A stretch of 64,000 bases of DNA from Anianabacter salinae (GTDB taxonomy: Bacteria > Pseudomonadota > Alphaproteobacteria > Rhodobacterales > Rhodobacteraceae), in the NCBI RefSeq assembly GCF_019061145.1, contig NZ_JAHQZS010000004.1:248001-312000 (forward strand), read 5' to 3'. The notes under the pieces were generated by a model. That model was not told the DNA's origin. It saw only the letters and a list, made by a program, of their open reading frames with translations, and made no database searches. A program made the translations under genes and the position numbers. Shown in pieces: positions 1 to 64,000 of the stretch (the stretch's first letter is position 1; each line of letters begins with the position of its first letter).

Positions 1-570
1 GGTGATCGCGTACGATCCGTCGCCGTTCGGCTCGGCGCGCGTGCGCAGGGCGCCGACGTCCGACCCGGCCTGCGGTTCGGTCAGGTTCATCGTGCCGGTC
101 CATTCGCCGGAAATCAGCTTGGGCAGGTAGATGTCCTTGAGGGTGTCCGAGGCATGGTGTTCCAGCGCCTCGATCTGCCCCTGGGTCAGCAGCGGGTTCA
201 GTTGCAGCGACAGGCAGGCCGCCGACATCATCTCGTTCACCGCCGTGGTGATTGTCATCGGCAGGCCCATTCCGCCATACTCGGGCGAGGCGGAGGTGGA
301 CACCCAGCCGCCATCCGCGATCTGCTTGTAGGCCTCGGCGAACCCCTTGGACGAGCGCACAACGCCGTTCTCAAGCCGCGCCGGATCGGTGTCGCCGTTG
401 CGGTTCAGCGGCGCCATGACTTCCTCGCACAAGCGTCCCGCCTCGGTCAGGATGGCGTCGGTGACATCCTGGCTGGCGTCGGCGAACCGGTCGGTTTCCC
501 GGACCTGCGACAGCCCGACGACATGCTCGAACAGGAACTGGAACTCGGAAACGGGGGCGCGGTAGGGCAT
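1..570 (-). CDS. Acyl-CoA dehydrogenase, N-terminal part (runs off the window)
   Basis: Only the first 190 codons are present; the C-terminus lies left of base 1. The start is the ATG at 570, preceded on the minus strand by a near-perfect ribosome site (GAGGAGG). The N-terminus reads MPYRAPVSEFQFLFEHVVGL, typical of the long FadE/DmdC-like acyl-CoA dehydrogenases of Rhodobacterales. Further in are the family's N-terminal helical domain (GGWVSTSASPEYGGMGLP) and the start of the FAD/substrate region (SGEWTGTMNLTEPQAGSDVG). Such enzymes oxidise acyl-CoA to enoyl-CoA with FAD. I cannot tell fatty-acid FadE from methylmercaptopropionyl-CoA dehydrogenase (DmdC) without the rest of the protein. Confidence 0.88.
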   Translation of the reverse strand, partial: MPYRAPVSEFQFLFEHVVGLSQVRETDRFADASQDVTDAILTEAGRLCEEVMAPLNRNGDTDPARLENGVVRSSKGFAEAYKQIADGGWVSTSASPEYGGMGLPMTITTAVNEMMSAACLSLQLNPLLTQGQIEALEHHASDTLKDIYLPKLISGEWTGTMNLTEPQAGSDVGALRTRAEPNGDGSYAIT

Positions 571-650
571 GGGGTCCTCCTCAGATGCGGCTTGAGAGCC
601 TGCCGCAAGAGGGATAGACACCCCCCTTGCATCTGTCGAGGGTATGAACT

Positions 651-1631
651 GTGAGCGACGAGGCAACCGGGACGCAGCGTCACGGGGGCGACACGACCGA
701 GCGGCTGATGGCCGCAGACGGCGTGGGCCGCGCCGCCGCCCTGCTGCGCGACGGTGCGCTGGTCGCGTTTCCGACGGAAACCGTCTACGGGCTGGGCGCG
801 GATGCCACCGACGATGTCGCCGTCGCGCGCATCTTCGAGGCCAAGGGACGGCCGAGGTTCAACCCGCTGATTGTGCATGTGCCGTCGCTGGATGCCGCGC
901 AGAGGATCGGGGATTTTGACGCGGATGCCCTGCGGCTGGCGCTGGCGTTCTGGCCCGGGCCGCTGACGCTGGTGGTGCCGCTGCGACCCGATGCCGGGAT
1001 CTCCCCGCTGGTGACGGCGGGGCTGGACACCATTGCGCTGCGAGTGCCCGATGCGGCGCTTGCCCGCCGCCTGCTGGAGGCCACAGGCCGCCCAGTCGCC
1101 GCGCCTTCGGCCAATCCATCCGGCAAGGTCAGCCCGACACGGGCCGAGCATGTGCTGGCCGGGCTCGGCGGGCGGATCGAGGCGGTGCTGGATGGCGGGC
1201 CGTGCGGCGTCGGCGTCGAGTCGACGATCATTGGAACGGTGGGCGGCGTCACGCTGCTGCGTCCCGGCGGCCTGACGGTCGAGGCGGTGGAGGGCTGCCT
1301 TGGCCATGCCCTGAAGACGCGAGCCGAAAGCGACGCGATCACCGCGCCCGGGCAACTTTCCTCGCACTACGCGCCCGACGCCGCGCTGCGGCTCAACGCC
1401 GATACGCCCGAGCCGGGGGAGCGATACGTCGGGTTCGGCCCGGACCATCCATCTGACATCACCCTGTCGGCCTCGGGCGACCTGGTGGAAGCCGCCGCGC
1501 GCCTGTTCCATCTGTTGCGCGGTCTGGATGCGGGGGACAGCGCGCCGATTGCCATCGCGCCGATCCCGGAAACCGGGCTGGGCCGCGCGATCAACGACCG
1601 CCTGCGCCGCGCCGCCGCGCCGCGGGGATAG
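651..1631 (+). CDS. tsaC: L-threonylcarbamoyladenylate synthase (TsaC/Sua5, long form)
   Basis: Makes threonylcarbamoyl-AMP from threonine, bicarbonate and ATP, the first step of the t6A37 modification of ANN-decoding tRNAs in the cytoplasm. The 326-aa protein has the YrdC fold with PTETVYGLGADA, KGRPRFNPLIVHV and PSANPSGKVSPT. A C-terminal extension of about 120 residues after the linker is the Sua5 domain, so this is the long Sua5 form rather than short TsaC. I chose the GTG at 651 because GAGGGT lies 7 bases upstream. An ATG at 708 is an alternative that would shorten the N-terminus. The gene is convergent with the DUF1491 gene, with a double hairpin between them. Confidence 0.93.
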   Translation: MSDEATGTQRHGGDTTERLMAADGVGRAAALLRDGALVAFPTETVYGLGADATDDVAVARIFEAKGRPRFNPLIVHVPSLDAAQRIGDFDADALRLALAFWPGPLTLVVPLRPDAGISPLVTAGLDTIALRVPDAALARRLLEATGRPVAAPSANPSGKVSPTRAEHVLAGLGGRIEAVLDGGPCGVGVESTIIGTVGGVTLLRPGGLTVEAVEGCLGHALKTRAESDAITAPGQLSSHYAPDAALRLNADTPEPGERYVGFGPDHPSDITLSASGDLVEAAARLFHLLRGLDAGDSAPIAIAPIPETGLGRAINDRLRRAAAPRG

Positions 1632-1658
1632 ACCAAGGTCTGTCCCAAACCTTGCAGG

Positions 1659-1704
1659 AAATTCCTCATCGAGGAATTTGGACACTCTCTCGGACGAGAG
1701 AGTG
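1659..1704. repeat. Tandem double-hairpin element, copy 1
   Basis: Two adjacent perfect hairpins lie between convergent genes. AAATTCCT (1659-1666) pairs with AGGAATTT (1672-1679), and CACTCTCT (1683-1690) pairs with AGAGAGTG (1697-1704). The same architecture with a changed second stem recurs at 38475-38517. There is no T-run, so a simple intrinsic terminator is unlikely. An mRNA 3'-end stabiliser or a dispersed repeat is more plausible. Confidence 0.75.
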
Positions 1705-1711
1705 CGCCCGC

Positions 1712-2050
1712 TCAGCCGCCGTCCAGCCCCGGCTGATCCAGCAGCGTGCGCCCCGCGCGGTCCTCAACCTCGATCACCCACAGGTCCGGGTCGAACCCGC
1801 GCTGGCGGGCAAGGGCAGCATCCACCTCGGCCTCTGGCCCCTCGGCCAGCACCACCCAGCGGCGTTCGTCCGTCATCATGTCGTAGGTCCGCTGATGCGC
1901 CACCGCGCGCCCGTCGAGCGTGTTCAGCTTGACGATCACCGCGCCCGCCGTCGCATCGCCCCGCGCCACAACGAAGGCCGGAATGTCGGCCAGCCGCAGC
2001 CGCGCGAGATAGGCCTGCACCCAGAAGTCCGCCGTAAGGCGGACCATCAC
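1712..2050 (-). CDS. DUF1491 family protein
   Basis: A 112-aa protein that matches my recollection of the short DUF1491 family of alphaproteobacteria (MMVRLTADFWVQAYLARL at the start, DPDLWVIEVEDRAGRTLLD near the end). Its function is unknown. There is no signal peptide or membrane segment. The start codon overlaps the era stop (ATGA at 2047-2050), so the two are probably translationally coupled. It is the last gene of the acpS-lepB-rnc-era run, but the position alone does not give a function. Confidence 0.85.
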   Translation of the reverse strand: MMVRLTADFWVQAYLARLRLADIPAFVVARGDATAGAVIVKLNTLDGRAVAHQRTYDMMTDERRWVVLAEGPEAEVDAALARQRGFDPDLWVIEVEDRAGRTLLDQPGLDGG

Positions 2051-2955
2051 TCCGATCCGTCAGAGAAATCGAGGCCGATCTCGGAATAGCGTTCCGCCTC
2101 GTCCTGCCAGCCGGGCCGCACCTTGACCTGCAGGAACAGGTGCACCTTGCGGCCAAGGAACTCCTCGATCTCGGTGCGGGCGGCGACGCTGACGCCCTTG
2201 ATCGTCTCGCCCTTGTTGCCCAGCACGATGCCCTTGTGGCCGTCGCGCATGACATAGATCACCTGGTCGATCCGCGCAGAGCCGTCCTTGCGATCCTCCC
2301 AGGCCTCGGTCTCGACGGTCATCTGGTAGGGCAGTTCCTCGTGCAGGCGCAGGGTCAGCTTTTCGCGCGTCATCTCGGCGGCGATCATTCGCATCGGCAG
2401 GTCGGCGATCTGGTCCTCGGGGTACAGCCACGGCCCCTCGGGCACAGCAGAGGCCAGCCATTTGCGCAGATCATCCACGCCGTAGCCCTTTTCGGCCGAG
2501 ATCATGAAGGTCTCTTCAAAGGCGAAGCGGTCGTTGAGCCGCTGCGACAGCGCCAGCAGCGCCTCGGCCTTCACGCGGTCGATCTTGTTGATCGCCAGCA
2601 CGACGCGGGCGCCCTGCGCACGCTCTTCCATCGACGCGAGGATCGCCTCGGTGCCCTCGGTCAGGCCCCGGTGCGCCTCGATCAGCAGAACGACGATGTC
2701 GGCATCCGCCGCCCCGCCCCAAGCCGCGGCGACCATCGAGCGGTCGAGCCTGCGGCGCGGGCGGAAAATGCCGGGGGTATCTACGAAAACCAGTTGCGCC
2801 TGCCCCTCCATCGCCACGCCCCGAATGCGGGCGCGGGTGGTCTGGACCTTGTGCGTCACGATCGACACCTTCGCCCCGACCATGCGGTTCAGAAGCGTGG
2901 ACTTGCCCGCATTGGGCTCTCCGATAAGGGCGACAAAGCCCGCGCGTGTGGTCAT
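2047..2955 (-). CDS. era: GTPase Era
   Basis: An essential GTPase that binds the 3' end of 16S rRNA and helps mature the 30S subunit. The 302-aa length is normal. The G1 P-loop GEPNAGKS is at residues 12-19, the switch II DTPG at 59-62, and NKID (G4) near residue 123. The last ~100 residues form the KH RNA-binding domain (LPYQMTVETEAWEDRKDG followed by the GNKGETIKG loop). It sits downstream of rnc, the usual alphaproteobacterial order, but is separated from it by 164 bp containing two palindromic repeats. Translation is probably coupled to the DUF1491 gene. Confidence 0.98.
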   Translation of the reverse strand: MTTRAGFVALIGEPNAGKSTLLNRMVGAKVSIVTHKVQTTRARIRGVAMEGQAQLVFVDTPGIFRPRRRLDRSMVAAAWGGAADADIVVLLIEAHRGLTEGTEAILASMEERAQGARVVLAINKIDRVKAEALLALSQRLNDRFAFEETFMISAEKGYGVDDLRKWLASAVPEGPWLYPEDQIADLPMRMIAAEMTREKLTLRLHEELPYQMTVETEAWEDRKDGSARIDQVIYVMRDGHKGIVLGNKGETIKGVSVAARTEIEEFLGRKVHLFLQVKVRPGWQDEAERYSEIGLDFSDGSE

Positions 2956-3044
2956 GGATCGGCCTGCGATTGGTGTGGGTGGTTCGGTGATAGGCAGTTT
3001 GCGGGCGCTTGACCATGGGCAAACCGGGGGAGGTCATTCCGGGC

Positions 3045-3098
3045 GGCGGGATAAATCCCGCCCTACGGCGGTGGTGGCAGGGCGGGATTTATCCCGCC
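3045..3098. repeat. Pair of GGCGGGAT palindromes between rnc and era
   Basis: GGCGGGAT-AA-ATCCCGCC (3045-3062) and GGCGGGAT-TT-ATCCCGCC (3081-3098) are two near-identical palindromes 18 bp apart. The first is followed by CTACGG. A third copy (GGCGGGAC-AC-GTCCCGCC followed by CTACGG) is at 4703-4720. This looks like a small dispersed REP-like family. In the rnc-era spacer it could attenuate transcription or be an RNase III target, which is inference. Confidence 0.8.
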
Positions 3099-3119
3099 CC
3101 CCGGTATCGGCCGCAGGTG

Positions 3120-3803
3120 TCAGGACGTCTCCATCCGGTCCAGCAGCGCCCGCGCGGCCAGCTGTTCCGCCTGCCGCTTCGACGCAGCGCTGGCGGTCTC
3201 GTGCTCGCCCGAGGCAAGCCGCACCTCAATGGTGAAGACCGGCGCGTGGTCGGGGCCGGAGCGGCCCGTTTCGGTGTAGCTGGGCGGCGGCAGCTTGCGA
3301 GCCTGCGCCCATTCCTGAAGGCTGGTCTTGGGGTCGCGCGCGTCCTGTTCGACGGCGGCGATCCGGTCGCCCCACAGCCGCTGGATCAGCGCGCGCGCAG
3401 GCTCGAACCCGCCATCGAGGTAGACGGCGGCGATCACCGCCTCCATCGCGTCGCCAAGCAGCGCCTCCTTGCGGCGCCCGCCGGTCATCATCTCGGAGCG
3501 GCCGAGTTTCAGCACCTCGCCCAGCCCGATCTCGCGGGCAACGGCGGCGCAGGTCTCCTTGCGCACCAGCGCGTTGAACCGGGGCGCAAGCTGGCCCTCG
3601 CTGGCGGCGGGGTCCGCCGACAGCAGCGCCTCGCACATCACGAGGCCCAGCACCCGGTCGCCCAGGAATTCAAGCCGCTGGTTGTCGGGGCGCGTGGGCG
3701 AGGACATCGAGGCGTGCGTGACCGCCCGCACGAGAACCTCCGGGTCGGCGAAGTCGTGCCCGATGCGGTCCGAAAACCGTTTCAGCTCGATCGACAGCTT
3801 CAA
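3120..3803 (-). CDS. rnc: Ribonuclease III (TTG start)
   Basis: Cleaves double-stranded RNA in rRNA and mRNA processing. The signature [12 protein letters not shown] (residues 41-52) and the second acidic motif [16 protein letters not shown] form the catalytic domain. A double-stranded-RNA-binding domain occupies the C-terminus ([15 protein letters not shown] to [12 protein letters not shown]). I place the start at the TTG at 3803, giving [15 protein letters not shown], 227 aa and a TTGA overlap with the lepB stop, which fits family length. An ATG at 3836 in the same frame would add 11 residues inside lepB and is less likely. Confidence 0.96.
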
Positions 3804-4585
3804 TCGATCGCCTTGAACAGCCGGTCCGGGCGCCATGTCCAGACGAAGAACATCGACCGGCCCGCCGAGGAAAAGATCACCCGGTCGGCGCGGCCGATCA
3901 GGTTCTCGAACGGCACGAAACCGACGCCCAGCGCCGATTGCGCCACGCGGCTGTCGGTCGAGTTGTCGCGGTTGTCGCCCATCATGAAATAATGGCCCTC
4001 GGGCACGGTGTAGACCGGCGTGTTGTCCAGCCGCGACATCCGCACGTCCAGCACATCGTGGCTAAGCCCGTTGGGCAGCGTCTCGGTTGCGCGGTCCTTG
4101 ATGCAGTCGGCGCCAAGGCCGACGCCAAGGTTCTTGCACTGCGGCAGCGATCCGGCGGGGCCCTGTTTCTCGTAGGTCTCGATGAATTCGCCGGCGGGCA
4201 CCTGCGGGGCGGGTTCGCCGTTGATCTGCACGACGCCGTCGATCAGTTGCACCTTGTCGCCCGGCAGCCCGATCACGCGCTTGATGAAATCGGTGCCCTG
4301 CACCGGGTGACGGAACACCGCGACATCGCCGCGCTCGGGTTCGTTGCCAAGGATGCGGCCCGAGAACGGGCAGATCGAGAACGGGCAGGAATATTGCGAA
4401 TAGCCATAGGCCATCTTGTTGACGAACAGGAAGTCGCCGATCAGCAGCGTGTCCTTCATCGACCCCGACGGGATCCAGAACGGCTGAAAGAACAGGGTGC
4501 GGAACACGCCCGCGATGAGAAGCGCATAGACGATGGTCTTGACCGTCTCGAGAATGCCCTCGGACTTTTCGCTTTTCGTCGCCAT
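3800..4585 (-). CDS. lepB: Signal peptidase I
   Basis: A membrane serine/lysine protease that removes signal peptides from exported proteins. There is a membrane segment near residues 15-33. The nucleophile Ser42 lies in [10 protein letters not shown], where the common proline after Ser-Met-X is Asp. The general base Lys is in [12 protein letters not shown], and [12 protein letters not shown] is the conserved box near the C-terminus. I chose the ATG at 4585 ([10 protein letters not shown], 261 aa). An upstream in-frame ATG at 4690 would add a proline-rich segment without family support. It overlaps rnc by four bases. Confidence 0.95.
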
Positions 4586-4702
4586 TCGGGAGTGTCCTGC
4601 CTGAGGTTCATGGAACGGCGCGTTCATGAGCGCGCCCGGGCGGGGTGTCAAGGCAAGCGTGGGTGAGGGCGGTGCGAACGGCACGGGCAAGGCAACAGGG
4701 AA

Positions 4703-4726
4703 GGCGGGACACGTCCCGCCCTACGG
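4703..4726. repeat. GGCGGGAC palindrome, third copy, spanning the acpS stop
   Basis: GGCGGGAC-AC-GTCCCGCC (4703-4720) followed by CTACGG, the same module as at 3045-3068. The acpS stop codon (TAG on the minus strand, 4721-4723) lies inside the CCCTACGG tail, so the repeat supplies the end of the gene. Confidence 0.75.
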
Positions 4727-5122
4727 CTTGGGCCGCGCCTCGATCACGACGAAAGCCTGCGCCCAGGGGTGATCGTCGGTCAGGGTGACATGCACGATCG
4801 CCTCGTGCCCCTCGGGGGTCATGCTGTCGAGCCGTTCCTTGGCCCAGCCGGTCAGTTCCATCACCGGCTGGCCGGTGCGCAGGTTGCGCACGGCCATGTC
4901 CTTCCACGCGATGCCCATGCGCAGGCCGGTGCCGAGCGCCTTGGAACATGCCTCTTTCGCAGCCCAGCGTTTCGCATAGGTCCCGGCGGTGTCGGCGCGG
5001 CGTTCGGCCTTGGCCTGTTCCACCTCGGTGAACACGCGGTTACGGAACCGGTCGCCGAACCGGTCGAGCGTGCCCGCGATGCGGTCGATGTTGGCCAGGT
5101 CGGTTCCGATCCCGAGGATCAT
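4721..5122 (-). CDS. acpS: Holo-[acyl-carrier-protein] synthase
   Basis: Transfers 4'-phosphopantetheine from CoA to the serine of apo-ACP, activating it for fatty-acid synthesis. The 133-aa length fits the family. The Mg-binding [12 protein letters not shown] is at the N-terminus, and [14 protein letters not shown] carries the conserved WAAKEA box. It is first in the acpS-lepB-rnc-era-DUF1491 minus-strand run. In many relatives pdxJ lies directly upstream; here a plus-strand gene separates them. Confidence 0.97.
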
Positions 5123-5423
5123 CTTCCCGTGATCCCGGCGGCGGGACGACGGCCGACCCGGTGCGCGGGCAAGGCCGCCGTGGGCGCGAAATGGCGATGA
5201 ACTTGGCAGACCATGAGGGACTCCGTTGTGGTGCCGCGAAGGTAGACGGCAGCGTCAGCGGTTTCACGCAGAAAAGTATGTGCATTGGCGCACAAAGTAA
5301 CGCCTCAGTGACGTTTATGTGACTGAGCGATCAGAAACTTTTCCCTCTCCCAAACGATATCTCCCTGAACGCGGCGGCAATGTCCGCCCCGCTCTGAACA
5401 CAGAACGCTAGAGGATATACATC
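5123..5423. other. Divergent intergenic region with an inverted repeat
   Basis: About 300 bp between acpS (minus) and the small secreted protein gene (plus). An imperfect inverted repeat, TCAGTGAC...GTGACTGA, lies at 5305-5326. The base composition is AT-richer than nearby coding DNA. A ribosome site AGAGGA (5411-5416) precedes the start at 5424. No confident -35/-10 pair can be named, and no small gene is supported here. Confidence 0.5.
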
Positions 5424-5744
5424 ATGAAAACCGCAATCATCGCACTTGCCGCCCTGACCTTTGCCGCCCCCGCCTTTGCCCAGCAGATCGGTTCGGGCAC
5501 CGACGCCGCACGCCAGTTCTTCGCCCAGAGCGAGACCGGCAACGAAAGCCGCGTCTTCATCGACGGCATGGAAGGCATCTCGGACACGGCGCTGGCCCAG
5601 GCCGAGCGTGAGCTGAAGTCGCAGGACGGCTACAACAAGGGCCTGATGCCGATGTTCAACAACGACCTCGGCCAGTACGCGAGCGAAGATGCACGCCGCA
5701 TCCTGAACAACATCGCCGCCGAAGACGACGGCGCCGCGTCGTAA
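5424..5744 (+). CDS. Small secreted protein of unknown function
   Basis: A 106-aa protein with a clear Sec signal peptide (MKTAIIALAALTFAAPAFAQ, cleavage after AFA). The mature part is polar, acidic and rich in Asn, Asp and Glu, with no cysteines and no recognisable domain. AGAGGA lies 7 bases before the ATG. A strong terminator follows at once, so it forms a monocistronic unit. It sits between pdxJ and acpS on the opposite strand, splitting the usual pdxJ-acpS pair. I do not recognise the family. A periplasmic or surface role is inferred from the signal peptide alone. Confidence 0.88.
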   Translation: MKTAIIALAALTFAAPAFAQQIGSGTDAARQFFAQSETGNESRVFIDGMEGISDTALAQAERELKSQDGYNKGLMPMFNNDLGQYASEDARRILNNIAAEDDGAAS

Positions 5745-5765
5745 GCGCGCCCGTCCCAGACCAAC

Positions 5766-5793
5766 AAGGGGTCCCCTCGCGGGGGCCCTTTTT
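5766..5793 (+). terminator. Rho-independent terminator of the small secreted protein gene
   Basis: An 11-pair stem (5766-5776 with 5781-5791, including two G-T pairs) with loop TCGC runs into TTTTT. It ends directly next to the pdxJ stop at 5794. On the minus strand there is no T-run, so it probably acts only on the plus strand. Confidence 0.85.
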
Positions 5794-6540
5794 CTATGCG
5801 CGCGCCTCGTCCATCAGGCGGCGCATCTCGTGGATCGCGGGGCCGAGGCCGCGAAAGATCGCCTCGCCGATCAGGAAATGCCCGATGTTCAGCTCGGCCA
5901 GTTCCGGGAAGGCGGCGACGGGGCCGACCGTGTCATAGGTCAGGCCGTGGCCCGCGTGAACCTCGAGCCCAAGATCATGGGCAAAGGTCGACATCTCGCG
6001 CAGACGCTCAAGCTCGGCATCCCGTTCGTCCAGCCGACCCTCGGCATGGGCATCGCAATAGGCGCCGGTGTGCAGTTCCACGACCGCCGCGCCGATCCGG
6101 TGCGCCGCCTCGATCTGGCGCTTGTCGGCGGCGATGAAGATCGACACCCGGCAGCCGGCCTCGGCCAGAGGCGCGATGAAATGCGCCAGCCGGTTCTCTT
6201 CGCGCGCAACTTCGAGGCCCCCCTCGGTCGTGCGCTCCTCGCGCCGCTCGGGCACGATGCAGACGGCGTGCGGCTTGTGGCGCAGGGCGATCCTTTGCAT
6301 CTCGTCGGTGGCGGCCATCTCGAAGTTGAGCGGCAGGGTCAGCGTTTCGACCAGGCGTTCGATATCATCGTCCGAGATATGGCGGCGGTCCTCGCGCAGA
6401 TGCGCGGTGATCCCGTCCGCGCCCGCCTCTTCGGCCAGCTTTGCCGCGCGCACCGGATCGGGATAGGCGCTGCCGCGCGCGTTCCGCACGGTGGCGACAT
6501 GGTCGATGTTCACGCCAAGGCGCAGCGGGGTCTGGGACAT
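5794..6540 (-). CDS. pdxJ: Pyridoxine 5'-phosphate synthase
   Basis: Condenses 1-deoxyxylulose 5-phosphate with 3-amino-2-oxopropyl phosphate to form pyridoxine 5'-phosphate, the last ring-forming step of the DXP-dependent vitamin B6 route. The 248-aa protein begins [20 protein letters not shown], with the conserved [30 protein letters not shown] and [13 protein letters not shown] near the end are typical of this TIM barrel. I chose the ATG at 6540 with AAGGAG upstream. A longer frame to 6747 overlaps the DUF2062 gene and lacks family support. Confidence 0.97.
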
Positions 6541-6574
6541 GTTAGGCTCCTTGCCGGGGGTCGCGCTGCGGAAC

Positions 6575-7231
6575 CTAGTCCGCTTTCGCGGCAAGGTCAG
6601 CCTCGGCCTTGAGTTTTGCAAGCCTGCGCTTCTCGACCTTCTCGCGGCGCTTCTTGTCGCGGATCTTCTGGTAGGCGGTGACCATAGGGACGCTGATCCG
6701 GAAAAAGATGTAGCCCGTGATGACGCCGGGGAAGAAACCGCCGACAAGGTAGGGCAGGAAGACGTTTCGGTAGAAGATCGCCAGCGATGTCCAGTCCGCG
6801 TCCCGGTCGGTGAACAGCGCGATCAGGTTCTGCCACAGATCGAGAGCGGCCCGCGAGAACGCGAAAACCACGTTGTGGATATGTAGCGGGTTCGGGCTGT
6901 CCAGCAGGAACGTCCCAATCTCGAGCGAGATCGTCGCGATGATCGGAAAGGTCAGCGGATTGCCGACGAAGGTGGCCATCAACGCGGCCAGCATGTTGCC
7001 CTGGATAATCAGGGCGACCAGCGCCGCATAGACGAAGTGAAAGCCGAAGAAGGGGCTGAAGCTGACGAAGACACCCGCAGCGATGCCGCGCGCGATCTTG
7101 TGCGGCGGGTCGGGCAGGCGCCGCAAACGGTGCATGATATAGGACGCCGCGCGCCCCCATCCGCCCTTGGGCCAGAACAGGTCGCCCAGCTTTTGCACCC
7201 AGGTGCGTTGCTTGCGCCGTTTGAAGACCAT
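6575..7231 (-). CDS. DUF2062 membrane protein
   Basis: A 218-aa integral membrane protein of the DUF2062 family. It has an N-terminal basic stretch, then [23 protein letters not shown], the usual family motif, and about three hydrophobic segments (roughly residues 47-75, 80-105 and 155-180). The C-terminus is highly charged ([20 protein letters not shown]). The biochemical function is unknown. It lies 21 bp downstream of rsh and 34 bp upstream of pdxJ on the same strand, so it is probably co-transcribed with them. Confidence 0.88.
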
Positions 7232-7252
7232 TCGGGCGGGCCCCCTTGTGCC

Positions 7253-9376
7253 CTAGGGTTTGCGGCTCGGGTCGCGGTGCCGCGTGATCGAGGACACGTC
7301 GCTTTCCGCTTCGAGTGCCAGCATCACGGTGTGGAAGTGTTCGGCATCGCGCATGTCTACGTCGATAATCAGGCGATAAAAGTCCGGTTTCCTGTCAAGG
7401 AAGTGCAGGTCCGAGATATTCGCCTTCTGCTCTCCGATCAACGTGCATATCCGGCCCAGCACGCCCGCGCCGTTGGCGATCGTCATTTCAAGACTTACGG
7501 TATAAGCTGGAGGATGCGGGCCGGTGTGCCATTGCAGATCGACCCAGCGGTCCGGCTCGTCCTCGACCTCGGCCAGCGCGGGACAATCGATGGCATGCAC
7601 GCGCACGCCCTTGCCGCGATAGGTGATGCCGACGATCCGCTCTCCGGGGACCGGCTGGCAGCATTGCGCGCGTTCGAAATCCTGTTCCGGCGACAGGCCG
7701 ATCACGGCGCGCTTGGGTTCCACCTCGCCGGTGCGGCGCACGGCGGCCAGTTCGGGATAGAGCGTCTGCACGACCTCGCGCGCGGACATCTCGGCCGAGC
7801 CGAGGCGGGCCAGCAGGTCGTCGGCGCTGTCCAGCCCCATCTGTTTCGCTGCGGTGCGCAGGGCCTTGTCGGTCGCCTTCTTGCCGACGTGATCGAACGC
7901 GACGCGGGCCAGTTCGGCGCCCAGCTTGACGAAGCGCGCCCGATCCTCGGCGCGCAAGCTGCGCCGGATCGCGGCCTTGGCGCGCCCTGTCACGACGATG
8001 TCGATCCAGGTGCCCTGCGGCCGCTGCCCCTCGGCGGTGATGATGTCGACGGACTGCCCGTTCTTGAGCCGCGTCCAGAGCGGCACGCGGATGCCGTCGA
8101 CCTTGGCGCCGACACAGCCGTGCCCGATGCGGGTGTGGATCGCATAGGCGAAATCCAGAGGTGTCGCCCCGCGCGGCAGCTTGACCACGTCGCCCTTGGG
8201 CGTGAAGCAGAACACCTGGTCGGAATACATTTCCAGTTTGACGTGTTCGAGGAACTCGTCGTGATCCTCGCCGGTGTCGAACCGCTCGGTCAGCTGGGTG
8301 ATCCATTTTGCCGGGTCGACGGCAAAGCGGTTCTCGGCGCGCTGGCCGTCGCGGTAGGCCCAATGCGCGGCAACGCCGCTTTCGGCGACCTCGTGCATCT
8401 CGCGGGTGCGGATCTGCACCTCGACCCGCTTGCCGTCGCGGCCCGACACGGTGGTGTGGATCGACCGGTAGCCGTTGGATTTCGGCTGGCTGATGTAGTC
8501 CTTGAACCGCCCCGGCACCGCGCGCCAGCGCTGGTGGATCGCGCCAAGCGCCGAATAGCAGGACGATTCGCTGTCGGTGATGATGCGGAAGCCGTAGATG
8601 TCGGAGAGGCGGGAGAACCCGATCTCCTTCTCCTGCATCTTGCGCCAGATCGAGAACGGCTTCTTGGCGCGGCCGAACACCTCGGCCTCGACATGCACCC
8701 TCTCAAGCTCGTGCTCGATGTCGTGGGTGATCTTCTGGACCACGTCGCCCGCCTCGCGCTGGAGCGTGATGAAGCGGCGGATGATCGAGTTTCGCGCGTC
8801 GTTGTTGAGCACCCGGAACGCCAGGTCCTCAAGTTCCTCGCGCATCCACTGCATGCCCATCCGGCCCGCAAGCGGCGCGTAGATGTCCATCGTCTCGCGC
8901 GCCTTCTGCACCTGCTTTTCGACGCGCATCGCCTTGATCGTGCGCATGTTGTGCAGGCGGTCGGCCAGCTTGACGAGGATCACCCGCAGGTCCTTGGACA
9001 TCGCCATGAACAGCTTGCGGAAATTCTCGGCCTGCTTGGTCTCGGACGACGACAGTTGCAGGTTGGTCAGCTTGGTGACGCCGTCCACCAGTTCGGCGAT
9101 CTCGACCGAGAACATCTCGGAGATCTGGCCGTAGGTGGATTTGGTGTCCTCGATGGTGTCGTGCAGCAGCGCGGTGACGATGGTGGCATCGTCAAGCTGC
9201 ATCTCGGTCAGGATCGCGGCGACCGAGACAGGGTGCGTGAAGTATTCCTCGCCCGAATGGCGATACTGCCCCGCGTGCATCTTCTGGCCATAGGCATAGG
9301 CCCGGCGCAGCATGTCTTCGTCGGTGCGGGGGTTGTAGTTGCGGACCAGTTGGATCAGGTCGCTGGCGTCGATCAT
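7253..9376 (-). CDS. rsh: Bifunctional (p)ppGpp synthetase/hydrolase (RelA/SpoT homologue)
   Basis: The single RSH enzyme typical of alphaproteobacteria, which makes and degrades (p)ppGpp in the stringent response. The 707 residues show an HD hydrolase domain with LLHDTIEDT (residues ~70-78), so hydrolysis should be intact. The synthetase domain spans ~240-340 (GFRIITDSESSCYSALGAIH, SNGYRSIHTTV). A TGS domain starts near 390 (CFTPKGDVVKLPRGATPLDF) and an ACT domain closes the C-terminus. It lies 31 bp downstream of rpoZ, a common and functionally sensible neighbour because omega is part of the ppGpp response in proteobacteria. Confidence 0.97.
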   Translation of the reverse strand: MIDASDLIQLVRNYNPRTDEDMLRRAYAYGQKMHAGQYRHSGEEYFTHPVSVAAILTEMQLDDATIVTALLHDTIEDTKSTYGQISEMFSVEIAELVDGVTKLTNLQLSSSETKQAENFRKLFMAMSKDLRVILVKLADRLHNMRTIKAMRVEKQVQKARETMDIYAPLAGRMGMQWMREELEDLAFRVLNNDARNSIIRRFITLQREAGDVVQKITHDIEHELERVHVEAEVFGRAKKPFSIWRKMQEKEIGFSRLSDIYGFRIITDSESSCYSALGAIHQRWRAVPGRFKDYISQPKSNGYRSIHTTVSGRDGKRVEVQIRTREMHEVAESGVAAHWAYRDGQRAENRFAVDPAKWITQLTERFDTGEDHDEFLEHVKLEMYSDQVFCFTPKGDVVKLPRGATPLDFAYAIHTRIGHGCVGAKVDGIRVPLWTRLKNGQSVDIITAEGQRPQGTWIDIVVTGRAKAAIRRSLRAEDRARFVKLGAELARVAFDHVGKKATDKALRTAAKQMGLDSADDLLARLGSAEMSAREVVQTLYPELAAVRRTGEVEPKRAVIGLSPEQDFERAQCCQPVPGERIVGITYRGKGVRVHAIDCPALAEVEDEPDRWVDLQWHTGPHPPAYTVSLEMTIANGAGVLGRICTLIGEQKANISDLHFLDRKPDFYRLIIDVDMRDAEHFHTVMLALEAESDVSSITRHRDPSRKP

Positions 9377-9407
9377 CCGGTCCGCACCATCATCGCGTCA
9401 TCGCGCG

Positions 9408-9779
9408 TTACTTCTGCTCTTGAGCTTCCATCAGGGCGCGCAGCAGCTTTTCCTCGGACATATCGTCGTCCGACGGCCGGTCTGCACGTTCCTGGTGACC
9501 ACCGCCGCCGCCCATGAGCAGCGCCATGGAATCGTCTTCGGGTTCGTCGACCTCGATCTGGGTCTGGTTCGATTCGATCATCCGCTCGCGCAGTTCTTCG
9601 GCCGACTGGGTCTCGTCGGCGATCTCGCGCAGGCTGACGACAGGGTTCTTGTCGTTGTCGCGGTCGATGGTGATCGGGGAACCAGCCGTGATCTCGCGGG
9701 CGCGGTGCGCCGCCAAGAGGACGAGGTCGAACCGGTTCGGAACTTTGTCAACGCAATCTTCAACCGTCACGCGGGCCAT
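9408..9779 (-). CDS. rpoZ: DNA-directed RNA polymerase omega subunit
   Basis: The small RNA polymerase subunit that assists beta' folding and assembly. The 123-aa protein starts [20 protein letters not shown], followed by the conserved AAHRAREI box. The C-terminal half is an acidic tail with a glycine tract (GGGGGH), as in related alphaproteobacteria. I chose the ATG at 9779; a longer frame to 9869 has no family support. It lies between folK and rsh on the same strand. Confidence 0.97.
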
Positions 9780-9872
9780 GAGGGACTCAATCCTTGGTCG
9801 GGGAAACAGGAACCCCGTGTTTAGGCCCCTCGAATAAACTTGACAAGCCGAAAGTCTGCGAAACCCCAAGGA

Positions 9873-10445
9873 TCACAGAGGAATGATGCCCGCTTTTTCA
9901 CTGTCCGGCAGCTGTTTGGCCATCTCGGCGGCCGTCATGCCAAGCAGCGGGTGCCGCCAGTCCGGCGCCACGTCGCACAGCGGAATCAGCACGAAGCCGC
10001 GTTCATGCAGACGCGGGTGCGGCAGGATCAGCCCATCCGGCGCCGTCGTCTGCTGCGCGGCAAGGTTCAGATCGCGCCAGCGGGCGTGGGTTGCCGCATC
10101 GGGCAGGACCGTTTCGCCAAGCGCCAGAAGGTCGAGATCGAGCGGCCGTTCGGCCCAGCGCCGCCTGCGCACCCGGCCGAACCGGGCCTCGATCCCGTGC
10201 AGATGCGCCAGCAGGTCCGGCGCGGTCAGAGCGGTGCGAACCCGAACCGCTGCGTTCACGAAATCCGGACCGGCGCCGGGCGGAAAGCAGGGGGTGCTGA
10301 AGAACCGGCTGACCCGCTCGACAAGAATATCATTGTGAGATATTTCGGCGAGTGCGGCGCGCAGCGTGTCAGCGGGCGATCCAGCCTCGGACGGCTGGTT
10401 TCCCCCAAGCGCGACCAAACCTATACCATTGGCCTTTTGACGCAA
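9873..10445 (-). CDS. folK: 6-hydroxymethyl-7,8-dihydropterin pyrophosphokinase
   Basis: Transfers pyrophosphate from ATP to 6-hydroxymethyl-dihydropterin in folate synthesis. The 190-aa protein has the N-terminal VALGGNQPS, the FFSTPCFPPGAGPDFVNAAV segment, RWAERPLDLDLLALG with the ATP/Mg-binding acidic residues, and LPHPRLHERGFVL. All are HPPK hallmarks. It is first in a minus-strand run with rpoZ (93 bp downstream) and diverges from the NYN gene. The 146-bp divergent spacer must hold promoters for both directions. Confidence 0.96.
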   Translation of the reverse strand: MRQKANGIGLVALGGNQPSEAGSPADTLRAALAEISHNDILVERVSRFFSTPCFPPGAGPDFVNAAVRVRTALTAPDLLAHLHGIEARFGRVRRRRWAERPLDLDLLALGETVLPDAATHARWRDLNLAAQQTTAPDGLILPHPRLHERGFVLIPLCDVAPDWRHPLLGMTAAEMAKQLPDSEKAGIIPL

Positions 10446-10591
10446 CGTAGCCCCTTTCCTAAGGTAACAGAATAATGAACAAGCCCGATTTGGACCGTGG
10501 CATATCGCAGGCTACGTCCCCGTCCATAGTCTCGTATCGATTTGCCAGCTGCTCAACCACTTGGCGCTGATCGGTTTGAAAGGACCCCCAC

Positions 10592-11170
10592 ATGTTTTAC
10601 CGCGATGAGCGCCTTGCGCTCTTCATTGACGGATCGAACCTTTACGCTGCCGGAAAGGCTCTTGGATTCGACATCGACTACAAACTTCTGCGCCAGGAAT
10701 TCATGCGGCGCGGCAAGCTTCTGCGCGCGTTCTATTACACCGCGCTGCTGGAGAACGAGGAATATTCCCCGATCCGCCCGCTGGTCGACTGGCTGCACTA
10801 CAACGGTTTTTCCATGGTGACGAAACCGGCCAAGGAATACACCGACAGCCAGGGCCGCCGGAAGATCAAGGGCAACATGGACATCGAGCTGACCGTCGAC
10901 GCGATGGAGCTTGCGCCGCGTGTCGACCACATCGTCCTGTTCTCGGGCGACGGTGATTTCCGCCCGCTGGTCGAATCGCTTCAGCGTCAGGGCGTGCGGG
11001 TGTCGGTGGTGTCCACGATCCGCAGCCAGCCGCCGATGATCGCGGACGAATTGCGCCGCCAGGCCGACAACTTCATCGAACTGGACGAGTTGAAGGACGT
11101 CATCGGCCGCCCTCCGCGCGAGCCGCGGGTCGAGCGCGAGTCGAACGACTACGAACGCTCGGACCAGTGA
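10592..11170 (+). CDS. NYN (LabA/DUF88-type) PIN-like ribonuclease domain protein
   Basis: A 192-aa protein of the NYN superfamily, a PIN-like nuclease fold. The family's acidic motifs are visible: LALFIDGSNLYAAGK near the start, KGNMDIELTVDAME in the middle and HIVLFSGDGDFRPLVE after residue 110, supplying the Asp residues expected to bind metal. The tail is charged and probably disordered. AAAGGA precedes the ATG. Target RNAs are unknown. The family is widespread in alphaproteobacteria as a single housekeeping-like copy. Confidence 0.9.
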   Translation: MFYRDERLALFIDGSNLYAAGKALGFDIDYKLLRQEFMRRGKLLRAFYYTALLENEEYSPIRPLVDWLHYNGFSMVTKPAKEYTDSQGRRKIKGNMDIELTVDAMELAPRVDHIVLFSGDGDFRPLVESLQRQGVRVSVVSTIRSQPPMIADELRRQADNFIELDELKDVIGRPPREPRVERESNDYERSDQ

Positions 11171-11200
11171 AGCTGCGGCCATGCGCCCTAGATCGGGCGC

Positions 11201-11641
11201 ATGGACAGCGTGCTTTCCCTTCTTGGCCTGTTCGCCGCCGCCTTCGGGGCGGCGACGATTCTTCCGTTCCAGTCCGAAATCGTCTTTGTCGGTGTGCAGG
11301 CCGCCGCGCTTGCGCCCGTCTGGCTGATCGTTGTGGTCGCCAGCGTCGGCAACGTGCTGGGGTCGGTGGTGAATTACTGGATGGGCATGGGGATCGAACG
11401 CTTTCGCGGCAGCCGCTGGTTTCCCGTCACGGACCGACAGCTTGAGCGTGCGCGGGGCTGGTATGCCCGCTGGGGCGTCTGGACGCTGCTTCTGTCCTGG
11501 GCGCCGTTCGGCGACGGGTTCACCGTGGTCGCGGGGATCATGCGCACGCGCCTTTGGGTGTTCCTCGCGCTGGTGAGCATCGCCAAGACCGGGCGGTATA
11601 TCCTGTTGGCGCTGGCGACGGCGGGGGTGATGGGGCTCTGA
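11201..11641 (+). CDS. YqaA-like small membrane protein (DedA/VTT-related)
   Basis: A 146-aa inner-membrane protein with roughly four hydrophobic segments. It shows SNARE-associated/VTT family traits: [32 protein letters not shown] and [16 protein letters not shown]. This matches the YqaA branch. Relatives of the broader DedA family flip or transport lipids, but no role is established for this branch. The gene begins 31 bp after the NYN gene and may share its transcript. Confidence 0.86.
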
Positions 11642-11711
11642 CCCCTTTCACCCAGCGGCGCGGCGTCCTAGGTCATGGACGACACCGCCCTGCACCGGAT
11701 ACGCTGGCCCC

Positions 11712-12677
11712 ATGACCGACATGACAGACCGCAAACCGCCCCTCGCCCTCTACCTCGCCGCCCCCCGTGGGTTCTGCGCAGGCGTGGACCGCGCCATCAA
11801 GATCGTCGAGATGGCGCTGCAGAAATGGGGCGCGCCGGTCTATGTGCGCCACGAGATCGTGCACAACAAATACGTCGTCGACGGGCTGCGCGCGCAAGGC
11901 GCCGTGTTCGTCGAGGAACTCGACGACTGCCCGCCCGACCGCCCGGTGATCTTTTCCGCGCACGGTGTGCCAAAGGCTGTCCCGGCCGAGGCGGCGCGGC
12001 GCGAGATGGTTTATGTCGATGCCACCTGCCCGCTGGTCAGCAAGGTCCATATCGAGGCGGAGCGCCACCACGAGCAGGGCCGCCAGATGGTGATGATCGG
12101 CCACGCGGGCCACCCCGAGACGCTGGGCACCATGGGGCAACTGCCGGACGGCGAGGTGATCCTGGTCGAGACGGTGGACGACGTGGCGGGGATAGAGGTG
12201 CGCGACCCCGATGCGCTGGCCTTCATCACGCAGACGACGCTGTCGGTGGATGACACGGCGGGGATCGTCGCGGCGCTCAAGGCGCGGGTTCCCAATATCG
12301 TCGGGCCGCACAAGGAAGACATCTGTTACGCCACGACGAACCGGCAGGCGGCGGTCAAGGCGATGGCGCCGGGCTGCGACGCTCTGCTGGTGATCGGGGC
12401 GCCGAACTCGTCGAACTCGAAACGGCTGGTCGAGGTGGGGGCGCAGGCGGGGTGCCGCTATGCGCAGCTGGTCCAGCGCGCCGCCGACATCGACTGGCGC
12501 GCGCTCGAAGGCATCCGGTCCGTGGGGATCACGGCCGGGGCGTCGGCACCTGAAGTGCTGGTCAACGAGGTTATTGACGCCTTCCGCGCCCGGTTCGACG
12601 TGACGGTCAAACCGGTGGTGACGGCAGAAGAGAACGTCGAATTCAAGGTCCCGCGCGTGCTGCGCGAACCTGCCTGA
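11712..12677 (+). CDS. ispH: 4-hydroxy-3-methylbut-2-enyl diphosphate reductase
   Basis: The last enzyme of the MEP isoprenoid pathway, reducing HMBPP to IPP and DMAPP with a [4Fe-4S] cluster. The three cluster cysteines are visible: Cys22 in [11 protein letters not shown], Cys106 in DATCPLVSK and Cys205 in [11 protein letters not shown]. The substrate motifs [12 protein letters not shown] and [14 protein letters not shown] are intact. Its 321-aa length is normal. A second in-frame ATG four codons in is an alternative start. Together with the DXP-dependent pdxJ it shows a DXP-using lifestyle. Confidence 0.98.
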
Positions 12678-13059
12678 GGGATCGCGCCCCCGTGTCCTGA
12701 TGCTGCGGTCCTGATGCTGCGCCCCGTTCGGCGGGGCGGCGGTGCGGCGGGCGGATGCCCTGCGGATAGAAGAAGATCGGCGCCGTGTCCTTGCGGACAG
12801 ACCACGACGCGGGGGCTGTCATCCCCCCGCGATGCCCGGCAAGGGAGTGCCCCCCTCTTACCGCTTCAAGCCTGACGGGTGGGGCCAAGTGTCGGGCCCG
12901 TTGGGTCATCTTCGATGCTGCAGCGAGCGGGAAGATGACGAGGAAGGGTTAGGAAGTGGTTGGGGGAAAGGGCGGTGAACAGTGCTTTTGGGTGGGCCGC
13001 GTTGACTTTTTGTTCACGTTGCGAACCTATGTAGTGCGAATGTGAACCGAAGGCGCGAT
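12678..13059. other. Intergenic region before the RM genes
   Basis: About 380 bp without a supported gene. It holds a short tandem repeat (TCCTGATGCTGCG twice, ~12696-12721), a GC-rich hairpin just after it, and a 9-bp perfect inverted repeat GTCATCTTC (12905-12913) / GAAGATGAC (12931-12939). The AT-richer promoter region of the methyltransferase begins near 13000 (TTGACT at 13002). Open frames here are short and have no ribosome sites. Confidence 0.6.
13011..13047 (+). promoter_or_regulatory. Operator-like repeat upstream of the methyltransferase
   Basis: GTTCAC (13012-13017) and GTGAAC (13042-13047) form an inverted repeat. Inside it, GCGAA occurs twice in direct orientation (TTGCGAAC and GTGCGAAT). 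It lies between TTGACT (13002-13007) and the ATG at 13060, exactly where a repressor would control the RM unit. No separate controller gene is visible, so the methyltransferase itself is a candidate binder, which is inference. Confidence 0.45.
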
Positions 13060-14031
13060 ATGCAGAGCAATCTTACATCTATTGAGCTTTGCGCGGGTGC
13101 CGGCGGGCAAGCGCTTGGTATCGAGAATGCGGGTTTCGATCATCAGGCGTGCGTCGAAATCGATAACTGGTGTCGGGCCACTCTGAACCTCAACAGGCCA
13201 GATTGGAACGTGCTCGACGGCGACCAGTCTGATCTGACCCAATTCGATCCGCGCCCATTTGCCGGTGTTGACCTGGTGGCAGGTGGCGTCCCTTGCCCGC
13301 CCTTTTCGAAGGCAGGAAAACAACTTGGCGCAGCAGATGAACGCGACCTGTTTCCGCACGCGCTTCATGTCGTCGACCAAATACGTCCCAAGGCGGTGAT
13401 GTTGGAGAATGTCCGGGGATTCCTTGATGCCGTCTTCCACGACTACCGGCAAAAGCTGAAATCCCAACTGAAGGCTATGGGATACACGTTCGCTGAATGG
13501 CACCTTTACAACGCATCCGACTTTGGCGTGCCTCAACTACGCCCCCGCGTGGTGATCGTCGCCGTCCATGACAACTACGCCGAGGATTTCGATTGGCCGA
13601 AAGGCAATGATCTGCAACCTCCTACGGTGGGAAAGTGCCTCCACGATCTTATGAGTGCAAATGGATGGCGTGGAGCCGACGCTTGGGCTTTGCTCGCCGA
13701 TGAGATTGCGCCCACAATCGTAGGAGGCTCGAAAAAGCATGGAGGTCCGGACCTTGGCCCGACGCGGGCGCGTCGGGCATGGGAAGCCCTTGGAGTGAAC
13801 GGCAAGACAATCTCTGATGAAGCCCCCGAAGCGGATTTTGAAGGGATGCCGCGCCTGACCGTGAGAATGGTCGCGCGGCTTCAGGGCTTTCCAGATGATT
13901 GGAAATTCGCCGGGCGCAAGACGGCTTCATACCGACAAGTGGGCAACGCCTTTCCGCCGCCAGTGGCCGAGGCTGTCGCCCGCAACCTGCGCGCAGCCAT
14001 CACGGCGCGCCGCCTCTACGCCGTCGCGTAG
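13060..14031 (+). CDS. DNA (cytosine-5) methyltransferase of an NgoMIV-type RM system
   Basis: Protects the host by methylating cytosine at carbon 5. The 323-aa protein has the C5 motifs in order: motif I ELCAGAGGQALG (residues 9-20), motif IV GGVPCPPFS with catalytic Cys79, motif VI ENV (116-118), motif VIII QLRPR (159-163), a target-recognition region near 185-255, and motif X QVGNAFPPPVAEA. I chose the ATG at 13060 with AAGG 6 bases upstream. A GTG at 13042 in frame lies inside the operator-like repeat. Its stop overlaps the endonuclease start by one base. GC is lower than in its neighbours, suggesting acquisition. The GCCGGC specificity is inferred from the partner. Confidence 0.95.
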   Translation: MQSNLTSIELCAGAGGQALGIENAGFDHQACVEIDNWCRATLNLNRPDWNVLDGDQSDLTQFDPRPFAGVDLVAGGVPCPPFSKAGKQLGAADERDLFPHALHVVDQIRPKAVMLENVRGFLDAVFHDYRQKLKSQLKAMGYTFAEWHLYNASDFGVPQLRPRVVIVAVHDNYAEDFDWPKGNDLQPPTVGKCLHDLMSANGWRGADAWALLADEIAPTIVGGSKKHGGPDLGPTRARRAWEALGVNGKTISDEAPEADFEGMPRLTVRMVARLQGFPDDWKFAGRKTASYRQVGNAFPPPVAEAVARNLRAAITARRLYAVA

Positions 14032-14870
14032 TGGCGGCCTGGCTGCTCGAAGCGCGGCGCTTGTTTCACGCCGAGTGTCTGTCGGCGCCAATTTCCGAGA
14101 CGAACGGCGTGCCGTCCATTGCCGACGTGTCCAACCGCAGGAGCCGTGAAATCGCTTCTGGTATTGTCGCAAGGATCGGGGCCAGCAGCGTCCACGCGAC
14201 TAAGCCGGCGGGACAGACGGCCGGAAGCATGTTCGAAACCGCGACACAGAACTTTGTCTCGTCCTGCTTCGCACAAGTCCGGCATCTTCGGCCCGGGACG
14301 TTCATCACTGCCAAGGCGCAGGCCATCGCTCAGTTCGATCAGTACAGCCACCTTGAAGACCTTCACGCTCTCGCATTGGGGAGCAAAGAATTGCGCACCC
14401 TCCTTGGCAGCGACTATCTGATGAAGCCCGATGTCGTGGTTCTGAGGCAGCCAGAGGCGGATGCAACGATCAATCAGGACCGTTTGCTGGTCGATGAAAC
14501 CGTGGCCCGGCGCACGTCGCTGAGAGAGGCGAATGGTGCAAGGGCCACTTTGCACGCATCTATAAGCTGCAAACTGACCATCCGATCTGACCGGGTCCAG
14601 AACACGCGATCCGAGGCCTTGAACCTTGTGCGGAACCGCAAGGGGCGCTTGCCCCACATCGTGGCAGTTACCGCAGAACCCCTTCCATCGCGCATCGCCG
14701 CAATTGCCCTTGGCACTGGCGACATGGACTGCGTCTATCACTTCGCTTTGCCTGAACTGATCGAAACGCTGACTGAATTGCAAAGCGACAGCCTGGAACT
14801 TGTCGAAACAATGGTTGAAGGACAGCGGTTGCGCGACATCGCCGACCTTCCATTGGATCTGGTGATCTAG
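14031..14870 (+). CDS. Type II restriction endonuclease, NgoMIV family (predicted GCCGGC)
   Basis: The 279-aa protein resembles NgoMIV (286 aa, G^CCGGC) along its length as I remember that sequence. The active site is complete: Glu69 (SMFETA), Asp134 in KPDVVV, Lys181 in SISCK and Glu195. The Asp-to-Lys spacing of 47 and Lys-to-Glu spacing of 14 equal those of NgoMIV. The DNA-reading box RSDR (185-188), which contacts the CCGG core in this family, is intact. LNLVRNRKGRLPHI is also conserved. I chose the GTG at 14031 (VAAWLLEARRLFHAECL), which aligns with the NgoMIV N-terminus. An ATG at 13899 would add 44 unsupported residues overlapping the methyltransferase gene. Confidence 0.94.
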   Translation: MAAWLLEARRLFHAECLSAPISETNGVPSIADVSNRRSREIASGIVARIGASSVHATKPAGQTAGSMFETATQNFVSSCFAQVRHLRPGTFITAKAQAIAQFDQYSHLEDLHALALGSKELRTLLGSDYLMKPDVVVLRQPEADATINQDRLLVDETVARRTSLREANGARATLHASISCKLTIRSDRVQNTRSEALNLVRNRKGRLPHIVAVTAEPLPSRIAAIALGTGDMDCVYHFALPELIETLTELQSDSLELVETMVEGQRLRDIADLPLDLVI

Positions 14871-14910
14871 CCCCCCTTCCATCCCCCGCCACATACGTTA
14901 CATACCCCCC

Positions 14911-15369
14911 ATGTTCGGACATGACATCCCGCGTGGCGCGCTGATCCTTGGGTTGGCGGGGCTTCTCCCTTTCGTCTGGGGCGCGCTGACGCTGGTCTCG
15001 GTCGAGGCGGCGGAATTCGGGATGCGGATGCTGGGGCCGCGCTTTATCGGCCCCTTCGTGCTGCTGAATTACGGCACGATCATCCTTGCCTTCATGTCCG
15101 GTGTGCTCTGGGGTTTCGCCGCCAGGGGACAGGGTGCGACCGCGACTGCGGGATACGCGCTGTCCGTGGTGCCGGCGCTCTGGGCGTTCTTCTTCGTGGG
15201 CGGCGGCGCGCAGTCTGCTGCGATCATCCTGATCGCGGGATATATCGGACTGCTGGGGCTCGACTGGACCTTCTGGCGACAGGGCCTTGCCCCGCGCTGG
15301 TGGATGCAGCTTCGGATCCCGCTTAGCGCTGTCGTCATCATGTGCCTTGCCACAGGAGTATTGAGATGA
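14911..15369 (+). CDS. DUF3429 membrane protein
   Basis: A 152-aa integral membrane protein with about five hydrophobic segments, matching the DUF3429 family (PFVWGALTLVSVEAAEFG, YGTIILAFMSGVLWGFA). Its function is unknown. The gene starts 40 bp after the RM unit, marking the return to high-GC core sequence. Its stop overlaps the start of the following methyltransferase (ATGA, 15366-15369), so they are translationally coupled. Confidence 0.87.
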   Translation: MFGHDIPRGALILGLAGLLPFVWGALTLVSVEAAEFGMRMLGPRFIGPFVLLNYGTIILAFMSGVLWGFAARGQGATATAGYALSVVPALWAFFFVGGGAQSAAIILIAGYIGLLGLDWTFWRQGLAPRWWMQLRIPLSAVVIMCLATGVLR

Positions 15370-15962
15370 CTGCAGATACAGAAACCCTTGCCGCCTACGA
15401 CCGCGAAGCCGCGCGCTATGCCGAGATGATCGGCGATTCCGCCGCGCGCGACGACACGCTGGCCGCCTTTGCCAAGGCGCTGACGCCGGGTGCGCGGGTG
15501 CTGGACGTGGGCTGCGGGCCGGGCCACGCGGCGGCGTTCCTTGCCGCGCAGGGCTTTGCCGTGGACGCCATCGACGCCTCGCGCGGGATGGCGCAGATCG
15601 CGCGCGAGGCCTACGGGATCGAGGTGACGCGCTCGGACTATTCGATGATGACGGATGAGGCGGTCTATGACGGCATCTGGGCGGCGTTCAGCCTGCACCA
15701 CGCGCCGCGCGTCGAGATGGCGGGTAACCTCAAGCGGCTGTTCCGCGCGCTGAAACCCGGCGGGCTTTTGGCGGTGACGCTGAAGACCGGCGAGGGCGAG
15801 CGGCGCGACCGGCTGGGGCGCTACACGACCTTCTATGCCGAGGACGAGATCGGCCTGATGCTGCGCACCGCGGGCTTCAAGGTGGGCGATGTCGTCACCG
15901 GCACCGGCAGCGGGTTGAGCGGCGAGGAGTCCGAGTGGCTGATGGTCTTCGCGCATGCCTGA
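15366..15962 (+). CDS. Class I SAM-dependent methyltransferase
   Basis: A 198-aa cytosolic methyltransferase with motif [17 protein letters not shown] near residues 43-58, the acidic motif [13 protein letters not shown], and a [14 protein letters not shown] post-motif typical of the UbiE/Methyltransf_11 group. The substrate cannot be read from the sequence. It overlaps DUF3429 upstream (ATGA) and rnhA downstream (8 bases), forming a compact three-gene operon. Confidence 0.9.
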
Positions 15963-16413
15963 CCTCTACGCCTATACCGACGGCGCCTGCTCTGGAAACC
16001 CCGGCCCCGGTGGCTGGGGGGTGCTGCTGATCGCCCGCGAGGGCGACGCGGTGGTCAAGGAGCGGGAGCTGTCGGGGGGCGAGGCGGAGACGACGAACAA
16101 CCGCATGGAGCTGATGGCGGCGATCAGCGCGCTGGAGTCGCTGTCGCGGCCTTCGGTGCTGACGATCGTCACCGACAGCGCCTATGTGAAGAACGGCGTG
16201 ACCGAGTGGATTCACGGCTGGAAGCGCAACGGCTGGAAGACCTCGACCCGGAAGCCGGTGAAGAATGCCGAGCTGTGGCAACGGCTGGACGCGGCACGGG
16301 GGCGGCATACGGTCGAATGGCGCTGGATCAAGGGCCACGCCGGGCATGCCGAGAACGAGCGCGCGGATGCGCTGGCGCGCGCGGGGATGGCGCCGTTCAA
16401 GGCGAAGGTGTGA
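15955..16413 (+). CDS. rnhA: Ribonuclease HI
   Basis: Degrades RNA in RNA-DNA hybrids such as R-loops and primers. The 152-aa protein carries the catalytic Asp in [18 protein letters not shown], Glu in [14 protein letters not shown], Asp in [12 protein letters not shown], and the final His/Asp pair in [16 protein letters not shown]. The handle region with [13 protein letters not shown] is present, so it is the E. coli type. It is the last gene of the DUF3429-methyltransferase-rnhA operon. Confidence 0.98.
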
Positions 16414-16618
16414 AGGTGTAGGCGCCCGGTCGAGCGTTGTCTGGCCCGCGCAAGCCGGCCGCGCCCGACCCTCCCCCCGGGAGGGCGCATAGGTGCCGTC
16501 CCGCTCCGAACCGCTGGTGTGCGATCTGCGCAGGTTTCGCTTTGAAGTTCCGTTCCCGCGCCCTCCCAGGCTCGGGCGCGGCCCTTCATCAAGGTTTTGG
16601 CCTTGGGGCCAGAGCGTG
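16414..16618. other. Intergenic palindromes between rnhA and the FAD oxidoreductase
   Basis: About 205 bp between convergent genes. It holds CCCTCCC-CCC-GGGAGGG (around 16469) and CGCGCCC...GGGCGCG (around 16557-16580), two strong hairpins without T-runs. They could end transcription from both sides or belong to a dispersed intergenic family. No gene is supported. Confidence 0.5.
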
Positions 16619-17653
16619 TCAGAGATTCGCCTCGACCCTGAACCCCTCGGGGATCGCACCGTGCCCGTCCAGCACCATGTCCGCCATCACCTCGGCCACC
16701 TTGGGCGCCATGCCAAAGCCGATCTTGAAGCCGCCGTTGGCGATTAAATGTCCGGGTCGCCCTGGCCAGGCGCCCAGTATCGGGGCGCGGGTTCTGGCGC
16801 GGGGGCGGACCCCGGCCCAGCGGGCGATCACAGGGACATCCGCCAGCGCGGGACAAAGCATGCGGGCCTTTGCGACGACATCGTCAAGTTGCGCATCCGT
16901 GCTTGCGGGCGCGGTGAACTCCCGTTCCGAGGTGGATCCGACGGCGGTGGTGCCATCAGCATGGGGCACGATGTGGACGCCGTCCGCGAAAAGCTGCGGC
17001 TGACCCCGCCGGTCAAGCGCCAGAAGCGCTGCCTGCCCCTTCACACCTGCGCCGACTGTCTTGCCGAACGCCTCTGACAGCGCGGCAAGGCCCTGCCAAC
17101 CGGTCGCCCAGACCACGGCGCCCTCGTCCGCGCCGTCCTGCGTGATCTCGCCCCCTTGGGCAACGATGGCAGCGGCAAGGCTGTCGCAGGCCTGCCGGGG
17201 ATGCAGACGCGCGGTCAGGGTATCACGGATCAGCCAGCCCGTCGGGCTGGCCGGTTCCCAATCGCCGCCCGCCGCGATCACGTCCCATGTGGCATGACCC
17301 TGCCAGAGATCGCCCGCTGTAACCGCACGGGCATGGGCCATCTCCAGCGCACGCGCATCCGCGACCGGCTGCACCCGTCCCAACCGCGCATACCCCGAAG
17401 ACAGCCCCGACAGGGCATCGACACCGCGCCAGAACGCTTCGGCCATCCTGAGGCTGTCGAACTGGAACTGCTTTTTCTCGTTCCAGTTTTCGGGCGTATG
17501 CGGGGCGAGCGCGCCGACGATCCCGCCCGACGATCCCGCGCCGATACCGTGGGGGTCGATGACGCGCACCCGCGCGCCGCGCGCCGCGCAGGCATGGGCG
17601 ATGGACAGCCCGAAGATGCCCGCGCCATGCACCGTCACGTCGATCCTTGCCAT
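16619..17653 (-). CDS. FAD-dependent oxidoreductase, probable stand-alone MnmC oxidase half
   Basis: A 344-aa flavoprotein of the DAO/glycine oxidase fold. The FAD-binding GAGIFGLSIAHACA is at the N-terminus (residues ~10-23) and the C-terminal NGGFKIGFGMAPKVAEVMAD completes the fold. It diverges from mnmD with 47 bp between the starts. In gammaproteobacterial MnmC, an FAD domain of this family removes the carboxymethyl group from cmnm5U34 of tRNA and a fused MnmD domain then methylates. The neighbour suggests this protein does the first step. That is inference: ThiO-like or amino-acid oxidase activity is possible. Confidence 0.8.
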   Translation of the reverse strand: MARIDVTVHGAGIFGLSIAHACAARGARVRVIDPHGIGAGSSGGIVGALAPHTPENWNEKKQFQFDSLRMAEAFWRGVDALSGLSSGYARLGRVQPVADARALEMAHARAVTAGDLWQGHATWDVIAAGGDWEPASPTGWLIRDTLTARLHPRQACDSLAAAIVAQGGEITQDGADEGAVVWATGWQGLAALSEAFGKTVGAGVKGQAALLALDRRGQPQLFADGVHIVPHADGTTAVGSTSEREFTAPASTDAQLDDVVAKARMLCPALADVPVIARWAGVRPRARTRAPILGAWPGRPGHLIANGGFKIGFGMAPKVAEVMADMVLDGHGAIPEGFRVEANL

Positions 17654-17700
17654 TGCCCTGCCCCCGGCCCAGTGTCGCCCCCGTTCTAGGGGGTATGGCG

Positions 17701-18375
17701 ATGACCGGAAAGGCGGGGCTTGAGTGGCGCGACGGCACGCCGGTGTCGCACCGCTTCGACGATCCGTATTTCTCGATGCAGAACGGGCTGGAAGAGACCC
17801 GGCACGTCTTTCTGTCCGGCAATGGTCTGCCGGCGCGGTTCCGGGACGGGTTTCACATTGCCGAACTTGGGTTCGGGACCGGGCTGAATTTGGCGGTGGC
17901 CTGCATGGCCTGGGCCGAGCATGGCGCGCCGGGGCGCCTGCGCTTTACCAGTTTCGAGGCCTATCCGCTGGCCGTGCCCGAGATGCACCGCTCGCTCGAG
18001 GTGTTCCCGGGGACAGCCAAGGCGCTGGCGGGGGTCCTGAACGCGATTGAAGCCGGGGCGACAGAGGCACTGACCGACACGCTGCACTTCACGCTGATCC
18101 CGGGCGACGCGCGGCAGACGCTGGCGCACTGGGACGGGGCGGCGGATGCGTGGTTCCTTGACGGCTTTTCCCCCGCGAAGAACCCCGAACTGTGGGGGCC
18201 GGACCTGATGCGGGGCGTTGCAGCGCGCACGGCAAAAGGCGGCACCTTTGCCACCTATACGGCGGCTGGGCATGTGCGCCGCGCGCTGGACGCCGCCGGG
18301 TTTGACGTTGCCCGCCTGCCGGGATACGGGCGAAAGCGGCATATGAGTGCCGGCACCCTGAGACCGCCCCCATGA
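17701..18375 (+). CDS. mnmD: tRNA 5-methylaminomethyl-2-thiouridine methyltransferase (MnmD, DUF752)
   Basis: Methylates nm5(s2)U34 in the tRNA wobble position to mnm5(s2)U. The ~224-aa protein carries the SAM motif ELGFGTGLNLAVAC, the DUF752 core DAWFLDGFSPAKNPELW and the C-terminal GYGRKRHM. In E. coli this domain is fused to an FAD oxidase; here it stands alone beside a divergent oxidase. AGGGGG lies 7 bases before the ATG at 17701 (MTGKAGLEW). An ATG at 17695 is also in frame but too close to that site. The stop overlaps the DMT transporter start (ATGA). Confidence 0.92.
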   Translation: MTGKAGLEWRDGTPVSHRFDDPYFSMQNGLEETRHVFLSGNGLPARFRDGFHIAELGFGTGLNLAVACMAWAEHGAPGRLRFTSFEAYPLAVPEMHRSLEVFPGTAKALAGVLNAIEAGATEALTDTLHFTLIPGDARQTLAHWDGAADAWFLDGFSPAKNPELWGPDLMRGVAARTAKGGTFATYTAAGHVRRALDAAGFDVARLPGYGRKRHMSAGTLRPPP

Positions 18376-19241
18376 CCGAACAGAACACCCGCCTCGGCAT
18401 TTTGCTGATGGTCACCACGACCTTCATCTTCGCGATGCAGGACGGCATCTCGCGCTATCTGGCGGGGGAATACAACGTCTACATGGTGGTGATGATCCGC
18501 TACTGGTTCTTCGCGGCCTTCGTGATGACGGTGGCGTCGCGGCAGGCGGGCGGATTGCGCGCCGCGGCGGCGACGAAACAGCCGATCCTGCAGGCGTTCC
18601 GCGGGTTCCTGCTGGCCGCCGAGATCTGCGTGATGGTCGCGGGGTTCGTGCTGCTGGGGCTGGTCGAGGCGCACGCGGTCTTCGCGTCCTATCCGCTTCT
18701 GATCGCGGCTCTGTCGGGGCCGGTGCTGGGCGAATACGTCGGCCCGCGCCGCTGGGCGGCGATCGGCGTCGGCTTTGTCGGCGTGATCGTGATCCTGCAG
18801 CCGGGCTTTGGCGTCTTCACGCCCGCCGCGATCGTGCCCTTGTGCGCGGCACTGATGTTCGCGCTCTATGGCCTGCTCACCCGCTATGCGGCGCGCCTCG
18901 ACAGCGCAGCCACCTCGTTCTTCTGGACCGGCACGACCGGCGCCGTGGCGATGACCTTCGTCGGAATCTGGTTCTGGGAGCCGATGACAGCGCATGACTG
19001 GGCCTGGATGACCGCGCTGTGCATCACCGGCGCGGCGGGTCACTGGACGCTGATCAAGTGCTACGAGGTGGCCGAGGCATCCTCTGTGCAGCCCTTCGCC
19101 TACCTGCAGCTGGTCTTCGCCTCGGCGCTGGGGCTGGTGGTGTTCGGCGAGGTGATCGAGACGCATGTGGCGGTCGGCGCGGGCATCGTCGTGGCGGCGG
19201 GCCTGTTCACGCTGTGGCGGGCGCGGGTGTCCGGCCGCTGA
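18372..19241 (+). CDS. DMT-family (EamA) transporter
   Basis: A 289-aa inner-membrane protein with ten hydrophobic segments in two EamA repeats (residues ~5-135 and ~150-285), the drug/metabolite transporter layout. Family motifs such as LRAAAATKQPILQAFRGFLL and PFAYLQLVFASALGLVVFGE are present. The substrate is unknown; members export amino acids, nucleobases or drugs. It is translationally coupled to mnmD by a four-base overlap, but transport and tRNA modification have no obvious link. Confidence 0.92.
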   Translation: MTEQNTRLGILLMVTTTFIFAMQDGISRYLAGEYNVYMVVMIRYWFFAAFVMTVASRQAGGLRAAAATKQPILQAFRGFLLAAEICVMVAGFVLLGLVEAHAVFASYPLLIAALSGPVLGEYVGPRRWAAIGVGFVGVIVILQPGFGVFTPAAIVPLCAALMFALYGLLTRYAARLDSAATSFFWTGTTGAVAMTFVGIWFWEPMTAHDWAWMTALCITGAAGHWTLIKCYEVAEASSVQPFAYLQLVFASALGLVVFGEVIETHVAVGAGIVVAAGLFTLWRARVSGR

Positions 19242-19248
19242 CGCTGGC

Positions 19249-19309
19249 CGGACCCGGCTGGGGGGCTCTGCCCCCCAGACCCCCCGGAGGTATTTGTGGA
19301 CCAAAGATG
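19249..19309. repeat. Dispersed intergenic repeat (CATCTTTGGTCC family), copy 1, inverted
   Basis: On the minus strand this reads CCATCTTTGGTCCACAAATACC, then a G/C-rich tract with GGGGGGCAGAGCCCCCC. It shares the CATCTTTGGTCC core with 21936-21961 and 55804-55875 and partly with 44565-44575. Such repeats are common at the 3' ends of Rhodobacteraceae genes (recollection). Confidence 0.75.
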
Positions 19310-19319
19310 GAGCAGGGGA

Positions 19320-19505
19320 TCAGTCTGCCTTTGGCCCCGCATCCTCGGCCCAGCGGCGCAGGAAGTCCGGATGGTCCAGGCGGGCCGTCAGGATATCGCC
19401 CATCAGGAGCGGCTGGGTCTTCCGCGGCGTGCGTTTCGGGCGCGCGGGCTGGTCCTGCGGCGCGAATACGGTGGCCAGCCAGTCGGTGAGGAGCATCGTG
19501 GTCAT
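19320..19505 (-). CDS. Small hypothetical protein (61 aa)
   Basis: An open frame of 61 codons with a protein-like composition: a hydrophobic start (MTTMLLTDWLATVFAPQ), a basic middle (PKRTPRKTQPLLMG) and a polar end (LDHPDFLRRWAEDAGPKAD). It fills the space between the dispersed repeat and rsmD. There is no clear ribosome site before the ATG at 19505, and I do not firmly recognise the family. Placement and composition argue for a real gene, but it may be spurious. Confidence 0.45.
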   Translation of the reverse strand: MTTMLLTDWLATVFAPQDQPARPKRTPRKTQPLLMGDILTARLDHPDFLRRWAEDAGPKAD

Positions 19506-19552
19506 GGGATCGAGGGTAAGGCGCGGAGGCGTGCCGTGTCACCCCCCCGGCG

Positions 19553-20110
19553 TCACCCCCGGTGGCAGAGGATCGTGATGTGGGTGTCGCCGTAGCGGCG
19601 CGTGTCTTCCAGAGCAAAGCTTTCGGGTGCAGGCTGGGCGGTCGCTTCTTCCCAGACGATCAGGGCATGTGCGGCGAGCCAGCCGCCGTCCCTGGCAGCG
19701 GCGAGCGCGCGGGCACCAAGATCGGCGCCGTAGGGCGGATCGAGGAACACCAGATCGAAGGGGGGTGCCGAGACAGGGCCAAGGCGGGCGGCGTCGCGGC
19801 GGATCAGGCGCGTGCGGTCCTCTGCGCGCATCTTGCCGATGTTCTGCCGGATGATCGCGCCTGCTTTCACGCCGTCATCGACGAGGGTGACATGCGCCGC
19901 GCCGCGCGAGAGGGCCTCTAGACCCAGCGCGCCGGTGCCTGCGAACAGGTCAAGCACCCGGGCACCCGTCACCGGATCGTCGTAGTTCTGCAGAAGGTTG
20001 AACAGGCTTTCGCGCACGCGGTCGGTGGTGGGGCGCAGGTGCGCGCCCACGTCTCCCTTGCCGACCGAGGCGAGCGTCAGCCCGCGATGCGCGCCGCCGA
20101 TGATCCGCAT
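19553..20110 (-). CDS. rsmD: 16S rRNA (guanine(966)-N2)-methyltransferase
   Basis: Methylates G966 of 16S rRNA. The 185-aa protein starts MRIIGGAHRGLTLASV. RPTTDRVRESLFNLL, the SAM motif VLDLFAGTGALGLEALSRGA and the catalytic VFLDPPYG are all diagnostic of RsmD. The ATG overlaps by one base the stop of the upstream flavoprotein gene, so the pair is co-transcribed. Confidence 0.97.
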   Translation of the reverse strand: MRIIGGAHRGLTLASVGKGDVGAHLRPTTDRVRESLFNLLQNYDDPVTGARVLDLFAGTGALGLEALSRGAAHVTLVDDGVKAGAIIRQNIGKMRAEDRTRLIRRDAARLGPVSAPPFDLVFLDPPYGADLGARALAAARDGGWLAAHALIVWEEATAQPAPESFALEDTRRYGDTHITILCHRG

Positions 20111-21318
20111 CAGGCCTTGAGCAGCGCCTTGAGATCGGTGGCGGGGTCGGCGACGGCGGCGGGATCGGCGGTCTTGCCGCCTTCGATCAGGCGCTTGCCA
20201 ACCATGTAGGCGCGGGGGTCGTTCATCGCGTCGACGGCGATCAGGCGGTCGCCCGCATAGTACCAGTGGCTGACCGACCCCGTGTCGCCGGGGCGTGTCA
20301 CGATGCGGTCATGGCCCGCGCCAAGGCCCGCGATCTGCAGCTTGACGTCGAACTGATCCGACCAAAACCACGGCTTCGGGGTATAGTCGGCGTTCGCGCC
20401 CAGCATGTTGGCGGCGACGACTTCGGCCTGGTCGATGGCGTTGCCGACGGATTCGAGGCGCATCTGCTTGCCTTGCCACGGGAACGACGCGCAATCGCCC
20501 GCCGCCCAGATCGCCGGATCGGACGTGCGGCCTTGAGCATCGGTGCGGATGCCGTTGTCGAGAGCGAGGCCCGCAGCCTCGGCCAGCCCGTCATTGGGCG
20601 CGATGCCGACGCCGACGATGACGAAATCCACGTCAATCTCGGTGCCGTCGGTGAGCACGGCTTTCGACACCCGGCCGTCGCCTGCAAGGTGGTCAAGCCC
20701 GGTGCCTTCGCGCAGGTCGACGCCGCGGGCGCTGTGCAGGTCGCGGAAATAGCCCGAGGTTTCAGGCGCCGCGACACGTTGCAAGATTCGGTCGGCGGCT
20801 TCGACCAGCGTGGTCTTGAGGCCCTTCTTGGCGGCGACGGCTGCCGCCTCCAGCCCGATGTAACCACCGCCGACGATCAGGACACGCGCGCCGTCGCGGA
20901 ATTCATGCGCCATGCCATCCACGTCGGCGAGGGTGCGCACCACATGGACGCCGTCCAGATCGCCGCCGATGACAGCAGGCAGACGGCGCGGCACAGATCC
21001 GGTGCACAGTGCAAGCTGGTCATAGGCGATATGGTCGTCGCCAATGTTGATACGCTTGTGCGCGCGGTCGATGCCGGTGACATGGGCGCCGGTCCGCAGG
21101 TCGATGCGTTCGTCGGCATACCACTGCGCGGGCCGCAGGTAGAGCCGATCAAGCGGCATCTCGCCCAAGAGATAGGCCTTGGACAGGGGTGGACGCTGGT
21201 AGGGTGGCACGGGTTCCTCGCCGATCAGGGTGATCTCGCCCTCGAACTTCAGCGCGCGCAGTTTCGCGACCAGCGCCTGCCCGGCCTGCCCTGCTCCAAC
21301 GACGACAATCTTGTCCAT
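20110..21318 (-). CDS. Ferredoxin-reductase-like NAD(P)H/FAD oxidoreductase
   Basis: A 402-aa pyridine nucleotide-disulfide oxidoreductase of the oxygenase-reductase group (rhodocoxin/putidaredoxin reductase-like). It has the FAD motif VVGAGQAGQALVAKL at the N-terminus, PPYQRPPLSKAYLLGE, the NAD(P)-binding VLIVGGGYIGLEAAAVAAKKG near residue 145 and the second FAD motif WAAGDCASFPW. It lacks the CxxC of disulfide reductases, fitting a ferredoxin reductase. No ferredoxin or P450 partner is nearby. It is divergent from a peroxiredoxin gene 84 bp away, which hints at a redox role. Confidence 0.9.
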   Translation of the reverse strand: MDKIVVVGAGQAGQALVAKLRALKFEGEITLIGEEPVPPYQRPPLSKAYLLGEMPLDRLYLRPAQWYADERIDLRTGAHVTGIDRAHKRINIGDDHIAYDQLALCTGSVPRRLPAVIGGDLDGVHVVRTLADVDGMAHEFRDGARVLIVGGGYIGLEAAAVAAKKGLKTTLVEAADRILQRVAAPETSGYFRDLHSARGVDLREGTGLDHLAGDGRVSKAVLTDGTEIDVDFVIVGVGIAPNDGLAEAAGLALDNGIRTDAQGRTSDPAIWAAGDCASFPWQGKQMRLESVGNAIDQAEVVAANMLGANADYTPKPWFWSDQFDVKLQIAGLGAGHDRIVTRPGDTGSVSHWYYAGDRLIAVDAMNDPRAYMVGKRLIEGGKTADPAAVADPATDLKALLKA

Positions 21319-21402
21319 CCGCCTGTTCTCCCGTCTGGTGTCTGTCCGTCCACAGGCTATATCCCGTCGGGACGGAAGCGCAAATTGTTATGGGAGTTAA
21401 CA

Positions 21403-21894
21403 ATGTCGATCACAGTGGGGGCTACATTGCCCGAGGCGACGGTTCTGCAGTTGGGGGCCGGTGGCCGCCCCGAAGAGGTGCAAATCGCCGACAAGTTCAA
21501 GGATCGCAAGGTCGTCCTGTTCGGCCTGCCGGGCGCCTATACCGGCACCTGCACCAGCGCCCATGTTCCCAGCTTCATCGCCGCCATGGACGACCTGAAG
21601 GCCAAGGGCGTGGACGAGGTGATCTGCGTGTCGGTCAACGACCCCTTCGTGATGAACGCCTGGGCGGAATCAACCGGCGCGGCGGCGGCGGGGATCACCA
21701 TGCTGGCCGACGCGGGCGCGGAGTTCACCAAAGCGCTGGGGCTGGCCTTTACCGCGCCGCCCGCCGGGTTCTACGACCGCTCGCAGCGCTATGCGCTGGC
21801 GGCCGAGGACGGCGTCGTCACGGTATTCCACCCCGAGGAAAGCCCGGGCACCTGCGATCACTCGGGCGGCGCGTCGATGGTGGCCGCGCTCTGA
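21403..21894 (+). CDS. Peroxiredoxin, Prx5 family
   Basis: Reduces hydrogen peroxide and organic peroxides in the cytoplasm. The 163-aa protein has the Prx5 active-site loop LPGAYTGTCTSAHVPSF with peroxidatic Cys50, and a second cysteine, Cys151, in SPGTCDHSGG that may resolve the disulfide. The ATG at 21403 follows GGGAG. A longer frame begins upstream inside the divergent spacer without family support. No glutaredoxin is fused to it. It diverges from a ferredoxin-reductase-like gene. Confidence 0.95.
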   Translation: MSITVGATLPEATVLQLGAGGRPEEVQIADKFKDRKVVLFGLPGAYTGTCTSAHVPSFIAAMDDLKAKGVDEVICVSVNDPFVMNAWAESTGAAAAGITMLADAGAEFTKALGLAFTAPPAGFYDRSQRYALAAEDGVVTVFHPEESPGTCDHSGGASMVAAL

Positions 21895-21935
21895 GATACA
21901 GGTCCGGGGCCGCCATGCTTCCCCGGACCCCTTTC

Positions 21936-21961
21936 CATCTTTGGTCCCGAAATACTCGGGA
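21936..21961. repeat. Dispersed intergenic repeat (CATCTTTGGTCC family), copy 2
   Basis: CCATCTTTGGTCC-CGAAATAC followed by CGGGAG, downstream of the peroxiredoxin gene. It shares the core with the copies at 19249-19309 and 55804-55875. The rest of the 21895-22030 spacer is filled by G/C-rich sequence without a gene. Confidence 0.7.
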
Positions 21962-22030
21962 GAGCGCGAGAGGGAACCGTCTCGCACGCCGCGCAGCGGG
22001 CTCAATGCCCGCAAGCGGCGTTCCCCCTTC

Positions 22031-22327
22031 TCAGGACGCCAGCTTGTCCATCGCCTTGGCCAGTTTCACGTCCAGTTCGGTCAAACCGCCCGCGTCATGG
22101 GTGGTCAGCGTCACCTCGACGGTCTTGTAGACATTCGACCATTCAGGGTGGTGGTTCATCTTCTCGGCGTGGATCGCGGCGCGGGTCATCCAGCCGAAAG
22201 CCTCGACGAAGTTCCTGAAGGTGAAGGTCTTGGCGATGGCGGTGTCGTCCTTCGACAGCGTCCAGCCCGCCGGTTCCAGGTCGTCCAGTGCGCTGCGCAG
22301 GTGTTGCTGGTCAAGTTTCTCGGTCAT
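22031..22327 (-). CDS. phhB: 4a-hydroxytetrahydrobiopterin dehydratase (PCD/DCoH)
   Basis: Dehydrates 4a-hydroxytetrahydropterin to recycle the pterin cofactor, usually for phenylalanine hydroxylase. The 98-aa protein has the PCD active-site histidines in AEKMNHHPEWSNVYKTV and the FRNFVEAFGWMTRAA helix. No phenylalanine hydroxylase gene is visible in the window; solitary PCDs have also been linked to molybdopterin enzymes. The start overlaps the GNAT gene stop by four bases (ATGA). Confidence 0.95.
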   Translation of the reverse strand: MTEKLDQQHLRSALDDLEPAGWTLSKDDTAIAKTFTFRNFVEAFGWMTRAAIHAEKMNHHPEWSNVYKTVEVTLTTHDAGGLTELDVKLAKAMDKLAS

Positions 22328-23508
22328 GGGTCTTCGTCTCCTGTTTTGCGGAACGGGCCGTAGCTGGTCAGGACCTCGATTTCCTGGTCCACGGCCACGC
22401 GTTCCGCCTTGAGGTATTCCGCGACAGCGTCGCGGAAACCCTCGTCGGCTATCCAGTGCAGCGAATGACAGGCGGTCGGCAGGTAGCCGCGCGCCAGTTT
22501 GTGTTCGCCCTGCGCACCCGCTTCGACGGTCGCAAGGCCGTGTTCGATGGCGAAGTCGATGGCGCGGTAATAGCACAATTCGAAATGCAGGCAGTCGTGA
22601 TGCTCGGTGCAGCCCCAGTAGCGGCCATAGAGCGTGCCCCGCCCGATCATGTTCAGCGCGCCCGCGACCCATTGCCCGTCCCGCTGGGCCAGCACCAGAA
22701 GGATGTCGCCCCGCAGGGTTTCCTGCGCCTCGTCGAAGAAGCGGCGGGTCAGGTAGGGCGTGCCCCATTTGCGCGCGCCAGTGTCCTGGTAAAAGCGCCA
22801 GAACGCATCCCAGTGCTCGGGCTGGATCGCATCGCTGGTAAAGGCGTGGATGGTGCCGCCGAAGTCGTTGGCGATGCGGCGTTCGCGGCGGATGGTCTTG
22901 CGCTTGCGGCTGGACAGATCGCCAAGGAAGGCGTCGAAATCGACGTAGTCCCGGTTCACCCAGTGGAACTGGTCGCTGACGCGGTGCAGCAGGCCCATCG
23001 CCGCGCCCGCCTGCGCCTCGTCTTGCGTGCAGAAGGTGACATGAAGCGAGGACAGGCGGTTCTCGGCGGCGATCTGCACCGCGCCCTGCACCAGCGCGGC
23101 CTGCCCCACCTCTTCCAGCCCGGGCCGCACGAGAAAGCGGCGCCCGGTCGCAGGGGTGAAGGGCACCGCCATCTGCAGCTTGGGGTAATAGCGCCCGCCC
23201 GCCCGCTCGTAGGCGTGGCCCCAGCTGTGGTCGAAGATGTATTCGCCCTGGCTGTGGGTCTTGGCATAGAGCGGCGCGACGGCGATCACCGTGCCGTCCA
23301 GCCGGGCCACCAGGTGGCGGGGCGACCAGCCGGTGCCGGTGCCAACAGAGCCAGAGCGTTCCAGCGCCGACAGGAAGCGGTGGGTGGTGAAGGGATCGTT
23401 CGGCGGGCCGCCGTCCGCGGCCTCGGGGCAGGCGCAGGCGTCCCACTCCTCGGGCGCAATGTCGGACAGCGATCCCAGAACGGTGATCTCGATGGCAGCG
23501 TCGCGCAT
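22324..23508 (-). CDS. GNAT-fold protein of the COG3146 (DUF482) group
   Basis: A 394-aa cytosolic protein with two GNAT-like halves, as in the COG3146/FemAB-like family. RFLSALERSGSVGTGTGW near the N-terminus, SSRKRKTIRRERR around residue 200, and GCTEHHDCLHFELCYYRAID with GAQGEHKLARGYLP are family hallmarks. The acyl donor and acceptor are unknown; relatives are predicted acyltransferases. It forms a four-base overlap with the downstream PCD gene, so the two are likely coupled. Confidence 0.88.
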   Translation of the reverse strand: MRDAAIEITVLGSLSDIAPEEWDACACPEAADGGPPNDPFTTHRFLSALERSGSVGTGTGWSPRHLVARLDGTVIAVAPLYAKTHSQGEYIFDHSWGHAYERAGGRYYPKLQMAVPFTPATGRRFLVRPGLEEVGQAALVQGAVQIAAENRLSSLHVTFCTQDEAQAGAAMGLLHRVSDQFHWVNRDYVDFDAFLGDLSSRKRKTIRRERRIANDFGGTIHAFTSDAIQPEHWDAFWRFYQDTGARKWGTPYLTRRFFDEAQETLRGDILLVLAQRDGQWVAGALNMIGRGTLYGRYWGCTEHHDCLHFELCYYRAIDFAIEHGLATVEAGAQGEHKLARGYLPTACHSLHWIADEGFRDAVAEYLKAERVAVDQEIEVLTSYGPFRKTGDEDP

Positions 23509-23571
23509 GATGCTTTCAGGGCTGATTACGGTCGTAACGTGGCCCCCGCCGCCAGTCCGTCAAGGTGTCCC

Positions 23572-24342
23572 TCAAGGCGCGGGGATCGGGGCGGCGTAGC
23601 CTTCGAAGGTGACGTTGTCGGCAATGCGCCGCGCCTCGGCCTCGGCCTGCGCCGAGCGGATCGTCCAGCACAGCACCGCAGCGCCATCGGACTTGATCTG
23701 CGCGATGCGCGGGCGGTCCAGATCGCTGGCCTGATGGCTGATGAAACAGGCGCCCAAGTGCTCGAAATCGGGGATGCCGCGCAGCCGCTCGCAGGTCTTT
23801 GGCGGCAGCGTCGGCCACTCGGCGGGGTCGTAGCCGCAGGTCGTCAACCCGCGCGGCACATGGGGCGCAAGGCGCTTCATCGCCGCCATCGAATGCGGGT
23901 TGAACGACATCACGGCAAGTGGACCGGCGTAATCCGCAATGTCCTCGACCACCGCAGCCTCAAGCGCGCCCACATCCGGACCCAACGCACCGTCCTGATC
24001 CTTGACCTCGATCAGCACGGGCACGCGGCCCCCAACCTCGGCCAGGATATCGGTCAGGGTCGGCACGGATTCGGTGCCGCCCATCAGTGGGATCGCCTGC
24101 AACTCGGCCACGCTGCGCTGGCGCAGCGGGCCGGTTTCGATGGTCAGGCGGCCAAGGTCATAGTCGTGAAACACCACGGCGCGGCCATCGGCAGTCAGTT
24201 GCACGTCGATCTCGATGCCGTAGCCCTTCGCCACCGCAGCGCGGACCGCCGCGCGCGAATTCTCGGGGCGGCCCGCCGCCTTGTCGTGCAAGGCGCGGTG
24301 CGCAAGCGGCGCATGCAGGAATGCGGCGGGCAGCGCGGTCAT
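23572..24342 (-). CDS. Glycerophosphodiester phosphodiesterase family protein
   Basis: Hydrolyses glycerophosphodiesters to glycerol-3-phosphate and an alcohol. The 256-aa GDPD barrel has the catalytic set: LAHRALHDK with GRPENSRAA, the metal site EIDVQLTADG, and the general acid/base in VVFHDYDLGRLT. LIEVKDQDG adds the later metal ligand. There is no signal peptide, so it should act in the cytoplasm. It overlaps the RidA gene by four bases and ends 63 bp before the GNAT gene, so all three may form one transcript. Confidence 0.93.
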   Translation of the reverse strand: MTALPAAFLHAPLAHRALHDKAAGRPENSRAAVRAAVAKGYGIEIDVQLTADGRAVVFHDYDLGRLTIETGPLRQRSVAELQAIPLMGGTESVPTLTDILAEVGGRVPVLIEVKDQDGALGPDVGALEAAVVEDIADYAGPLAVMSFNPHSMAAMKRLAPHVPRGLTTCGYDPAEWPTLPPKTCERLRGIPDFEHLGACFISHQASDLDRPRIAQIKSDGAAVLCWTIRSAQAEAEARRIADNVTFEGYAAPIPAP

Positions 24343-24803
24343 GCGATCTCGAAAATGCCTTCGATCTCGACTGCGACACCCAGCGGCAGCGATCCAGCGC
24401 TGACGGCAGAGCGGGCATGGCGCCCGGCATCGCCCAGCGCTTCGACCAGGAAATCCGAGGCGCCGTTGACGACCTTGGGCTGGTCGGTGAAATCGGGCGT
24501 GGAGTTGACGAAGCCGGTCAGCTTGACCACCCGCTTGAGCCTGGACAGATCGCCGCCGCAGGCCGCCTTGGCCTGGGCCAGGAGCGCAATGGCGCAGGTG
24601 CGCGCGGCGGCGGCACCGGCCTCGACGTCCAGCTCCTGCCCCAGCTTGCCGGTGATCAGCCCGCTGTCATCGCGCGAGATCTGGCCCGAGACGTAGACGG
24701 TGCTGCCCACGATCACGAAAGGGACATAGTTGGCGGCGGGGGCTGGCGCGTCGGGAAGAGTGACGCCAAGCTCTGCCAGACGGGCCTCGATGGATGTGGA
24801 CAT
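24339..24803 (-). CDS. RidA family protein
   Basis: Belongs to the YjgF/YER057c/UK114 family, whose members hydrolyse reactive enamine/imine intermediates made by PLP enzymes. The 154-aa length matches the longer COG0251 branch with SIEARLAELGVTLPDAP at the start. FVIVGSTVYVSGQISRDDSG, LKRVVKLTGFVNSTPDF and RHARSAVSAGSLPLGVAVEI are conserved; the Arg in RHARSAV is the usual substrate-binding arginine. I chose the ATG at 24803, and a longer frame to 24956 lacks support. Confidence 0.94.
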   Translation of the reverse strand: MSTSIEARLAELGVTLPDAPAPAANYVPFVIVGSTVYVSGQISRDDSGLITGKLGQELDVEAGAAAARTCAIALLAQAKAACGGDLSRLKRVVKLTGFVNSTPDFTDQPKVVNGASDFLVEALGDAGRHARSAVSAGSLPLGVAVEIEGIFEIA

Positions 24804-25015
24804 GGGGGTATTCCTTGCGATCTTGCGGTTTGGCCGGACCCTAGCGGCTTCGGCTTGCGTTAGGAACAGCGAAACCGGAGCATTGCAGTGCCGATTCACC
24901 TGTCGCAAAAGGGGCACAGGCGCCGCAAGTTCCGCAAATTCGCTGCGGCTTCCCAATTTCGGCCTATTATGTAGCGATCAAAGACACAGCGTTTCGAGAC
25001 ACCGCAGCAGGTTCC

Positions 25016-25807
25016 ATGACCACGATGCTTCGCCCCCTAGCCGTCGTTCTGATCGCCGCGATCGGCCTTTCGGCCTGTGCGCGCGGGCCGGGCGCGGGCA
25101 TGTCGGACCCTTACGAGGCGCAGAACCGCGGCGTCTTTGAAGAGAACCTGCGGCTTGACCGCGCCATCGTCGGACCCGCGGCGCGCGGCTATGGCGGCAG
25201 CCTGCCCGATCCGGTCGAGCGCGGGATTTCCAATTTCGCCGCCAACGCCGCCCTGCCCAGCGACATCGTCAACGACCTGTTGCAGGCGAACCTCGACGAT
25301 GCGGTGGTGAACGTGACGCGGCTCTTGTTCAACACGACCATCGGAATCGGCGGCATCTTTGATCCGATGGGCGCGACCGGGCTGGACGCGCGGCCCTCCG
25401 ATTTCGGCGAGACGCTGCATGTCTGGGGCGCGGGCGAGGGCAATTACATCGTCCTGCCCATCCTTGGCCCATCGACCGAGCGCGACGCCGTCGGCATCTT
25501 CGTCGACGCCTTCACCAACCCGCTGTCCTATGTGCTGGGATCGCCGGAACGCTTCATTCCGGTGCCCGCCAACATCGGCTCTGCGCTGTCACAACGCAAC
25601 GCGGCGGATGCCACGTTCGATGCGCTGATCCTCGATGCGGCGGACCCCTATGCACAGGCGCGTCTCCTGTATCTCGAAAGCCGCCGGTTCCAGCTTGGCG
25701 GTCAGGGACGGTCCAGCGATCCTTACGCGGATGGCGGCGGCTTTGACCCCTATGCCCCCGCTGCCGGGGGCGCACCCGACCCATACGAGGACCCCTATGC
25801 GCAATAG
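25016..25807 (+). CDS. mlaA: MlaA/VacJ outer-membrane lipoprotein
   Basis: Part of the Mla system that removes phospholipids from the outer leaflet of the outer membrane. The signal peptide ends in a lipobox, GLSAC, with lipidated Cys21. The family core is intact: DPYEAQNRGVFEENLRLDR, GISNFAANAALPSDIVNDLL, TTIGIGGIFDPMGATGL, DFGETLHVWGAGEGNYIVLP. The 263-aa protein ends in a low-complexity tail with four Asp-Pro-Tyr repeats, not part of the conserved fold. Its last 11 bases overlap mlaC. Confidence 0.95.
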   Translation: MTTMLRPLAVVLIAAIGLSACARGPGAGMSDPYEAQNRGVFEENLRLDRAIVGPAARGYGGSLPDPVERGISNFAANAALPSDIVNDLLQANLDDAVVNVTRLLFNTTIGIGGIFDPMGATGLDARPSDFGETLHVWGAGEGNYIVLPILGPSTERDAVGIFVDAFTNPLSYVLGSPERFIPVPANIGSALSQRNAADATFDALILDAADPYAQARLLYLESRRFQLGGQGRSSDPYADGGGFDPYAPAAGGAPDPYEDPYAQ

Positions 25808-26399
25808 CCCCCTGACCCGCCGCCTGTTTCTTGCCACCTCTTCTGCCGCAGCCGTCATGGTGGCCAGACCCGCGCTCGCCATGTCCGAGGCCGAGGCCAC
25901 GCAACTGGTGCAGCAGGCCATTGCCGAATTGCAGGCGATCATCGATTCCGGCCAGTCCGAAAGACAGATGCTGGGGCGCTTCAAGGCGTATTTCGAACGC
26001 TTCGCCGATGTCCCGGTGATCGCGCAGTTCGCGCTGGGGCGGGGCGTGAATGCGTCCGCCGCCGAACGCCGCGCCTTCGAGGATGCCTTTGCGGGCTACA
26101 TCTCGCGCAAGTACGGGCGCCGGTTCCGTGAATTCATCGGGGCGCAGATCGACATCGCCGGCGCGGCGCAACTGCGCGAAAACCAGTACGAAGTGCGGTC
26201 CACCGTGCGGCTGCGCGGGCAGGCGCCGTTCGAGCTGGCGTTCCGCGTCTCCGACCAAAGCGGGCGGGGCCGGATGTTCGACCTTATCATCGAGGGCGTC
26301 AGCCTTCTGCGCGTCGAGGGGCAGGAAGTTCGCGACCTTCTGATCCGCTACGGCGACGATGTCGGCCGTGTGGCGCAGCATCTGAACCAGGCCGGGTAA
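25797..26399 (+). CDS. mlaC: MlaC-like phospholipid-binding periplasmic protein
   Basis: Shuttles phospholipid between the outer-membrane MlaA complex and the inner-membrane MlaFEDB transporter. The 200-aa protein begins with a twin-arginine-like signal (LTRRLFLATSSAAAVMVA, cleavage near PALA). The rest shows the MlaC/Ttg2D pattern: LGRFKAYFERFADVPVIAQFALG, FRDFI-like RRFREFIGAQ and IIEGVSLLRVEGQEVRDLL. It overlaps mlaA by 11 bases; the partner transporter genes are not in the window. A Tat rather than Sec signal is an inference from the RR pair. Confidence 0.92.
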   Translation: MRNSPLTRRLFLATSSAAAVMVARPALAMSEAEATQLVQQAIAELQAIIDSGQSERQMLGRFKAYFERFADVPVIAQFALGRGVNASAAERRAFEDAFAGYISRKYGRRFREFIGAQIDIAGAAQLRENQYEVRSTVRLRGQAPFELAFRVSDQSGRGRMFDLIIEGVSLLRVEGQEVRDLLIRYGDDVGRVAQHLNQAG

Positions 26400-26549
26400 C
26401 GCAGGCCCCCGCCACACATCGTTTCCATGTTTCCCGCCGCCAAACGATCCTGAACTTACCGCTCTATTGTCCTGCCCCTTCCCAATTCCTGCCCCGATTG
26501 ATCGCGATACCGGGTCAGTGAGGGGCCAAGGGACAGATCGGGTGAGAAT

Positions 26550-27455
26550 ATGGATCGTTTGACCGAAATGGAGGCCTTTGCGACGGTCGTCGACCAGGGC
26601 GGATTTACCGACGCGGCCAAGAAGATGGGCATTTCCAAATCCGCCGTCTCCAAGCACGTCTCGTCGCTCGAGGCCCGGCTGGGTGCGCGGCTTTTGAACC
26701 GCACGACGCGCCGGGTATCGCCGACCGAGATCGGGCTGGCCTACTACGACCGTGCGCGCCGCGTGCTGAATGACGCGGGCGAGGCCGACGCGCTGGTGAC
26801 GTCGATGCAATCCGCGCCGTCGGGGCTGTTGCGGATTTCGGTCGCCACGGATTTCGGGGTAAACCACCTGTCGCCGATCCTTGGGGACTTCCTGGCCGAA
26901 TTCCCCGAGATCACCGTGAACATGGTGCTGAACAACCGCTACGTCGAGTTGATCTCGGAAGGCTTCGACATGGCCGTGCGCATCGGCGAGCTGGAAGACA
27001 GCACCCTGCGCGCCCGCAAACTGACCGAGACGACCAAGCGCATGATCGCGTCGCCGGGGTATTTCCAGAAGTTCGGCCGCCCGCAGAAGATCGACGATCT
27101 GAACGAGCACAAGCTCTTGCACTATTCCGCGCAGTCGTCGGGCAACATGTGGAAGCTGACCGCGCCCTCGGGCGAAAAGCGCCAGGTGCGCACGGCGGGC
27201 TGGCTGTCGGTGAACGACGGGCAATCGCTGCTCAACGCCGCCATCTCGGGCCTCGGCATCGCGTATCTGCCCAGCTACCTTTACGCCGACGCGCTGACCG
27301 CCGGGATGGTGGAAGAGGCGATCCCCGAACTGCCGGTCGAGACGCAAGGCATCTACGCCGTCTACCCGCCGGGCCGTTTCACCCAACCCAAGGTCCGCGC
27401 CTTCATCGACTTCCTGGTGCACCGGTTCGCCGAGAAGGGGCCGGATGTGTGGTGA
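26550..27455 (+). CDS. LysR-family transcriptional regulator
   Basis: A 301-aa regulator with an N-terminal winged helix-turn-helix (GGFTDAAKKMGISKSAVSKH, roughly residues 17-36) and a periplasmic-binding-like effector domain from about residue 90. It resembles the large CrgA-like group with the RLLNRTTRRVSPTEIG motif. The target genes and effector are unknown. LysR regulators often control a divergent neighbour, but the mlaC side is co-oriented, so no target is obvious here. Confidence 0.94.
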   Translation: MDRLTEMEAFATVVDQGGFTDAAKKMGISKSAVSKHVSSLEARLGARLLNRTTRRVSPTEIGLAYYDRARRVLNDAGEADALVTSMQSAPSGLLRISVATDFGVNHLSPILGDFLAEFPEITVNMVLNNRYVELISEGFDMAVRIGELEDSTLRARKLTETTKRMIASPGYFQKFGRPQKIDDLNEHKLLHYSAQSSGNMWKLTAPSGEKRQVRTAGWLSVNDGQSLLNAAISGLGIAYLPSYLYADALTAGMVEEAIPELPVETQGIYAVYPPGRFTQPKVRAFIDFLVHRFAEKGPDVW

Positions 27456-27506
27456 GGGGGAGCGGGCGGACTTACGACTTAATTCTCTCAAGACAATAGC
27501 AGCAAA

Positions 27507-28883
27507 CTAGAGGCTTTCTGGCAAAGCTATCTCTGTCATTTTCGCCTCAAGTAGCTGGTTTCTTCGCGATAGAGTTTCATGCCATTCTTGCGCCTCGCGA
27601 TCCTTAAAAAATTCAGCGGTCGATGCAAGGCGCTGGACTGCGCTTTCTACTTCTTCGAGGGTCACGCGAAAGAACTCCTTGCGCATGTTTGATGCATTAA
27701 CACGTCGGTCCTCAAACTCCCGATGCAAGGCGCTTTCAAGCATGGGAGCCTCATCAGAATAAATCATTGCATGTGTATCAAATGTGAATGGGACACTTGC
27801 GTCACCGAGTTCCCGGACGCGATCATCAGGGTCTAGCCGCCTCGTCAAGCCAATCTTGACGACCTCATCGCCAAAACTGCCAACATTTGAGATAATGTAA
27901 ACGTAACCTGATTTCGTCATCTCAGCCATAGATCTCGCGCGCTCAGCCTTTTCGTGAGCCTCAGCCAGTGCCCGTTCCAATTCAGCGATCTTTGCTTCGT
28001 CAACACCCGCTTCTTCGCGTGCCCGGTCTAGCATAGACTGGTACCTGTTTTCCTCTTGTTCGGCAGCAGCCGCATCAGCTTGGAGTTTCTTTTCTTCCCT
28101 GTCCAAGCGTGCACGCTCTGCGCGCTCATCTTTCTCGCGCTTTTGCTGCTCACGGTATTCGTGTGTCAGATGAAGTTCATCAAGCTTCAAGGCTACGTAC
28201 TTATCATGGAGCGATAATTTCACTGAGTCATTTGCTGCATTGATTTGTTTCGCAGCATTCAGAATGCGTTTCTCCATCGCATTCACGTTGTTCCAACGGG
28301 CATTTGCGATCGCGGACTCACACTCATTGTTAAAGGCGCGGAGCGTCAAGCGAATCTGCCTATTCATCATTGCCGCTCCCTTCGACTTGCTCCCATCTAG
28401 CGTCCAATTTGTTGGGCAAATTGTCGCTGTCTTCGAAGATGCCATTACCTTCTGATCTGCACGAACCTTGTTGATCTCCGTCTTGAAAGCGTCTGTGTCA
28501 CCAAAATCAAAGTGGGGCTCATAAATTCCGAGTTCCGCGAAGGCTATACTTTCATCGAAGAGTGCCACTTCATGCTTCAAGCGGTCATAAACAGCCTTCT
28601 TTTCCTTATATGAGCCGCGAAGCTCATCAATCTCCCTGCTAATCTGGGATGCGATTTTCTCCAAGCGGTCAATCTCAGCTTCGCGGGAAGTGATCCAGTC
28701 ATACTTTTCGCTTAACGCCTTCATCTTTGCCTCAGCTTCTCTCAGCGTATTCTCTGAAGAAACTTCAAGGTCAGCCTGCGTCTTGCGTAGGGATCGCAAC
28801 TTGCCGCGAGTAACAAGATAGAGGATCAAAAAAACTGGGGCTGACACAATCCATGCCAGCATACCGATAACGAAAGGGTCCAT
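27507..28883 (-). CDS. Membrane-anchored coiled-coil DUF4041 protein with C-terminal GIY-YIG (T5orf172/MUG113-like) domain
   Basis: A 458-aa protein with an N-terminal membrane segment (residues ~5-25) followed by a basic stretch. A coiled coil spans ~35-120, a DUF4041 domain ~120-250 (YEPHFDFGDTDAFKTEINKV, LRAFNNECESAI, LKLDELHLTHEY) and a second charged coiled coil ~245-320. A GIY-YIG-like domain covers ~326-406 with GYVYIISN, VVKIGLTRRLDPDDRV and LESALHREF. The family is known from phages and accessory regions, and I know of no characterised member. GC is clearly low (38% over 28201-28260), so it is probably transferred. A nuclease role in phage or DNA uptake defence is only an inference. 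Confidence 0.88.
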   Translation of the reverse strand: MDPFVIGMLAWIVSAPVFLILYLVTRGKLRSLRKTQADLEVSSENTLREAEAKMKALSEKYDWITSREAEIDRLEKIASQISREIDELRGSYKEKKAVYDRLKHEVALFDESIAFAELGIYEPHFDFGDTDAFKTEINKVRADQKVMASSKTATICPTNWTLDGSKSKGAAMMNRQIRLTLRAFNNECESAIANARWNNVNAMEKRILNAAKQINAANDSVKLSLHDKYVALKLDELHLTHEYREQQKREKDERAERARLDREEKKLQADAAAAEQEENRYQSMLDRAREEAGVDEAKIAELERALAEAHEKAERARSMAEMTKSGYVYIISNVGSFGDEVVKIGLTRRLDPDDRVRELGDASVPFTFDTHAMIYSDEAPMLESALHREFEDRRVNASNMRKEFFRVTLEEVESAVQRLASTAEFFKDREAQEWHETLSRRNQLLEAKMTEIALPESL

Positions 28884-28955
28884 CTCAAACCACCTGTAGC
28901 TGCCGTTTCAACACTACGAGTGGCTTGCAAATTGATCAACTTTTGATTGCGCGCG

Positions 28956-29891
28956 CTACTCCCCCACCAGGATCGCCTCCACCCGCCGGTTGCGGGTCCG
29001 TCCAGCGGGGTCCTGGTTGCTGGCGACGGGGGCCAGGAACCCGACGCCCTCGGCGGACAGCTGTTCGGGCGGGACGTCGTAGTCCGTCACCAGCCGGTCG
29101 ACGACCGACTGTGCCCGCGCGCGGCTGAGGGCGATGTTGCCGTCCAGCGCTCCGGTCGCGTCGGTGTGGCCGACAAGGACCACGCGGCGCTGCGGGGCGC
29201 CCTTGAGGAAGCGCGCGAGGTCTTCGAGCGTGGCGTAGCGGTTGCGCTCCAGCTCCGACGCGCCGGTGCGAAAGGTCAGGTCCTCCAGCGTGGCGTGGCC
29301 GTTGCGGCGCAGGCGGTCGATCAGCGGCAGGCCCAGCGCCGAGGCCAGCGCGGGCGGCGGCGCCTTGGTCGACGCGATCAGCCGCAGGTCCGCCGCATCG
29401 GGCGCAATGCGCGTCATCTGCACGAAGCCCGCGTTGGCAGAGCGGCTGACCAGCAGCATGATGTAGTCGTCCGCGCCCGCGCCGGTGTTCCGCGCGGCGA
29501 GATAGCGGAAATCGCCGAGATCGACGTGCATCTCGGGTTCCGGCAGGGTGTCGAGCGCATAGCGGAAGTCAAAGCCGCCGCAGCGGTCCGTCTCGCATTC
29601 GAACAGCACCTCGAAGCCCGCCGCGACGATCTGCGCGCGAAGGGGAGCGAGGATCTGCAGCGTCGTCAGGCCGTCGTTCTCGATCCGCCAGGCCTGCTGC
29701 GCCACCGCGCCCTCGGCGTCGAGCATCTGCACGCCGTCCTCGCCATAGGGAGACACGGCGACGGGGCGGCTGCCGAGCGGCGATTGCGCGTCGGCGGTGG
29801 GCACGGCGCGGGCGGGAAACTCCAGCGTGAGGGCAAGGGTGGGCGCGGCGGACAGGATCAGCGCCGTGGCTATGACGGCGGCCGGGATCAT
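28956..29891 (-). CDS. OmpA-family protein with N-terminal unknown domain
   Basis: A 311-aa exported protein. A signal peptide (MIPAAVIATALILSAAPTLA) is followed by ~170 residues of unknown fold containing two cysteines (ECETDRCGGFDF). A C-terminal OmpA peptidoglycan-binding domain covers ~205-311, with VVLVGHTDATGALDGN, LSRARAQSVVDRLV and RTRNRRVEAILV. There is no lipobox, so it is probably a soluble or barrel-associated periplasmic protein bound to the cell wall. Its start overlaps by four bases the stop of the AhpD-like gene. Confidence 0.92.
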   Translation of the reverse strand: MIPAAVIATALILSAAPTLALTLEFPARAVPTADAQSPLGSRPVAVSPYGEDGVQMLDAEGAVAQQAWRIENDGLTTLQILAPLRAQIVAAGFEVLFECETDRCGGFDFRYALDTLPEPEMHVDLGDFRYLAARNTGAGADDYIMLLVSRSANAGFVQMTRIAPDAADLRLIASTKAPPPALASALGLPLIDRLRRNGHATLEDLTFRTGASELERNRYATLEDLARFLKGAPQRRVVLVGHTDATGALDGNIALSRARAQSVVDRLVTDYDVPPEQLSAEGVGFLAPVASNQDPAGRTRNRRVEAILVGE

Positions 29892-30463
29892 CTGTGCTGC
29901 GCGTGGTAGGCGTCGTTGGGCTGCATGTCGATCGCGGACGCGACGCGGTTGGTCATGTTGAAGAAGGCCGCGACGCTGGCGATGTCAAAGATATCGCGGT
30001 CGGTGAAGCCCTGATCGCGCAGCGCCTGCCGGTCGGGTTCCTCGATGGTGGCGCTGGCCTTCGTCAGCTTCACCGAAAAGTCGAGCATGGCGCGCTGGCG
30101 CGGCGTCAGGTCGGCGGTGCGGTAGTTCATCACCATCCGCTCGCCTAGCACCGGGTCGCCGGACAGGGCGCGCACGGCGGCCCCGTGGGTGACCTGGCAA
30201 TACCAGCAGCGGTTTTCCGACGACACAGCCACCGCGATCATCTCGCGTTCCAGTTTGGTCAGCGCGGACTGGCCCAGCATCAGGTCGTTGTACATCGCGG
30301 TGAAGGCGTTGAGCTTGTCGATGTCGAAGGCGTAGGCCTTGAGCACATTCGGGACCATGCCCAGCTTGTCCTCGCAGACCTGGAAATACTTCGCGGTCGC
30401 CTCGGGCAGCGGATCGACCATCGGCAGATCAAGGGCGGTCACGCGGTCTTTGCGGTCGGTCAC
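29888..30463 (-). CDS. AhpD-like peroxidase-related protein (carboxymuconolactone decarboxylase fold)
   Basis: A 191-aa protein of the peroxidase-related (COG2128) branch of the CMD/AhpD fold. The active-site motif NRCWYCQVTHGAAVR supplies the CxxC with the downstream His, expected to act as a thiol peroxidase or thiol-disulfide centre. I chose the GTG at 30463 (VTDRKDRVTALDLP). It lies 10 bases after the GNAT stop and fits the usual N-terminus. An ATG frame from 30676 would overlap that gene by 200 bases. It is the third gene of a four-gene operon. Confidence 0.88.
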   Translation of the reverse strand: MTDRKDRVTALDLPMVDPLPEATAKYFQVCEDKLGMVPNVLKAYAFDIDKLNAFTAMYNDLMLGQSALTKLEREMIAVAVSSENRCWYCQVTHGAAVRALSGDPVLGERMVMNYRTADLTPRQRAMLDFSVKLTKASATIEEPDRQALRDQGFTDRDIFDIASVAAFFNMTNRVASAIDMQPNDAYHAQHR

Positions 30464-30473
30464 GGTGTCGGTC

Positions 30474-31208
30474 TCACTCTGGCAACTGGCGATAGTGATA
30501 CTGTTCCACAGGGACCATTCCGAGGGAAGCATAGAGGGCATTCGCGCCTTCGTTGGCGCGGGTGACGGCAAGGCCAAGCCAGTCCGCGCCATTCGCCGCG
30601 GCCCAGTGGCAGGCCATCCGCAAGATGTTGCGCCCGACGCCCGCGCGGCGCAGCTCCGGCGTGACCTCGATGGCATGGATCAGCGCGCGGCCCCCATCGC
30701 GGGCGACAAAGGCGACGCCTGCCGGGCGGTCGCGTTCACGGGCAAGGATCGAGGTCTTGGGCGGGGCCACGCGGTCCATGACCGCGATGCGGTCGGGGCC
30801 GATGCCGCCCTCTGCCCACAGATCGCGCATGATCGCCAGCGGTGGCCATATCTGGAAGGCCGAGACACGGCGGATCGGCTCGGCGGCCATCTTGGCCACC
30901 GGCATCGCGTAGATCACCACGGGGTCGAGGATGACATAGCCGCGCGCGGCAAGTGCCGTGTCGAGGTCTTGCTCGGCAGGCGAGACCCGGAACAGCGGCG
31001 CCTGCCCCAGGGCGCGCATCGCGGTCTCTGCCGTGTTGATATCGGCGGCGGTCCACGGCGCCTCGGCGGTCGCCGCCGACACGCGCTTGCCGCCGCCCTG
31101 ACCGTCGCGGATCGTCCACGGCCCGTCGCGCCATTGCCGCGCGGCGCACCAGGTGGCATCCATCGCGCCCAGCCAGCCGGCGGTCGGCAGGTCAACCGCG
31201 CCGGTCAC
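30474..31208 (-). CDS. GNAT-family N-acetyltransferase
   Basis: A 244-aa protein. The C-terminal half is a GNAT domain with RPAGVAFVARDGGRALIHAI, the acetyl-CoA-binding loop ELRRAGVGRNILRMAC and LAVTRANEGANALYASLGM. The N-terminal half is a less conserved second GNAT-like half. The acceptor substrate is unknown. The start overlaps the cinA-like gene stop by four bases (ATGA at 31205-31208), so these are translationally coupled. Confidence 0.92.
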   Translation of the reverse strand: MTGAVDLPTAGWLGAMDATWCAARQWRDGPWTIRDGQGGGKRVSAATAEAPWTAADINTAETAMRALGQAPLFRVSPAEQDLDTALAARGYVILDPVVIYAMPVAKMAAEPIRRVSAFQIWPPLAIMRDLWAEGGIGPDRIAVMDRVAPPKTSILARERDRPAGVAFVARDGGRALIHAIEVTPELRRAGVGRNILRMACHWAAANGADWLGLAVTRANEGANALYASLGMVPVEQYHYRQLPE

Positions 31209-31936
31209 GCGGCCTCACCGGGGAACAGGGCGGCCAAAGCCTCGCGCGCTTCCATGACGCGCACCTGATCGACGCCGCGGATCACGATGTTCGCACCGTA
31301 GCGGCCGTTCATGTTGAACGGGTAAGACCCAAAGGACAGGTCCGGGTTCGCCTCGGCCAAGGTGCGGAGCGGCCCCGCGATGTCGCCTTCGCCCCGTTCG
31401 ATCCGAAGCGAGACCGAGGTCAGCGGCGTGCCGCCGGTCAGCGTGGGCAGCACGCTTTCAACCATCGCCTCGAACACGGCGGGCACGCCCGCCATGACAT
31501 GCACGTTGCCGATGGAAAATCCCGGCGCGGCGCTGACCGGATTGTCGATCAGGGTGGCGCCGTCGGGAATGCGCGCCATCCGCAGGCGCGCCTCGTTCAA
31601 CTCGGACCCGGTCTTGGCATAATGCGCCTCCAGCACCTCGCGGGCATCGGCGCGCACATCGATCGGCATGTCGAAGGCTTCGGCGATGCAGTCGGCGGTG
31701 ATGTCATCGTGGGTCGGGCCGATCCCGCCCGAAGTGAAGACATGGTCATGGCGCGTGGACAGGCGTTTGACCGCCTGCACGATGGTCTTGCGCACGTCCC
31801 CGACAAACCGCACTTCGCGCAGGTCGATGCCCGCGTCGGTCAGGCGTTTCGCCAGGTGGTTCATGTTCGAATCGCGCGTCCGGCCAGAGAGGATCTCGTC
31901 GCCGATCACCAGCATCGCCGCAGTAGGGTTGGACAT
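31205..31936 (-). CDS. CinA N-terminal-like molybdopterin-binding domain protein
   Basis: A 243-aa protein with the MoaB/Mog-type fold: AMLVIGDEILSGRTRDSN, TSGGIGPTHDDITADCIAEAF and IDNPVSAAPGFSIGNVHVMAGVP. It matches the N-terminal half of CinA ('competence/damage-inducible protein A'); the nicotinamide-nucleotide amidase half is absent. In some bacteria this domain has ADP-ribose pyrophosphatase-type activity, but for this short form the function is unproven. It is first in the operon with GNAT, AhpD-like and OmpA genes, and diverges from sfsA. Confidence 0.92.
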   Translation of the reverse strand: MSNPTAAMLVIGDEILSGRTRDSNMNHLAKRLTDAGIDLREVRFVGDVRKTIVQAVKRLSTRHDHVFTSGGIGPTHDDITADCIAEAFDMPIDVRADAREVLEAHYAKTGSELNEARLRMARIPDGATLIDNPVSAAPGFSIGNVHVMAGVPAVFEAMVESVLPTLTGGTPLTSVSLRIERGEGDIAGPLRTLAEANPDLSFGSYPFNMNGRYGANIVIRGVDQVRVMEAREALAALFPGEAA

Positions 31937-31986
31937 GGCCTTGCGCCTTCTTGAGTGTGGATAAGCTGCGGTATAGGTCGGCGCTC

Positions 31987-32703
31987 ATGCGCTTTCAAAC
32001 GGAACTCGTGCCTGCGCGGCTGATCCGCCGCTACAAACGCTTTCTTGCCGATTGCGTGCTGGAAGAGGACGGGCGCGAGATCACCGCGCATTGCCCGAAC
32101 CCCGGCTCGATGATGGGGCTGGATGCGCCCGGAAGCCGCATCTGGCTGGAACCGAACGACGATCCCGCGCGCAAGCTGAAATACGGCTGGCGGCTGTCGG
32201 AACTGCCGGGCGGGCACTGGTCGGGGATCGACACCGCCGTGCCCAACCGCGTGGTGAAAGAGGCTCTGACCGCGCGCCTTGTGCCGGACCTTGCCGCCTA
32301 TGGCACCGTCCGGCCAGAGGTGAAGTATGGGCGACAAAGCCGCGTCGATTTCCAGCTGACCGAACCGGGGCTGCCCGATGCCTATGTCGAGGTGAAGAAC
32401 GTGCATCTGCGGCGCAGCGGCGACTGGGCCGAGTTCCCCGATTGCGTCACCGCGCGCGGGGCGCGGCATCTGGACGAGTTGGCGGACATGGTGCGCGCGG
32501 GGCATCGGGCGGTGATGCTGTATCTGGTGCAGCGCGACGATTGCGCCCGGTTCCGGCTGGCGGACGATCTGGACCCCGGCTATGCCGCCGCCTTTGTGCG
32601 GGCGCAGGCGGCAGGGGTCGAGACGATTGCCTATGGCACGCGGATTTCCACCGCGCAGATCGTCATGGGCGATGCGATGCAGGTCACTCCGCCGGGGGCG
32701 TGA
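31987..32703 (+). CDS. sfsA: SfsA family protein
   Basis: A 238-aa protein of the SfsA family, with a predicted nuclease-like fold and no firmly established function. The family signature is intact: FKRRYKRF-like RRYKRFLADC, ITAHCPNPGSMMGL, VPNRVVKEAL, EVKYGRQSRVDFQL, AYVEVKNVHLRRSGD and FPDCVTARGARHL. I chose the ATG at 31987 (MRFQTELVPARLIRRY); the frame extends to 31951 without support. The 3' end overlaps the convergent secreted-protein gene by 20 bases. Confidence 0.95.
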   Translation: MRFQTELVPARLIRRYKRFLADCVLEEDGREITAHCPNPGSMMGLDAPGSRIWLEPNDDPARKLKYGWRLSELPGGHWSGIDTAVPNRVVKEALTARLVPDLAAYGTVRPEVKYGRQSRVDFQLTEPGLPDAYVEVKNVHLRRSGDWAEFPDCVTARGARHLDELADMVRAGHRAVMLYLVQRDDCARFRLADDLDPGYAAAFVRAQAAGVETIAYGTRISTAQIVMGDAMQVTPPGA

Positions 32704-33328
32704 GGGTGATCGACGGATCGTAGGTGTAGCTTGCCACCGTCCAGCTTCCGTCCGGTTCGGCCTGCCACGGCGTGACGACCTCGGTGTCTTGGCGGCGCCG
32801 CAGAAGGCCCGAGCCGGGATCGACCCAAGCCTCGTGTATCGCGCCGTTCACGCCGCCGCCGTAGTCCTCCATCGTTTCGGTGAACACACGCCAGCGGTAG
32901 ACCTCGAAGACGCCGCCGTCCTCGGCGGTCATCTGGCCAAGGCACTCCGCCTCGGTGATGCTGCCTGCCTTCTCGGCCAGTTGCCGCGCCAGATCCTCGG
33001 CGCGGACTTCGGGCATCTCTTGTCTGGAGCCCCAAGGGGCATCTTCTGCCCCGATGCGATACCAGACCTCGGTTCCGATATAGAGAACGCCCATCTTCGC
33101 GGTCTCGGACCAAAGCTGGTAATGCGTTCCGTCGATCACCGGCCCGGTCGAGCGTTCCGACAGGCTGCCATCGGGGGCGTATTGCAGCAGTTCCAGCAGG
33201 TGCGGGGGCCGCGCGGCATCGTCCATCGCGCCGCCGTCATACAGCGCGGCGATCCGGTCGCGGCAGTCGTCGGCGAGCGCGATGTGCGGAAGAAGGACTA
33301 CGGACAGGACAAGGGCAGCGCGCATCAT
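32684..33328 (-). CDS. Secreted protein of unknown function, paralogue 1
   Basis: A 214-aa protein with a Sec signal (MMRAALVLSVVLLPHIALAD, cleavage after ALA). The mature part is rich in aromatic and acidic residues and ends YTYDPSITLTPPAE, close to the end of its neighbour (FDYDETIRLEPPQS). Both have a Cys soon after the signal and a second Cys in the middle, likely a disulfide. TGAGG precedes the start. It lies 5 bp after the neighbour, so they are co-transcribed. I do not recognise the family. A periplasmic beta-rich fold is a guess from composition. Confidence 0.85.
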   Translation of the reverse strand: MMRAALVLSVVLLPHIALADDCRDRIAALYDGGAMDDAARPPHLLELLQYAPDGSLSERSTGPVIDGTHYQLWSETAKMGVLYIGTEVWYRIGAEDAPWGSRQEMPEVRAEDLARQLAEKAGSITEAECLGQMTAEDGGVFEVYRWRVFTETMEDYGGGVNGAIHEAWVDPGSGLLRRRQDTEVVTPWQAEPDGSWTVASYTYDPSITLTPPAE

Positions 33329-33333
33329 GGACC

Positions 33334-33969
33334 TCAGGATTGGGGCGGCTCCAGCCGGATCGTTTCGTCGTAGTCGAATGTCGTCACATGCAGCTGCGGG
33401 TCGGGGTCGGCGGACCAGGACGACACGAAATCGGTCTGTTCCCAGCGCATCACAAGCCGCGTCTCGGGGTCGATGTAGACGGTCGATCGCTCGCCAAAGA
33501 ACAGCCCGCCCTGTTCGGGGTCGGGATCGGTGCGCGTGCTGAAGCCGTATTTCTCGTAGGTCGCGCCATCCATCTCGACCAGCCCCTCGCAGACGGGATC
33601 CTCGATGTTGGCCATCTGCTGCGCGTGGGCGCGGTCGAATGCAGCGCGGCGGTCTGGCGGAAAGTTCGATGGCGCCTCGGCCCATGGTCCGTTCGGGCCG
33701 GGGGCGGTCCAGACCTGCCGGTCGATCACCAGAGCGACGGCGTCGCCGGGCACGCCCGACATGGTGCGCACCGGCGATTCGACCGTGGACACGATGACAT
33801 GCAGCAGGCTGCCATCGTCATCGTAGACCGATTTCTCGCTGCGGTAGGGCGGGCGTTCGTAGGCATGAAGCGAGGTGGCATACAGGTTTCTAACTTTCTG
33901 CAGGCACGATCCGGCCTGCGCACCGCCTGCGGTCACTGCCATGGCCACCGCGATCGCAAGTCTCAGCAT
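33334..33969 (-). CDS. Secreted protein of unknown function, paralogue 2
   Basis: A 211-aa protein with a Sec signal (MLRLAIAVAMAVTAGGAQA) and Cys at mature residue 3 (GSCLQKV), with a second Cys in DPVCEGLVEMDGATYEKYGF. It shares layout with paralogue 1: a conserved block near the N-terminus, a CxGL/CLGQ plus Tyr-rich block, STVYIDPETRLVMRWEQ matching HEAWVDPGSGLLRRRQ, and a similar end. The longer frame to 34740 crosses map and is a shadow. Function unknown. The pair separates sfsA from map, which are often neighbours. Confidence 0.85.
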   Translation of the reverse strand: MLRLAIAVAMAVTAGGAQAGSCLQKVRNLYATSLHAYERPPYRSEKSVYDDDGSLLHVIVSTVESPVRTMSGVPGDAVALVIDRQVWTAPGPNGPWAEAPSNFPPDRRAAFDRAHAQQMANIEDPVCEGLVEMDGATYEKYGFSTRTDPDPEQGGLFFGERSTVYIDPETRLVMRWEQTDFVSSWSADPDPQLHVTTFDYDETIRLEPPQS

Positions 33970-34107
33970 GTCGTCGCCCTTTTCCTGTGGCTGCGGCAGT
34001 CTGCCCCTACCAGCGGCGCGCGGTAAAGGGGATTCCCATGAAGTTCCGGTGACTTTCCCTAGCGGAAACAGCGCGCACGCGGCGCGCGTTTCGCGGGGCG
34101 CGATGAC

Positions 34108-34144
34108 TGGACCCCGCGGGCGAACTTGCATATCTGTACCGGCA
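34108..34144 (+). promoter_or_regulatory. Possible promoter giving a leaderless map transcript
   Basis: TGGACC (34108-34113) and TATCTG (34131-34136) are spaced by 17 bp and place the expected transcription start at or next to the ATG at 34144. There is no ribosome site before that ATG. Both hexamers are weak matches, so this is a suggestion only. Confidence 0.3.
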
Positions 34145-34974
34145 TGGAAGGACAATTCGGCTTGGACGACACCCGCAGCAAACTGACCAAGTACGGCATT
34201 CGCCTCCACGACCGCTCGGATTTCGAGGGGATGCACCGTGCCGGGCGCGTCGCGGCAGAGATCCTCGACGAGATCGCGGCGCAGGTCGTTCCGGGCGCCT
34301 CGACAGCCGATCTGGACCGGCAGATCACCGACATGGTCGCCGCCAAGGGCGCGACCTCGGCCACGATCGGATACAAGGGCTACCAGCACGCAAGCTGCAT
34401 CAGCGTGAACCATGTCGTCTGCCACGGCATCCCCGGCGACAAGAAGCTCAAGGACGGCGACATCCTGAACATCGACGTCACGGTGATCGTGGACGGATGG
34501 TTCGGCGACACCAGCCGGATGTTCGTCGCGGGCAAGCTGCCGCGCAAGGCCGAGCGGCTGATCGAGGTGACGCACGACGCCCTGATGACGGGCATCGAGG
34601 CGGTCCGCCCCGGCAACACCTTCGGCGACATCGGCCACGCCATCCAGAGCTTCGTCGAGGCGCAGCGCATGTCGGTGGTCCGCGATTTCTGCGGGCACGG
34701 GCTGGGCCGCGTGTTCCACGCACCGCCGAACGTGCTGCACTATGGCCGTGCGGGCACCGGGCCGGTGCTGGAGGAAGGCATGTTCTTCACCATCGAACCG
34801 ATGGTGAACCTCGGCCGCCCCGAGACCAAGGTTCTTGCCGACGACTGGACCGCCGTCACACGCGACAAGTCGCTGTCAGCGCAGTTCGAGCATTCGGTCG
34901 GCGTGACGGCAAACGGGGCAGAGATCTTCACGCTGTCCCCGGGCGGGCTGTTTCACCCGACATACGCTGGGTGA
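34144..34974 (+). CDS. map: Methionine aminopeptidase, type I
   Basis: Removes the initiator methionine from new proteins. The 276-aa protein has the metal ligands of the family: the His in KGYQHASCISVNHVVCHGIP, the Asp pair in LNIDVTVIVDGWFGDTSRMF, His in FCGHGLGRVFH, Glu in FFTIEPMVN and Glu in QFEHSVGVT. I chose the ATG at 34144 (MEGQFGLDDTRSK). Another in-frame ATG at 34126 is possible, and neither has a clear ribosome site. It is transcribed away from the two secreted-protein genes. Confidence 0.96.
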   Translation: MEGQFGLDDTRSKLTKYGIRLHDRSDFEGMHRAGRVAAEILDEIAAQVVPGASTADLDRQITDMVAAKGATSATIGYKGYQHASCISVNHVVCHGIPGDKKLKDGDILNIDVTVIVDGWFGDTSRMFVAGKLPRKAERLIEVTHDALMTGIEAVRPGNTFGDIGHAIQSFVEAQRMSVVRDFCGHGLGRVFHAPPNVLHYGRAGTGPVLEEGMFFTIEPMVNLGRPETKVLADDWTAVTRDKSLSAQFEHSVGVTANGAEIFTLSPGGLFHPTYAG

Positions 34975-34982
34975 AGCGGCCG

Positions 34983-35405
34983 CTACTGCACCGCAGACGC
35001 AGGAAGCATCTTGAATCCAGTAAGGAAACTCGTGGCTTGTTCCGCCGTGTAACCCTTTGTCAGCAACTCGGCGCGCAAGCCTTCGTTTGGGAACACCCAG
35101 ATGTCGTCCTTGATCACGGCAGCGTAAAACGTATCGTCTCGCCCCAGCGTTCCTGTTGAGACCAGTATTGACCTCAAGTCCGATTGGCGTGCGTCAACAC
35201 GTTGAGAAAGTTGATCAAGTCCATCATTCATCTGAATTCGCAAGGCGGCAACGGCGTCGCCGTTCTCTTTGACTGCTATGGAAATGCGGTCCAGTTTCTC
35301 GTTTCCACGCCCAAGCTGATACACAGATGTAAACGCCGCACCGATGAGCAGTACAAATCCTGCAACAACGATCTCGCCTGTGTTCCTGTTCAGCCAGTTT
35401 GACAT
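34983..35405 (-). CDS. Small single-span membrane protein of unknown function
   Basis: A 140-aa protein with one membrane segment near the N-terminus (NTGEIVVAGFVLLIGAAFTSVYQ). A polar helical stretch with coiled-coil character follows (EKLDRISIAVKENGDAVAAL through QLSQRVDARQSDLRSIL), then a C-terminal globular end. TTGGAG precedes the ATG at 35405. GC is lower than in the neighbours, and it is wedged between convergent map and the lytic transglycosylase gene, which suggests acquisition. I do not recognise a family; possibly a membrane sensor or a small accessory protein. Confidence 0.75.
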   Translation of the reverse strand: MSNWLNRNTGEIVVAGFVLLIGAAFTSVYQLGRGNEKLDRISIAVKENGDAVAALRIQMNDGLDQLSQRVDARQSDLRSILVSTGTLGRDDTFYAAVIKDDIWVFPNEGLRAELLTKGYTAEQATSFLTGFKMLPASAVQ

Positions 35406-35513
35406 AGCGCGCTCCAAGCCGTGACCTGCACTATAATGAATGTAGTACGGCACCCTCTTAGGCGCTAGTGGTTTACCATTGATGAAGCGGCGGTTTGACG
35501 GCGAGCCAGTTCG

Positions 35514-37454
35514 CTACTGCCCCTTGAGTAGATCGCTTACCAGAAATGGTCGCGTTTCTCCCGCCACCCGCGCGTCATAGATCGTGTAGGCCTCCATCAC
35601 CCGCATGATGTAGTTGCGCGTCTCGTTGAAGGGCACATGCTCGACCCAGTCCACGGCGTCGACACCCGCAGCGCGCGGATCGCCGTATTCCTCGATCCAG
35701 CGGCGCGGCCGCCCCGGCCCGGCGTTGTAGCCCGCCGCCACGAGCGGGATGTTAAAGCCGAACTCGTCCACCAGCTTGCGCAGATAGCCGCTGCCGAGCG
35801 TGGCGTTGTAGACCGGATCAGCCGTCAGGTTGCCGCGCACATAGGGCAGGTCCAGTTCCCGCGCCATCAACTCGCCGGTGCCCGGCATCAGCTGCATCAG
35901 GCCAAGCGCCCCCGCGGGGCTTACCACGACGGGATCGAATTCGCTTTCGCGCCGAGCGATCGCCAGCGCCAGCGCGCGCGGCACCGGTAGGTCGGCGACG
36001 CCAAGGTCGGCCTCGGGGAAATAGGCATAGGGGATCGGCAGGCCGCGCTGGGCGACCTGCTTGCCGACGGCGACGTTCAGGTGCGGATCGTCGAACACGT
36101 CGCGGACATGGCCGATATAGGCGACCAGTTCCTCGTCGGGAACGGTTTCGGCCAGATGCGACAGGAATTGCTCGGCGCGGCTGAGCCGGCCGCTGCCGTG
36201 GAACAGGCGGGCCGCCTCGATCACGTCGCTGCCGTCAAAGCTGGTGCCAGAGGGGCCGGGGAACGGCGGCAGGTTGGCGGCGGTCGGGTCCATCGGCAGG
36301 CCCGCCTTCTCGGCGGCAAGCTGGCCATAAAAGCTGGTCTGGTACTTGCCGCCCCAGCTGTAGGCGTCCTGCGCGGCCTGCGTATCGCCCAGCGCCTCTT
36401 GCGCGCGGCCGATCCAGTAGCCTGCACGGCCCATGCTGATGGGCGATTCGACGCTGGTTTCGAACCGGGTGAAGTGCAGAAGCGCCTGTTCGGGCGCGTC
36501 CAGATAGGTCAGCGCCAGATACCCCGCCAGCCATTCGAGATCCGAGAAGTCGAGGTAATCCTCGGCCGGATCGACGAAATGGCGGCTGGCAAGGCGATAG
36601 GCGGTGTCGGCGTCACCCTCGCGCATCAGGCGGCGGGCGTAGTCGCGGCGCAGGCGCGCCCAGCGCGCAGGTTGTCCCAGCGCGGCAGCCGAGACGCTGC
36701 GTTCCAGCATCAACTCGACCGCGTCATCGATCCGGCCCCGGCTGGCGCGCCACTGGAACCGCTCATAGGCAAGGCCACCGTCGAGGGCGAGGCTTTCGGG
36801 CACCGCCTCGATCAGCGCATCGACGCCGGGCCGGTCGGCACGCAGCGCGATCCGCGCGGCGGCCAGCGCTTTCCAGTCGTCCGGCACAAGCGGCAGGATC
36901 ACCTCGGCCTGATCGAGCAGCCCGCGCCACAGCAGCATGTCGAGCCTTGCGGTGTGGTGCGGCGCCAGCAGGTCCGGGAACCCCTGTTGAAAGGCAAGCC
37001 GCTCGGCCCGGTCCATCGACATCGTCCGCCAGGCCAGAACAGCGAGCGCATCGGCGTCACCCTGGCGGCCAAGGCGATTGTAGGCGCGGATCAGGCGCAG
37101 CGCGCCGGTCGCGGTCTGCGGACGCTCGCCGCCGAAGAAGGCCAGCACCCGTTCGGGATCGTCGCCGTCCGAAATCCGCGCCTCGCCGCGCTCGCGCAGC
37201 CAGGCAAGGCCCGGCCAATGGGAGTTCTTCTCCAGAAAGGCGACGTAATCGGCCAGATCGCCGTTGCCGTCGCGCAGCCAGGTCCAGTCGACGATATCCA
37301 GCGCCGCCGGGCCATCATCTGCCGCAAGCCGCCGGGCTTGCGAGACATCGCCGTTCGACAGCGCCTGCAGGCCGCGATCCAGGGCGGCCTGTGTATGGGA
37401 CAGGGTGGGCAGCGTGGAAAACGCCAGCGTCAGGCCGAGAAGCGCGCGCCGCAT
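35514..37454 (-). CDS. slt: Soluble lytic murein transglycosylase
   Basis: Cleaves peptidoglycan between MurNAc and GlcNAc. The 646-aa protein begins with a signal peptide (RRALLGLTLAFSTLPTLSH). A long alpha-helical superhelix follows (residues ~25-470), like the U and L domains of Slt70. The C-terminal SLT domain has the catalytic glutamate in IARRESEFDP, then SPAGALGLMQLMPGTGELMA and VAAGYNAGPGRPRRWIEEYG. I chose the ATG at 37454 with GAGG upstream. It is divergent from dapA; both supply or remodel cell-wall precursors, but co-regulation is not shown. Confidence 0.95.
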   Translation of the reverse strand: MRRALLGLTLAFSTLPTLSHTQAALDRGLQALSNGDVSQARRLAADDGPAALDIVDWTWLRDGNGDLADYVAFLEKNSHWPGLAWLRERGEARISDGDDPERVLAFFGGERPQTATGALRLIRAYNRLGRQGDADALAVLAWRTMSMDRAERLAFQQGFPDLLAPHHTARLDMLLWRGLLDQAEVILPLVPDDWKALAAARIALRADRPGVDALIEAVPESLALDGGLAYERFQWRASRGRIDDAVELMLERSVSAAALGQPARWARLRRDYARRLMREGDADTAYRLASRHFVDPAEDYLDFSDLEWLAGYLALTYLDAPEQALLHFTRFETSVESPISMGRAGYWIGRAQEALGDTQAAQDAYSWGGKYQTSFYGQLAAEKAGLPMDPTAANLPPFPGPSGTSFDGSDVIEAARLFHGSGRLSRAEQFLSHLAETVPDEELVAYIGHVRDVFDDPHLNVAVGKQVAQRGLPIPYAYFPEADLGVADLPVPRALALAIARRESEFDPVVVSPAGALGLMQLMPGTGELMARELDLPYVRGNLTADPVYNATLGSGYLRKLVDEFGFNIPLVAAGYNAGPGRPRRWIEEYGDPRAAGVDAVDWVEHVPFNETRNYIMRVMEAYTIYDARVAGETRPFLVSDLLKGQ

Positions 37455-37586
37455 GATAGCCTCGTCTTGCATTGTGAACGCCGCTTAGGGTAGCTGGCAC
37501 GGTCGGCAGCGCAACACACGAAAGCGACAGCCCGACCGGTGGCGGCCGAAGCCCGCCAATGCGGCCCAAGGCGAAGGAGGCGTGCG

Positions 37587-38462
37587 ATGATAAGGGGTTC
37601 CATCCCGGCACTGGTGACACCGTTCAAGGACGGGAAGCTGGACCTTGGCACGCTGAAAGACCTGATCGAGTGGCACATCGACAGCGGCACCCATGCGCTT
37701 GCGCCGGTGGGCACGACGGGCGAAAGCCCGACGCTGACGCATGAGGAACACGAGCGGATGATCGCCGAGACGGTGCGCATCGTGGATGGCCGGGTGCCGG
37801 TGATCGCAGGCGCCGGGTCGAACAACACGGTCGAGGCGATGCGCTTCATGCGCCACGCGGAATCGGTCGGCGCGAGTGCGGCGCTGGTCGTCACGCCGTA
37901 TTACAACAAGCCGACACAGCGCGGGCTGATCGCGCACTACACCGCGCTGCATGACTGCTGCGAATTGCCGATCATCATCTACAACATCCCCGGCCGGTCG
38001 GTCGTGGACATGAGCCCTGCGACCATGGGCGAATTGGCGCGCCTGCCCCGGATCGTCGGGGTCAAGGATGCCACCGGTGACATCGCTCGGGTCAGCCAGC
38101 AGCGGGCAAGCTGCGGCGCCGATTTCATCCAGCTGTCGGGCGAAGATGCCACCGCGCTGGGGTTCAACGCCCATGGCGGCGTCGGCGCGATCAGCGTGAC
38201 GGCCAACGTCGCGCCCAAGCTGTGTGCCGAGTTCCAGGAGGCGACGCTTGCGGGCGACTATGCCAAGGCGCTCGACTACCAGGACCGGCTGATGCCGCTG
38301 CACGAGGCGATCTTCATCGAGCCGGGGCTGGTGGGCGCGAAATACGCGCTGTCGCTGCTGGGCCGCTGCACCGAAGAGGTGCGCTCGCCGCTGGTCGGGC
38401 TGACCGACGGCACCAAGCACGCGATCCGCGACGCGATGGTGCATGCGGGTATATTGAACTGA
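37587..38462 (+). CDS. dapA: 4-hydroxy-tetrahydrodipicolinate synthase
   Basis: Condenses aspartate semialdehyde with pyruvate in lysine and meso-diaminopimelate synthesis. The 291-aa TIM barrel has [16 protein letters not shown], the GTTGESPTL loop, catalytic Tyr in [13 protein letters not shown], the Schiff-base Lys in [13 protein letters not shown] and [15 protein letters not shown] chose the ATG at 37587; the frame extends to 37539 without support. A double hairpin lies right after the stop. In related genomes smpB follows directly; here ~1.6 kb of accessory sequence intervenes. Confidence 0.97.
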
Positions 38463-38474
38463 TCCGGGGGCGGC

Positions 38475-38517
38475 GAATTCCTTCAAGGAATTCGAGCAAA
38501 GTCTTTTGAAGACTTTG
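38475..38517. repeat. Tandem double-hairpin element, copy 2
   Basis: GAATTCCTT (38475-38483) pairs with AAGGAATTC (38485-38493), then CAAAGTCTT (38497-38505) pairs with AAGACTTTG (38509-38517). It has the same plan as 1659-1704: an AATTCCT/AGGAATT hairpin, a 3-4 base gap and a second hairpin of different sequence. It begins 13 bases after the dapA stop. Confidence 0.78.
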
Positions 38518-38701
38518 GTGCCGGGTCATTATGAAATCAGAAATCTTTCGCTCGAGTGAAGCGGGGTTTGCGCCCAACGCCGCCAGCCATGATTTTTGCC
38601 ACATGTCAGAAGATTACGAGATAAGCATTGGGTCTCACAGTGATTCACACGCGTGGTCTGTCTACGCGCCCGGCTGTGAAGGCCCGCTGGAAGAATTACT
38701 A

Positions 38702-39490
38702 TCAGTTGATCAGCATCCTGAACGCTGCGATTTTTTTCTCCAACATATCAAGACCCTCTGCGTCTAAGACGGCTGATATCCTGATCTTTCCCTTTCCCGC
38801 ATTCTGAAAGTCGATGACGTTTAATGTGGCTTCACTCGCCACCTCAGGGGGCGGCGTCTGGAGGGCAAGTGGCGGCTTTGCCAACATAAGTTCTGCATCG
38901 GCTTCGGGTTCAATGTCGTCAGATTCTAACGCCTCACCGTCCCCGCTGTGGATGGGTCCCTTAACGTCTCCATTATCGATCACGCACTTTATGGTGGCGT
39001 CGTAGACCGTGAGAAACCTTCGCGCCGCCTCCGACCCGAAGCCCATGTCGAACTTCAGTGAACTCTCGGCGATGTTGTCTGACGGACGATCTTTTCCCCA
39101 TGCAGGCATGTCGCCTTCGCCAAAGTACAGGCCGCGAACGATAGTTGGTTTGAGCGCCGCCTCTGACTTTAGGGCTTCGCGAACACCAGGGCGGTCGTCC
39201 TCAAGTATTCGTCGGCCTGTTGCACTAATTTTCAAGCGTCGCTGATCGCCGCTCCCGATCGTTTCTATGAGACCAAACTGACCTAACGCAGCGACATACC
39301 GCAGAAGAGACCCGCTCTTGGGTGCCATATCCCAGGCGACGGCTGCATCTGACTGCCGCACACCGTTCATCCTCGCCGCAGCATACAGAATCTTCATTAG
39401 ATCGATGCACGCCTCCAAGTCTAGGTATGGAAAGGACGGGCTCCGCTCGCGCTTCAAGTTCACGGCGACCATATCTTCATCTTCCGACAT
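38702..39490 (-). CDS. Accessory protein with predicted winged-helix N-terminus, unknown function
   Basis: A 262-aa cytosolic protein. Residues ~22-95 look like a winged helix (LDLEACIDLMKILYAAARM, GSLLRYVAALGQFGLIETIG, RLKISATGRRILED). The middle is mixed, residues ~165-205 are acidic and probably disordered, and the last 40 residues are compact (GKGKIRISAVLDAEGLDML). TTAGGAG precedes the ATG. GC is about 55% over 39241-39300, below its neighbours. It stands alone between dapA and smpB, next to GCGTTA inverted repeats. A DNA-binding role is inferred from the fold prediction only; I do not recognise the family. Confidence 0.8.
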   Translation of the reverse strand: MSEDEDMVAVNLKRERSPSFPYLDLEACIDLMKILYAAARMNGVRQSDAAVAWDMAPKSGSLLRYVAALGQFGLIETIGSGDQRRLKISATGRRILEDDRPGVREALKSEAALKPTIVRGLYFGEGDMPAWGKDRPSDNIAESSLKFDMGFGSEAARRFLTVYDATIKCVIDNGDVKGPIHSGDGEALESDDIEPEADAELMLAKPPLALQTPPPEVASEATLNVIDFQNAGKGKIRISAVLDAEGLDMLEKKIAAFRMLIN

Positions 39491-39820
39491 GCAACACTCC
39501 TAACGCCTGCCCTTCATCCAACTACCACGCAACTCAGCGTTAGGCAAGGCGTTCCGAATTAACGCCGAAGTCGAACATTCCGGGAACACAGGCGTTAAGC
39601 CTTGACCAGCCGTTGGATCTGCGTATGGTCCAAGTGTGGCGTAGGCCCAAGATGTAGAAGGTGTGCTATGGACAGAAGATGTTTGCCCCTGCGGTGGGAC
39701 ACCCGGGCGGAAGCTCGACCGTAGGGAAGAAGCAAGAAAACCGGCCCTAAGGACCGGCTTTCGTGGTGGATAACATCGGGGCGCAGGCCCGTCAGCATTC
39801 CGACTTCGCACTCAGAATCT
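39491..39820. other. Accessory non-coding stretch with GCGTTA inverted repeats and a bidirectional hairpin
   Basis: About 330 bp without a supported gene. It contains CCTAACGC (39497-39504) / GCGTTAGG (~39537-39544), then TTAACGCC / GGCGTTAA (~39557-39596), and a 10-pair hairpin around AACCGGCCCTAAGGACCGGC (near 39739-39760) followed by TTTTCTT on the minus strand. Open frames on both strands here have no ribosome sites and look spurious. Confidence 0.55.
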
Positions 39821-39831
39821 GACAGGTCCGG

Positions 39832-39873
39832 TGCCCCATTTCAAGGGAAACCCTCTCTAGAAGGAGATGGGGC
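39832..39873 (+). promoter_or_regulatory. Leader hairpin that sequesters the ribosome site of a 28-codon ORF
   Basis: GCCCCATTTC (from about 39832) can pair over ten bases, with one G-T pair, with GAGATGGGGC (39864-39873). The closing strand contains the end of the AAGGAG ribosome site (39861-39866) and runs up to the ATG. An inner hairpin AGGGAAACCCT sits in the loop. The structure should hold translation off until it is opened. Confidence 0.5.
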
Positions 39874-39960
39874 ATGAAGACTGGTGTCTTTGTGAATGCG
39901 TATGAACGTGTTCGCTTTGGCCGGGTCGAGCATGTCTGCGCTCACTGGCGCAGCCGCTAA
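39874..39960 (+). CDS. 28-aa small ORF with strong ribosome site
   Basis: A short ORF starting with MKTGVFVNAYERVRF and ending in CAHWRSR, basic, with a Cys-X-His near the end. AAGGAG lies 7 bases before the ATG, the best ribosome site in this part of the window. A perfect intrinsic terminator follows 72 bases after the stop. It has no signal peptide or clear membrane segment. It may be a real small protein, a leader peptide, or the coding part of a dual-function small RNA. I do not recognise it. Confidence 0.55.
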   Translation: MKTGVFVNAYERVRFGRVEHVCAHWRSR

Positions 39961-40031
39961 CCCGCGCTGAAAGTATCATCCCGCTCTTGGGCTAGCGATT
40001 GCGGTCCATGGGGCCTGTTTCAACCTGACTT

Positions 40032-40059
40032 GGGGTGATGGGCAACCATCACCCCTTTT
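40032..40059 (+). terminator. Rho-independent terminator after the 28-aa ORF
   Basis: A perfect 10-bp stem, GGGGTGATGG (40032-40041) with CCATCACCCC (40046-40055), a GCAA tetraloop and TTTT. It lies 60 bases before smpB, so it separates the small ORF transcript from smpB. Confidence 0.92.
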
Positions 40060-40118
40060 GCATTCAGACTTTGCCGCCTCTGGACGCAGGGCGCGCGGGC
40101 CATTAGGTCACAGCGACC

Positions 40119-40601
40119 ATGGCCAAGCCCAAGACCGCAGAAGAACGCAATTACAAGGTCGTCGCCGAGAACCGGCGCGCGCGCTACGACTATGCCATCG
40201 AGGATGATCTCGAATGCGGGATCATGCTGCTGGGGTCCGAGGTGAAGTCCCTGCGCGAGGGACAGGCGAACATCGCCGAAAGCTATGCCACCGTCGAGGA
40301 TGGCGAATTGTGGCTGGTGAACGGCTATATCGCCCCCTACCTGCAGGCCAAGACGTTCCCGCACGAGGAACGGCGGCGCCGCAAGCTGCTGGCATCGCGC
40401 AAGGACATCGCGCGGATGTGGCAGGCGATCGGGCGGCAGGGCATGACGCTGGTGCCGCTGGTGCTGTATTTCAACCATCGCGGCATGGCCAAGATCAAGA
40501 TCGCCATCGGCAAGGGCAAGCGCACCGTCGACAAGCGGGAAACCAGCGCCAAGCGCGACTGGAACCGGCAAAAGGCGCGGCTTCTGAAAGACAACGGCTG
40601 A
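40119..40601 (+). CDS. smpB: SsrA-binding protein SmpB
   Basis: Binds tmRNA and delivers it to stalled ribosomes in trans-translation. The 160-aa protein has the usual start ([19 protein letters not shown]), [19 protein letters not shown], and the basic C-terminal tail ([17 protein letters not shown]) that acts in the decoding centre. No tmRNA gene is recognisable next to it; alphaproteobacterial tmRNA is two-piece and is often elsewhere. A strong terminator just upstream means it has its own promoter. Confidence 0.97.
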
Positions 40602-40702
40602 CCTTTTTCAAAGATTTCGCACGACAGCCGCCTTCCCTTGGGTAAAGTCCCGACCAGTGATCCGGCAAAAGGATCGCGTGTGACAGGACGGAAGGGACAT
40701 CC

Positions 40703-40996
40703 ATGGAACTCATCATCAGTCTGCTCGCCGGGGCCATTGGCGGCAATGCCGTCGGCAAGGGCGTGAAAAGCCTCGATCTCGGGCTTCTGGGAAACTCGCT
40801 GGCGGGTATCGTCGGCGGCGGCATCGGCGGGCAGCTTCTGGGCATGCTGGGTGCCGGTGACATGGCCGGCGCGGCGGGTGCCGCTGGCGGCATGGATATC
40901 GGCGCGATCATCGGACAAGTGGCCTCGGGCGGTGTCGGCGGCGGCGTTCTGATGGCGATCGTCGGCATCGTGAAGAAGGCGATGGCGAAAAGCTGA
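40703..40996 (+). CDS. Glycine-rich hydrophobic small protein, unknown function
   Basis: A 97-aa, very glycine- and alanine-rich protein with glycine-zipper-like stretches (SLLAGAIGGNAVGKGVKSL, AGIVGGGIGGQLLGMLGAG, SGGVGGGVLMAIVGIVKKA). It probably inserts in or lies along the membrane. GGAAGGGA precedes the ATG. Similar short proteins are common in alphaproteobacteria, sometimes misnamed 'DNA methyltransferase'; no methyltransferase motif is present. Function unknown. Confidence 0.82.
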   Translation: MELIISLLAGAIGGNAVGKGVKSLDLGLLGNSLAGIVGGGIGGQLLGMLGAGDMAGAAGAAGGMDIGAIIGQVASGGVGGGVLMAIVGIVKKAMAKS

Positions 40997-41084
40997 CGCA
41001 ACGGGCCCGGGCCAGCACGGCCCGGGCCTTGCCCTTCGCCGCGCCCGCCGCTACGCACGTCGCAGTCAACGGCGGAGGCGTGCA

Positions 41085-41942
41085 ATGCCCGGCGACGATC
41101 CCAGAACTCTCGTTTCGACGGCCTGGCTGGCCGATCATCTTGGCGACCCCGACCTGCGCGTGATCGACGCTTCGTGGTATCTGCCCGACATGAACCGCGA
41201 TGCCCGCGCCGAATACGAGGCAGCTCATATCCCCGGCGCGCGCTTCGTCGACATCGACGATCTGTCTGACGCGCGCAGCGACATGCCGCACATGGCCCCC
41301 CCGCCCGAAAAATTCATGAGCCGGATGCGCGCCCTCGGCATCGGCGACGGGCATCAGGTGGTGGTCTATGACGGCGCGGGGATCTTCTCGGCGGCGCGGG
41401 TGTGGTGGCTGTTCCGGCTGATGGGCAAGGCGGATGTCGCCGTGCTGGACGGCGGGTTCCCGAAATGGCAGTCCGAAGGGCGCACGGTCGAGGATCTGCC
41501 CCCCGTTGTGCGCGACCGTCACATGAGCGCGAGCCTTCAGAACCATCTGGTCAAGGACGTCACGCAGGTTGCCGCCGCGTCCAAGCTGCGCGACTACGAG
41601 ATTCTCGATGCCCGCTCTGCGGCCCGGTTCCGCGGCGAAGCGCCAGAGCCGCGCCCCGGTCTGCGCGCCGGGCACATCCCCGGATCGAAGAATGTCCACT
41701 ACGCCGCGCTGTTTGGCTCAGACGGCACGATGAAGACGCCGGACGACCTGCGCGCGGTGTTCGCCGAGGCGGGCGTCGATCTGGACAAGCCCGCGATCAC
41801 CACCTGCGGGTCGGGCGTGACGGCGGCGATCATCAACCTTGCTCTGGCCCGGATCGGCCATGACCGAAATGCGCTCTACGACGGCTCGTGGGCCGAGTGG
41901 GGCATGTACGGCGACCTCAAGGTCGCGACAGGAGACGCATGA
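41085..41942 (+). CDS. sseA: 3-mercaptopyruvate sulfurtransferase
   Basis: Transfers sulfur from 3-mercaptopyruvate to a thiol acceptor or cyanide, giving pyruvate and persulfide. The 285-aa protein has two rhodanese domains: an inactive first half (residues ~5-135) and a catalytic second half with the loop CGSGVTA carrying the active cysteine. The SGV loop is typical of MST rather than thiosulfate rhodanese. The stop overlaps the aminotransferase gene start, so they are coupled. The pair makes sense: an aminotransferase can turn cysteine into 3-mercaptopyruvate, the substrate of SseA (inference). Confidence 0.94.
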   Translation: MPGDDPRTLVSTAWLADHLGDPDLRVIDASWYLPDMNRDARAEYEAAHIPGARFVDIDDLSDARSDMPHMAPPPEKFMSRMRALGIGDGHQVVVYDGAGIFSAARVWWLFRLMGKADVAVLDGGFPKWQSEGRTVEDLPPVVRDRHMSASLQNHLVKDVTQVAAASKLRDYEILDARSAARFRGEAPEPRPGLRAGHIPGSKNVHYAALFGSDGTMKTPDDLRAVFAEAGVDLDKPAITTCGSGVTAAIINLALARIGHDRNALYDGSWAEWGMYGDLKVATGDA

Positions 41943-43126
41943 TGCTGGAAGACCTGCAGGAGCAGCCGAAGGACAAGATCCTGATGCTGATGGAGGAATA
42001 CAAGGCCGACCCGCGCGAGCAGAAGGTCGATCTGGGCGTCGGCGTCTACCGCAACCCCGAGGGCGTGACCCCGGTGATGCGGGCGATCAAGACCGCAGAG
42101 CGGCAGCTGTGGGAAACGGAAACGACCAAGGCCTACACCGGGCTTGCGGGCGATCCGGCCTTCACGATGGGCATGCGCGATCTGGTGCTCGGCGGCGCGG
42201 TCGAGGATGCGAGGGTGGCGGCGGCGGCCACGCCCGGCGGCACCGGCGCGATCCGGCAGGCGCTTGAACTTATCAAGATGAGCAATCCCGGCGCGACCGT
42301 GTGGTTGTCGAACCCGACCTGGCCGAACCATCCGTCGATCATCAAGTATCTCGGGATGACGATGCGCGAGTATCGCTATTTCGACGAGGACAGCCGCGCG
42401 GTCGATTTCGGCGGCATGATGGCGGATCTTGCCGAGGTAAAGGCGGGCGACGTCGTGCTTCTGCACGGCTGCTGCCACAACCCGACGGGCGCCAACCTCA
42501 ATATCGAGGAATGGCGCACGGTGGCGGGGCATCTGTCGAAGATCGGCGCGACGCCGCTGATCGACATCGCCTACCAGGGCTTCGGCGACGGGCTCGAGGC
42601 GGATGCAGAAGGCCTGCGCCTGATGGTCCGCAGCGTGCCCGAGGCGCTGATCGCCGCAAGCTGTTCCAAGAACTTCGGCATCTACCGCGAACGCACCGGC
42701 GTTCTGATGGGCATCGCGCCGAACACCGGCGCGACGGCTGCGGTGCAGGGAACGCTGGCGTTCCTCAACCGCCAGAACTATTCGTTCCCGCCCGATCACG
42801 GCGCGCGGCTGGTGTCGATGATCCTTGCCGATGACGCCCTGAAGGCCGACTGGATGGCAGAGCTGGAAGACGTGCGCCTGACGATGCTGGGCCTGCGCGA
42901 GCAGTTGGCGGCAGAGTTGCAGCGCCTGTCCGGCTCGGACCGCTTTGGCTTTATCGCGCAGCATCGCGGCATGTTCAGCCGCATCGGCGCGACGCCCGAT
43001 CAGGTCGCCACGATGCGCAACGATCACGGGATCTACATGGTTGGCGACAGCCGAATGAACATCGCCGGGTTGAACCAGACGACGGTGCCGGTGCTGGCCA
43101 GGGCGATCATCGATGCCGGTGTCTGA
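41942..43126 (+). CDS. Aromatic/aspartate aminotransferase, class I PLP enzyme
   Basis: A 394-aa PLP aminotransferase of the AspC/TyrB type. VDLGVGVYRNPEGVTPVMRA at the N-terminus, NPTWPNHPSI, HGCCHNPTGANL, the Schiff-base Lys in ASCSKNFGIYRERTG and the substrate Arg in GDSRMNIAGLN are all present. The substrate range (aspartate, aromatic amino acids or cysteine) cannot be fixed from sequence. I chose the ATG at 41942 because GGAGA lies 6 bases before it; the ATG at 41939 is an alternative. It is followed by a strong terminator. Confidence 0.93.
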   Translation: MLEDLQEQPKDKILMLMEEYKADPREQKVDLGVGVYRNPEGVTPVMRAIKTAERQLWETETTKAYTGLAGDPAFTMGMRDLVLGGAVEDARVAAAATPGGTGAIRQALELIKMSNPGATVWLSNPTWPNHPSIIKYLGMTMREYRYFDEDSRAVDFGGMMADLAEVKAGDVVLLHGCCHNPTGANLNIEEWRTVAGHLSKIGATPLIDIAYQGFGDGLEADAEGLRLMVRSVPEALIAASCSKNFGIYRERTGVLMGIAPNTGATAAVQGTLAFLNRQNYSFPPDHGARLVSMILADDALKADWMAELEDVRLTMLGLREQLAAELQRLSGSDRFGFIAQHRGMFSRIGATPDQVATMRNDHGIYMVGDSRMNIAGLNQTTVPVLARAIIDAGV

Positions 43127-43149
43127 CCAGCGCGCAGCACCACCGCAAG

Positions 43150-43173
43150 AGCCCCGCCCACGCGGGGCTTTTT
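43150..43173 (+). terminator. Rho-independent terminator of the sseA-aminotransferase operon
   Basis: AGCCCCGC (43150-43157) pairs perfectly with GCGGGGCT (43162-43169) with loop CCAC, followed by TTTTG. It lies 23 bases after the aminotransferase stop and separates that operon from the persulfide operon. Confidence 0.9.
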
Positions 43174-43219
43174 GCGTTTTCGGGCCTGTCGCGAGGAAAG
43201 TTTCGGCTGCCCCCTTTTA

Positions 43220-43239
43220 ATATTCTGTATTTGGAATAC
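43220..43239 (+). promoter_or_regulatory. SqrR/BigR-type operator (ATTC-N8-GAAT)
   Basis: ATTC (43222-43225), eight bases, then GAAT (43234-43237), extended to TATTC...GAATA. This is the motif I recall for the persulfide-sensing ArsR-type repressors SqrR of Rhodobacter and BigR of Agrobacterium/Xylella. It lies 37 bp upstream of the Blh-like gene, where a repressor would block transcription. No sqrR/bigR gene is visible in the window. Confidence 0.7.
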
Positions 43240-43273
43240 GTCTTGGTCCAAGCGAAGCCAAGAGAGGTGACTC

Positions 43274-44170
43274 ATGTTCAGCCGAATCAGCCCGTCCACC
43301 GGGCCGCACAGCCCGCGCGTTGCAGGGTTCTACGACAAGGACACCGGGTCGATCATGTATGTCGCCGTCGACGAGGCGACGAAGGAGGCCGCGCTGATCG
43401 ACGTGGTGCTTGATTTCGACCCCGCGCACGGGCGCACCCGCACCGACAGCGCGGCCGAGGTTCTGGAGTATGTCCGCACCGAGGGCCTGACGGTGAAATG
43501 GGTGCTCGACACCCACCCCCACGCCGATCACATGATGGCGTCCGCGTGGCTGAAGGACCAGACGGGCGCCCCGACCGGAATCGGCGAAAAGGTGCGCGAC
43601 ATCGCGGCGCTTTGGGCGGGGTTCTACAACCTGCCGGATGCCTTCGATGCAGACCGCGATTTCGACCGGCTGTTCGCGGATGGCGAGACGTTCCGTTTGG
43701 GCGATCTGGAGGTGCGGGTGATGCTGCACCCCGGACATACGCTTGGCTCTGTCACCTATGTCATCGGCGACGCGGCTTTCGTGCATGACACTTTCATGCA
43801 TGTGGACGCAGGCACGACGCGCGCCGATTTCCCCGGCGGATCGTCCGCCGATCTCTATGCCTCGCTGATGTCGATCCTGTCGCTGCCCGACGAGACGCGG
43901 CTGTTCGTGGGCCACGACTATCCGCCCGTCGGCGATCGCACCGACCCCGCATGGGAGGCGACGGTGGCGGTGCACCGCGCGCACAACATCCACCTCGGCG
44001 GCGGCGTGTCGGAAGCCGACTATCGCAAGCTGCGCGACGACCGCGACGCGACGCTCAAGCTGCCCGACCGGATGCTCTATGCCTTGCAGGTGAACCTGCG
44101 CGGCGGGCGGCTGCCGGACCCCGAGGGCGACGGAAAGAGCTACTTCAAGATCCCCGCCAACAAGTTCTGA
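43274..44170 (+). CDS. blh: Blh/ETHE1-like persulfide dioxygenase (MBL fold)
   Basis: Oxidises persulfide (for example glutathione persulfide) to sulfite, detoxifying sulfide products. The 298-aa metallo-beta-lactamase-fold protein has the iron-binding motif DTHPHADHMM, MLHPGHTLGSVTYVIGD, VHDTFMHVDAGTTRADFPGG and LFVGHDYPP. The length matches Blh rather than the shorter ETHE1. A rhodanese gene follows 9 bases later and a SqrR/BigR-type operator precedes it, the classical bigR-operon content. Iron and persulfide activity are inferred from family knowledge. Confidence 0.92.
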   Translation: MFSRISPSTGPHSPRVAGFYDKDTGSIMYVAVDEATKEAALIDVVLDFDPAHGRTRTDSAAEVLEYVRTEGLTVKWVLDTHPHADHMMASAWLKDQTGAPTGIGEKVRDIAALWAGFYNLPDAFDADRDFDRLFADGETFRLGDLEVRVMLHPGHTLGSVTYVIGDAAFVHDTFMHVDAGTTRADFPGGSSADLYASLMSILSLPDETRLFVGHDYPPVGDRTDPAWEATVAVHRAHNIHLGGGVSEADYRKLRDDRDATLKLPDRMLYALQVNLRGGRLPDPEGDGKSYFKIPANKF

Positions 44171-44179
44171 GAGGACATC

Positions 44180-44557
44180 ATGCAGACCGAAGAGACAGAC
44201 AAGGGCACGCTGGAAACCTGGACGGCGCAAGAGGTGCACGACGCGCTGGAAGCCGGGCGGATCGTGCTGATCGACGTGCGCACGCCGCAGGAGTACATGT
44301 TCGAGCATGTGCACGGCGCGCTTCTGATGCCATTGGCGTTCTTCCGCGCCGAGACCCTGCCGCAAGGCGATACGAAACAGATCGTGTTCCACTGCGGATC
44401 GGGGATGCGGTCGGAAAAGGTCGCGCGGGCAGCGCTGGACGCGGGCTTTGGCACCGTGGCGCACCTGGGCGGAGGCTTTGGCGCGTGGAAACAGGCCAAG
44501 CTGCCGTTTGTCGGCACCGACATGGCCACGGGTGCGCCGAAGAAGGTGCAGGGGTAG
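44180..44557 (+). CDS. Single-domain rhodanese
   Basis: A 125-aa sulfurtransferase, cytosolic, with one rhodanese domain. VLIDVRTPQEYMFEHVHGAL and the catalytic loop HCGSGMRSEKVA with the active cysteine are clear. It probably moves sulfane sulfur to or from the neighbouring persulfide dioxygenase. AGAGGAC precedes the ATG. It is the second gene of the operon with blh, and converges on amtB. Confidence 0.94.
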   Translation: MQTEETDKGTLETWTAQEVHDALEAGRIVLIDVRTPQEYMFEHVHGALLMPLAFFRAETLPQGDTKQIVFHCGSGMRSEKVARAALDAGFGTVAHLGGGFGAWKQAKLPFVGTDMATGAPKKVQG

Positions 44558-44587
44558 AGCCGCCCCTTCCATCTTTGATCCAGGCAC

Positions 44588-44615
44588 AAAAAAGCCCGGG
44601 CGCGAACGCCCGGGC
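44588..44615 (-). terminator. Rho-independent terminator of glnK-amtB
   Basis: GCCCGGGCG (44594-44602) and CGCCCGGGC (44607-44615) form a perfect 9-bp stem with a CGAA loop. AAAAAA at 44588-44593 is a U-run for minus-strand transcripts leaving amtB. It probably also slows plus-strand transcripts from the rhodanese gene. Confidence 0.9.
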
Positions 44616-44643
44616 AGGTGTCTCGGACTGACAGGAAGGGAGG

Positions 44644-45969
44644 TCAGCCTTTCGAGAAGTCCGGGTAGGCCTCCATGCCCAGTTCGGACATGTCGAGACC
44701 GTTGATCTCTGCCTCTTCGCTGACGCGGATGCCCATGGCTGCCTTGAGGGCGAACCAGACAATCAGCGACACCACGAAGGTGAAGATACCGTAGGCCGCG
44801 ATCCCGATGATCTGGGTCACGATGCTGGTCTCGGTGTTGTAGAAGACCACGGCGATGGTGCCCCAGATGCCTGCGAACAGGTGGACCGGGATGGCGCCGA
44901 CGACGTCGTCGATCTTGAGCTTGTCCAGCATCGGAACCGCGAACACCACGATCACGCCGCCAATTGCACCGATCCACAGAGATCCGAAGAGCGACGGGGC
45001 CAGCGGTTCCGCAGTGATCGACACGAGACCCGCGAGGGCGCCGTTGAGGACCATCGTAAGGTCGACCTTCTTGTACATCACCTGGGTCAGGATCAGCGCC
45101 GCGACCGCACCGGCAGAGGCTGCCATGTTGGTGTTGGCAAAGATCCGGCCGACGTCGGTGATGTCGCCAACGGTGCCTGCAGCAAGCTGCGAGCCGCCGT
45201 TGAAGCCGAACCAGCCGAGCCACAGGATGAACGTGCCGAGCGTGGCGAGGGCCAGGTTCGAGCCGGGCATCGGGTTGACGCGGCCGTCCTTGTACTTGCC
45301 AAGACGCGGGCCAAGCACGATGGCACCGGCAAGCGCTGCCCAGCCACCGACCGAGTGCACGATGGTCGAACCGGCGAAGTCGGAGAAGCCCATCTCGGAC
45401 AGGAAGCCGCCGCCCCACTGCCAGGAGCCGGAGATCGGATACATGAAGCCGGTCAGCACGACAACGAAGGCAAGGAACGGCCACAGCTTGATCCGCTCGG
45501 CCAGTGCGCCCGAAACGATGGACGCGGTTGCCGCGACGAACATCAGCTGGAAGAAGAAGTCGGAGGCGACCGACGCGTAGTCGAGCGACGCATCGGCAGC
45601 GGCAAGGCCGACAGGCTCAAGCGAGGTGATGTTGAAGAAGCCGCCGACATAACCGTTGAAGTCGCCCGGATACATCAGGTTGAAGCCCACCAGCCAGTAC
45701 ATGATGCCGGCGATGGAAAAGAGCGCGATGTTCTTGGTCAGCTGCATCGCGACGTTCTTGGACCGCACGAGGCCGGCTTCGAGCATCGCAAAGCCCGCCG
45801 CCATCCAGAACACCAGGAAGCCGCCCACAAGGAACAGCAGCGTCGTCATGATATAGGGGCCGATTTCATCGAAGCCGGGCGCAGCCGCTTCGGTGGCCTC
45901 CTGTGCGTAGCCAAGCGCGGGCAGAAGCGCCACGCTTGCCGCAAGGGGAAGAACTCTGGTCAGTTTCAT
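44644..45969 (-). CDS. amtB: Ammonium transporter AmtB
   Basis: A trimeric inner-membrane ammonium channel. The 441-aa protein starts with a cleavable signal (MKLTRVLPLAASVALLPALG), then about 11 membrane segments. AGLVRSKNVAMQLTKNIALF, DFAGSTIVHSVGGWAALAGA with the conserved His/Ser, and WLGWFGFNGGSQLA are Amt signatures. AAAGGAC precedes the ATG at 45969; a longer frame to 46008 lacks support. It lies 35 bp after glnK. GlnK binds and closes AmtB when nitrogen is plentiful. Confidence 0.97.
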   Translation of the reverse strand: MKLTRVLPLAASVALLPALGYAQEATEAAAPGFDEIGPYIMTTLLFLVGGFLVFWMAAGFAMLEAGLVRSKNVAMQLTKNIALFSIAGIMYWLVGFNLMYPGDFNGYVGGFFNITSLEPVGLAAADASLDYASVASDFFFQLMFVAATASIVSGALAERIKLWPFLAFVVVLTGFMYPISGSWQWGGGFLSEMGFSDFAGSTIVHSVGGWAALAGAIVLGPRLGKYKDGRVNPMPGSNLALATLGTFILWLGWFGFNGGSQLAAGTVGDITDVGRIFANTNMAASAGAVAALILTQVMYKKVDLTMVLNGALAGLVSITAEPLAPSLFGSLWIGAIGGVIVVFAVPMLDKLKIDDVVGAIPVHLFAGIWGTIAVVFYNTETSIVTQIIGIAAYGIFTFVVSLIVWFALKAAMGIRVSEEAEINGLDMSELGMEAYPDFSKG

Positions 45970-46004
45970 AAGTTTCTGTCCTTTCGTCAGGATCGTTCCG
46001 CGGC

Positions 46005-46343
46005 TCAAAGCGCGTCTTCGTTGGTTTCACCCGTGCGGACGCGCACGGCGCTTTGCAGATCGAGTACGAAAATCTTGCCGTCGCCGATCTTGTCGGTCTT
46101 GGCCGTCTTCTGGATGGTCTCGACCACCTGGTCGGCCATCGAGGCGGCCACGGCGATCTCGAGCTTGACCTTCGGCACGAAGTTCACGGCGTATTCGGCG
46201 CCGCGGTAGATCTCCGTATGGCCGGACTGCGATCCGAAGCCCTTGATCTCTGTCACCATCATGCCGCGCACACCGATGGCGGTCAGTGCTTCACGCACCT
46301 CCTCCAGCTTGAACGGCTTGATTGCTGCTATAATCAGTTTCAC
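46005..46343 (-). CDS. glnK: PII nitrogen regulatory protein GlnK
   Basis: A 112-aa PII signal protein that senses 2-oxoglutarate, ATP/ADP and nitrogen state. The start VKLIIAAIKPFKLEEVREAL uses GTG at 46343. The T-loop GHTEIYRGAEYAVNFVPKVK holds the uridylylation tyrosine, and the C-loop DGKIFVLDLQSAVRVRTGE is intact. It is co-transcribed with amtB, the usual pairing. Direct TTGCACAA repeats upstream (46465-46501) are candidate control sites. Confidence 0.97.
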   Translation of the reverse strand: MKLIIAAIKPFKLEEVREALTAIGVRGMMVTEIKGFGSQSGHTEIYRGAEYAVNFVPKVKLEIAVAASMADQVVETIQKTAKTDKIGDGKIFVLDLQSAVRVRTGETNEDAL

Positions 46344-46464
46344 GTCTTTCCCCTTCCGATTAGGCAGGTGGTCCTGCTGGGAACCCACGCGGCACAGAAG
46401 GAGCCGTGCACCCGGCGGGACTCAAGCCGGGCCGTGGTGTTTGCAGGTGCAGAATCGGTGGTAG

Positions 46465-46501
46465 TTGCACAATTTTTGCACAATCCGGCATCATCGCACA
46501 A
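46465..46501 (-). promoter_or_regulatory. Direct TTGCACAA repeats upstream of glnK
   Basis: TTGCACAA occurs at 46465-46472 and 46476-46483, 11 bases apart (one helical turn), and TCGCACAA at 46494-46501. They lie about 120-160 bp upstream of glnK in the divergent spacer with the PBP gene. The spacing suits an activator such as NtrC binding on one face of the DNA, but they do not match a NtrC palindrome I can confirm. Confidence 0.4.
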
Positions 46502-46605
46502 AAATTTGGCACATCAAAAATGTCTTGAGGTGCGGCGCGGTCTCTCCCCTTCCGGCCGCTCAGGCGCTACAGTGCGGCAAAACAAGTGAGAGCAGTCACC
46601 GCCCC

Positions 46606-48753
46606 ATGTCAGGATCGGGAAAAAGACGGAGCCCGCTGGTCGCGGATCGCCGGGTGTCGCCCAAGCGAACACCGGCCAAGCGGCCCGCGCGCGCCAAGTC
46701 CAAGCCTCGGCGCAAGCCGCAGGGCTTTGTCGGCTGGTTGCTGGCGCCGGCGCGCTGGCTTTTGCGCGCCCTGTGGGCGCTGGCCTGGCGTGGCGGCGTT
46801 GTCCTTGGGCTGATCCTGGGCCTGACGGTGTTCTACTACTATTCGACCCTTCCGCCGGTGACCGAGCTTCTGGATGCGCGCACGCGCGGGTCCGTCACGC
46901 TGATGGACCGCGAGGGTGACGTGTTCGCCTGGCGGGGCGAGCAGTTCGGCGGCCAGATCACGGCCGACACGATCTCGCCCCTGCTGCGCAACGCGGTGGT
47001 CGCCACCGAGGACAAGCGGTTCTATCGCCATGTCGGCATCAGCCCGCGCGGCATCGCGGGTGCCATCCGCATCAACCTGCGCGAGGGGCGTGGCCCGCTG
47101 GACGGGCACGGCGGGTCGACCATCACGCAGCAGGTGGCAAAGCTGCTGTGCCTGGGCGTGCCTTATGATCCCGATGGAACGATGACCGAGGCGGAATACG
47201 AGCAGGACTGCCGCCGTTCGTCGATCTGGCGCAAGCTCAAGGAAGTGCCCTATTCGCTGGCGATGGAGACGCGGTACTCCAAGGACGAGATCCTGACGAT
47301 CTACCTCAACCGGGCCTATCTTGGCGCGGGCGCGCGCGGCTTCGAAGCTGCAAGCCAGCGCTATTTCGGAAAGTCCGCCGCCAATGTGGATGCCGCCGAG
47401 GCCGCGATGCTGGCGGGCCTTCTGACCGCGCCCAGCCGTCTGGCGCCGACCGCGAGCATCGAGCGCGCGCAGGATCGTGCCAACGTGGTGATCGGGCTGA
47501 TGGAGGATCAGGGCTACCTGACCGCCACCGAGGCCGACCGCGCCCGTGCCGCCCCTGCCCAGTTGTCCGCCGCCGCCGAAGCGCGCGCTGGCGGGTATTT
47601 CGCCGACTGGGTGATGGAATCGGGGCCGTCCTTCCTGACCCGCGACACGACCGAGGATGTCGTCATCCGCACCACGTTCGACCAGGACATCCAGCGCGCC
47701 GCCGAGGAGGCGCTGCAATTCGTCTTTGACGAACGGGTGAGCGAAGGATCACAGGCGCAGGCCGCGATCGTGGTGATGTCGGCGGATGGCGCAGTGCGGG
47801 CGATGGTCGGCGGGCGGCGCGTGCGCGGGATCTCGGGCCAGTTCAACCGGGCGATCCAGGCGAATCGGCAAACCGGGTCGGCGTTCAAGCCCTTCGTCTA
47901 TGCCACCGCGCTGGAGCTTGGGTATTCCATGAACGACCGCGTGGTGGACGAGCCGATCACGCTTGATATTCCGGGGTCCGGGCCCTGGTCGCCCGAAAAC
48001 TACGACAAGCGTTTTCACGGCACCGTCACCCTGACCGAGGCTCTCAAGGATTCGCTGAACATCCCTGCGGTGAAGGTTTCCGAACTGGTGGGCCGCGACA
48101 AGGTGCGCACCGTCGCCGAAGGATTCGGCATCGAAAGCGATCTGGCGGCGGGTCCGGCGCTGGCGCTCGGCGCCTCCGAATCGACGCTGATCGAGATGAC
48201 GGGCGCCTATGCCGGGTTCCTGAACGGTGGCTCGTCGGTGACGCCCTACGGGCTGACGGAACTGCGCCTTTTGGGCGATCAGACCCCGCTGATGACGCAA
48301 GAGGGCGGCATGGGCGAGCGGGTGATCTCGGAAACCGCAGCGCGGCAGCTGGTCTACATGATGAGCCGCGTCGTTGCCGATGGCACCGGCGCGCGGGCCG
48401 CTCTGCCGAACCACCAGGCGGCGGGCAAGACCGGCACCACTTCGGCGGCGCGCGATGCGTGGTTCCTGGGCTTCACCGCCGATTACGTCGCGGGCGTCTG
48501 GATGGGATACGACGACAACACGCCGCTGACGGGCGTGACGGGCGGCGGTCTGCCCGCCGAGATCTGGCACGAGACGATGGTGCGGGTGCACCGCGATCTT
48601 CCGCCGCGTCCGCTGCCCATGGCCGAGCCTGCGCCGCAGACGGTGCAGGCGCCCCAGGCCGTGCCGCAGCGCCAGCAGCCCCAGCCGCAGAACGCGCTGG
48701 ACCGGGTGATCCAGGATGCGCTGAATTCGCTGTTCGGTGCGCCGGGGCGGTAG
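46606..48753 (+). CDS. Class A penicillin-binding protein (PBP1A-type)
   Basis: A bifunctional cell-wall synthase of 715 aa. A basic, proline-rich N-terminus and one membrane anchor (~residues 53-80, GGVVLGLILGLTVFYYYS) precede the GT51 domain with ATEDKRFYRHVG and GHGGSTITQQVAKLL. The transpeptidase domain has SAFKPF (nucleophile Ser, SxxK), DSLN (SxN) and KTGTTSAARDAW (KTG). The C-terminus is proline/glutamine rich. I chose the ATG at 46606 (MSGSGKRRSPL); a longer frame to 46465 lacks support. Confidence 0.95.
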   Translation: MSGSGKRRSPLVADRRVSPKRTPAKRPARAKSKPRRKPQGFVGWLLAPARWLLRALWALAWRGGVVLGLILGLTVFYYYSTLPPVTELLDARTRGSVTLMDREGDVFAWRGEQFGGQITADTISPLLRNAVVATEDKRFYRHVGISPRGIAGAIRINLREGRGPLDGHGGSTITQQVAKLLCLGVPYDPDGTMTEAEYEQDCRRSSIWRKLKEVPYSLAMETRYSKDEILTIYLNRAYLGAGARGFEAASQRYFGKSAANVDAAEAAMLAGLLTAPSRLAPTASIERAQDRANVVIGLMEDQGYLTATEADRARAAPAQLSAAAEARAGGYFADWVMESGPSFLTRDTTEDVVIRTTFDQDIQRAAEEALQFVFDERVSEGSQAQAAIVVMSADGAVRAMVGGRRVRGISGQFNRAIQANRQTGSAFKPFVYATALELGYSMNDRVVDEPITLDIPGSGPWSPENYDKRFHGTVTLTEALKDSLNIPAVKVSELVGRDKVRTVAEGFGIESDLAAGPALALGASESTLIEMTGAYAGFLNGGSSVTPYGLTELRLLGDQTPLMTQEGGMGERVISETAARQLVYMMSRVVADGTGARAALPNHQAAGKTGTTSAARDAWFLGFTADYVAGVWMGYDDNTPLTGVTGGGLPAEIWHETMVRVHRDLPPRPLPMAEPAPQTVQAPQAVPQRQQPQPQNALDRVIQDALNSLFGAPGR

Positions 48754-48756
48754 GCC

Positions 48757-49140
48757 CTAGCCTGCCGTTTCCACGCAGTGACGGCGAAACGCGGCCTTGA
48801 GCATGTCCAGCTCGGCGCGCAGCAGGTCGATTTCGGCCCGCAAGTCGTCGTCAAGCGGATCGCCCGCGATGATGGTGAATGAGCCAAGACGCTCTCCGGT
48901 CTCGGGCTCGGACATCAGGATAGTCTGGACGCCGTCGGTGATGGCCTCGGGCGGGACGGTCACGGTCACGAACCAGCGGCCATCGTTCCGGGGGTCGGGG
49001 GTCATGGTCACGCCTTCCACCGGCTCGTCCAGATGCGTGACCTCGATCCTCGGCATCCCGGTCACTCTGTCGTCGGCATCAAGCACGCCTTCCCAGCGCC
49101 CGGCTGCCAGCCGCGTCTTGGTCAGGGTCAGTCCGGCCAT
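48757..49140 (-). CDS. Hypothetical protein with C-terminal helix, unknown function
   Basis: A 127-aa soluble protein beginning MAGLTLTKTRLAAGRWEGVL. The first ~95 residues look beta-rich (MPRIEVTHLDEPVEGVTM, RWFVTVTVPPEAITDGVQT). The last 30 form a charged amphipathic helix (DLRAEIDLLRAELDMLKAAF), a possible coiled coil. GGAGAGG precedes the ATG at 49140. It lies 11 bp downstream of the DUF6478 gene, so they are co-transcribed. No function is known to me; the pairing suggests a Rhodobacterales-restricted unit. Confidence 0.8.
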   Translation of the reverse strand: MAGLTLTKTRLAAGRWEGVLDADDRVTGMPRIEVTHLDEPVEGVTMTPDPRNDGRWFVTVTVPPEAITDGVQTILMSEPETGERLGSFTIIAGDPLDDDLRAEIDLLRAELDMLKAAFRRHCVETAG

Positions 49141-49151
49141 GCCCTCTCCCT

Positions 49152-49925
49152 TCAAAGGTCGGCGCGGGGGCGACGGGTGAACGCCACGTCCCGCAGGGTG
49201 ATCTGGTTCATCTCGGCGCCCTCGAAGATCAGGTCGAGCCACATCTTCTCGACCCGCTTTTCGTTAAGCTTGGTGTAGGCGAGGTCGAAGTCGACGATCA
49301 CCTCGTCGTCGGTGATCGGCAATTCGCGCACCACCTGTTCGGTGTTCGGCCCGTGCTTGACGTTCAGGCGGGCGAAGATTTCCAGCGGGCGTTCCACCTC
49401 GACCACGGCGGCGACGCGCATGATGTGGCGGCGTGACAAGCCGTTCACAGCCTCCTTGGGGATCTCGATCACCAGCGACAGAAAGCTGCCGTCAAAGCGG
49501 AACACGTCCATCCGCAAGCCGTAGGGCGCCAGATCGGATTCGCGGATGTTGCGGACCTGGCGAAGTGTCAGCTCGCTTTGGGTGCAGTCGTGGAACACCT
49601 TGAGCTCGTTGCCGTATTCCGTCCGGCTGTCGACAGCCGTCATACCCCGTGCCTGCATCGGGCCGCGCCAGAACTCGGGCCGCCAGGCCCAGTCGGTGTG
49701 CAGAGGCTTCTGGATCGGGTTGGGGCCTACGACGGGCAGCGCCAGCCGCCCCTCGGCCACAAACAGAAGCGCATCGATCTGCGCGCGCAATTCCCGCGCC
49801 ATGCCGCGCAGTCCGCGCAAATCGGTGAGATCGAGGTTGGCCGCATTGCGCGCGACTCCGCTCCACCGGCGCAACATGCGGCGGTGCATCAGACGGTCGA
49901 TCGTGCCGCGCAACGGTTTCGCCAT
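49152..49925 (-). CDS. DUF6478 family protein
   Basis: A 257-aa protein that matches the DUF6478 family as I remember it, restricted to Rhodobacterales. RLMHRRMLRRWSGVARNA at the N-terminus, LHTDWAWRPEFWRGPM, LTLRQVRNIRESDLAPYGLR and LNVKHGPNTEQVVRELP are characteristic. There is no signal peptide or clear membrane segment. Function unknown. I chose the ATG at 49925; the frame extends to 50126 without support. Confidence 0.86.
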   Translation of the reverse strand: MAKPLRGTIDRLMHRRMLRRWSGVARNAANLDLTDLRGLRGMARELRAQIDALLFVAEGRLALPVVGPNPIQKPLHTDWAWRPEFWRGPMQARGMTAVDSRTEYGNELKVFHDCTQSELTLRQVRNIRESDLAPYGLRMDVFRFDGSFLSLVIEIPKEAVNGLSRRHIMRVAAVVEVERPLEIFARLNVKHGPNTEQVVRELPITDDEVIVDFDLAYTKLNEKRVEKMWLDLIFEGAEMNQITLRDVAFTRRPRADL

Positions 49926-49983
49926 GTGCTGCCCTTGTGCCTTATCGGTCTTCTGAGTTGCCGTAGTAGAACCACATAAGGTT

Positions 49984-50694
49984 TCAGCGGCGCAAACGCG
50001 CAAACGACAGAAGCGCCCTGATCGGCGCATTTTCTTCGCCTGCCGTGGCGTCATTGCCGGACGCGGCGCGCGGCGAGGCGGCTTCGGTCGCGGTGCGAAA
50101 CTGCCGCACCAGCCGCAGCCCGTCATCCCGCGACAGGGGCCGGTCGGCGTATCCGATGGCCGAAACGGTCACCAGCCGCCCGTTCAGCGCAAAGACGCCG
50201 CGCCAATAACCGCTGGCCAGTTCGGGGCGACCGGGGCCTCGATCCTCGACCCAGAGAACCACGCCGTCGCCGTCCACGCTTGCATCCGCCAGCGTCACGT
50301 CAGCGGGATCGCCGCTGCGGGCGATGGCGGCGCGTCCGGCTTCGGTGGCGAAGAACTGGCGCAGCGCCTCGGCCAGATCGGGGCCGTCCGGGCCGCGCGG
50401 GGGCGCGGTCGCCACCGACGCGGTCAAAAGCGCGTTCTGAGCGGGGCGCGCGGCGCGGGCCGAGCCGGTGACGGAAACGCAGCTCGACAGCAGGACGAAG
50501 GCCGGGGTTCCCGTCGCAGACGAGGCGCCCGGATCGACGCAGAAGCCGCGCGGCCCCGCGATCACCACATCGCCGCCGGACACCGCAAAGCGCGTCACCA
50601 TCTCGGGGCGCGCGCCGGTGCCGCCTGTGCAGCCGGACAGGATCAGCGCCGCCAGACAGGCGGCGCCGAACGGGTTACAGATCCATGTACTCAT
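49984..50694 (-). CDS. Predicted lipoprotein of unknown function
   Basis: A 236-aa protein with a lipobox ([11 protein letters not shown], lipidated Cys22) after a short signal. The mature part has two further cysteines (GFCVDPGA and LLSSCVSV) that may form a disulfide, then a central region with [20 protein letters not shown]. The start at 50694 overlaps the ilvD 3' end by 20 bases. It is followed at 59 bp by the DUF6478 gene. I do not recognise the family. Confidence 0.8.
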
Positions 50695-52438
50695 GACGCT
50701 CGGCCTTGCCGCCGGGATGGGTGACGGCGCCCTTGTAGGTCTCGCCCACAAGCTGCGCGAATTTCCACAGCGCGCCCGAGGCATAGATCGTCTCGCGCGG
50801 GCCGGACCATGCGGCCTTGCGCTGCGCCAGTTCGTCGTCGGACAGGTCCACGCTGATCTCGCCCTTGATCGCGTCGATGGTAATCATGTCACCGTCTTTC
50901 AGCAGCGCGATGGGACCGCCTTGCGCCGCTTCGGGGCCGACATGGCCGACGCAGAAGCCGCGCGTTGCACCCGAGAACCGGCCATCGGTGATGAGCGCCA
51001 GCTTCTTGCCCATGCCCTGACCGGACAGCGCCGCCGTGGTCGACAGCATCTCGCGCATGCCGGGGCCGCCTGCGGGGCCTTCGTTGCGGATGACGATGAC
51101 ATCACCTTCGGAGTAGCTGCGCGCCTTGACCGCCTCGAAGGCGTCTTCCTCGCACTCGAACACGAGGGCGGGGCCGGTGAACACCTGCTCGGCCTCGGAC
51201 ATGCCCGCGACCTTCACGATGGCACCCTGAGGCGCAAGGTTGCCCTTGAGGCCGACGACGCCGCCGGTCTTGGTGATCGGCGCGTCGATGGGAAAGATCA
51301 CCTTGCCGTCCGCCTCGCGGTCGATGAGGTCGAGTTCCTCGCCGATGGAGCGGCCGCTCGCGGTAATGCACTCCTCGTGGATCAGGCCCGCCTTGCGCAG
51401 TTCCTTCATCACGACGGGAATGCCGCCCGCGTCGTAAAGGTCTTTCGCGACGTACTGACCGCCGGGCTTGAGATCGACGAAGTACGGTGTGTCGCGGAAG
51501 ATTTCGCACACGTCATCGAGGAAAAAGTCGATCCCCGCTTCATGCGCGATCGCGGGCAGGTGCAGGCCGGCGTTGGTCGACCCGCCGGTGCAGGCGACGA
51601 CACGCGCCGCGTTCTCAAGCGCCTTGAGCGTCACCACGTCGCGGGCGCGGATGTTCTTTTCGATCAGGTCCATGACAGCCTCACCCGAGGCCGTGCCATA
51701 CTGATCGCGGCTTTCGTAAGGTGCAGGCGCGCCGGAGGAGTTGAACAGCGCAAGGCCGATCGCCTCTGACACGCAGGCCATGGTGTTCGCCGTGAACTGG
51801 CCGCCGCAGGCGCCCGCCGACGGGCAGGCGACGCGTTCAAGGATCGCCAGCGCCTCGTCTGACAGGGTGCCGTTCTGGTGGCGGCCGACGGCCTCGAACA
51901 TGTCCTGCACGGTCAGGTCACGGCTCGCGAAATCCTCGGGCACATTGGCGCCCGCGGGCACCTTGCCGGGCAGGATCGAGCCGCCGTAGATGAACACCGA
52001 CGGCACGTTGAGACGCACCATCGCCATCATCATCCCCGGCAGCGACTTGTCGCAGCCCGCCAGCCCGACGATGGCATCATAGCTGTGGCCACGCATCGTC
52101 AGCTCCACGGTGTCGGCAATCGCCTCACGCGAGGCGAGCGAGGACCGCATGCCCTCGTGTCCCATCGCGATGCCGTCGGTTACGGTGATCGTGGTGAACT
52201 CGCGCGGGGTGCCGCCCGCCGACTTGACGCCCATCTTGACCGACTGCGCCTGCCGCGACAGCGCGATGTTGCAGGGCGCCGCCTCGTTCCAGCAGGTCGC
52301 AACACCGACGAAGGGCCGCGCGATGTCGTCCGCGTTCAGCCCCATCGCGTAGTAGTAGGACCGGTGCGGCGCGCGCGACGGGCCTTCGGTCACATGGCGG
52401 CTGGGCAGCCGGGATTTGTCGAAGGAACGATTTGGCAT
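50675..52438 (-). CDS. ilvD: Dihydroxy-acid dehydratase
   Basis: Dehydrates dihydroxy-acids to keto-acids in isoleucine, valine and CoA-precursor synthesis, using an Fe-S cluster. The 587-aa protein shows the cluster motifs [29 protein letters not shown] and [17 protein letters not shown], and later [15 protein letters not shown]. It begins [21 protein letters not shown] 7-bp hairpin lies 44 bp upstream of the start. The next gene downstream starts within its last codons. Confidence 0.97.
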
Positions 52439-52481
52439 GTGTGCTCTCCCTTACCTTGGCCTTCGGAATAGAAGAGCCCCC

Positions 52482-52502
52482 CAATCGGCACAAGTCCGAT
52501 TG
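52482..52502. promoter_or_regulatory. Hairpin or operator in the ilvD/CPBP divergent spacer
   Basis: CAATCGG (52482-52488) and CCGATTG (52496-52502) form a perfect 7-bp inverted repeat with a CACAAGT centre. Read toward ilvD it is followed by GGGGGG. It lies in a 120-bp divergent spacer and could be an ilvD leader element or a shared operator. Confidence 0.4.
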
Positions 52503-52558
52503 CCCGCCTCACGGCTGTGAGCTAGGGTTTTGGGCATAACAAGAACAGGCATACGAGC

Positions 52559-53443
52559 ATGATCCGTCCGGCATTTGCGGCGTTCGTCGCACCCGCCCGC
52601 GCCTATCCGCAAATCTGGCGGCTGCTGGTCGGACTGCTTCTGGCGCTGGCCGTCTACCTTGCGGTGATCGCCGCGCTGTTCGTGCTGCTTTTCTTCGGGC
52701 TTGGCCAGGCCGACGCGGGCTACTGGATCGAGCGGATCGGCGCCGCCAATACCCCCACCGCGACGCTGCTTTTGCTGGGCACCTTCCTTGGCATGGCGCT
52801 TGGCCCTGTCGTGGCTGCACGCGCGCTGCACAAGCGTAGGGCGGGAACGCTGATCGGGCCCGGCGGTATGGCCTTTCGCGATTTCCTGGTCGCGGGCGGC
52901 GTTGTCGGCGGGCTTCTGGGGGTGTCGCTGCTGATCTGGCTGCAGGCCTATACGCCGGACCCGGGGCTTGATCCGACGCTCTGGCTGCGGTTCCTGCCGC
53001 TGGCGCTTCTGGGGGTGCTGGTGCAGACCGGCGCCGAGGAGCTGCTGTTCCGGGGATACCTGCAGCAACAGCTTGCCGCGCGCTTTGCCTCGCCGCTGAT
53101 GTGGCTGGTGCTGCCGTCCCTGCTGTTCGGCATCGTCCACCTTGACCCCGTGGGCGCCGGGGACAGCGCGCTTCTGGTCGTGGGCGCCGCCGCGCTGTTC
53201 GGGTTGATCGCCGCCGACCTGACCGCCATCACCGGCAGCATCGGCGCGGCCTGGGGGTTTCATTTCGTCAACAACACCTTCGCGATCATCGTCATCGCGA
53301 CCAAGGGCGCGATCCCGGGCCTTGCACTTTACCTCACGCCCTACACCATCGCGGACGATGCCGTGGTCAGCCGCCTGATCCTCGGCGATGTCGCGGTCCT
53401 CTTGCTGGCCTGGATCGTGCTGCGCCGCATCCTGCGCCGTTGA
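52559..53443 (+). CDS. CPBP family intramembrane metalloprotease
   Basis: A 294-aa protein with about eight membrane segments. The CPBP/Abi active-site motifs are present: the glutamate pair with Arg in [14 protein letters not shown], His in [11 protein letters not shown] and the final His/Asn pair in [11 protein letters not shown]. This Rce1-like family includes prenyl-protein proteases, bacteriocin-immunity proteins and membrane-bound proteases; the substrate here is unknown. It ends 61 bp before accD, so co-transcription is possible. Confidence 0.93.
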
Positions 53444-53504
53444 TTGCATTCCCGGCCCGCCCGGCCTATCTGACCCCCAACCCAATGGCCGCTGGGAACA
53501 GGCG

Positions 53505-54500
53505 ATGAACTGGATCACGAACTACGTCAGACCGACCATCAACTCGATCTTCTCGCGCCGCGAGATGCCCGAGAACCTGTGGTCCAAGTGCCCCGAATGC
53601 GGAACCATGCTGTTCCACCGGGAACTGACCGACAACCTGAACGTCTGCACCAACTGCGACCACCACCTTGGCATCACGCCGCGCGAACGCTTCCGGGCGC
53701 TGTTCGACGGCGGCGCCTTCTCCGAGGTCAAGGTGCCCGAGCCGGTGCTCGATCCGCTGCATTTCCGCGACCAGAAGAAATACCCCGACCGCCTGCGCGC
53801 CGCGCAGAAGACCACCGGCGAGGCCGAGGCGATGCTGGTCGGCGCGGGCGAGATCGGGCGCACCCCGGTGGTCGTCGCCGCGCAGGACTTCTCGTTCATG
53901 GGCGGCTCGATGGGCATGTATGTCGGCAACGCGATCATCGCCGCCGCCGAAAAGGCCGTCGAGATGAAGCGGCCGCTGATCCTGTTCTCGGCCGCCGGCG
54001 GCGCCCGCATGCAAGAGGGTATCCTGTCGCTGATGCAGATGCCGCGCACCACCGTCGCGGTGCAGATGCTGAAAGAGGCCGGGCTGCCCTATATCGTGGT
54101 GCTCACCCACCCCACCACCGGCGGCGTCACCGCGTCCTACGCGATGCTGGGCGACGTGCACATCGCGGAACCGAACGCGCTGATCTGCTTTGCCGGGCCG
54201 CGCGTTATCGAACAGACCATCCGCGAGAAACTGCCCGAAGGCTTCCAGCGCGCCGAATACCTGCTGGATCACGGGATGCTCGACCGGGTCACCCACCGCA
54301 AGCACCTGCGCGACGAGCTGATAACGATCACCCGGATGCTGATGGGCCTGCCGCCCGCCGTGCGCGGCGACCTGCCCCCGCCCGAAGAAGGCCCCGACGC
54401 CCGCCCGCAAAGCGAGGCGGCCGCGCAACAGGCGCTGACGCCGGACCCTGCGGCACCGAAGGCGCCGGAAAAGCCCGCCAAGGATACGCCCAAGCCGTGA
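53505..54500 (+). CDS. accD: Acetyl-CoA carboxylase carboxyltransferase subunit beta
   Basis: Makes malonyl-CoA with AccA and biotinylated AccB. The 331-aa protein has the zinc ribbon [16 protein letters not shown] with [11 protein letters not shown], then the crotonase-like core [37 protein letters not shown] and [15 protein letters not shown]. The last ~45 residues are a proline/alanine-rich tail beyond the core. I chose the ATG at 53505 ([14 protein letters not shown]). The stop overlaps the folC start (GTGA). Confidence 0.96.
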
Positions 54501-55783
54501 GCGCGGCATCGGCGCAAGAGGCGTCCGACATCCTGCTGGCAAGGATGATGGCGCTTCACCCAAAGATCATCGACCTGACGCTGGACCGGATGTGGCGCCT
54601 GCTGGCCGCGCTTGGCCACCCCGAACGCGACCTGCCGCCGGTGATCCACGTCGCAGGCACCAACGGCAAGGGCTCGACCCAGGCGATGATCCGCGCGGGT
54701 CTCGAGGCGACGGGCGCGCGCGTGCACGCCTACACATCGCCGCATCTCGCCCGCTTCCACGAACGCATCCGGCTGGCCGGACGCCTGATCGCCGAGGATC
54801 ACCTGTCGGACGTGCTGGCCGAGTGCGAACGCGCCAACGGCGCCGAGCCGATCACCTATTTCGAGATCACCACCTGCGCGGCGATCCTCGCCATGGCGCG
54901 CACCCCCGCCGAATGGACCCTGCTCGAGGTCGGGCTCGGCGGTCGGCTCGACGCAACCAACATCATCGCGCGGCCCGCCCTTACCATCATCACGCCGGTC
55001 TCGATCGACCACCAGCAATACCTCGGCGACACCCTGCCCCAGATCGCCGCCGAAAAGGCCGGCATCCTCAAGCGCGCGGTGCCTTGCGTCGTCGCCCGCC
55101 AGCAGGACGCCGCCAGCGCCGTGATCGAGGCGCAGGCGGCGCGCCTTGCCGTGCCGCTTCTGGCCCAGGGCCAGCACTGGCACGCCGCCGAGGATCGCGG
55201 GCGGCTCGAATTCCAGGACGAGACCGGGCTTCTCGACCTGCCGCTGCCGAACCTGCCCGGCCCGCACCAGATCGACAACGCAGGCACCGCGCTGGCCGCG
55301 CTGCGCCATCTGGGCGTGTCCGCCGACGCCTGCGAGGCCGCCGTCACCCGCGCCGACTGGCCCGCCCGGATGCAGCGGCTGCGCCGCGGCCCGCTGGTGG
55401 ACGCCGCGGGCGCGGCCGAGCTGTGGCTAGACGGCGGGCACAATCCAGCCGCCGGAGAGGCCCTTGCCGCAACGCTCGCCCGGATGCCGCCGCGCGAGAC
55501 GCACCTGATCTGCGGCATGCTGAACACCAAGGACATCGTCGGCTACCTGCGCCCGCTCGCCGCCCACGCCGCGTCGCTCACCGCCGTCTCGATCCCCGGC
55601 GAGGCGAACACCCTGCCCGCCGAGACCACCCGAGACGCCGCCCGCGCCGCCGGCATCGCCGCGGACACCGCGCCCGGCGTCGCCGAGGCCATCGCCACGA
55701 TCACCGCCACCGCCCCCTCCGCGCGCCTCCTGATATGCGGCTCGCTCTACCTCGCAGGCCGCGTCCTGCGCGAGAACGGCTGA
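54497..55783 (+). CDS. folC: Bifunctional folylpolyglutamate/dihydrofolate synthase
   Basis: Adds glutamate to folates and, in bacteria, to dihydropteroate. The 428-aa Mur-ligase-fold protein has the P-loop [72 protein letters not shown] and [14 protein letters not shown] chose the GTG at 54497 ([11 protein letters not shown]), which overlaps the accD stop by four bases; the track extends upstream as a shadow. accD-folC is a common pair in proteobacteria. Confidence 0.96.
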
Positions 55784-55803
55784 CACCCCGCGCGCGCCTC
55801 TCG

Positions 55804-55875
55804 CATCTTTGGTCCGAAAATACCTCTGGGGGGTGAATTGGCCGCAGGCCAAGAGGGGGGCAAAGCCCCCCTTCC
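55804..55875. repeat. Dispersed intergenic repeat (CATCTTTGGTCC family), copy 3
   Basis: GCATCTTTGGTCCGAAAATACC followed by CTCTGGGGGG, TTGGCCGCAGGCCAA (a 6-bp hairpin) and GGGGGCAAAGCCCCC. It sits 20 bp after folC, and is the longest copy in the window. The rest of 55784-55968 has no supported gene. Confidence 0.75.
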
Positions 55876-55968
55876 ATCCGCGACGTCAAAGGCGGCGCAA
55901 ATCCTCAGCAATGACGCCGAAGGCGGCGCAAATCACTGGCTGGACGCGCAAGCTGCGACCGCAAACCC

Positions 55969-56514
55969 TCACCCCCGCAGCGGATAGTCCGCCAGCGGCT
56001 CGTGGATCGCGCCGCCCTTGCCAAGGGTCGAGCGGAACAGCGTGATCTCGTCCACCTCCACCTCGGGCAAAGCCATCCCCGCGTGACGCTCCAGGAACAG
56101 CCGCAGCCGCTCCAGCTGCACCGCGTCCAGCCGCTCCGGGAAGCGCGCCAGAGTCACATGCGGGCGGAACCGGCGGCGGGGCAACGCGATCCCGGTGCGG
56201 AATGCGGCGCCCTTCACCTTGCCTTGCAACTCGGTCAGGGCGGGCGCCGGCTTCACCCCGGCCCAGAGCGCGGTCGGCTGCCGGGCGCCGAAGGTGCCCA
56301 GCCCATGCAGCGCCAGCGTGAAAGGCGCCATCCGCAGCGCGGACAATGCATCGTGCATCTCCTGCGCCTGCTCGTCGGTGATCTCGTCGAGGAAGGCCAA
56401 TGTCAGGTGCAGCGTTTCGGGGTCCAACAGCCGCCCCTCGGGAAGACGGTCCTGCAGGTCTTCGAGCACCTCCAGCACCTCTTCGGGCATGTCGATCGCC
56501 ACGAAGGCGCGCAT
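55969..56514 (-). CDS. thpR: RNA 2',3'-cyclic phosphodiesterase (2H superfamily)
   Basis: Opens 2',3'-cyclic phosphates at RNA ends; the family was first noted for RNA ligase activity. The 181-aa 2H protein begins MRAFVAIDMPEEVLEVL and has both catalytic HxTx motifs: LHLTLAF (residues ~36-42) and PHVTLARF. LPEVEVDEITLFRSTLGKGG is the conserved C-terminal strand. Its ATG overlaps by one base the zapE stop, so the two are one transcript. Confidence 0.94.
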   Translation of the reverse strand: MRAFVAIDMPEEVLEVLEDLQDRLPEGRLLDPETLHLTLAFLDEITDEQAQEMHDALSALRMAPFTLALHGLGTFGARQPTALWAGVKPAPALTELQGKVKGAAFRTGIALPRRRFRPHVTLARFPERLDAVQLERLRLFLERHAGMALPEVEVDEITLFRSTLGKGGAIHEPLADYPLRG

Positions 56515-57590
56515 CAGCTCCCCCAGCCGTCGCTTTGCATTTCGCGCAGGCGGGACGCCGTGCGCTCGAACTCGAAACTGCCCTCGCCCTCGAAATACAG
56601 CCGTTCGGGCACATCCGCCGCCGAGATCACCAGCCGCGTCCTCGCCTCATACAGCGCGTCGATCAGCGTCACGAAGCGGCGCGCCTCGTTGTAGTTCTCG
56701 GAGCTGAGGCGCGGCACCTCCTCGAGGATCAGCACCCGCACCGCCTCGGCCAGCGCAAGGTAGTCGGCAGGGCCGAGCGGCTTGGCGCAAAGATCCCAGA
56801 ACGTCGCCCGCGCCACACCATTGGCGTAGTCGGGCACCGACACCTCGCGGCCCTTGATCTTCAAGGTCAGCGGCTCTGGCGCGGCGCCGCCCGACAACGC
56901 ATCGAACAGCGTGTCGATGGCGGCGCGCGCGGCGGCATCGGCGGGGGTGAAGTAGGTGTCCTCTCCCGCCAGCCGGTCCTGACGGTAATCCGCCCCGGCA
57001 ACCAGATGGTGAACCTCCATCCGCGCCTTGATGAGGTCGATGAACGGCAGGAACAGCTGCCGGTTCAGCCCGTCCTTGTACAGCGCGTCAGGGTGCCGGT
57101 TCGAGGTCGTGACCACAACCACGCCGTCCTCGAACAGCTTTTCGAACAGGCGTCCGACGATCATTGCATCCGCGATGTCCGAGATCTGCATCTCGTCGAA
57201 GCACAAAAGCCGGATGTCCGACGCGATGCGGGCGGCCACCGGCAGGATCGCGTCACGCGCGCCGGATTTGCGCGCCTCCTCAAGCCCCTGCTGCACCTCT
57301 TGCATGAACGCATGGAAATGCACCCGGCGCTTGGCCTGCACCGGGACGGCGGCAAAGAACAGGTCCATCAGCATCGACTTGCCGCGCCCGACCCCGCCCC
57401 AGAGATACAGTCCCTTCGGCGGTTCGGGCGGCTTCGAGAACAGCCCGCGTAACCCCTTGCGGTCCGGCACATCCGCAAAGTGCGCCCGCAAGGCTTCAAG
57501 GCGCGGCAGCACCTGTTCCTGCGCGGGATCGGGGCGGATGCTGCCGTCCGCGACACGCTGCCTGTAGATGTCCGCGATCGTCTCGGTCAT
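56514..57590 (-). CDS. zapE: Cell division protein ZapE (AFG1-like ATPase)
   Basis: A 358-aa AAA-type ATPase associated with Z-ring function in E. coli, cytosolic. The Walker A YLWGGVGRGKSMLMDLFF and Walker B LLCFDEMQISDIADAMI are intact, with VVTTSNRHPDALYKDGLNR as sensor region and SAADVPERLYFEGEGSFEF at the end. In alphaproteobacteria the gene is often annotated AFG1-like. It is co-transcribed with thpR. Confidence 0.96.
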   Translation of the reverse strand: MTETIADIYRQRVADGSIRPDPAQEQVLPRLEALRAHFADVPDRKGLRGLFSKPPEPPKGLYLWGGVGRGKSMLMDLFFAAVPVQAKRRVHFHAFMQEVQQGLEEARKSGARDAILPVAARIASDIRLLCFDEMQISDIADAMIVGRLFEKLFEDGVVVVTTSNRHPDALYKDGLNRQLFLPFIDLIKARMEVHHLVAGADYRQDRLAGEDTYFTPADAAARAAIDTLFDALSGGAAPEPLTLKIKGREVSVPDYANGVARATFWDLCAKPLGPADYLALAEAVRVLILEEVPRLSSENYNEARRFVTLIDALYEARTRLVISAADVPERLYFEGEGSFEFERTASRLREMQSDGWGS

Positions 57591-57708
57591 GGCGACGGTC
57601 TAGCGTTCGGCAGTGCATAAGAAAAGCTGATGCGACTGTGCACGGATCGGCATTTGACGCGGCGAGCGATTTGGGGACACTCGCGCGGCACGCAGGCCGG
57701 ATGATCCC

Positions 57709-58959
57709 ATGACCGACACGAAGACGCCGATACTGACCCCCGTCCTGATCGGCGGCTCGATCATCGTGATGATCGGCTTTGCCATCCGCGCCAGTTTCGG
57801 CGTCTTCCAGATCCCCATTGCCGAGGAATTCAACTGGCCGCGCGCGGAATTCTCGCTGGCCATCGCGATCCAGAACCTGGCCTGGGGCATCGGCCAGCCG
57901 ATGTTCGCGGCCTTTGCCGAACGCTTTGGCGACCGGCGGGCGATCTTTCTGGGGGCGCTGGTCTATGCGCTGGGGCTGGTGCTGTCGTCCTACGCGGTGA
58001 CGCCGGGACAGCACCAATTGTTGGAGATCCTCGTCGGGTTCGGTGTCGCTGGCACAGGGTTCGGGGTGATCCTAGCGGTCGTGGGGCGTGCGGCGTCGGA
58101 CGAAAACCGGTCAATCTCACTTGGCATCGCCACGGCGGCGGGATCGGCGGGGCAGGTGTTCGGCGCGCCGATGGCGGAATGGATGCTGGGCTTCATGTCC
58201 TGGCAGAACGTGTTCCTGGTGTTCGCGGCGATGATCCTTCTGGCGCTTCTGGCGCTGCCGATGCTGCGCGCGCCGGTCACCGCAGAGCGGCAGGGCATCA
58301 CCGAGACGATGGGCCAGAACCTGACCCGCGCGTTTCGCGATCCGTCCTACAGCCTGATCTTCCTGGGGTTCTTTTCCTGCGGCTATCAGCTTGGCTTCAT
58401 GACCGCGCATTTCCCTGCCCTCGTGACCGAGATGTGCGGGCCGATCCTGCCGGGCGGCATCCTGCACAGCATCGGCATCACCACGACCTCGGCGCTGGGG
58501 GCGGTGGCGATCTCGCTGATCGGCCTCGCCAATATCGCGGGGACGATCTATGCGGGCTGGCTGGGCAAGCGGTATTCCAAGAAATACCTGCTGGCAGGCA
58601 TCTATGTCGGGCGCACGATCGCGGCGGCGGCCTTCATCGTGATGCCGATCACGCCGGTGTCGGTGCTGGTCTTCTCGGTCGTCATGGGGTCACTGTGGCT
58701 GGCGACGGTGCCGCTGACCTCGGGGCTGGTCGCGCAGATCTACGGACTGCGCTACATGGGGACGCTCTATGGCATCGTGTTCTTCAGCCACCAGCTTGGG
58801 TCGTTCCTGGGCGTGTGGCTGGGCGGGCGGCTTTATGACGCCTACGGCACCTACACCGCCGTCTGGTGGGTCGGCGTCGCCATCGGCGCGTTCAGCGCCA
58901 TCGTGCACCTGCCGGTGAAAGAGCAGCCGCTAGCCGCCCGCCCCGTCGTCGCCGCGTAG
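57709..58959 (+). CDS. MFS transporter (monocarboxylate/oxalate-like)
   Basis: A 416-aa inner-membrane protein with 12 hydrophobic segments. It has the MFS motif A-like FAERFGDRRAIFLGALVY between segments 2 and 3, the proline/glycine-rich mid-loop, and AGWLGKRYSKKYLLAG in the second half. The FGVFQIPIAEEF start suggests the MCT/OxlT-like branch, so an organic-anion substrate is possible but unproven. The last 30 bases overlap the convergent hydrolase gene. Confidence 0.92.
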   Translation: MTDTKTPILTPVLIGGSIIVMIGFAIRASFGVFQIPIAEEFNWPRAEFSLAIAIQNLAWGIGQPMFAAFAERFGDRRAIFLGALVYALGLVLSSYAVTPGQHQLLEILVGFGVAGTGFGVILAVVGRAASDENRSISLGIATAAGSAGQVFGAPMAEWMLGFMSWQNVFLVFAAMILLALLALPMLRAPVTAERQGITETMGQNLTRAFRDPSYSLIFLGFFSCGYQLGFMTAHFPALVTEMCGPILPGGILHSIGITTTSALGAVAISLIGLANIAGTIYAGWLGKRYSKKYLLAGIYVGRTIAAAAFIVMPITPVSVLVFSVVMGSLWLATVPLTSGLVAQIYGLRYMGTLYGIVFFSHQLGSFLGVWLGGRLYDAYGTYTAVWWVGVAIGAFSAIVHLPVKEQPLAARPVVAA

Positions 58960-59844
58960 CGCATCCAGCACCGCACCCGGATGCGTGAACGGCAAGCCGT
59001 GTGCTGCGCCGTGCACCACCGTGTTGCGGGCGCCGGGGTTCAGCGCGATGAAGCGGTCGCGCGCGGCCAGCGGAATGACGGTGTCGGCCTGGCCCCAGAT
59101 CGCGGTGACTGCGACCGTGCTTGAGGCGATCTTGCGGTGTTCGTCTTCCAGCGTCTCGGCCAGCATCCCGCGCTGGCTGGACAGGACGGCTTGCAGATAG
59201 CCGCGCGTCTTCAACTCTCGCTCCAGCGCCTCGGTCACGGCAAGGACGGCGGGGCGCGAGGCGCGGGCAGAACGGCGCAGCGTGCGCGCCCCGAAGGCCA
59301 GCATCAACCAGTCACCAAGCCCCGGAACCCCGGCGGCGATCCGCGCCATCAGCCCCGGCTGGTGACGGATACCCGCAGGCGCCAGAAGGACAAGGCGGCT
59401 GACCTGTTCGGGGTTGGCGGCGGTGTAGGCGGCGGCGATGCTGCCGCCCATCGAATAGCCGATCAGCGTCACCGGCCCATCCACGCCCTGATCCCGCAAA
59501 AGCTGAGACAGCTGCGTCAGGAAGAAGCCGCGCGAATGGTGCGCGTCGGGCCGGTCGGACAGCCCGCGCCCGAACAAATCATAGGTCAGCACCCGGTGGC
59601 CATCAGCGGCCAGCCCGTCCGCGATGGCGCCCAAGGCGATCATCGGCGTGGTCAGGCCATGGATGCAGACCACCACGTTGCCGTCCTCGGGGCCGCGCCA
59701 GCGGTAGTGCGTCACGCCCTCTGACAGCGGCGCAAGGCTGGCGTCCGCGCCGGTGCGGCGCTTGGCGACGGGGACGCGCTGCCACTCCATCACGACGGGC
59801 CAGACAGCGATCGTGGCGAGGAATGCGGCAAGCGTCCAGATCAT
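58930..59844 (-). CDS. Alpha/beta hydrolase with N-terminal membrane anchor
   Basis: A 304-aa protein with a hydrophobic N-terminus (MIWTLAAFLATIAVWPVVM) that likely anchors it in the membrane. The oxyanion loop VVCIHGLTTPM, the nucleophile elbow LIGYSMGGSIAAAY (Ser), the acid near AIWGQADTVIPL and the final His in HGAAHGLPF complete the catalytic triad. Substrate unknown. The start overlaps the ornithine cyclodeaminase stop (ATGA), so it is the last gene of a three-gene operon. Confidence 0.93.
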   Translation of the reverse strand: MIWTLAAFLATIAVWPVVMEWQRVPVAKRRTGADASLAPLSEGVTHYRWRGPEDGNVVVCIHGLTTPMIALGAIADGLAADGHRVLTYDLFGRGLSDRPDAHHSRGFFLTQLSQLLRDQGVDGPVTLIGYSMGGSIAAAYTAANPEQVSRLVLLAPAGIRHQPGLMARIAAGVPGLGDWLMLAFGARTLRRSARASRPAVLAVTEALERELKTRGYLQAVLSSQRGMLAETLEDEHRKIASSTVAVTAIWGQADTVIPLAARDRFIALNPGARNTVVHGAAHGLPFTHPGAVLDALRGDDGAGG

Positions 59845-60761
59845 CGCGCGTCCCACGCGGCCAGGATGTAGCGCGCCGTCATCAGGTCAAGATGCGCGCC
59901 GCCGCCGTTCTTGAACACCGTGATCTCGTCGTCCGAGGCGCGGGCGAACCTTCCGCTCGCAAGATCATAGTAATCCGCCACCACGTCGCCCGGCGACAGC
60001 ACGCCGCGCGCGATGGGATCTTTCAGCTCGCCGATATGGCTGATCGTGCTATCGCGGCTGTCAACGAACAGGCGGCCCGCCGTGATCGCGGCATCGTCGG
60101 CCTCGCGCATGTCGGGGCGAAAGGCGCCGATCAGGTCAAGGTGCTGGCCGGGCCGCAGCCACGCCCCCCGGATCACCGGACCGCGAGACATCGTGGCGCA
60201 GGTGATGATGTCAGCCTCGGGCACGGCTGCCGCCAGGTCGGCGGCGACCGTAGTGCCGGGATAGGCGGCGGCGATGCTTTCCGCCTTGGACGTGGTGCGG
60301 TTCCAGATCGTGAAGGTCGCGTCCGGGAAGGCCGCGCCATAGGCCTCGCGCAAGGATGCCGCGACAGTGCCCGCGCCGACGATCAGGATCTTGCGGCTGC
60401 CGGGGCGTGCCAGCCTGCGCGCCGCCAGAAGACTGTCGCCCGCCGTCTTCCATTTGGTCAGCAGGTGGAAATCGACGACCGCCTGCAGGGTGCCGTCCGT
60501 GTCGGAATAGAGACACGCACCGCCGTTGACCGAGGGCTGCCCATGACCGGGGTTGCCCGGAAAGATCGTCGCCGATTTCACCAGAAGACCCAGCCCGTCG
60601 ATCCAGGCGGCGCGGTTGAGCAGCGTATCCTCGCCCCGGTAGAGAAAGCCGTCGGTGATCTCGGCCTTGGGCTTGCCGTGGTCTTCGGCCAGCGCGTCGG
60701 TCAGCGCCAGCCAGTCCAGCAGCGGCTCGGCCTCGTCGAAGGGGATGATGCGGGCGGTCAT
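59841..60761 (-). CDS. Ornithine cyclodeaminase/mu-crystallin family protein
   Basis: A 306-aa NAD(P)-binding protein. ILIVGAGTVAASLREAY near residue 123 is the Rossmann motif, with PSVNGGACLYSDTDG, TKWKTAGDSLLAA and HLDLIGAFRPDMREADD typical of the family. Members act as ornithine cyclodeaminase, alanine dehydrogenase or ketimine reductase, and sequence alone does not decide. The ATG at 60761 overlaps the upstream HAD gene by four bases. Confidence 0.92.
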   Translation of the reverse strand: MTARIIPFDEAEPLLDWLALTDALAEDHGKPKAEITDGFLYRGEDTLLNRAAWIDGLGLLVKSATIFPGNPGHGQPSVNGGACLYSDTDGTLQAVVDFHLLTKWKTAGDSLLAARRLARPGSRKILIVGAGTVAASLREAYGAAFPDATFTIWNRTTSKAESIAAAYPGTTVAADLAAAVPEADIITCATMSRGPVIRGAWLRPGQHLDLIGAFRPDMREADDAAITAGRLFVDSRDSTISHIGELKDPIARGVLSPGDVVADYYDLASGRFARASDDEITVFKNGGGAHLDLMTARYILAAWDAR

Positions 60762-61381
60762 GGCGCGGCCTCCGAGTCCGTCAGCAGTCCTTCGGACACC
60801 AGACGCGCGGCCCATCCTTCGGGCGCCTCAAACAGGTGCCCGTTCCAGCCGCGCGCCTCGGCGGCGACGATGTTCTCGGGGCGGTCATCGGCGAAGAGCA
60901 GCGTCTCGGGGGCAAGGCCGGTTGCATCCTCGACGGCGCGGTAGATGGCGGGATCGGGCTTGATAAGCCGCAGATCGCCCGAGATGAAGCGGCGGTCGAA
61001 CTCGGTCAGGAACGGGTATTCGGCATCCGCCATCTTCAGCGTCGCAACGCCGAAGTTCGACAGCGCAAAGACCGGCACGCCTTTGGAGCGCAACGCCCGC
61101 AGCAGCGCCACGGAATGCGGAATGACCGGCCCCAGCATCTCGATCCAGTGCGCTTCCCACAACATGATCTCGTCGTGCCAGTTCGGGTGCGCGGCGGCGC
61201 TTTGCCGGATGCGGGTCGAGAAATCGTGGCCCCGGTCGATGTCGAGGTTCATCTCGCGCACGTCCGTCCCGGCGAACAGCCCGGCGCGGCGATCCGGCCC
61301 GATCAGGCGGTCGTAGACCGGCTCGGGGTCCCATCCGATCAGCACGTTGCCGATATCGAAGACGACGGCGTTGATCGTCAT
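60758..61381 (-). CDS. HAD-superfamily hydrolase
   Basis: A 207-aa phosphatase-type HAD protein. The nucleophile motif is VVFDIGNVLIGWDP (the first Asp), with VFALSNFG as motif II, DLRLIKPDPAIYRAVED with the motif III Lys, and LFADDRPENIVAAEA as motif IV. The FDIGNVL form marks the YihX-like group of small-molecule phosphatases. Substrate unknown. It leads the HAD-OCD-hydrolase operon. Confidence 0.93.
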   Translation of the reverse strand: MTINAVVFDIGNVLIGWDPEPVYDRLIGPDRRAGLFAGTDVREMNLDIDRGHDFSTRIRQSAAAHPNWHDEIMLWEAHWIEMLGPVIPHSVALLRALRSKGVPVFALSNFGVATLKMADAEYPFLTEFDRRFISGDLRLIKPDPAIYRAVEDATGLAPETLLFADDRPENIVAAEARGWNGHLFEAPEGWAARLVSEGLLTDSEAAP

Positions 61382-61449
61382 GGTTGTATTCCTTTGGCCC
61401 GGGGTCTGGTATCGTTCGCGGCAGCCGCGACGTCTGCCCGGGGGAAGAC

Positions 61450-62037
61450 ATGAAGGACCGGAACGCACAGGACAAGAGCAACGGGTTCTATACCCGCGAC
61501 CTGCCCGCCATCGCCTGCCTTGGCGCGGTGATCCTTCTGGTGCTGCACCTTGGATCGGACACGATCAAGGTGGACGGCCCCGCGCTGGGCCTGTTCGGCT
61601 TTGCCATCGGCATCTGGTTCCTGCCGATCATCAAGAAGTTCAAGCTGGGCGACACCGAGATCGAGTTGTGGGACCGGCTGGAGAAGATCGAGGACGACCA
61701 GAAGAAGGTTGTCGATGCCCTGTCAGATCCGCGCGAGGCGGGGTTTGTCGTCAGGGGCTTCGCCAGAAACGCCACAGACACCGAAACGCGGGACGTGGCG
61801 CTGTTGCGGGCGCTCGGAAATCCCGGCGCTCCCTTGCGTCCTGCGCACGCGGCGGCTGGCGATGTGTCCGGCACCCACCAGATGGACGAGCGCGAGGCGA
61901 CCGCGCGCCTTTCGCGGCTGACGACGCAGGGGCTGGCGATCCGGCTGCATGGGTCCAAGGGCCCGGTCTGGGGCCTGACGCCCGAAGGCCGCGCCATGAT
62001 CGCGGGCGGTCAGCCCTTGGAAGAGAACAGCCGGTAA
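61450..62037 (+). CDS. Membrane-anchored protein with C-terminal winged-helix-like end, unknown function
   Basis: A 195-aa protein with two membrane segments (LPAIACLGAVILLVLHLG, then LGLFGFAIGIWFLPII). A charged coiled-coil-like stretch follows (DTEIELWDRLEKIEDDQKK), with a C-terminal region (REATARLSRLTTQGLAIRLH, LTPEGRAMIAGG) that resembles a winged-helix reader. GGGGAAGAC precedes the ATG at 61450. The 3' end overlaps the convergent SDR gene by 28 bases. I do not recognise the family. A membrane-bound sensor is possible. Confidence 0.78.
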   Translation: MKDRNAQDKSNGFYTRDLPAIACLGAVILLVLHLGSDTIKVDGPALGLFGFAIGIWFLPIIKKFKLGDTEIELWDRLEKIEDDQKKVVDALSDPREAGFVVRGFARNATDTETRDVALLRALGNPGAPLRPAHAAAGDVSGTHQMDEREATARLSRLTTQGLAIRLHGSKGPVWGLTPEGRAMIAGGQPLEENSR

Positions 62038-62750
62038 TACGCCCAGTCGGGCAGGAACTGGCTGGCGCGGAACATCGTGGACATCGCCCAGGGAAAGCCC
62101 TTCTTGAAGCGGTCGGTGCCCATGTGCTCGAAAATCTCGCGGGCGCCGTCCTCGGGCTCCATTATCATCGGCATCTTGAAATCGTTCTTCTCGGTCAGCC
62201 GCGTCTTGATGAAGCCCGGGTTCACGACCTGCACGCGCACGCCGGTGCCCTTGAGGTCGGCATGGAGCGATTCCGCCATGTACATCACCGCAGCCTTGGA
62301 CATCCCGTAGGCCGTCGCGCCCGGCAGCCCGCGAAAGCCCGACAGCGACCCCGGCAGGACGATATGCCCACGCCCGCGCTTGAGCATGTCCGGCAGCACG
62401 GCACCGACTGCGCGGATCGCGCCGCCAGCGTTGACGTCCAGCATCGTGAGGTTCTTGCCGGTGTCCCAGTCGGACGCACCGAGCGGCCAGTAGACGCCCG
62501 CCATCAGGACCATGCCGTCGATCTCGCCGATGTCACGCGCCGCGGCCTCGACCGCCTCCTGGTCGGCGGCATCGACGGTCACATAACTGGCGCGGCCCGG
62601 CAATTCATCCACCAGTGCCTTGAGATCATCCTCGCTGCGGGCGCTGACGATCAATTCGCACCCGGCCCGGCTCATCTGGTGGGCGAGGGCCCGGCCCAGA
62701 CCGGCGGATGCGCCGATCAGCCAGTAACGCTGTGTGCTCCAGTCGATCAC
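62010..62750 (-). CDS. Short-chain dehydrogenase/reductase
   Basis: A 246-aa SDR. The cofactor-binding LIGASAGLGRALAHQM is at the N-terminus, and the catalytic Tyr-X3-Lys is in ATAYGMSKAAVMYMAE with the Ser in VLPGSLSGF. The NAG is replaced by LMAGVY. Substrate unknown. The start overlaps the DUF3833 stop by four bases. It forms a run with DUF3833 and an MFS gene (see findings). Confidence 0.93.
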   Translation of the reverse strand: MIDWSTQRYWLIGASAGLGRALAHQMSRAGCELIVSARSEDDLKALVDELPGRASYVTVDAADQEAVEAAARDIGEIDGMVLMAGVYWPLGASDWDTGKNLTMLDVNAGGAIRAVGAVLPDMLKRGRGHIVLPGSLSGFRGLPGATAYGMSKAAVMYMAESLHADLKGTGVRVQVVNPGFIKTRLTEKNDFKMPMIMEPEDGAREIFEHMGTDRFKKGFPWAMSTMFRASQFLPDWAYYRLFSSKG

Positions 62751-63310
62751 GATACCTCCTTCGGCCGCATCGTGGCGACCAGTTCAACGACGGTGATGCC
62801 ATACTTGCGAAACTGGCTTCGGTTCACGATCGTTCCGCCTTCGACCAGATACATCCAGTCGACGGCGTCCAGTTCGTGCCCGCCCGCATCCTTCGGCAGC
62901 TTGAGACGGTATTTCAGGCGCACGCCCGGCCCCATCTGCTGCCCCGTGCCGGTGCCGACTACATCGGGGGCCGTGGCCTTGAGCGATCCGTCCTCGGCGA
63001 CCTCTATGGTCCAGTTGCGGTGCTGGGTCGCGCCGCTGTCATAGCGGAACTCCTCGACCATGGTGCCGACGTTGCCGTCCCAGGTCACGTCCATGTCGGC
63101 GACAAAGCGCGAGGCGACACGGCCGGTCGGGCCAAAGATCACGCCCTCGCAAAGGAAGGCGCCGTTCAGGTGTTTGCGCAGATCGAAGCCGGGCGCGAGG
63201 TTGCGCATCTCTTCGGGGCGCTGCGCGCGGAAGGTCAGGAAACGCGATCGCAGCCAGACCGCGAGAAGGGTCAGGGCCACGCCGGTCAGCAGGTAGATCA
63301 GGCCTTCCAT
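62747..63310 (-). CDS. DUF3833 family protein
   Basis: A 187-aa protein with an N-terminal membrane anchor (MEGLIYLLTGVALTLLAVWL) and a beta-rich domain matching DUF3833 (FDLRKHLNGAFLCEGVIFGPTGR, FRYDSGATQHRNWTIEV, MYLVEGGTIVNRSQFRKYG). The fold resembles lipid-binding barrels (inference). Function unknown. It lies 3 bp after the MFS gene stop and overlaps the SDR gene. Confidence 0.88.
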   Translation of the reverse strand: MEGLIYLLTGVALTLLAVWLRSRFLTFRAQRPEEMRNLAPGFDLRKHLNGAFLCEGVIFGPTGRVASRFVADMDVTWDGNVGTMVEEFRYDSGATQHRNWTIEVAEDGSLKATAPDVVGTGTGQQMGPGVRLKYRLKLPKDAGGHELDAVDWMYLVEGGTIVNRSQFRKYGITVVELVATMRPKEVS

Positions 63311-63313
63311 GGT

Positions 63314-64000
63314 TCAGCCTTCCTCCACATCGGTTGCATACAGAAGCCAGATCGCGGCGAGTTTCAGCGCGCAGGGCACAACCGCGTAAAGGATCGTCAG
63401 GGTCGCCAGCGCCTCGGCATCGTTCTGGCCACCCGACCGGAACCCCGCCGCCTGAAGGATCGGCAAGAGCGACACCGCCGCAATCGCCAGCGTCGCCTTG
63501 GACGCGAAGGACCACAGGCCGAACCCCTGCGCGCCGCTGGGCGACACCTGCGCCATACGGCGGGCAAAGAGCGCGGGCAGAAGCGTCAGGTCGGCGCCGA
63601 CCGCCGCGCCCGACACGATGCAGACGGCGGCGAATATGGCGGTGTCGCCGCTGCCCAGAAATGCCGCGACGGCGAAGCTGGCGATGGCCAGCGCCATGGC
63701 GGACAGAAGCACCGGCTTGGCACCGTGCTGGGCCGCAAGCCGCGACCACAGCGGCGCGGAAACCGCGGCGGACAGGAAAAACAGCAGCAGAAGCGGCCCC
63801 TCGAAGCCCGGCGCATCCAGACGGCTTTCCACGAAGAACAGGAACAGGGTCGAGGTGATGGCCAGCGGCGTGGCGTTCACCAGCGCGACCAGCAGAAGCC
63901 GCCGCGCCAGCCGGTCGCCCAGCACCTCGGCGATGCGCGGCGGCGCGCCGGTGGCGACTGCCCGCCATTCGGGTCGCATCAGCGCGGCGGCGACCAGCGC
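63314..64000 (-). CDS. MFS/GPH-type transporter, C-terminal part (start outside the window)
   Basis: The last ~228 codons of a membrane protein; the N-terminus lies beyond base 64000. At least six hydrophobic segments are visible, with PLLLLFFLSAAVSAPLWSRLAAQHGAK as a motif A-like loop and SPSGAQGFGLWSFASKATLAI typical of the glycoside-pentoside-hexuronide:cation symporter family. Substrate unknown. Position next to DUF3833 and SDR recalls the Rhodobacter singlet-oxygen stress cluster. Confidence 0.85.
   Translation of the reverse strand, partial: ALVAAALMRPEWRAVATGAPPRIAEVLGDRLARRLLLVALVNATPLAITSTLFLFFVESRLDAPGFEGPLLLLFFLSAAVSAPLWSRLAAQHGAKPVLLSAMALAIASFAVAAFLGSGDTAIFAAVCIVSGAAVGADLTLLPALFARRMAQVSPSGAQGFGLWSFASKATLAIAAVSLLPILQAAGFRSGGQNDAEALATLTILYAVVPCALKLAAIWLLYATDVEEG

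Follow-up and report, generated by a model that had tools for sequence, protein, structure and literature searches.

A complete NgoMIV-family restriction-modification unit, almost certainly acquired horizontally, between ispH and a DUF3429 gene of Anianabacter salinae

Two adjacent genes lying between ispH and a DUF3429 gene in Anianabacter salinae raise the question of whether they form a complete restriction-modification (RM) unit, which DNA site such a unit would recognize and how it came to lie there. We addressed this question in a window of 64,000 nucleotides (the whole stretch of DNA analysed), for which an original prediction had proposed an NgoMIV-type system. The features discussed are collected in Table 1.

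Table 1. Features of the RM locus, in window coordinates.
Feature	Coordinates	Strand	Details
C5 cytosine DNA methyltransferase, M.NgoMIV-like, predicted GCCGGC protector	13060..14031	+	323 aa; PF00145, tblastn
NgoMIV-family type II restriction endonuclease	14031..14870	+	279 aa, GTG start; PF09015, PDB 1FIU, 11/11 functional residues
Putative promoter of the RM unit	13003..13034	+	TTGACTTTTTGTTC ... CCTATGT; putative function from upstream alignment
Inserted segment between ispH and DUF3429	12678..14910	.	Interval bounded by flanking genes, not by mapped insertion ends
ispH	11712-12677		Left flank of inserted segment
DUF3429 gene	14911-15369		Right flank of inserted segment

The endonuclease and its methyltransferase

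The endonuclease frame is full length and stop-free. In a Pfam profile search it scored 330.8 bits against PF09015 (NgoMIV_restric; E = 7.7e-99; curated cut-off 23.2), covering positions 13-275 of the 275 in the profile, and a search of all solved structures matched it to NgoMIV (1FIU/4ABT) at E = 4.5e-80 over a full-length alignment. No other notable match was found among solved structures, and no NCBIfam model matched the protein. With the NgoMIV gene read from a N. gonorrhoeae record as reference, the alignment has 148 identities in 278 residues (53%), enough for the solved homologue to settle the fold. Judged from sequence, this match is far above chance, and the original prediction of an NgoMIV-type endonuclease, to be compared with NgoMIV itself, is borne out by both searches.

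All 11 listed catalytic and base-reading residues of NgoMIV are retained. The active-site residues D134, K181 and E195 align with NgoMIV D140, K187 and E201 at equal spacings, and R185, S186, D187 and R188 correspond one to one to R191, S192, D193 and R194, exactly as had been predicted from the translation; the other identical pairs (NgoMIV to window) are D34 to D32, Q63 to Q62, E70 to E69 and R227 to R221. The NgoMIV numbers E70, D140, K187, R191, D193 and R194 are those that we take to denote functional residues. The endonuclease also satisfies the CCGG-family active-site pattern PD-X(21-53)-K-X(12-13)-E, and the catalytic positions are essentially invariant among about 90 relatives. The PD..K..E active site, NgoMIV E201 included, and the R-(D/E)R motif were described for the CCGG family in a study of BsaWI, in which the outer G:C pair is reported to be read in NgoMIV by Q63, S192, D34 and R227 (PMC4652773). 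The window protein contains the R-(D/E)R motif and all four outer base-pair residues.

A cognate-type methyltransferase adjoins the endonuclease. Its frame is intact from ATG at 13060 to TAG at 14029-14031, matches PF00145 (DNA_methylase) completely (E = 4.3e-66) and aligns by tblastn with the gene that immediately precedes NgoMIV in N. gonorrhoeae (E = 1e-126), the recognition region around PTIVGGSKKHGGPDLGPTRARRAW being nearly unchanged. The original prediction had placed the endonuclease one base from a complete C5 methyltransferase; the enzyme is indeed complete, but instead of a gap there is an overlap, the stop codon sharing one base with the endonuclease start GTG (14031-14033). The closest relatives have TGATG or TAATG at this junction, their ATG start occupying the equivalent place, and the GTG start is therefore well supported. 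Use of GTG instead of the relatives' ATG may lower endonuclease expression. One GCCGGC site lies within each gene, at 13099 and 14204, as had been noted from the sequence.

Genomic context and putative promoter

The RM pair is preceded by HPPK, NYN, VTT and ispH and followed by DUF3429, a methyltransferase and rnhA; as originally claimed, neither a Vsr nor a mobility gene is found among these immediate neighbours, and the pair is lower in GC than its surroundings (0.59 in both genes, with 0.517 at 14521-14580, compared with 0.658 over the window). We compared this locus with empty sites at the family level, among genomes of Rhodobacteraceae, where relatives of the host have ispH, DUF3429, a methyltransferase and rnhA together as one block. 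The spacing between ispH and DUF3429 is about 2-20 bases in four of these genomes (G034, G005, G001, G032) and 2.2 kb, with the RM pair, in the window. Because the two genes abut in several relatives, the RM pair is an insertion, and its context supports a self-contained RM unit placed within a housekeeping gene cluster. Around 12600-15000, a search for terminal repeats of an element showed only short, chance-like repeats. In other genomes the RM copies lie elsewhere, next to neighbours that differ from those of the window.

Other relatives carry different genes in the same gap, such as an acyltransferase in G035, a glutathione S-transferase in G031 and, in G027, a frame of 45% GC without a Pfam match. 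The junction consequently seems to tolerate insertions and is possibly an insertion-tolerant place. Among the loci considered (the window interval and L124, L126, L128, L129, L131 and L132), the genes inserted at the junction vary between Rhodobacteraceae, and in others the junction is empty.

Alignment of the 140 bases upstream of the methyltransferase at 16 loci revealed a single stretch in common with other Rhodobacteraceae copies, TTGACATTTTGTTC followed by a -10-like CGCGATAT. This promoter-like block is kept in most Rhodobacteraceae copies and is missing from pAES2 and G105. As the sole shared upstream stretch, it suggests that the promoter travels with the RM genes. Imperfect inverted repeats, made up of GTTCACGTTGCGAAC and a GTGAAC close to it, surround the -10 region at 13015-13052 and may be an operator.

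GCCGGC depletion in the host

Over 462 kb of host sequence we counted 108 GCCGGC sites, whereas a maximal-order Markov estimate predicts 503 (ratio 0.21, about five-fold depletion). Carriers of the family (n = 8) have lower ratios on average than non-carriers (n = 12; one-sided p = 0.07 before correction, the genomes being related), and GCCGGC ranks joint first among the 39 palindromes in this comparison. At least one non-carrier, G015, is nevertheless as depleted as the host, with a ratio of 0.14, so that carriers and non-carriers are not clearly separated. We therefore rejected depletion as proof of activity, given this non-carrier and the p value of 0.07; since non-carriers can be depleted too, it supports activity weakly, and it would fit a system that has long been active.

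Methyltransferase partners across the NgoMIV family

NgoMIV-family endonucleases are associated with different protecting enzymes. A C5 methyltransferase like that of the window was found at 38 of 95 family loci and a divergent C5 enzyme at 5, while 48 loci have an SPPY methyltransferase (PF01555 in the 4 tested) and 4 have no detected partner. The SPPY amino-methyltransferases, which are unrelated to the C5 enzyme, take its place and precede the endonuclease, occur within L016-L081, many of them from Chloroflexota, Cyanobacteriota and Planctomycetota, with further ones in other phyla; most copies in Pseudomonadota have a C5 partner. Judging by the SPPY motif, these partners probably methylate N4-cytosine. 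On a tree of 88 endonucleases, partner types require 7 changes against 41 in shuffles, a strong clustering which indicates that exchanges of partner are rare. It seems likely that NgoMIV-family endonucleases swapped their protecting enzyme during evolution, one site being protected by two chemistries (C5 and amino). A brief literature search did not find this split stated. It could serve to study how an endonuclease gains a new protector. The window pair falls within the C5 branch, and its partner type is ordinary.

The family includes decayed members. In G374 (L140:6352-6576) only about 75 C-terminal residues remain, and in G356 (L141) a 36-position match contains a stop. The G374 remnant adjoins a SIR2-like frame, which suggests defence-gene turnover. 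A viral contig (L099:5837-6301) encodes a Vsr mismatch endonuclease after an NgoMIV-family endonuclease accompanied by a divergent C5 methyltransferase.

Recognition site and proposed function

Since the residues that read the outer G:C pair are kept along with the catalytic ones, GCCGGC is the expected recognition site of the endonuclease. The endonuclease residues and the methyltransferase recognition stretch each match the NgoMIV system, so that the two proteins point to this site independently. The CCGG family at large uses one fold to read differing flanking bases (PMC4652773), and an NgoMIV homologue could accordingly read another site, e.g., RCCGGY like Cfr10I or Bse634I. We regard this as highly improbable here, given that the counterparts of Q63, S192, D34 and R227 are all present, that NgoMIV is the lone match among solved enzymes and that the methyltransferase recognition stretch agrees with that of the enzyme beside NgoMIV.

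The RM pair is almost certainly a complete, horizontally gained type II unit of the NgoMIV family directed against incoming DNA. The GTG start of the endonuclease, in place of ATG, and the truncated or degenerate NgoMIV genes of the same family (G374 and G356) would fit a decayed or silent remnant, in which the endonuclease is not made or is inactive and the methyltransferase acts alone; this is very unlikely in view of the stop-free full-length frames, the unbroken set of functional residues, the retained promoter-like block and the strong GCCGGC depletion of the host. Somewhat less unlikely, though still improbable, is an element serving mainly its own maintenance through addiction after loss rather than defence. 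Relatives do reside on small plasmids (pAES2, 4.5 kb) and viral contigs, and a stabilisation role was proposed for pAES2 (PMC3832669), but the window copy lies in a chromosome-like core gene cluster, where missegregation poses no risk of loss, and addiction and defence can coexist.

According to the defence reading that we prefer, the unit, an insertion between ispH and DUF3429, was gained by horizontal transfer. Both genes would be expressed as a single transcript from the unit's own promoter, the methyltransferase being translated first and the endonuclease following by coupling from its weaker GTG start. The methyltransferase would add a 5-methyl group to cytosine at host GCCGGC sites, and the endonuclease, by homology with NgoMIV a presumed tetramer binding two sites (type IIF), would cleave unmethylated G^CCGGC in entering phage or plasmid DNA. 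On this basis, a GCCGGC barrier to DNA transfer is expected in the host bacterium.

Comparison with known systems

The NgoMIV system of N. gonorrhoeae (1FIU, 4ABT) resembles the window unit in both proteins over their full length, in gene order and in all catalytic and base-reading residues; the window unit differs in endonuclease identity (53%), host, one-base overlap of the genes and location between ispH and DUF3429. An NgoMIV-like system with the predicted site GCCGGC was also published for pLM16A1 (PMC4447125). The RM module of Paracoccus aestuarii pAES2 (NC_019288), published earlier (PMC3832669), likewise pairs a C5 methyltransferase with an NgoMIV-like endonuclease through a 1-bp overlap, in a host of the same order. 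Unlike the window copy, it resides on a 4.5-kb plasmid, shows 53% identity and lacks the conserved promoter block. In a plasmid collection, 16 records contain a relative, two of them being chromosome-sized N. gonorrhoeae entries.

The close copies found in Rhodobacter capsulatus DSM 1710 (L002) and on IMG/VR viral contigs (L094-L097) have the same arrangement, with endonucleases 77-79% and methyltransferases 82-85% identical to those of the window, but their neighbours are phage- or plasmid-like, e.g., a serine resolvase in L094. The known restriction family gains a well-supported member located in a core gene cluster, and the window pair is an ordinary further member of the NgoMIV family whose arrangement has been published before.
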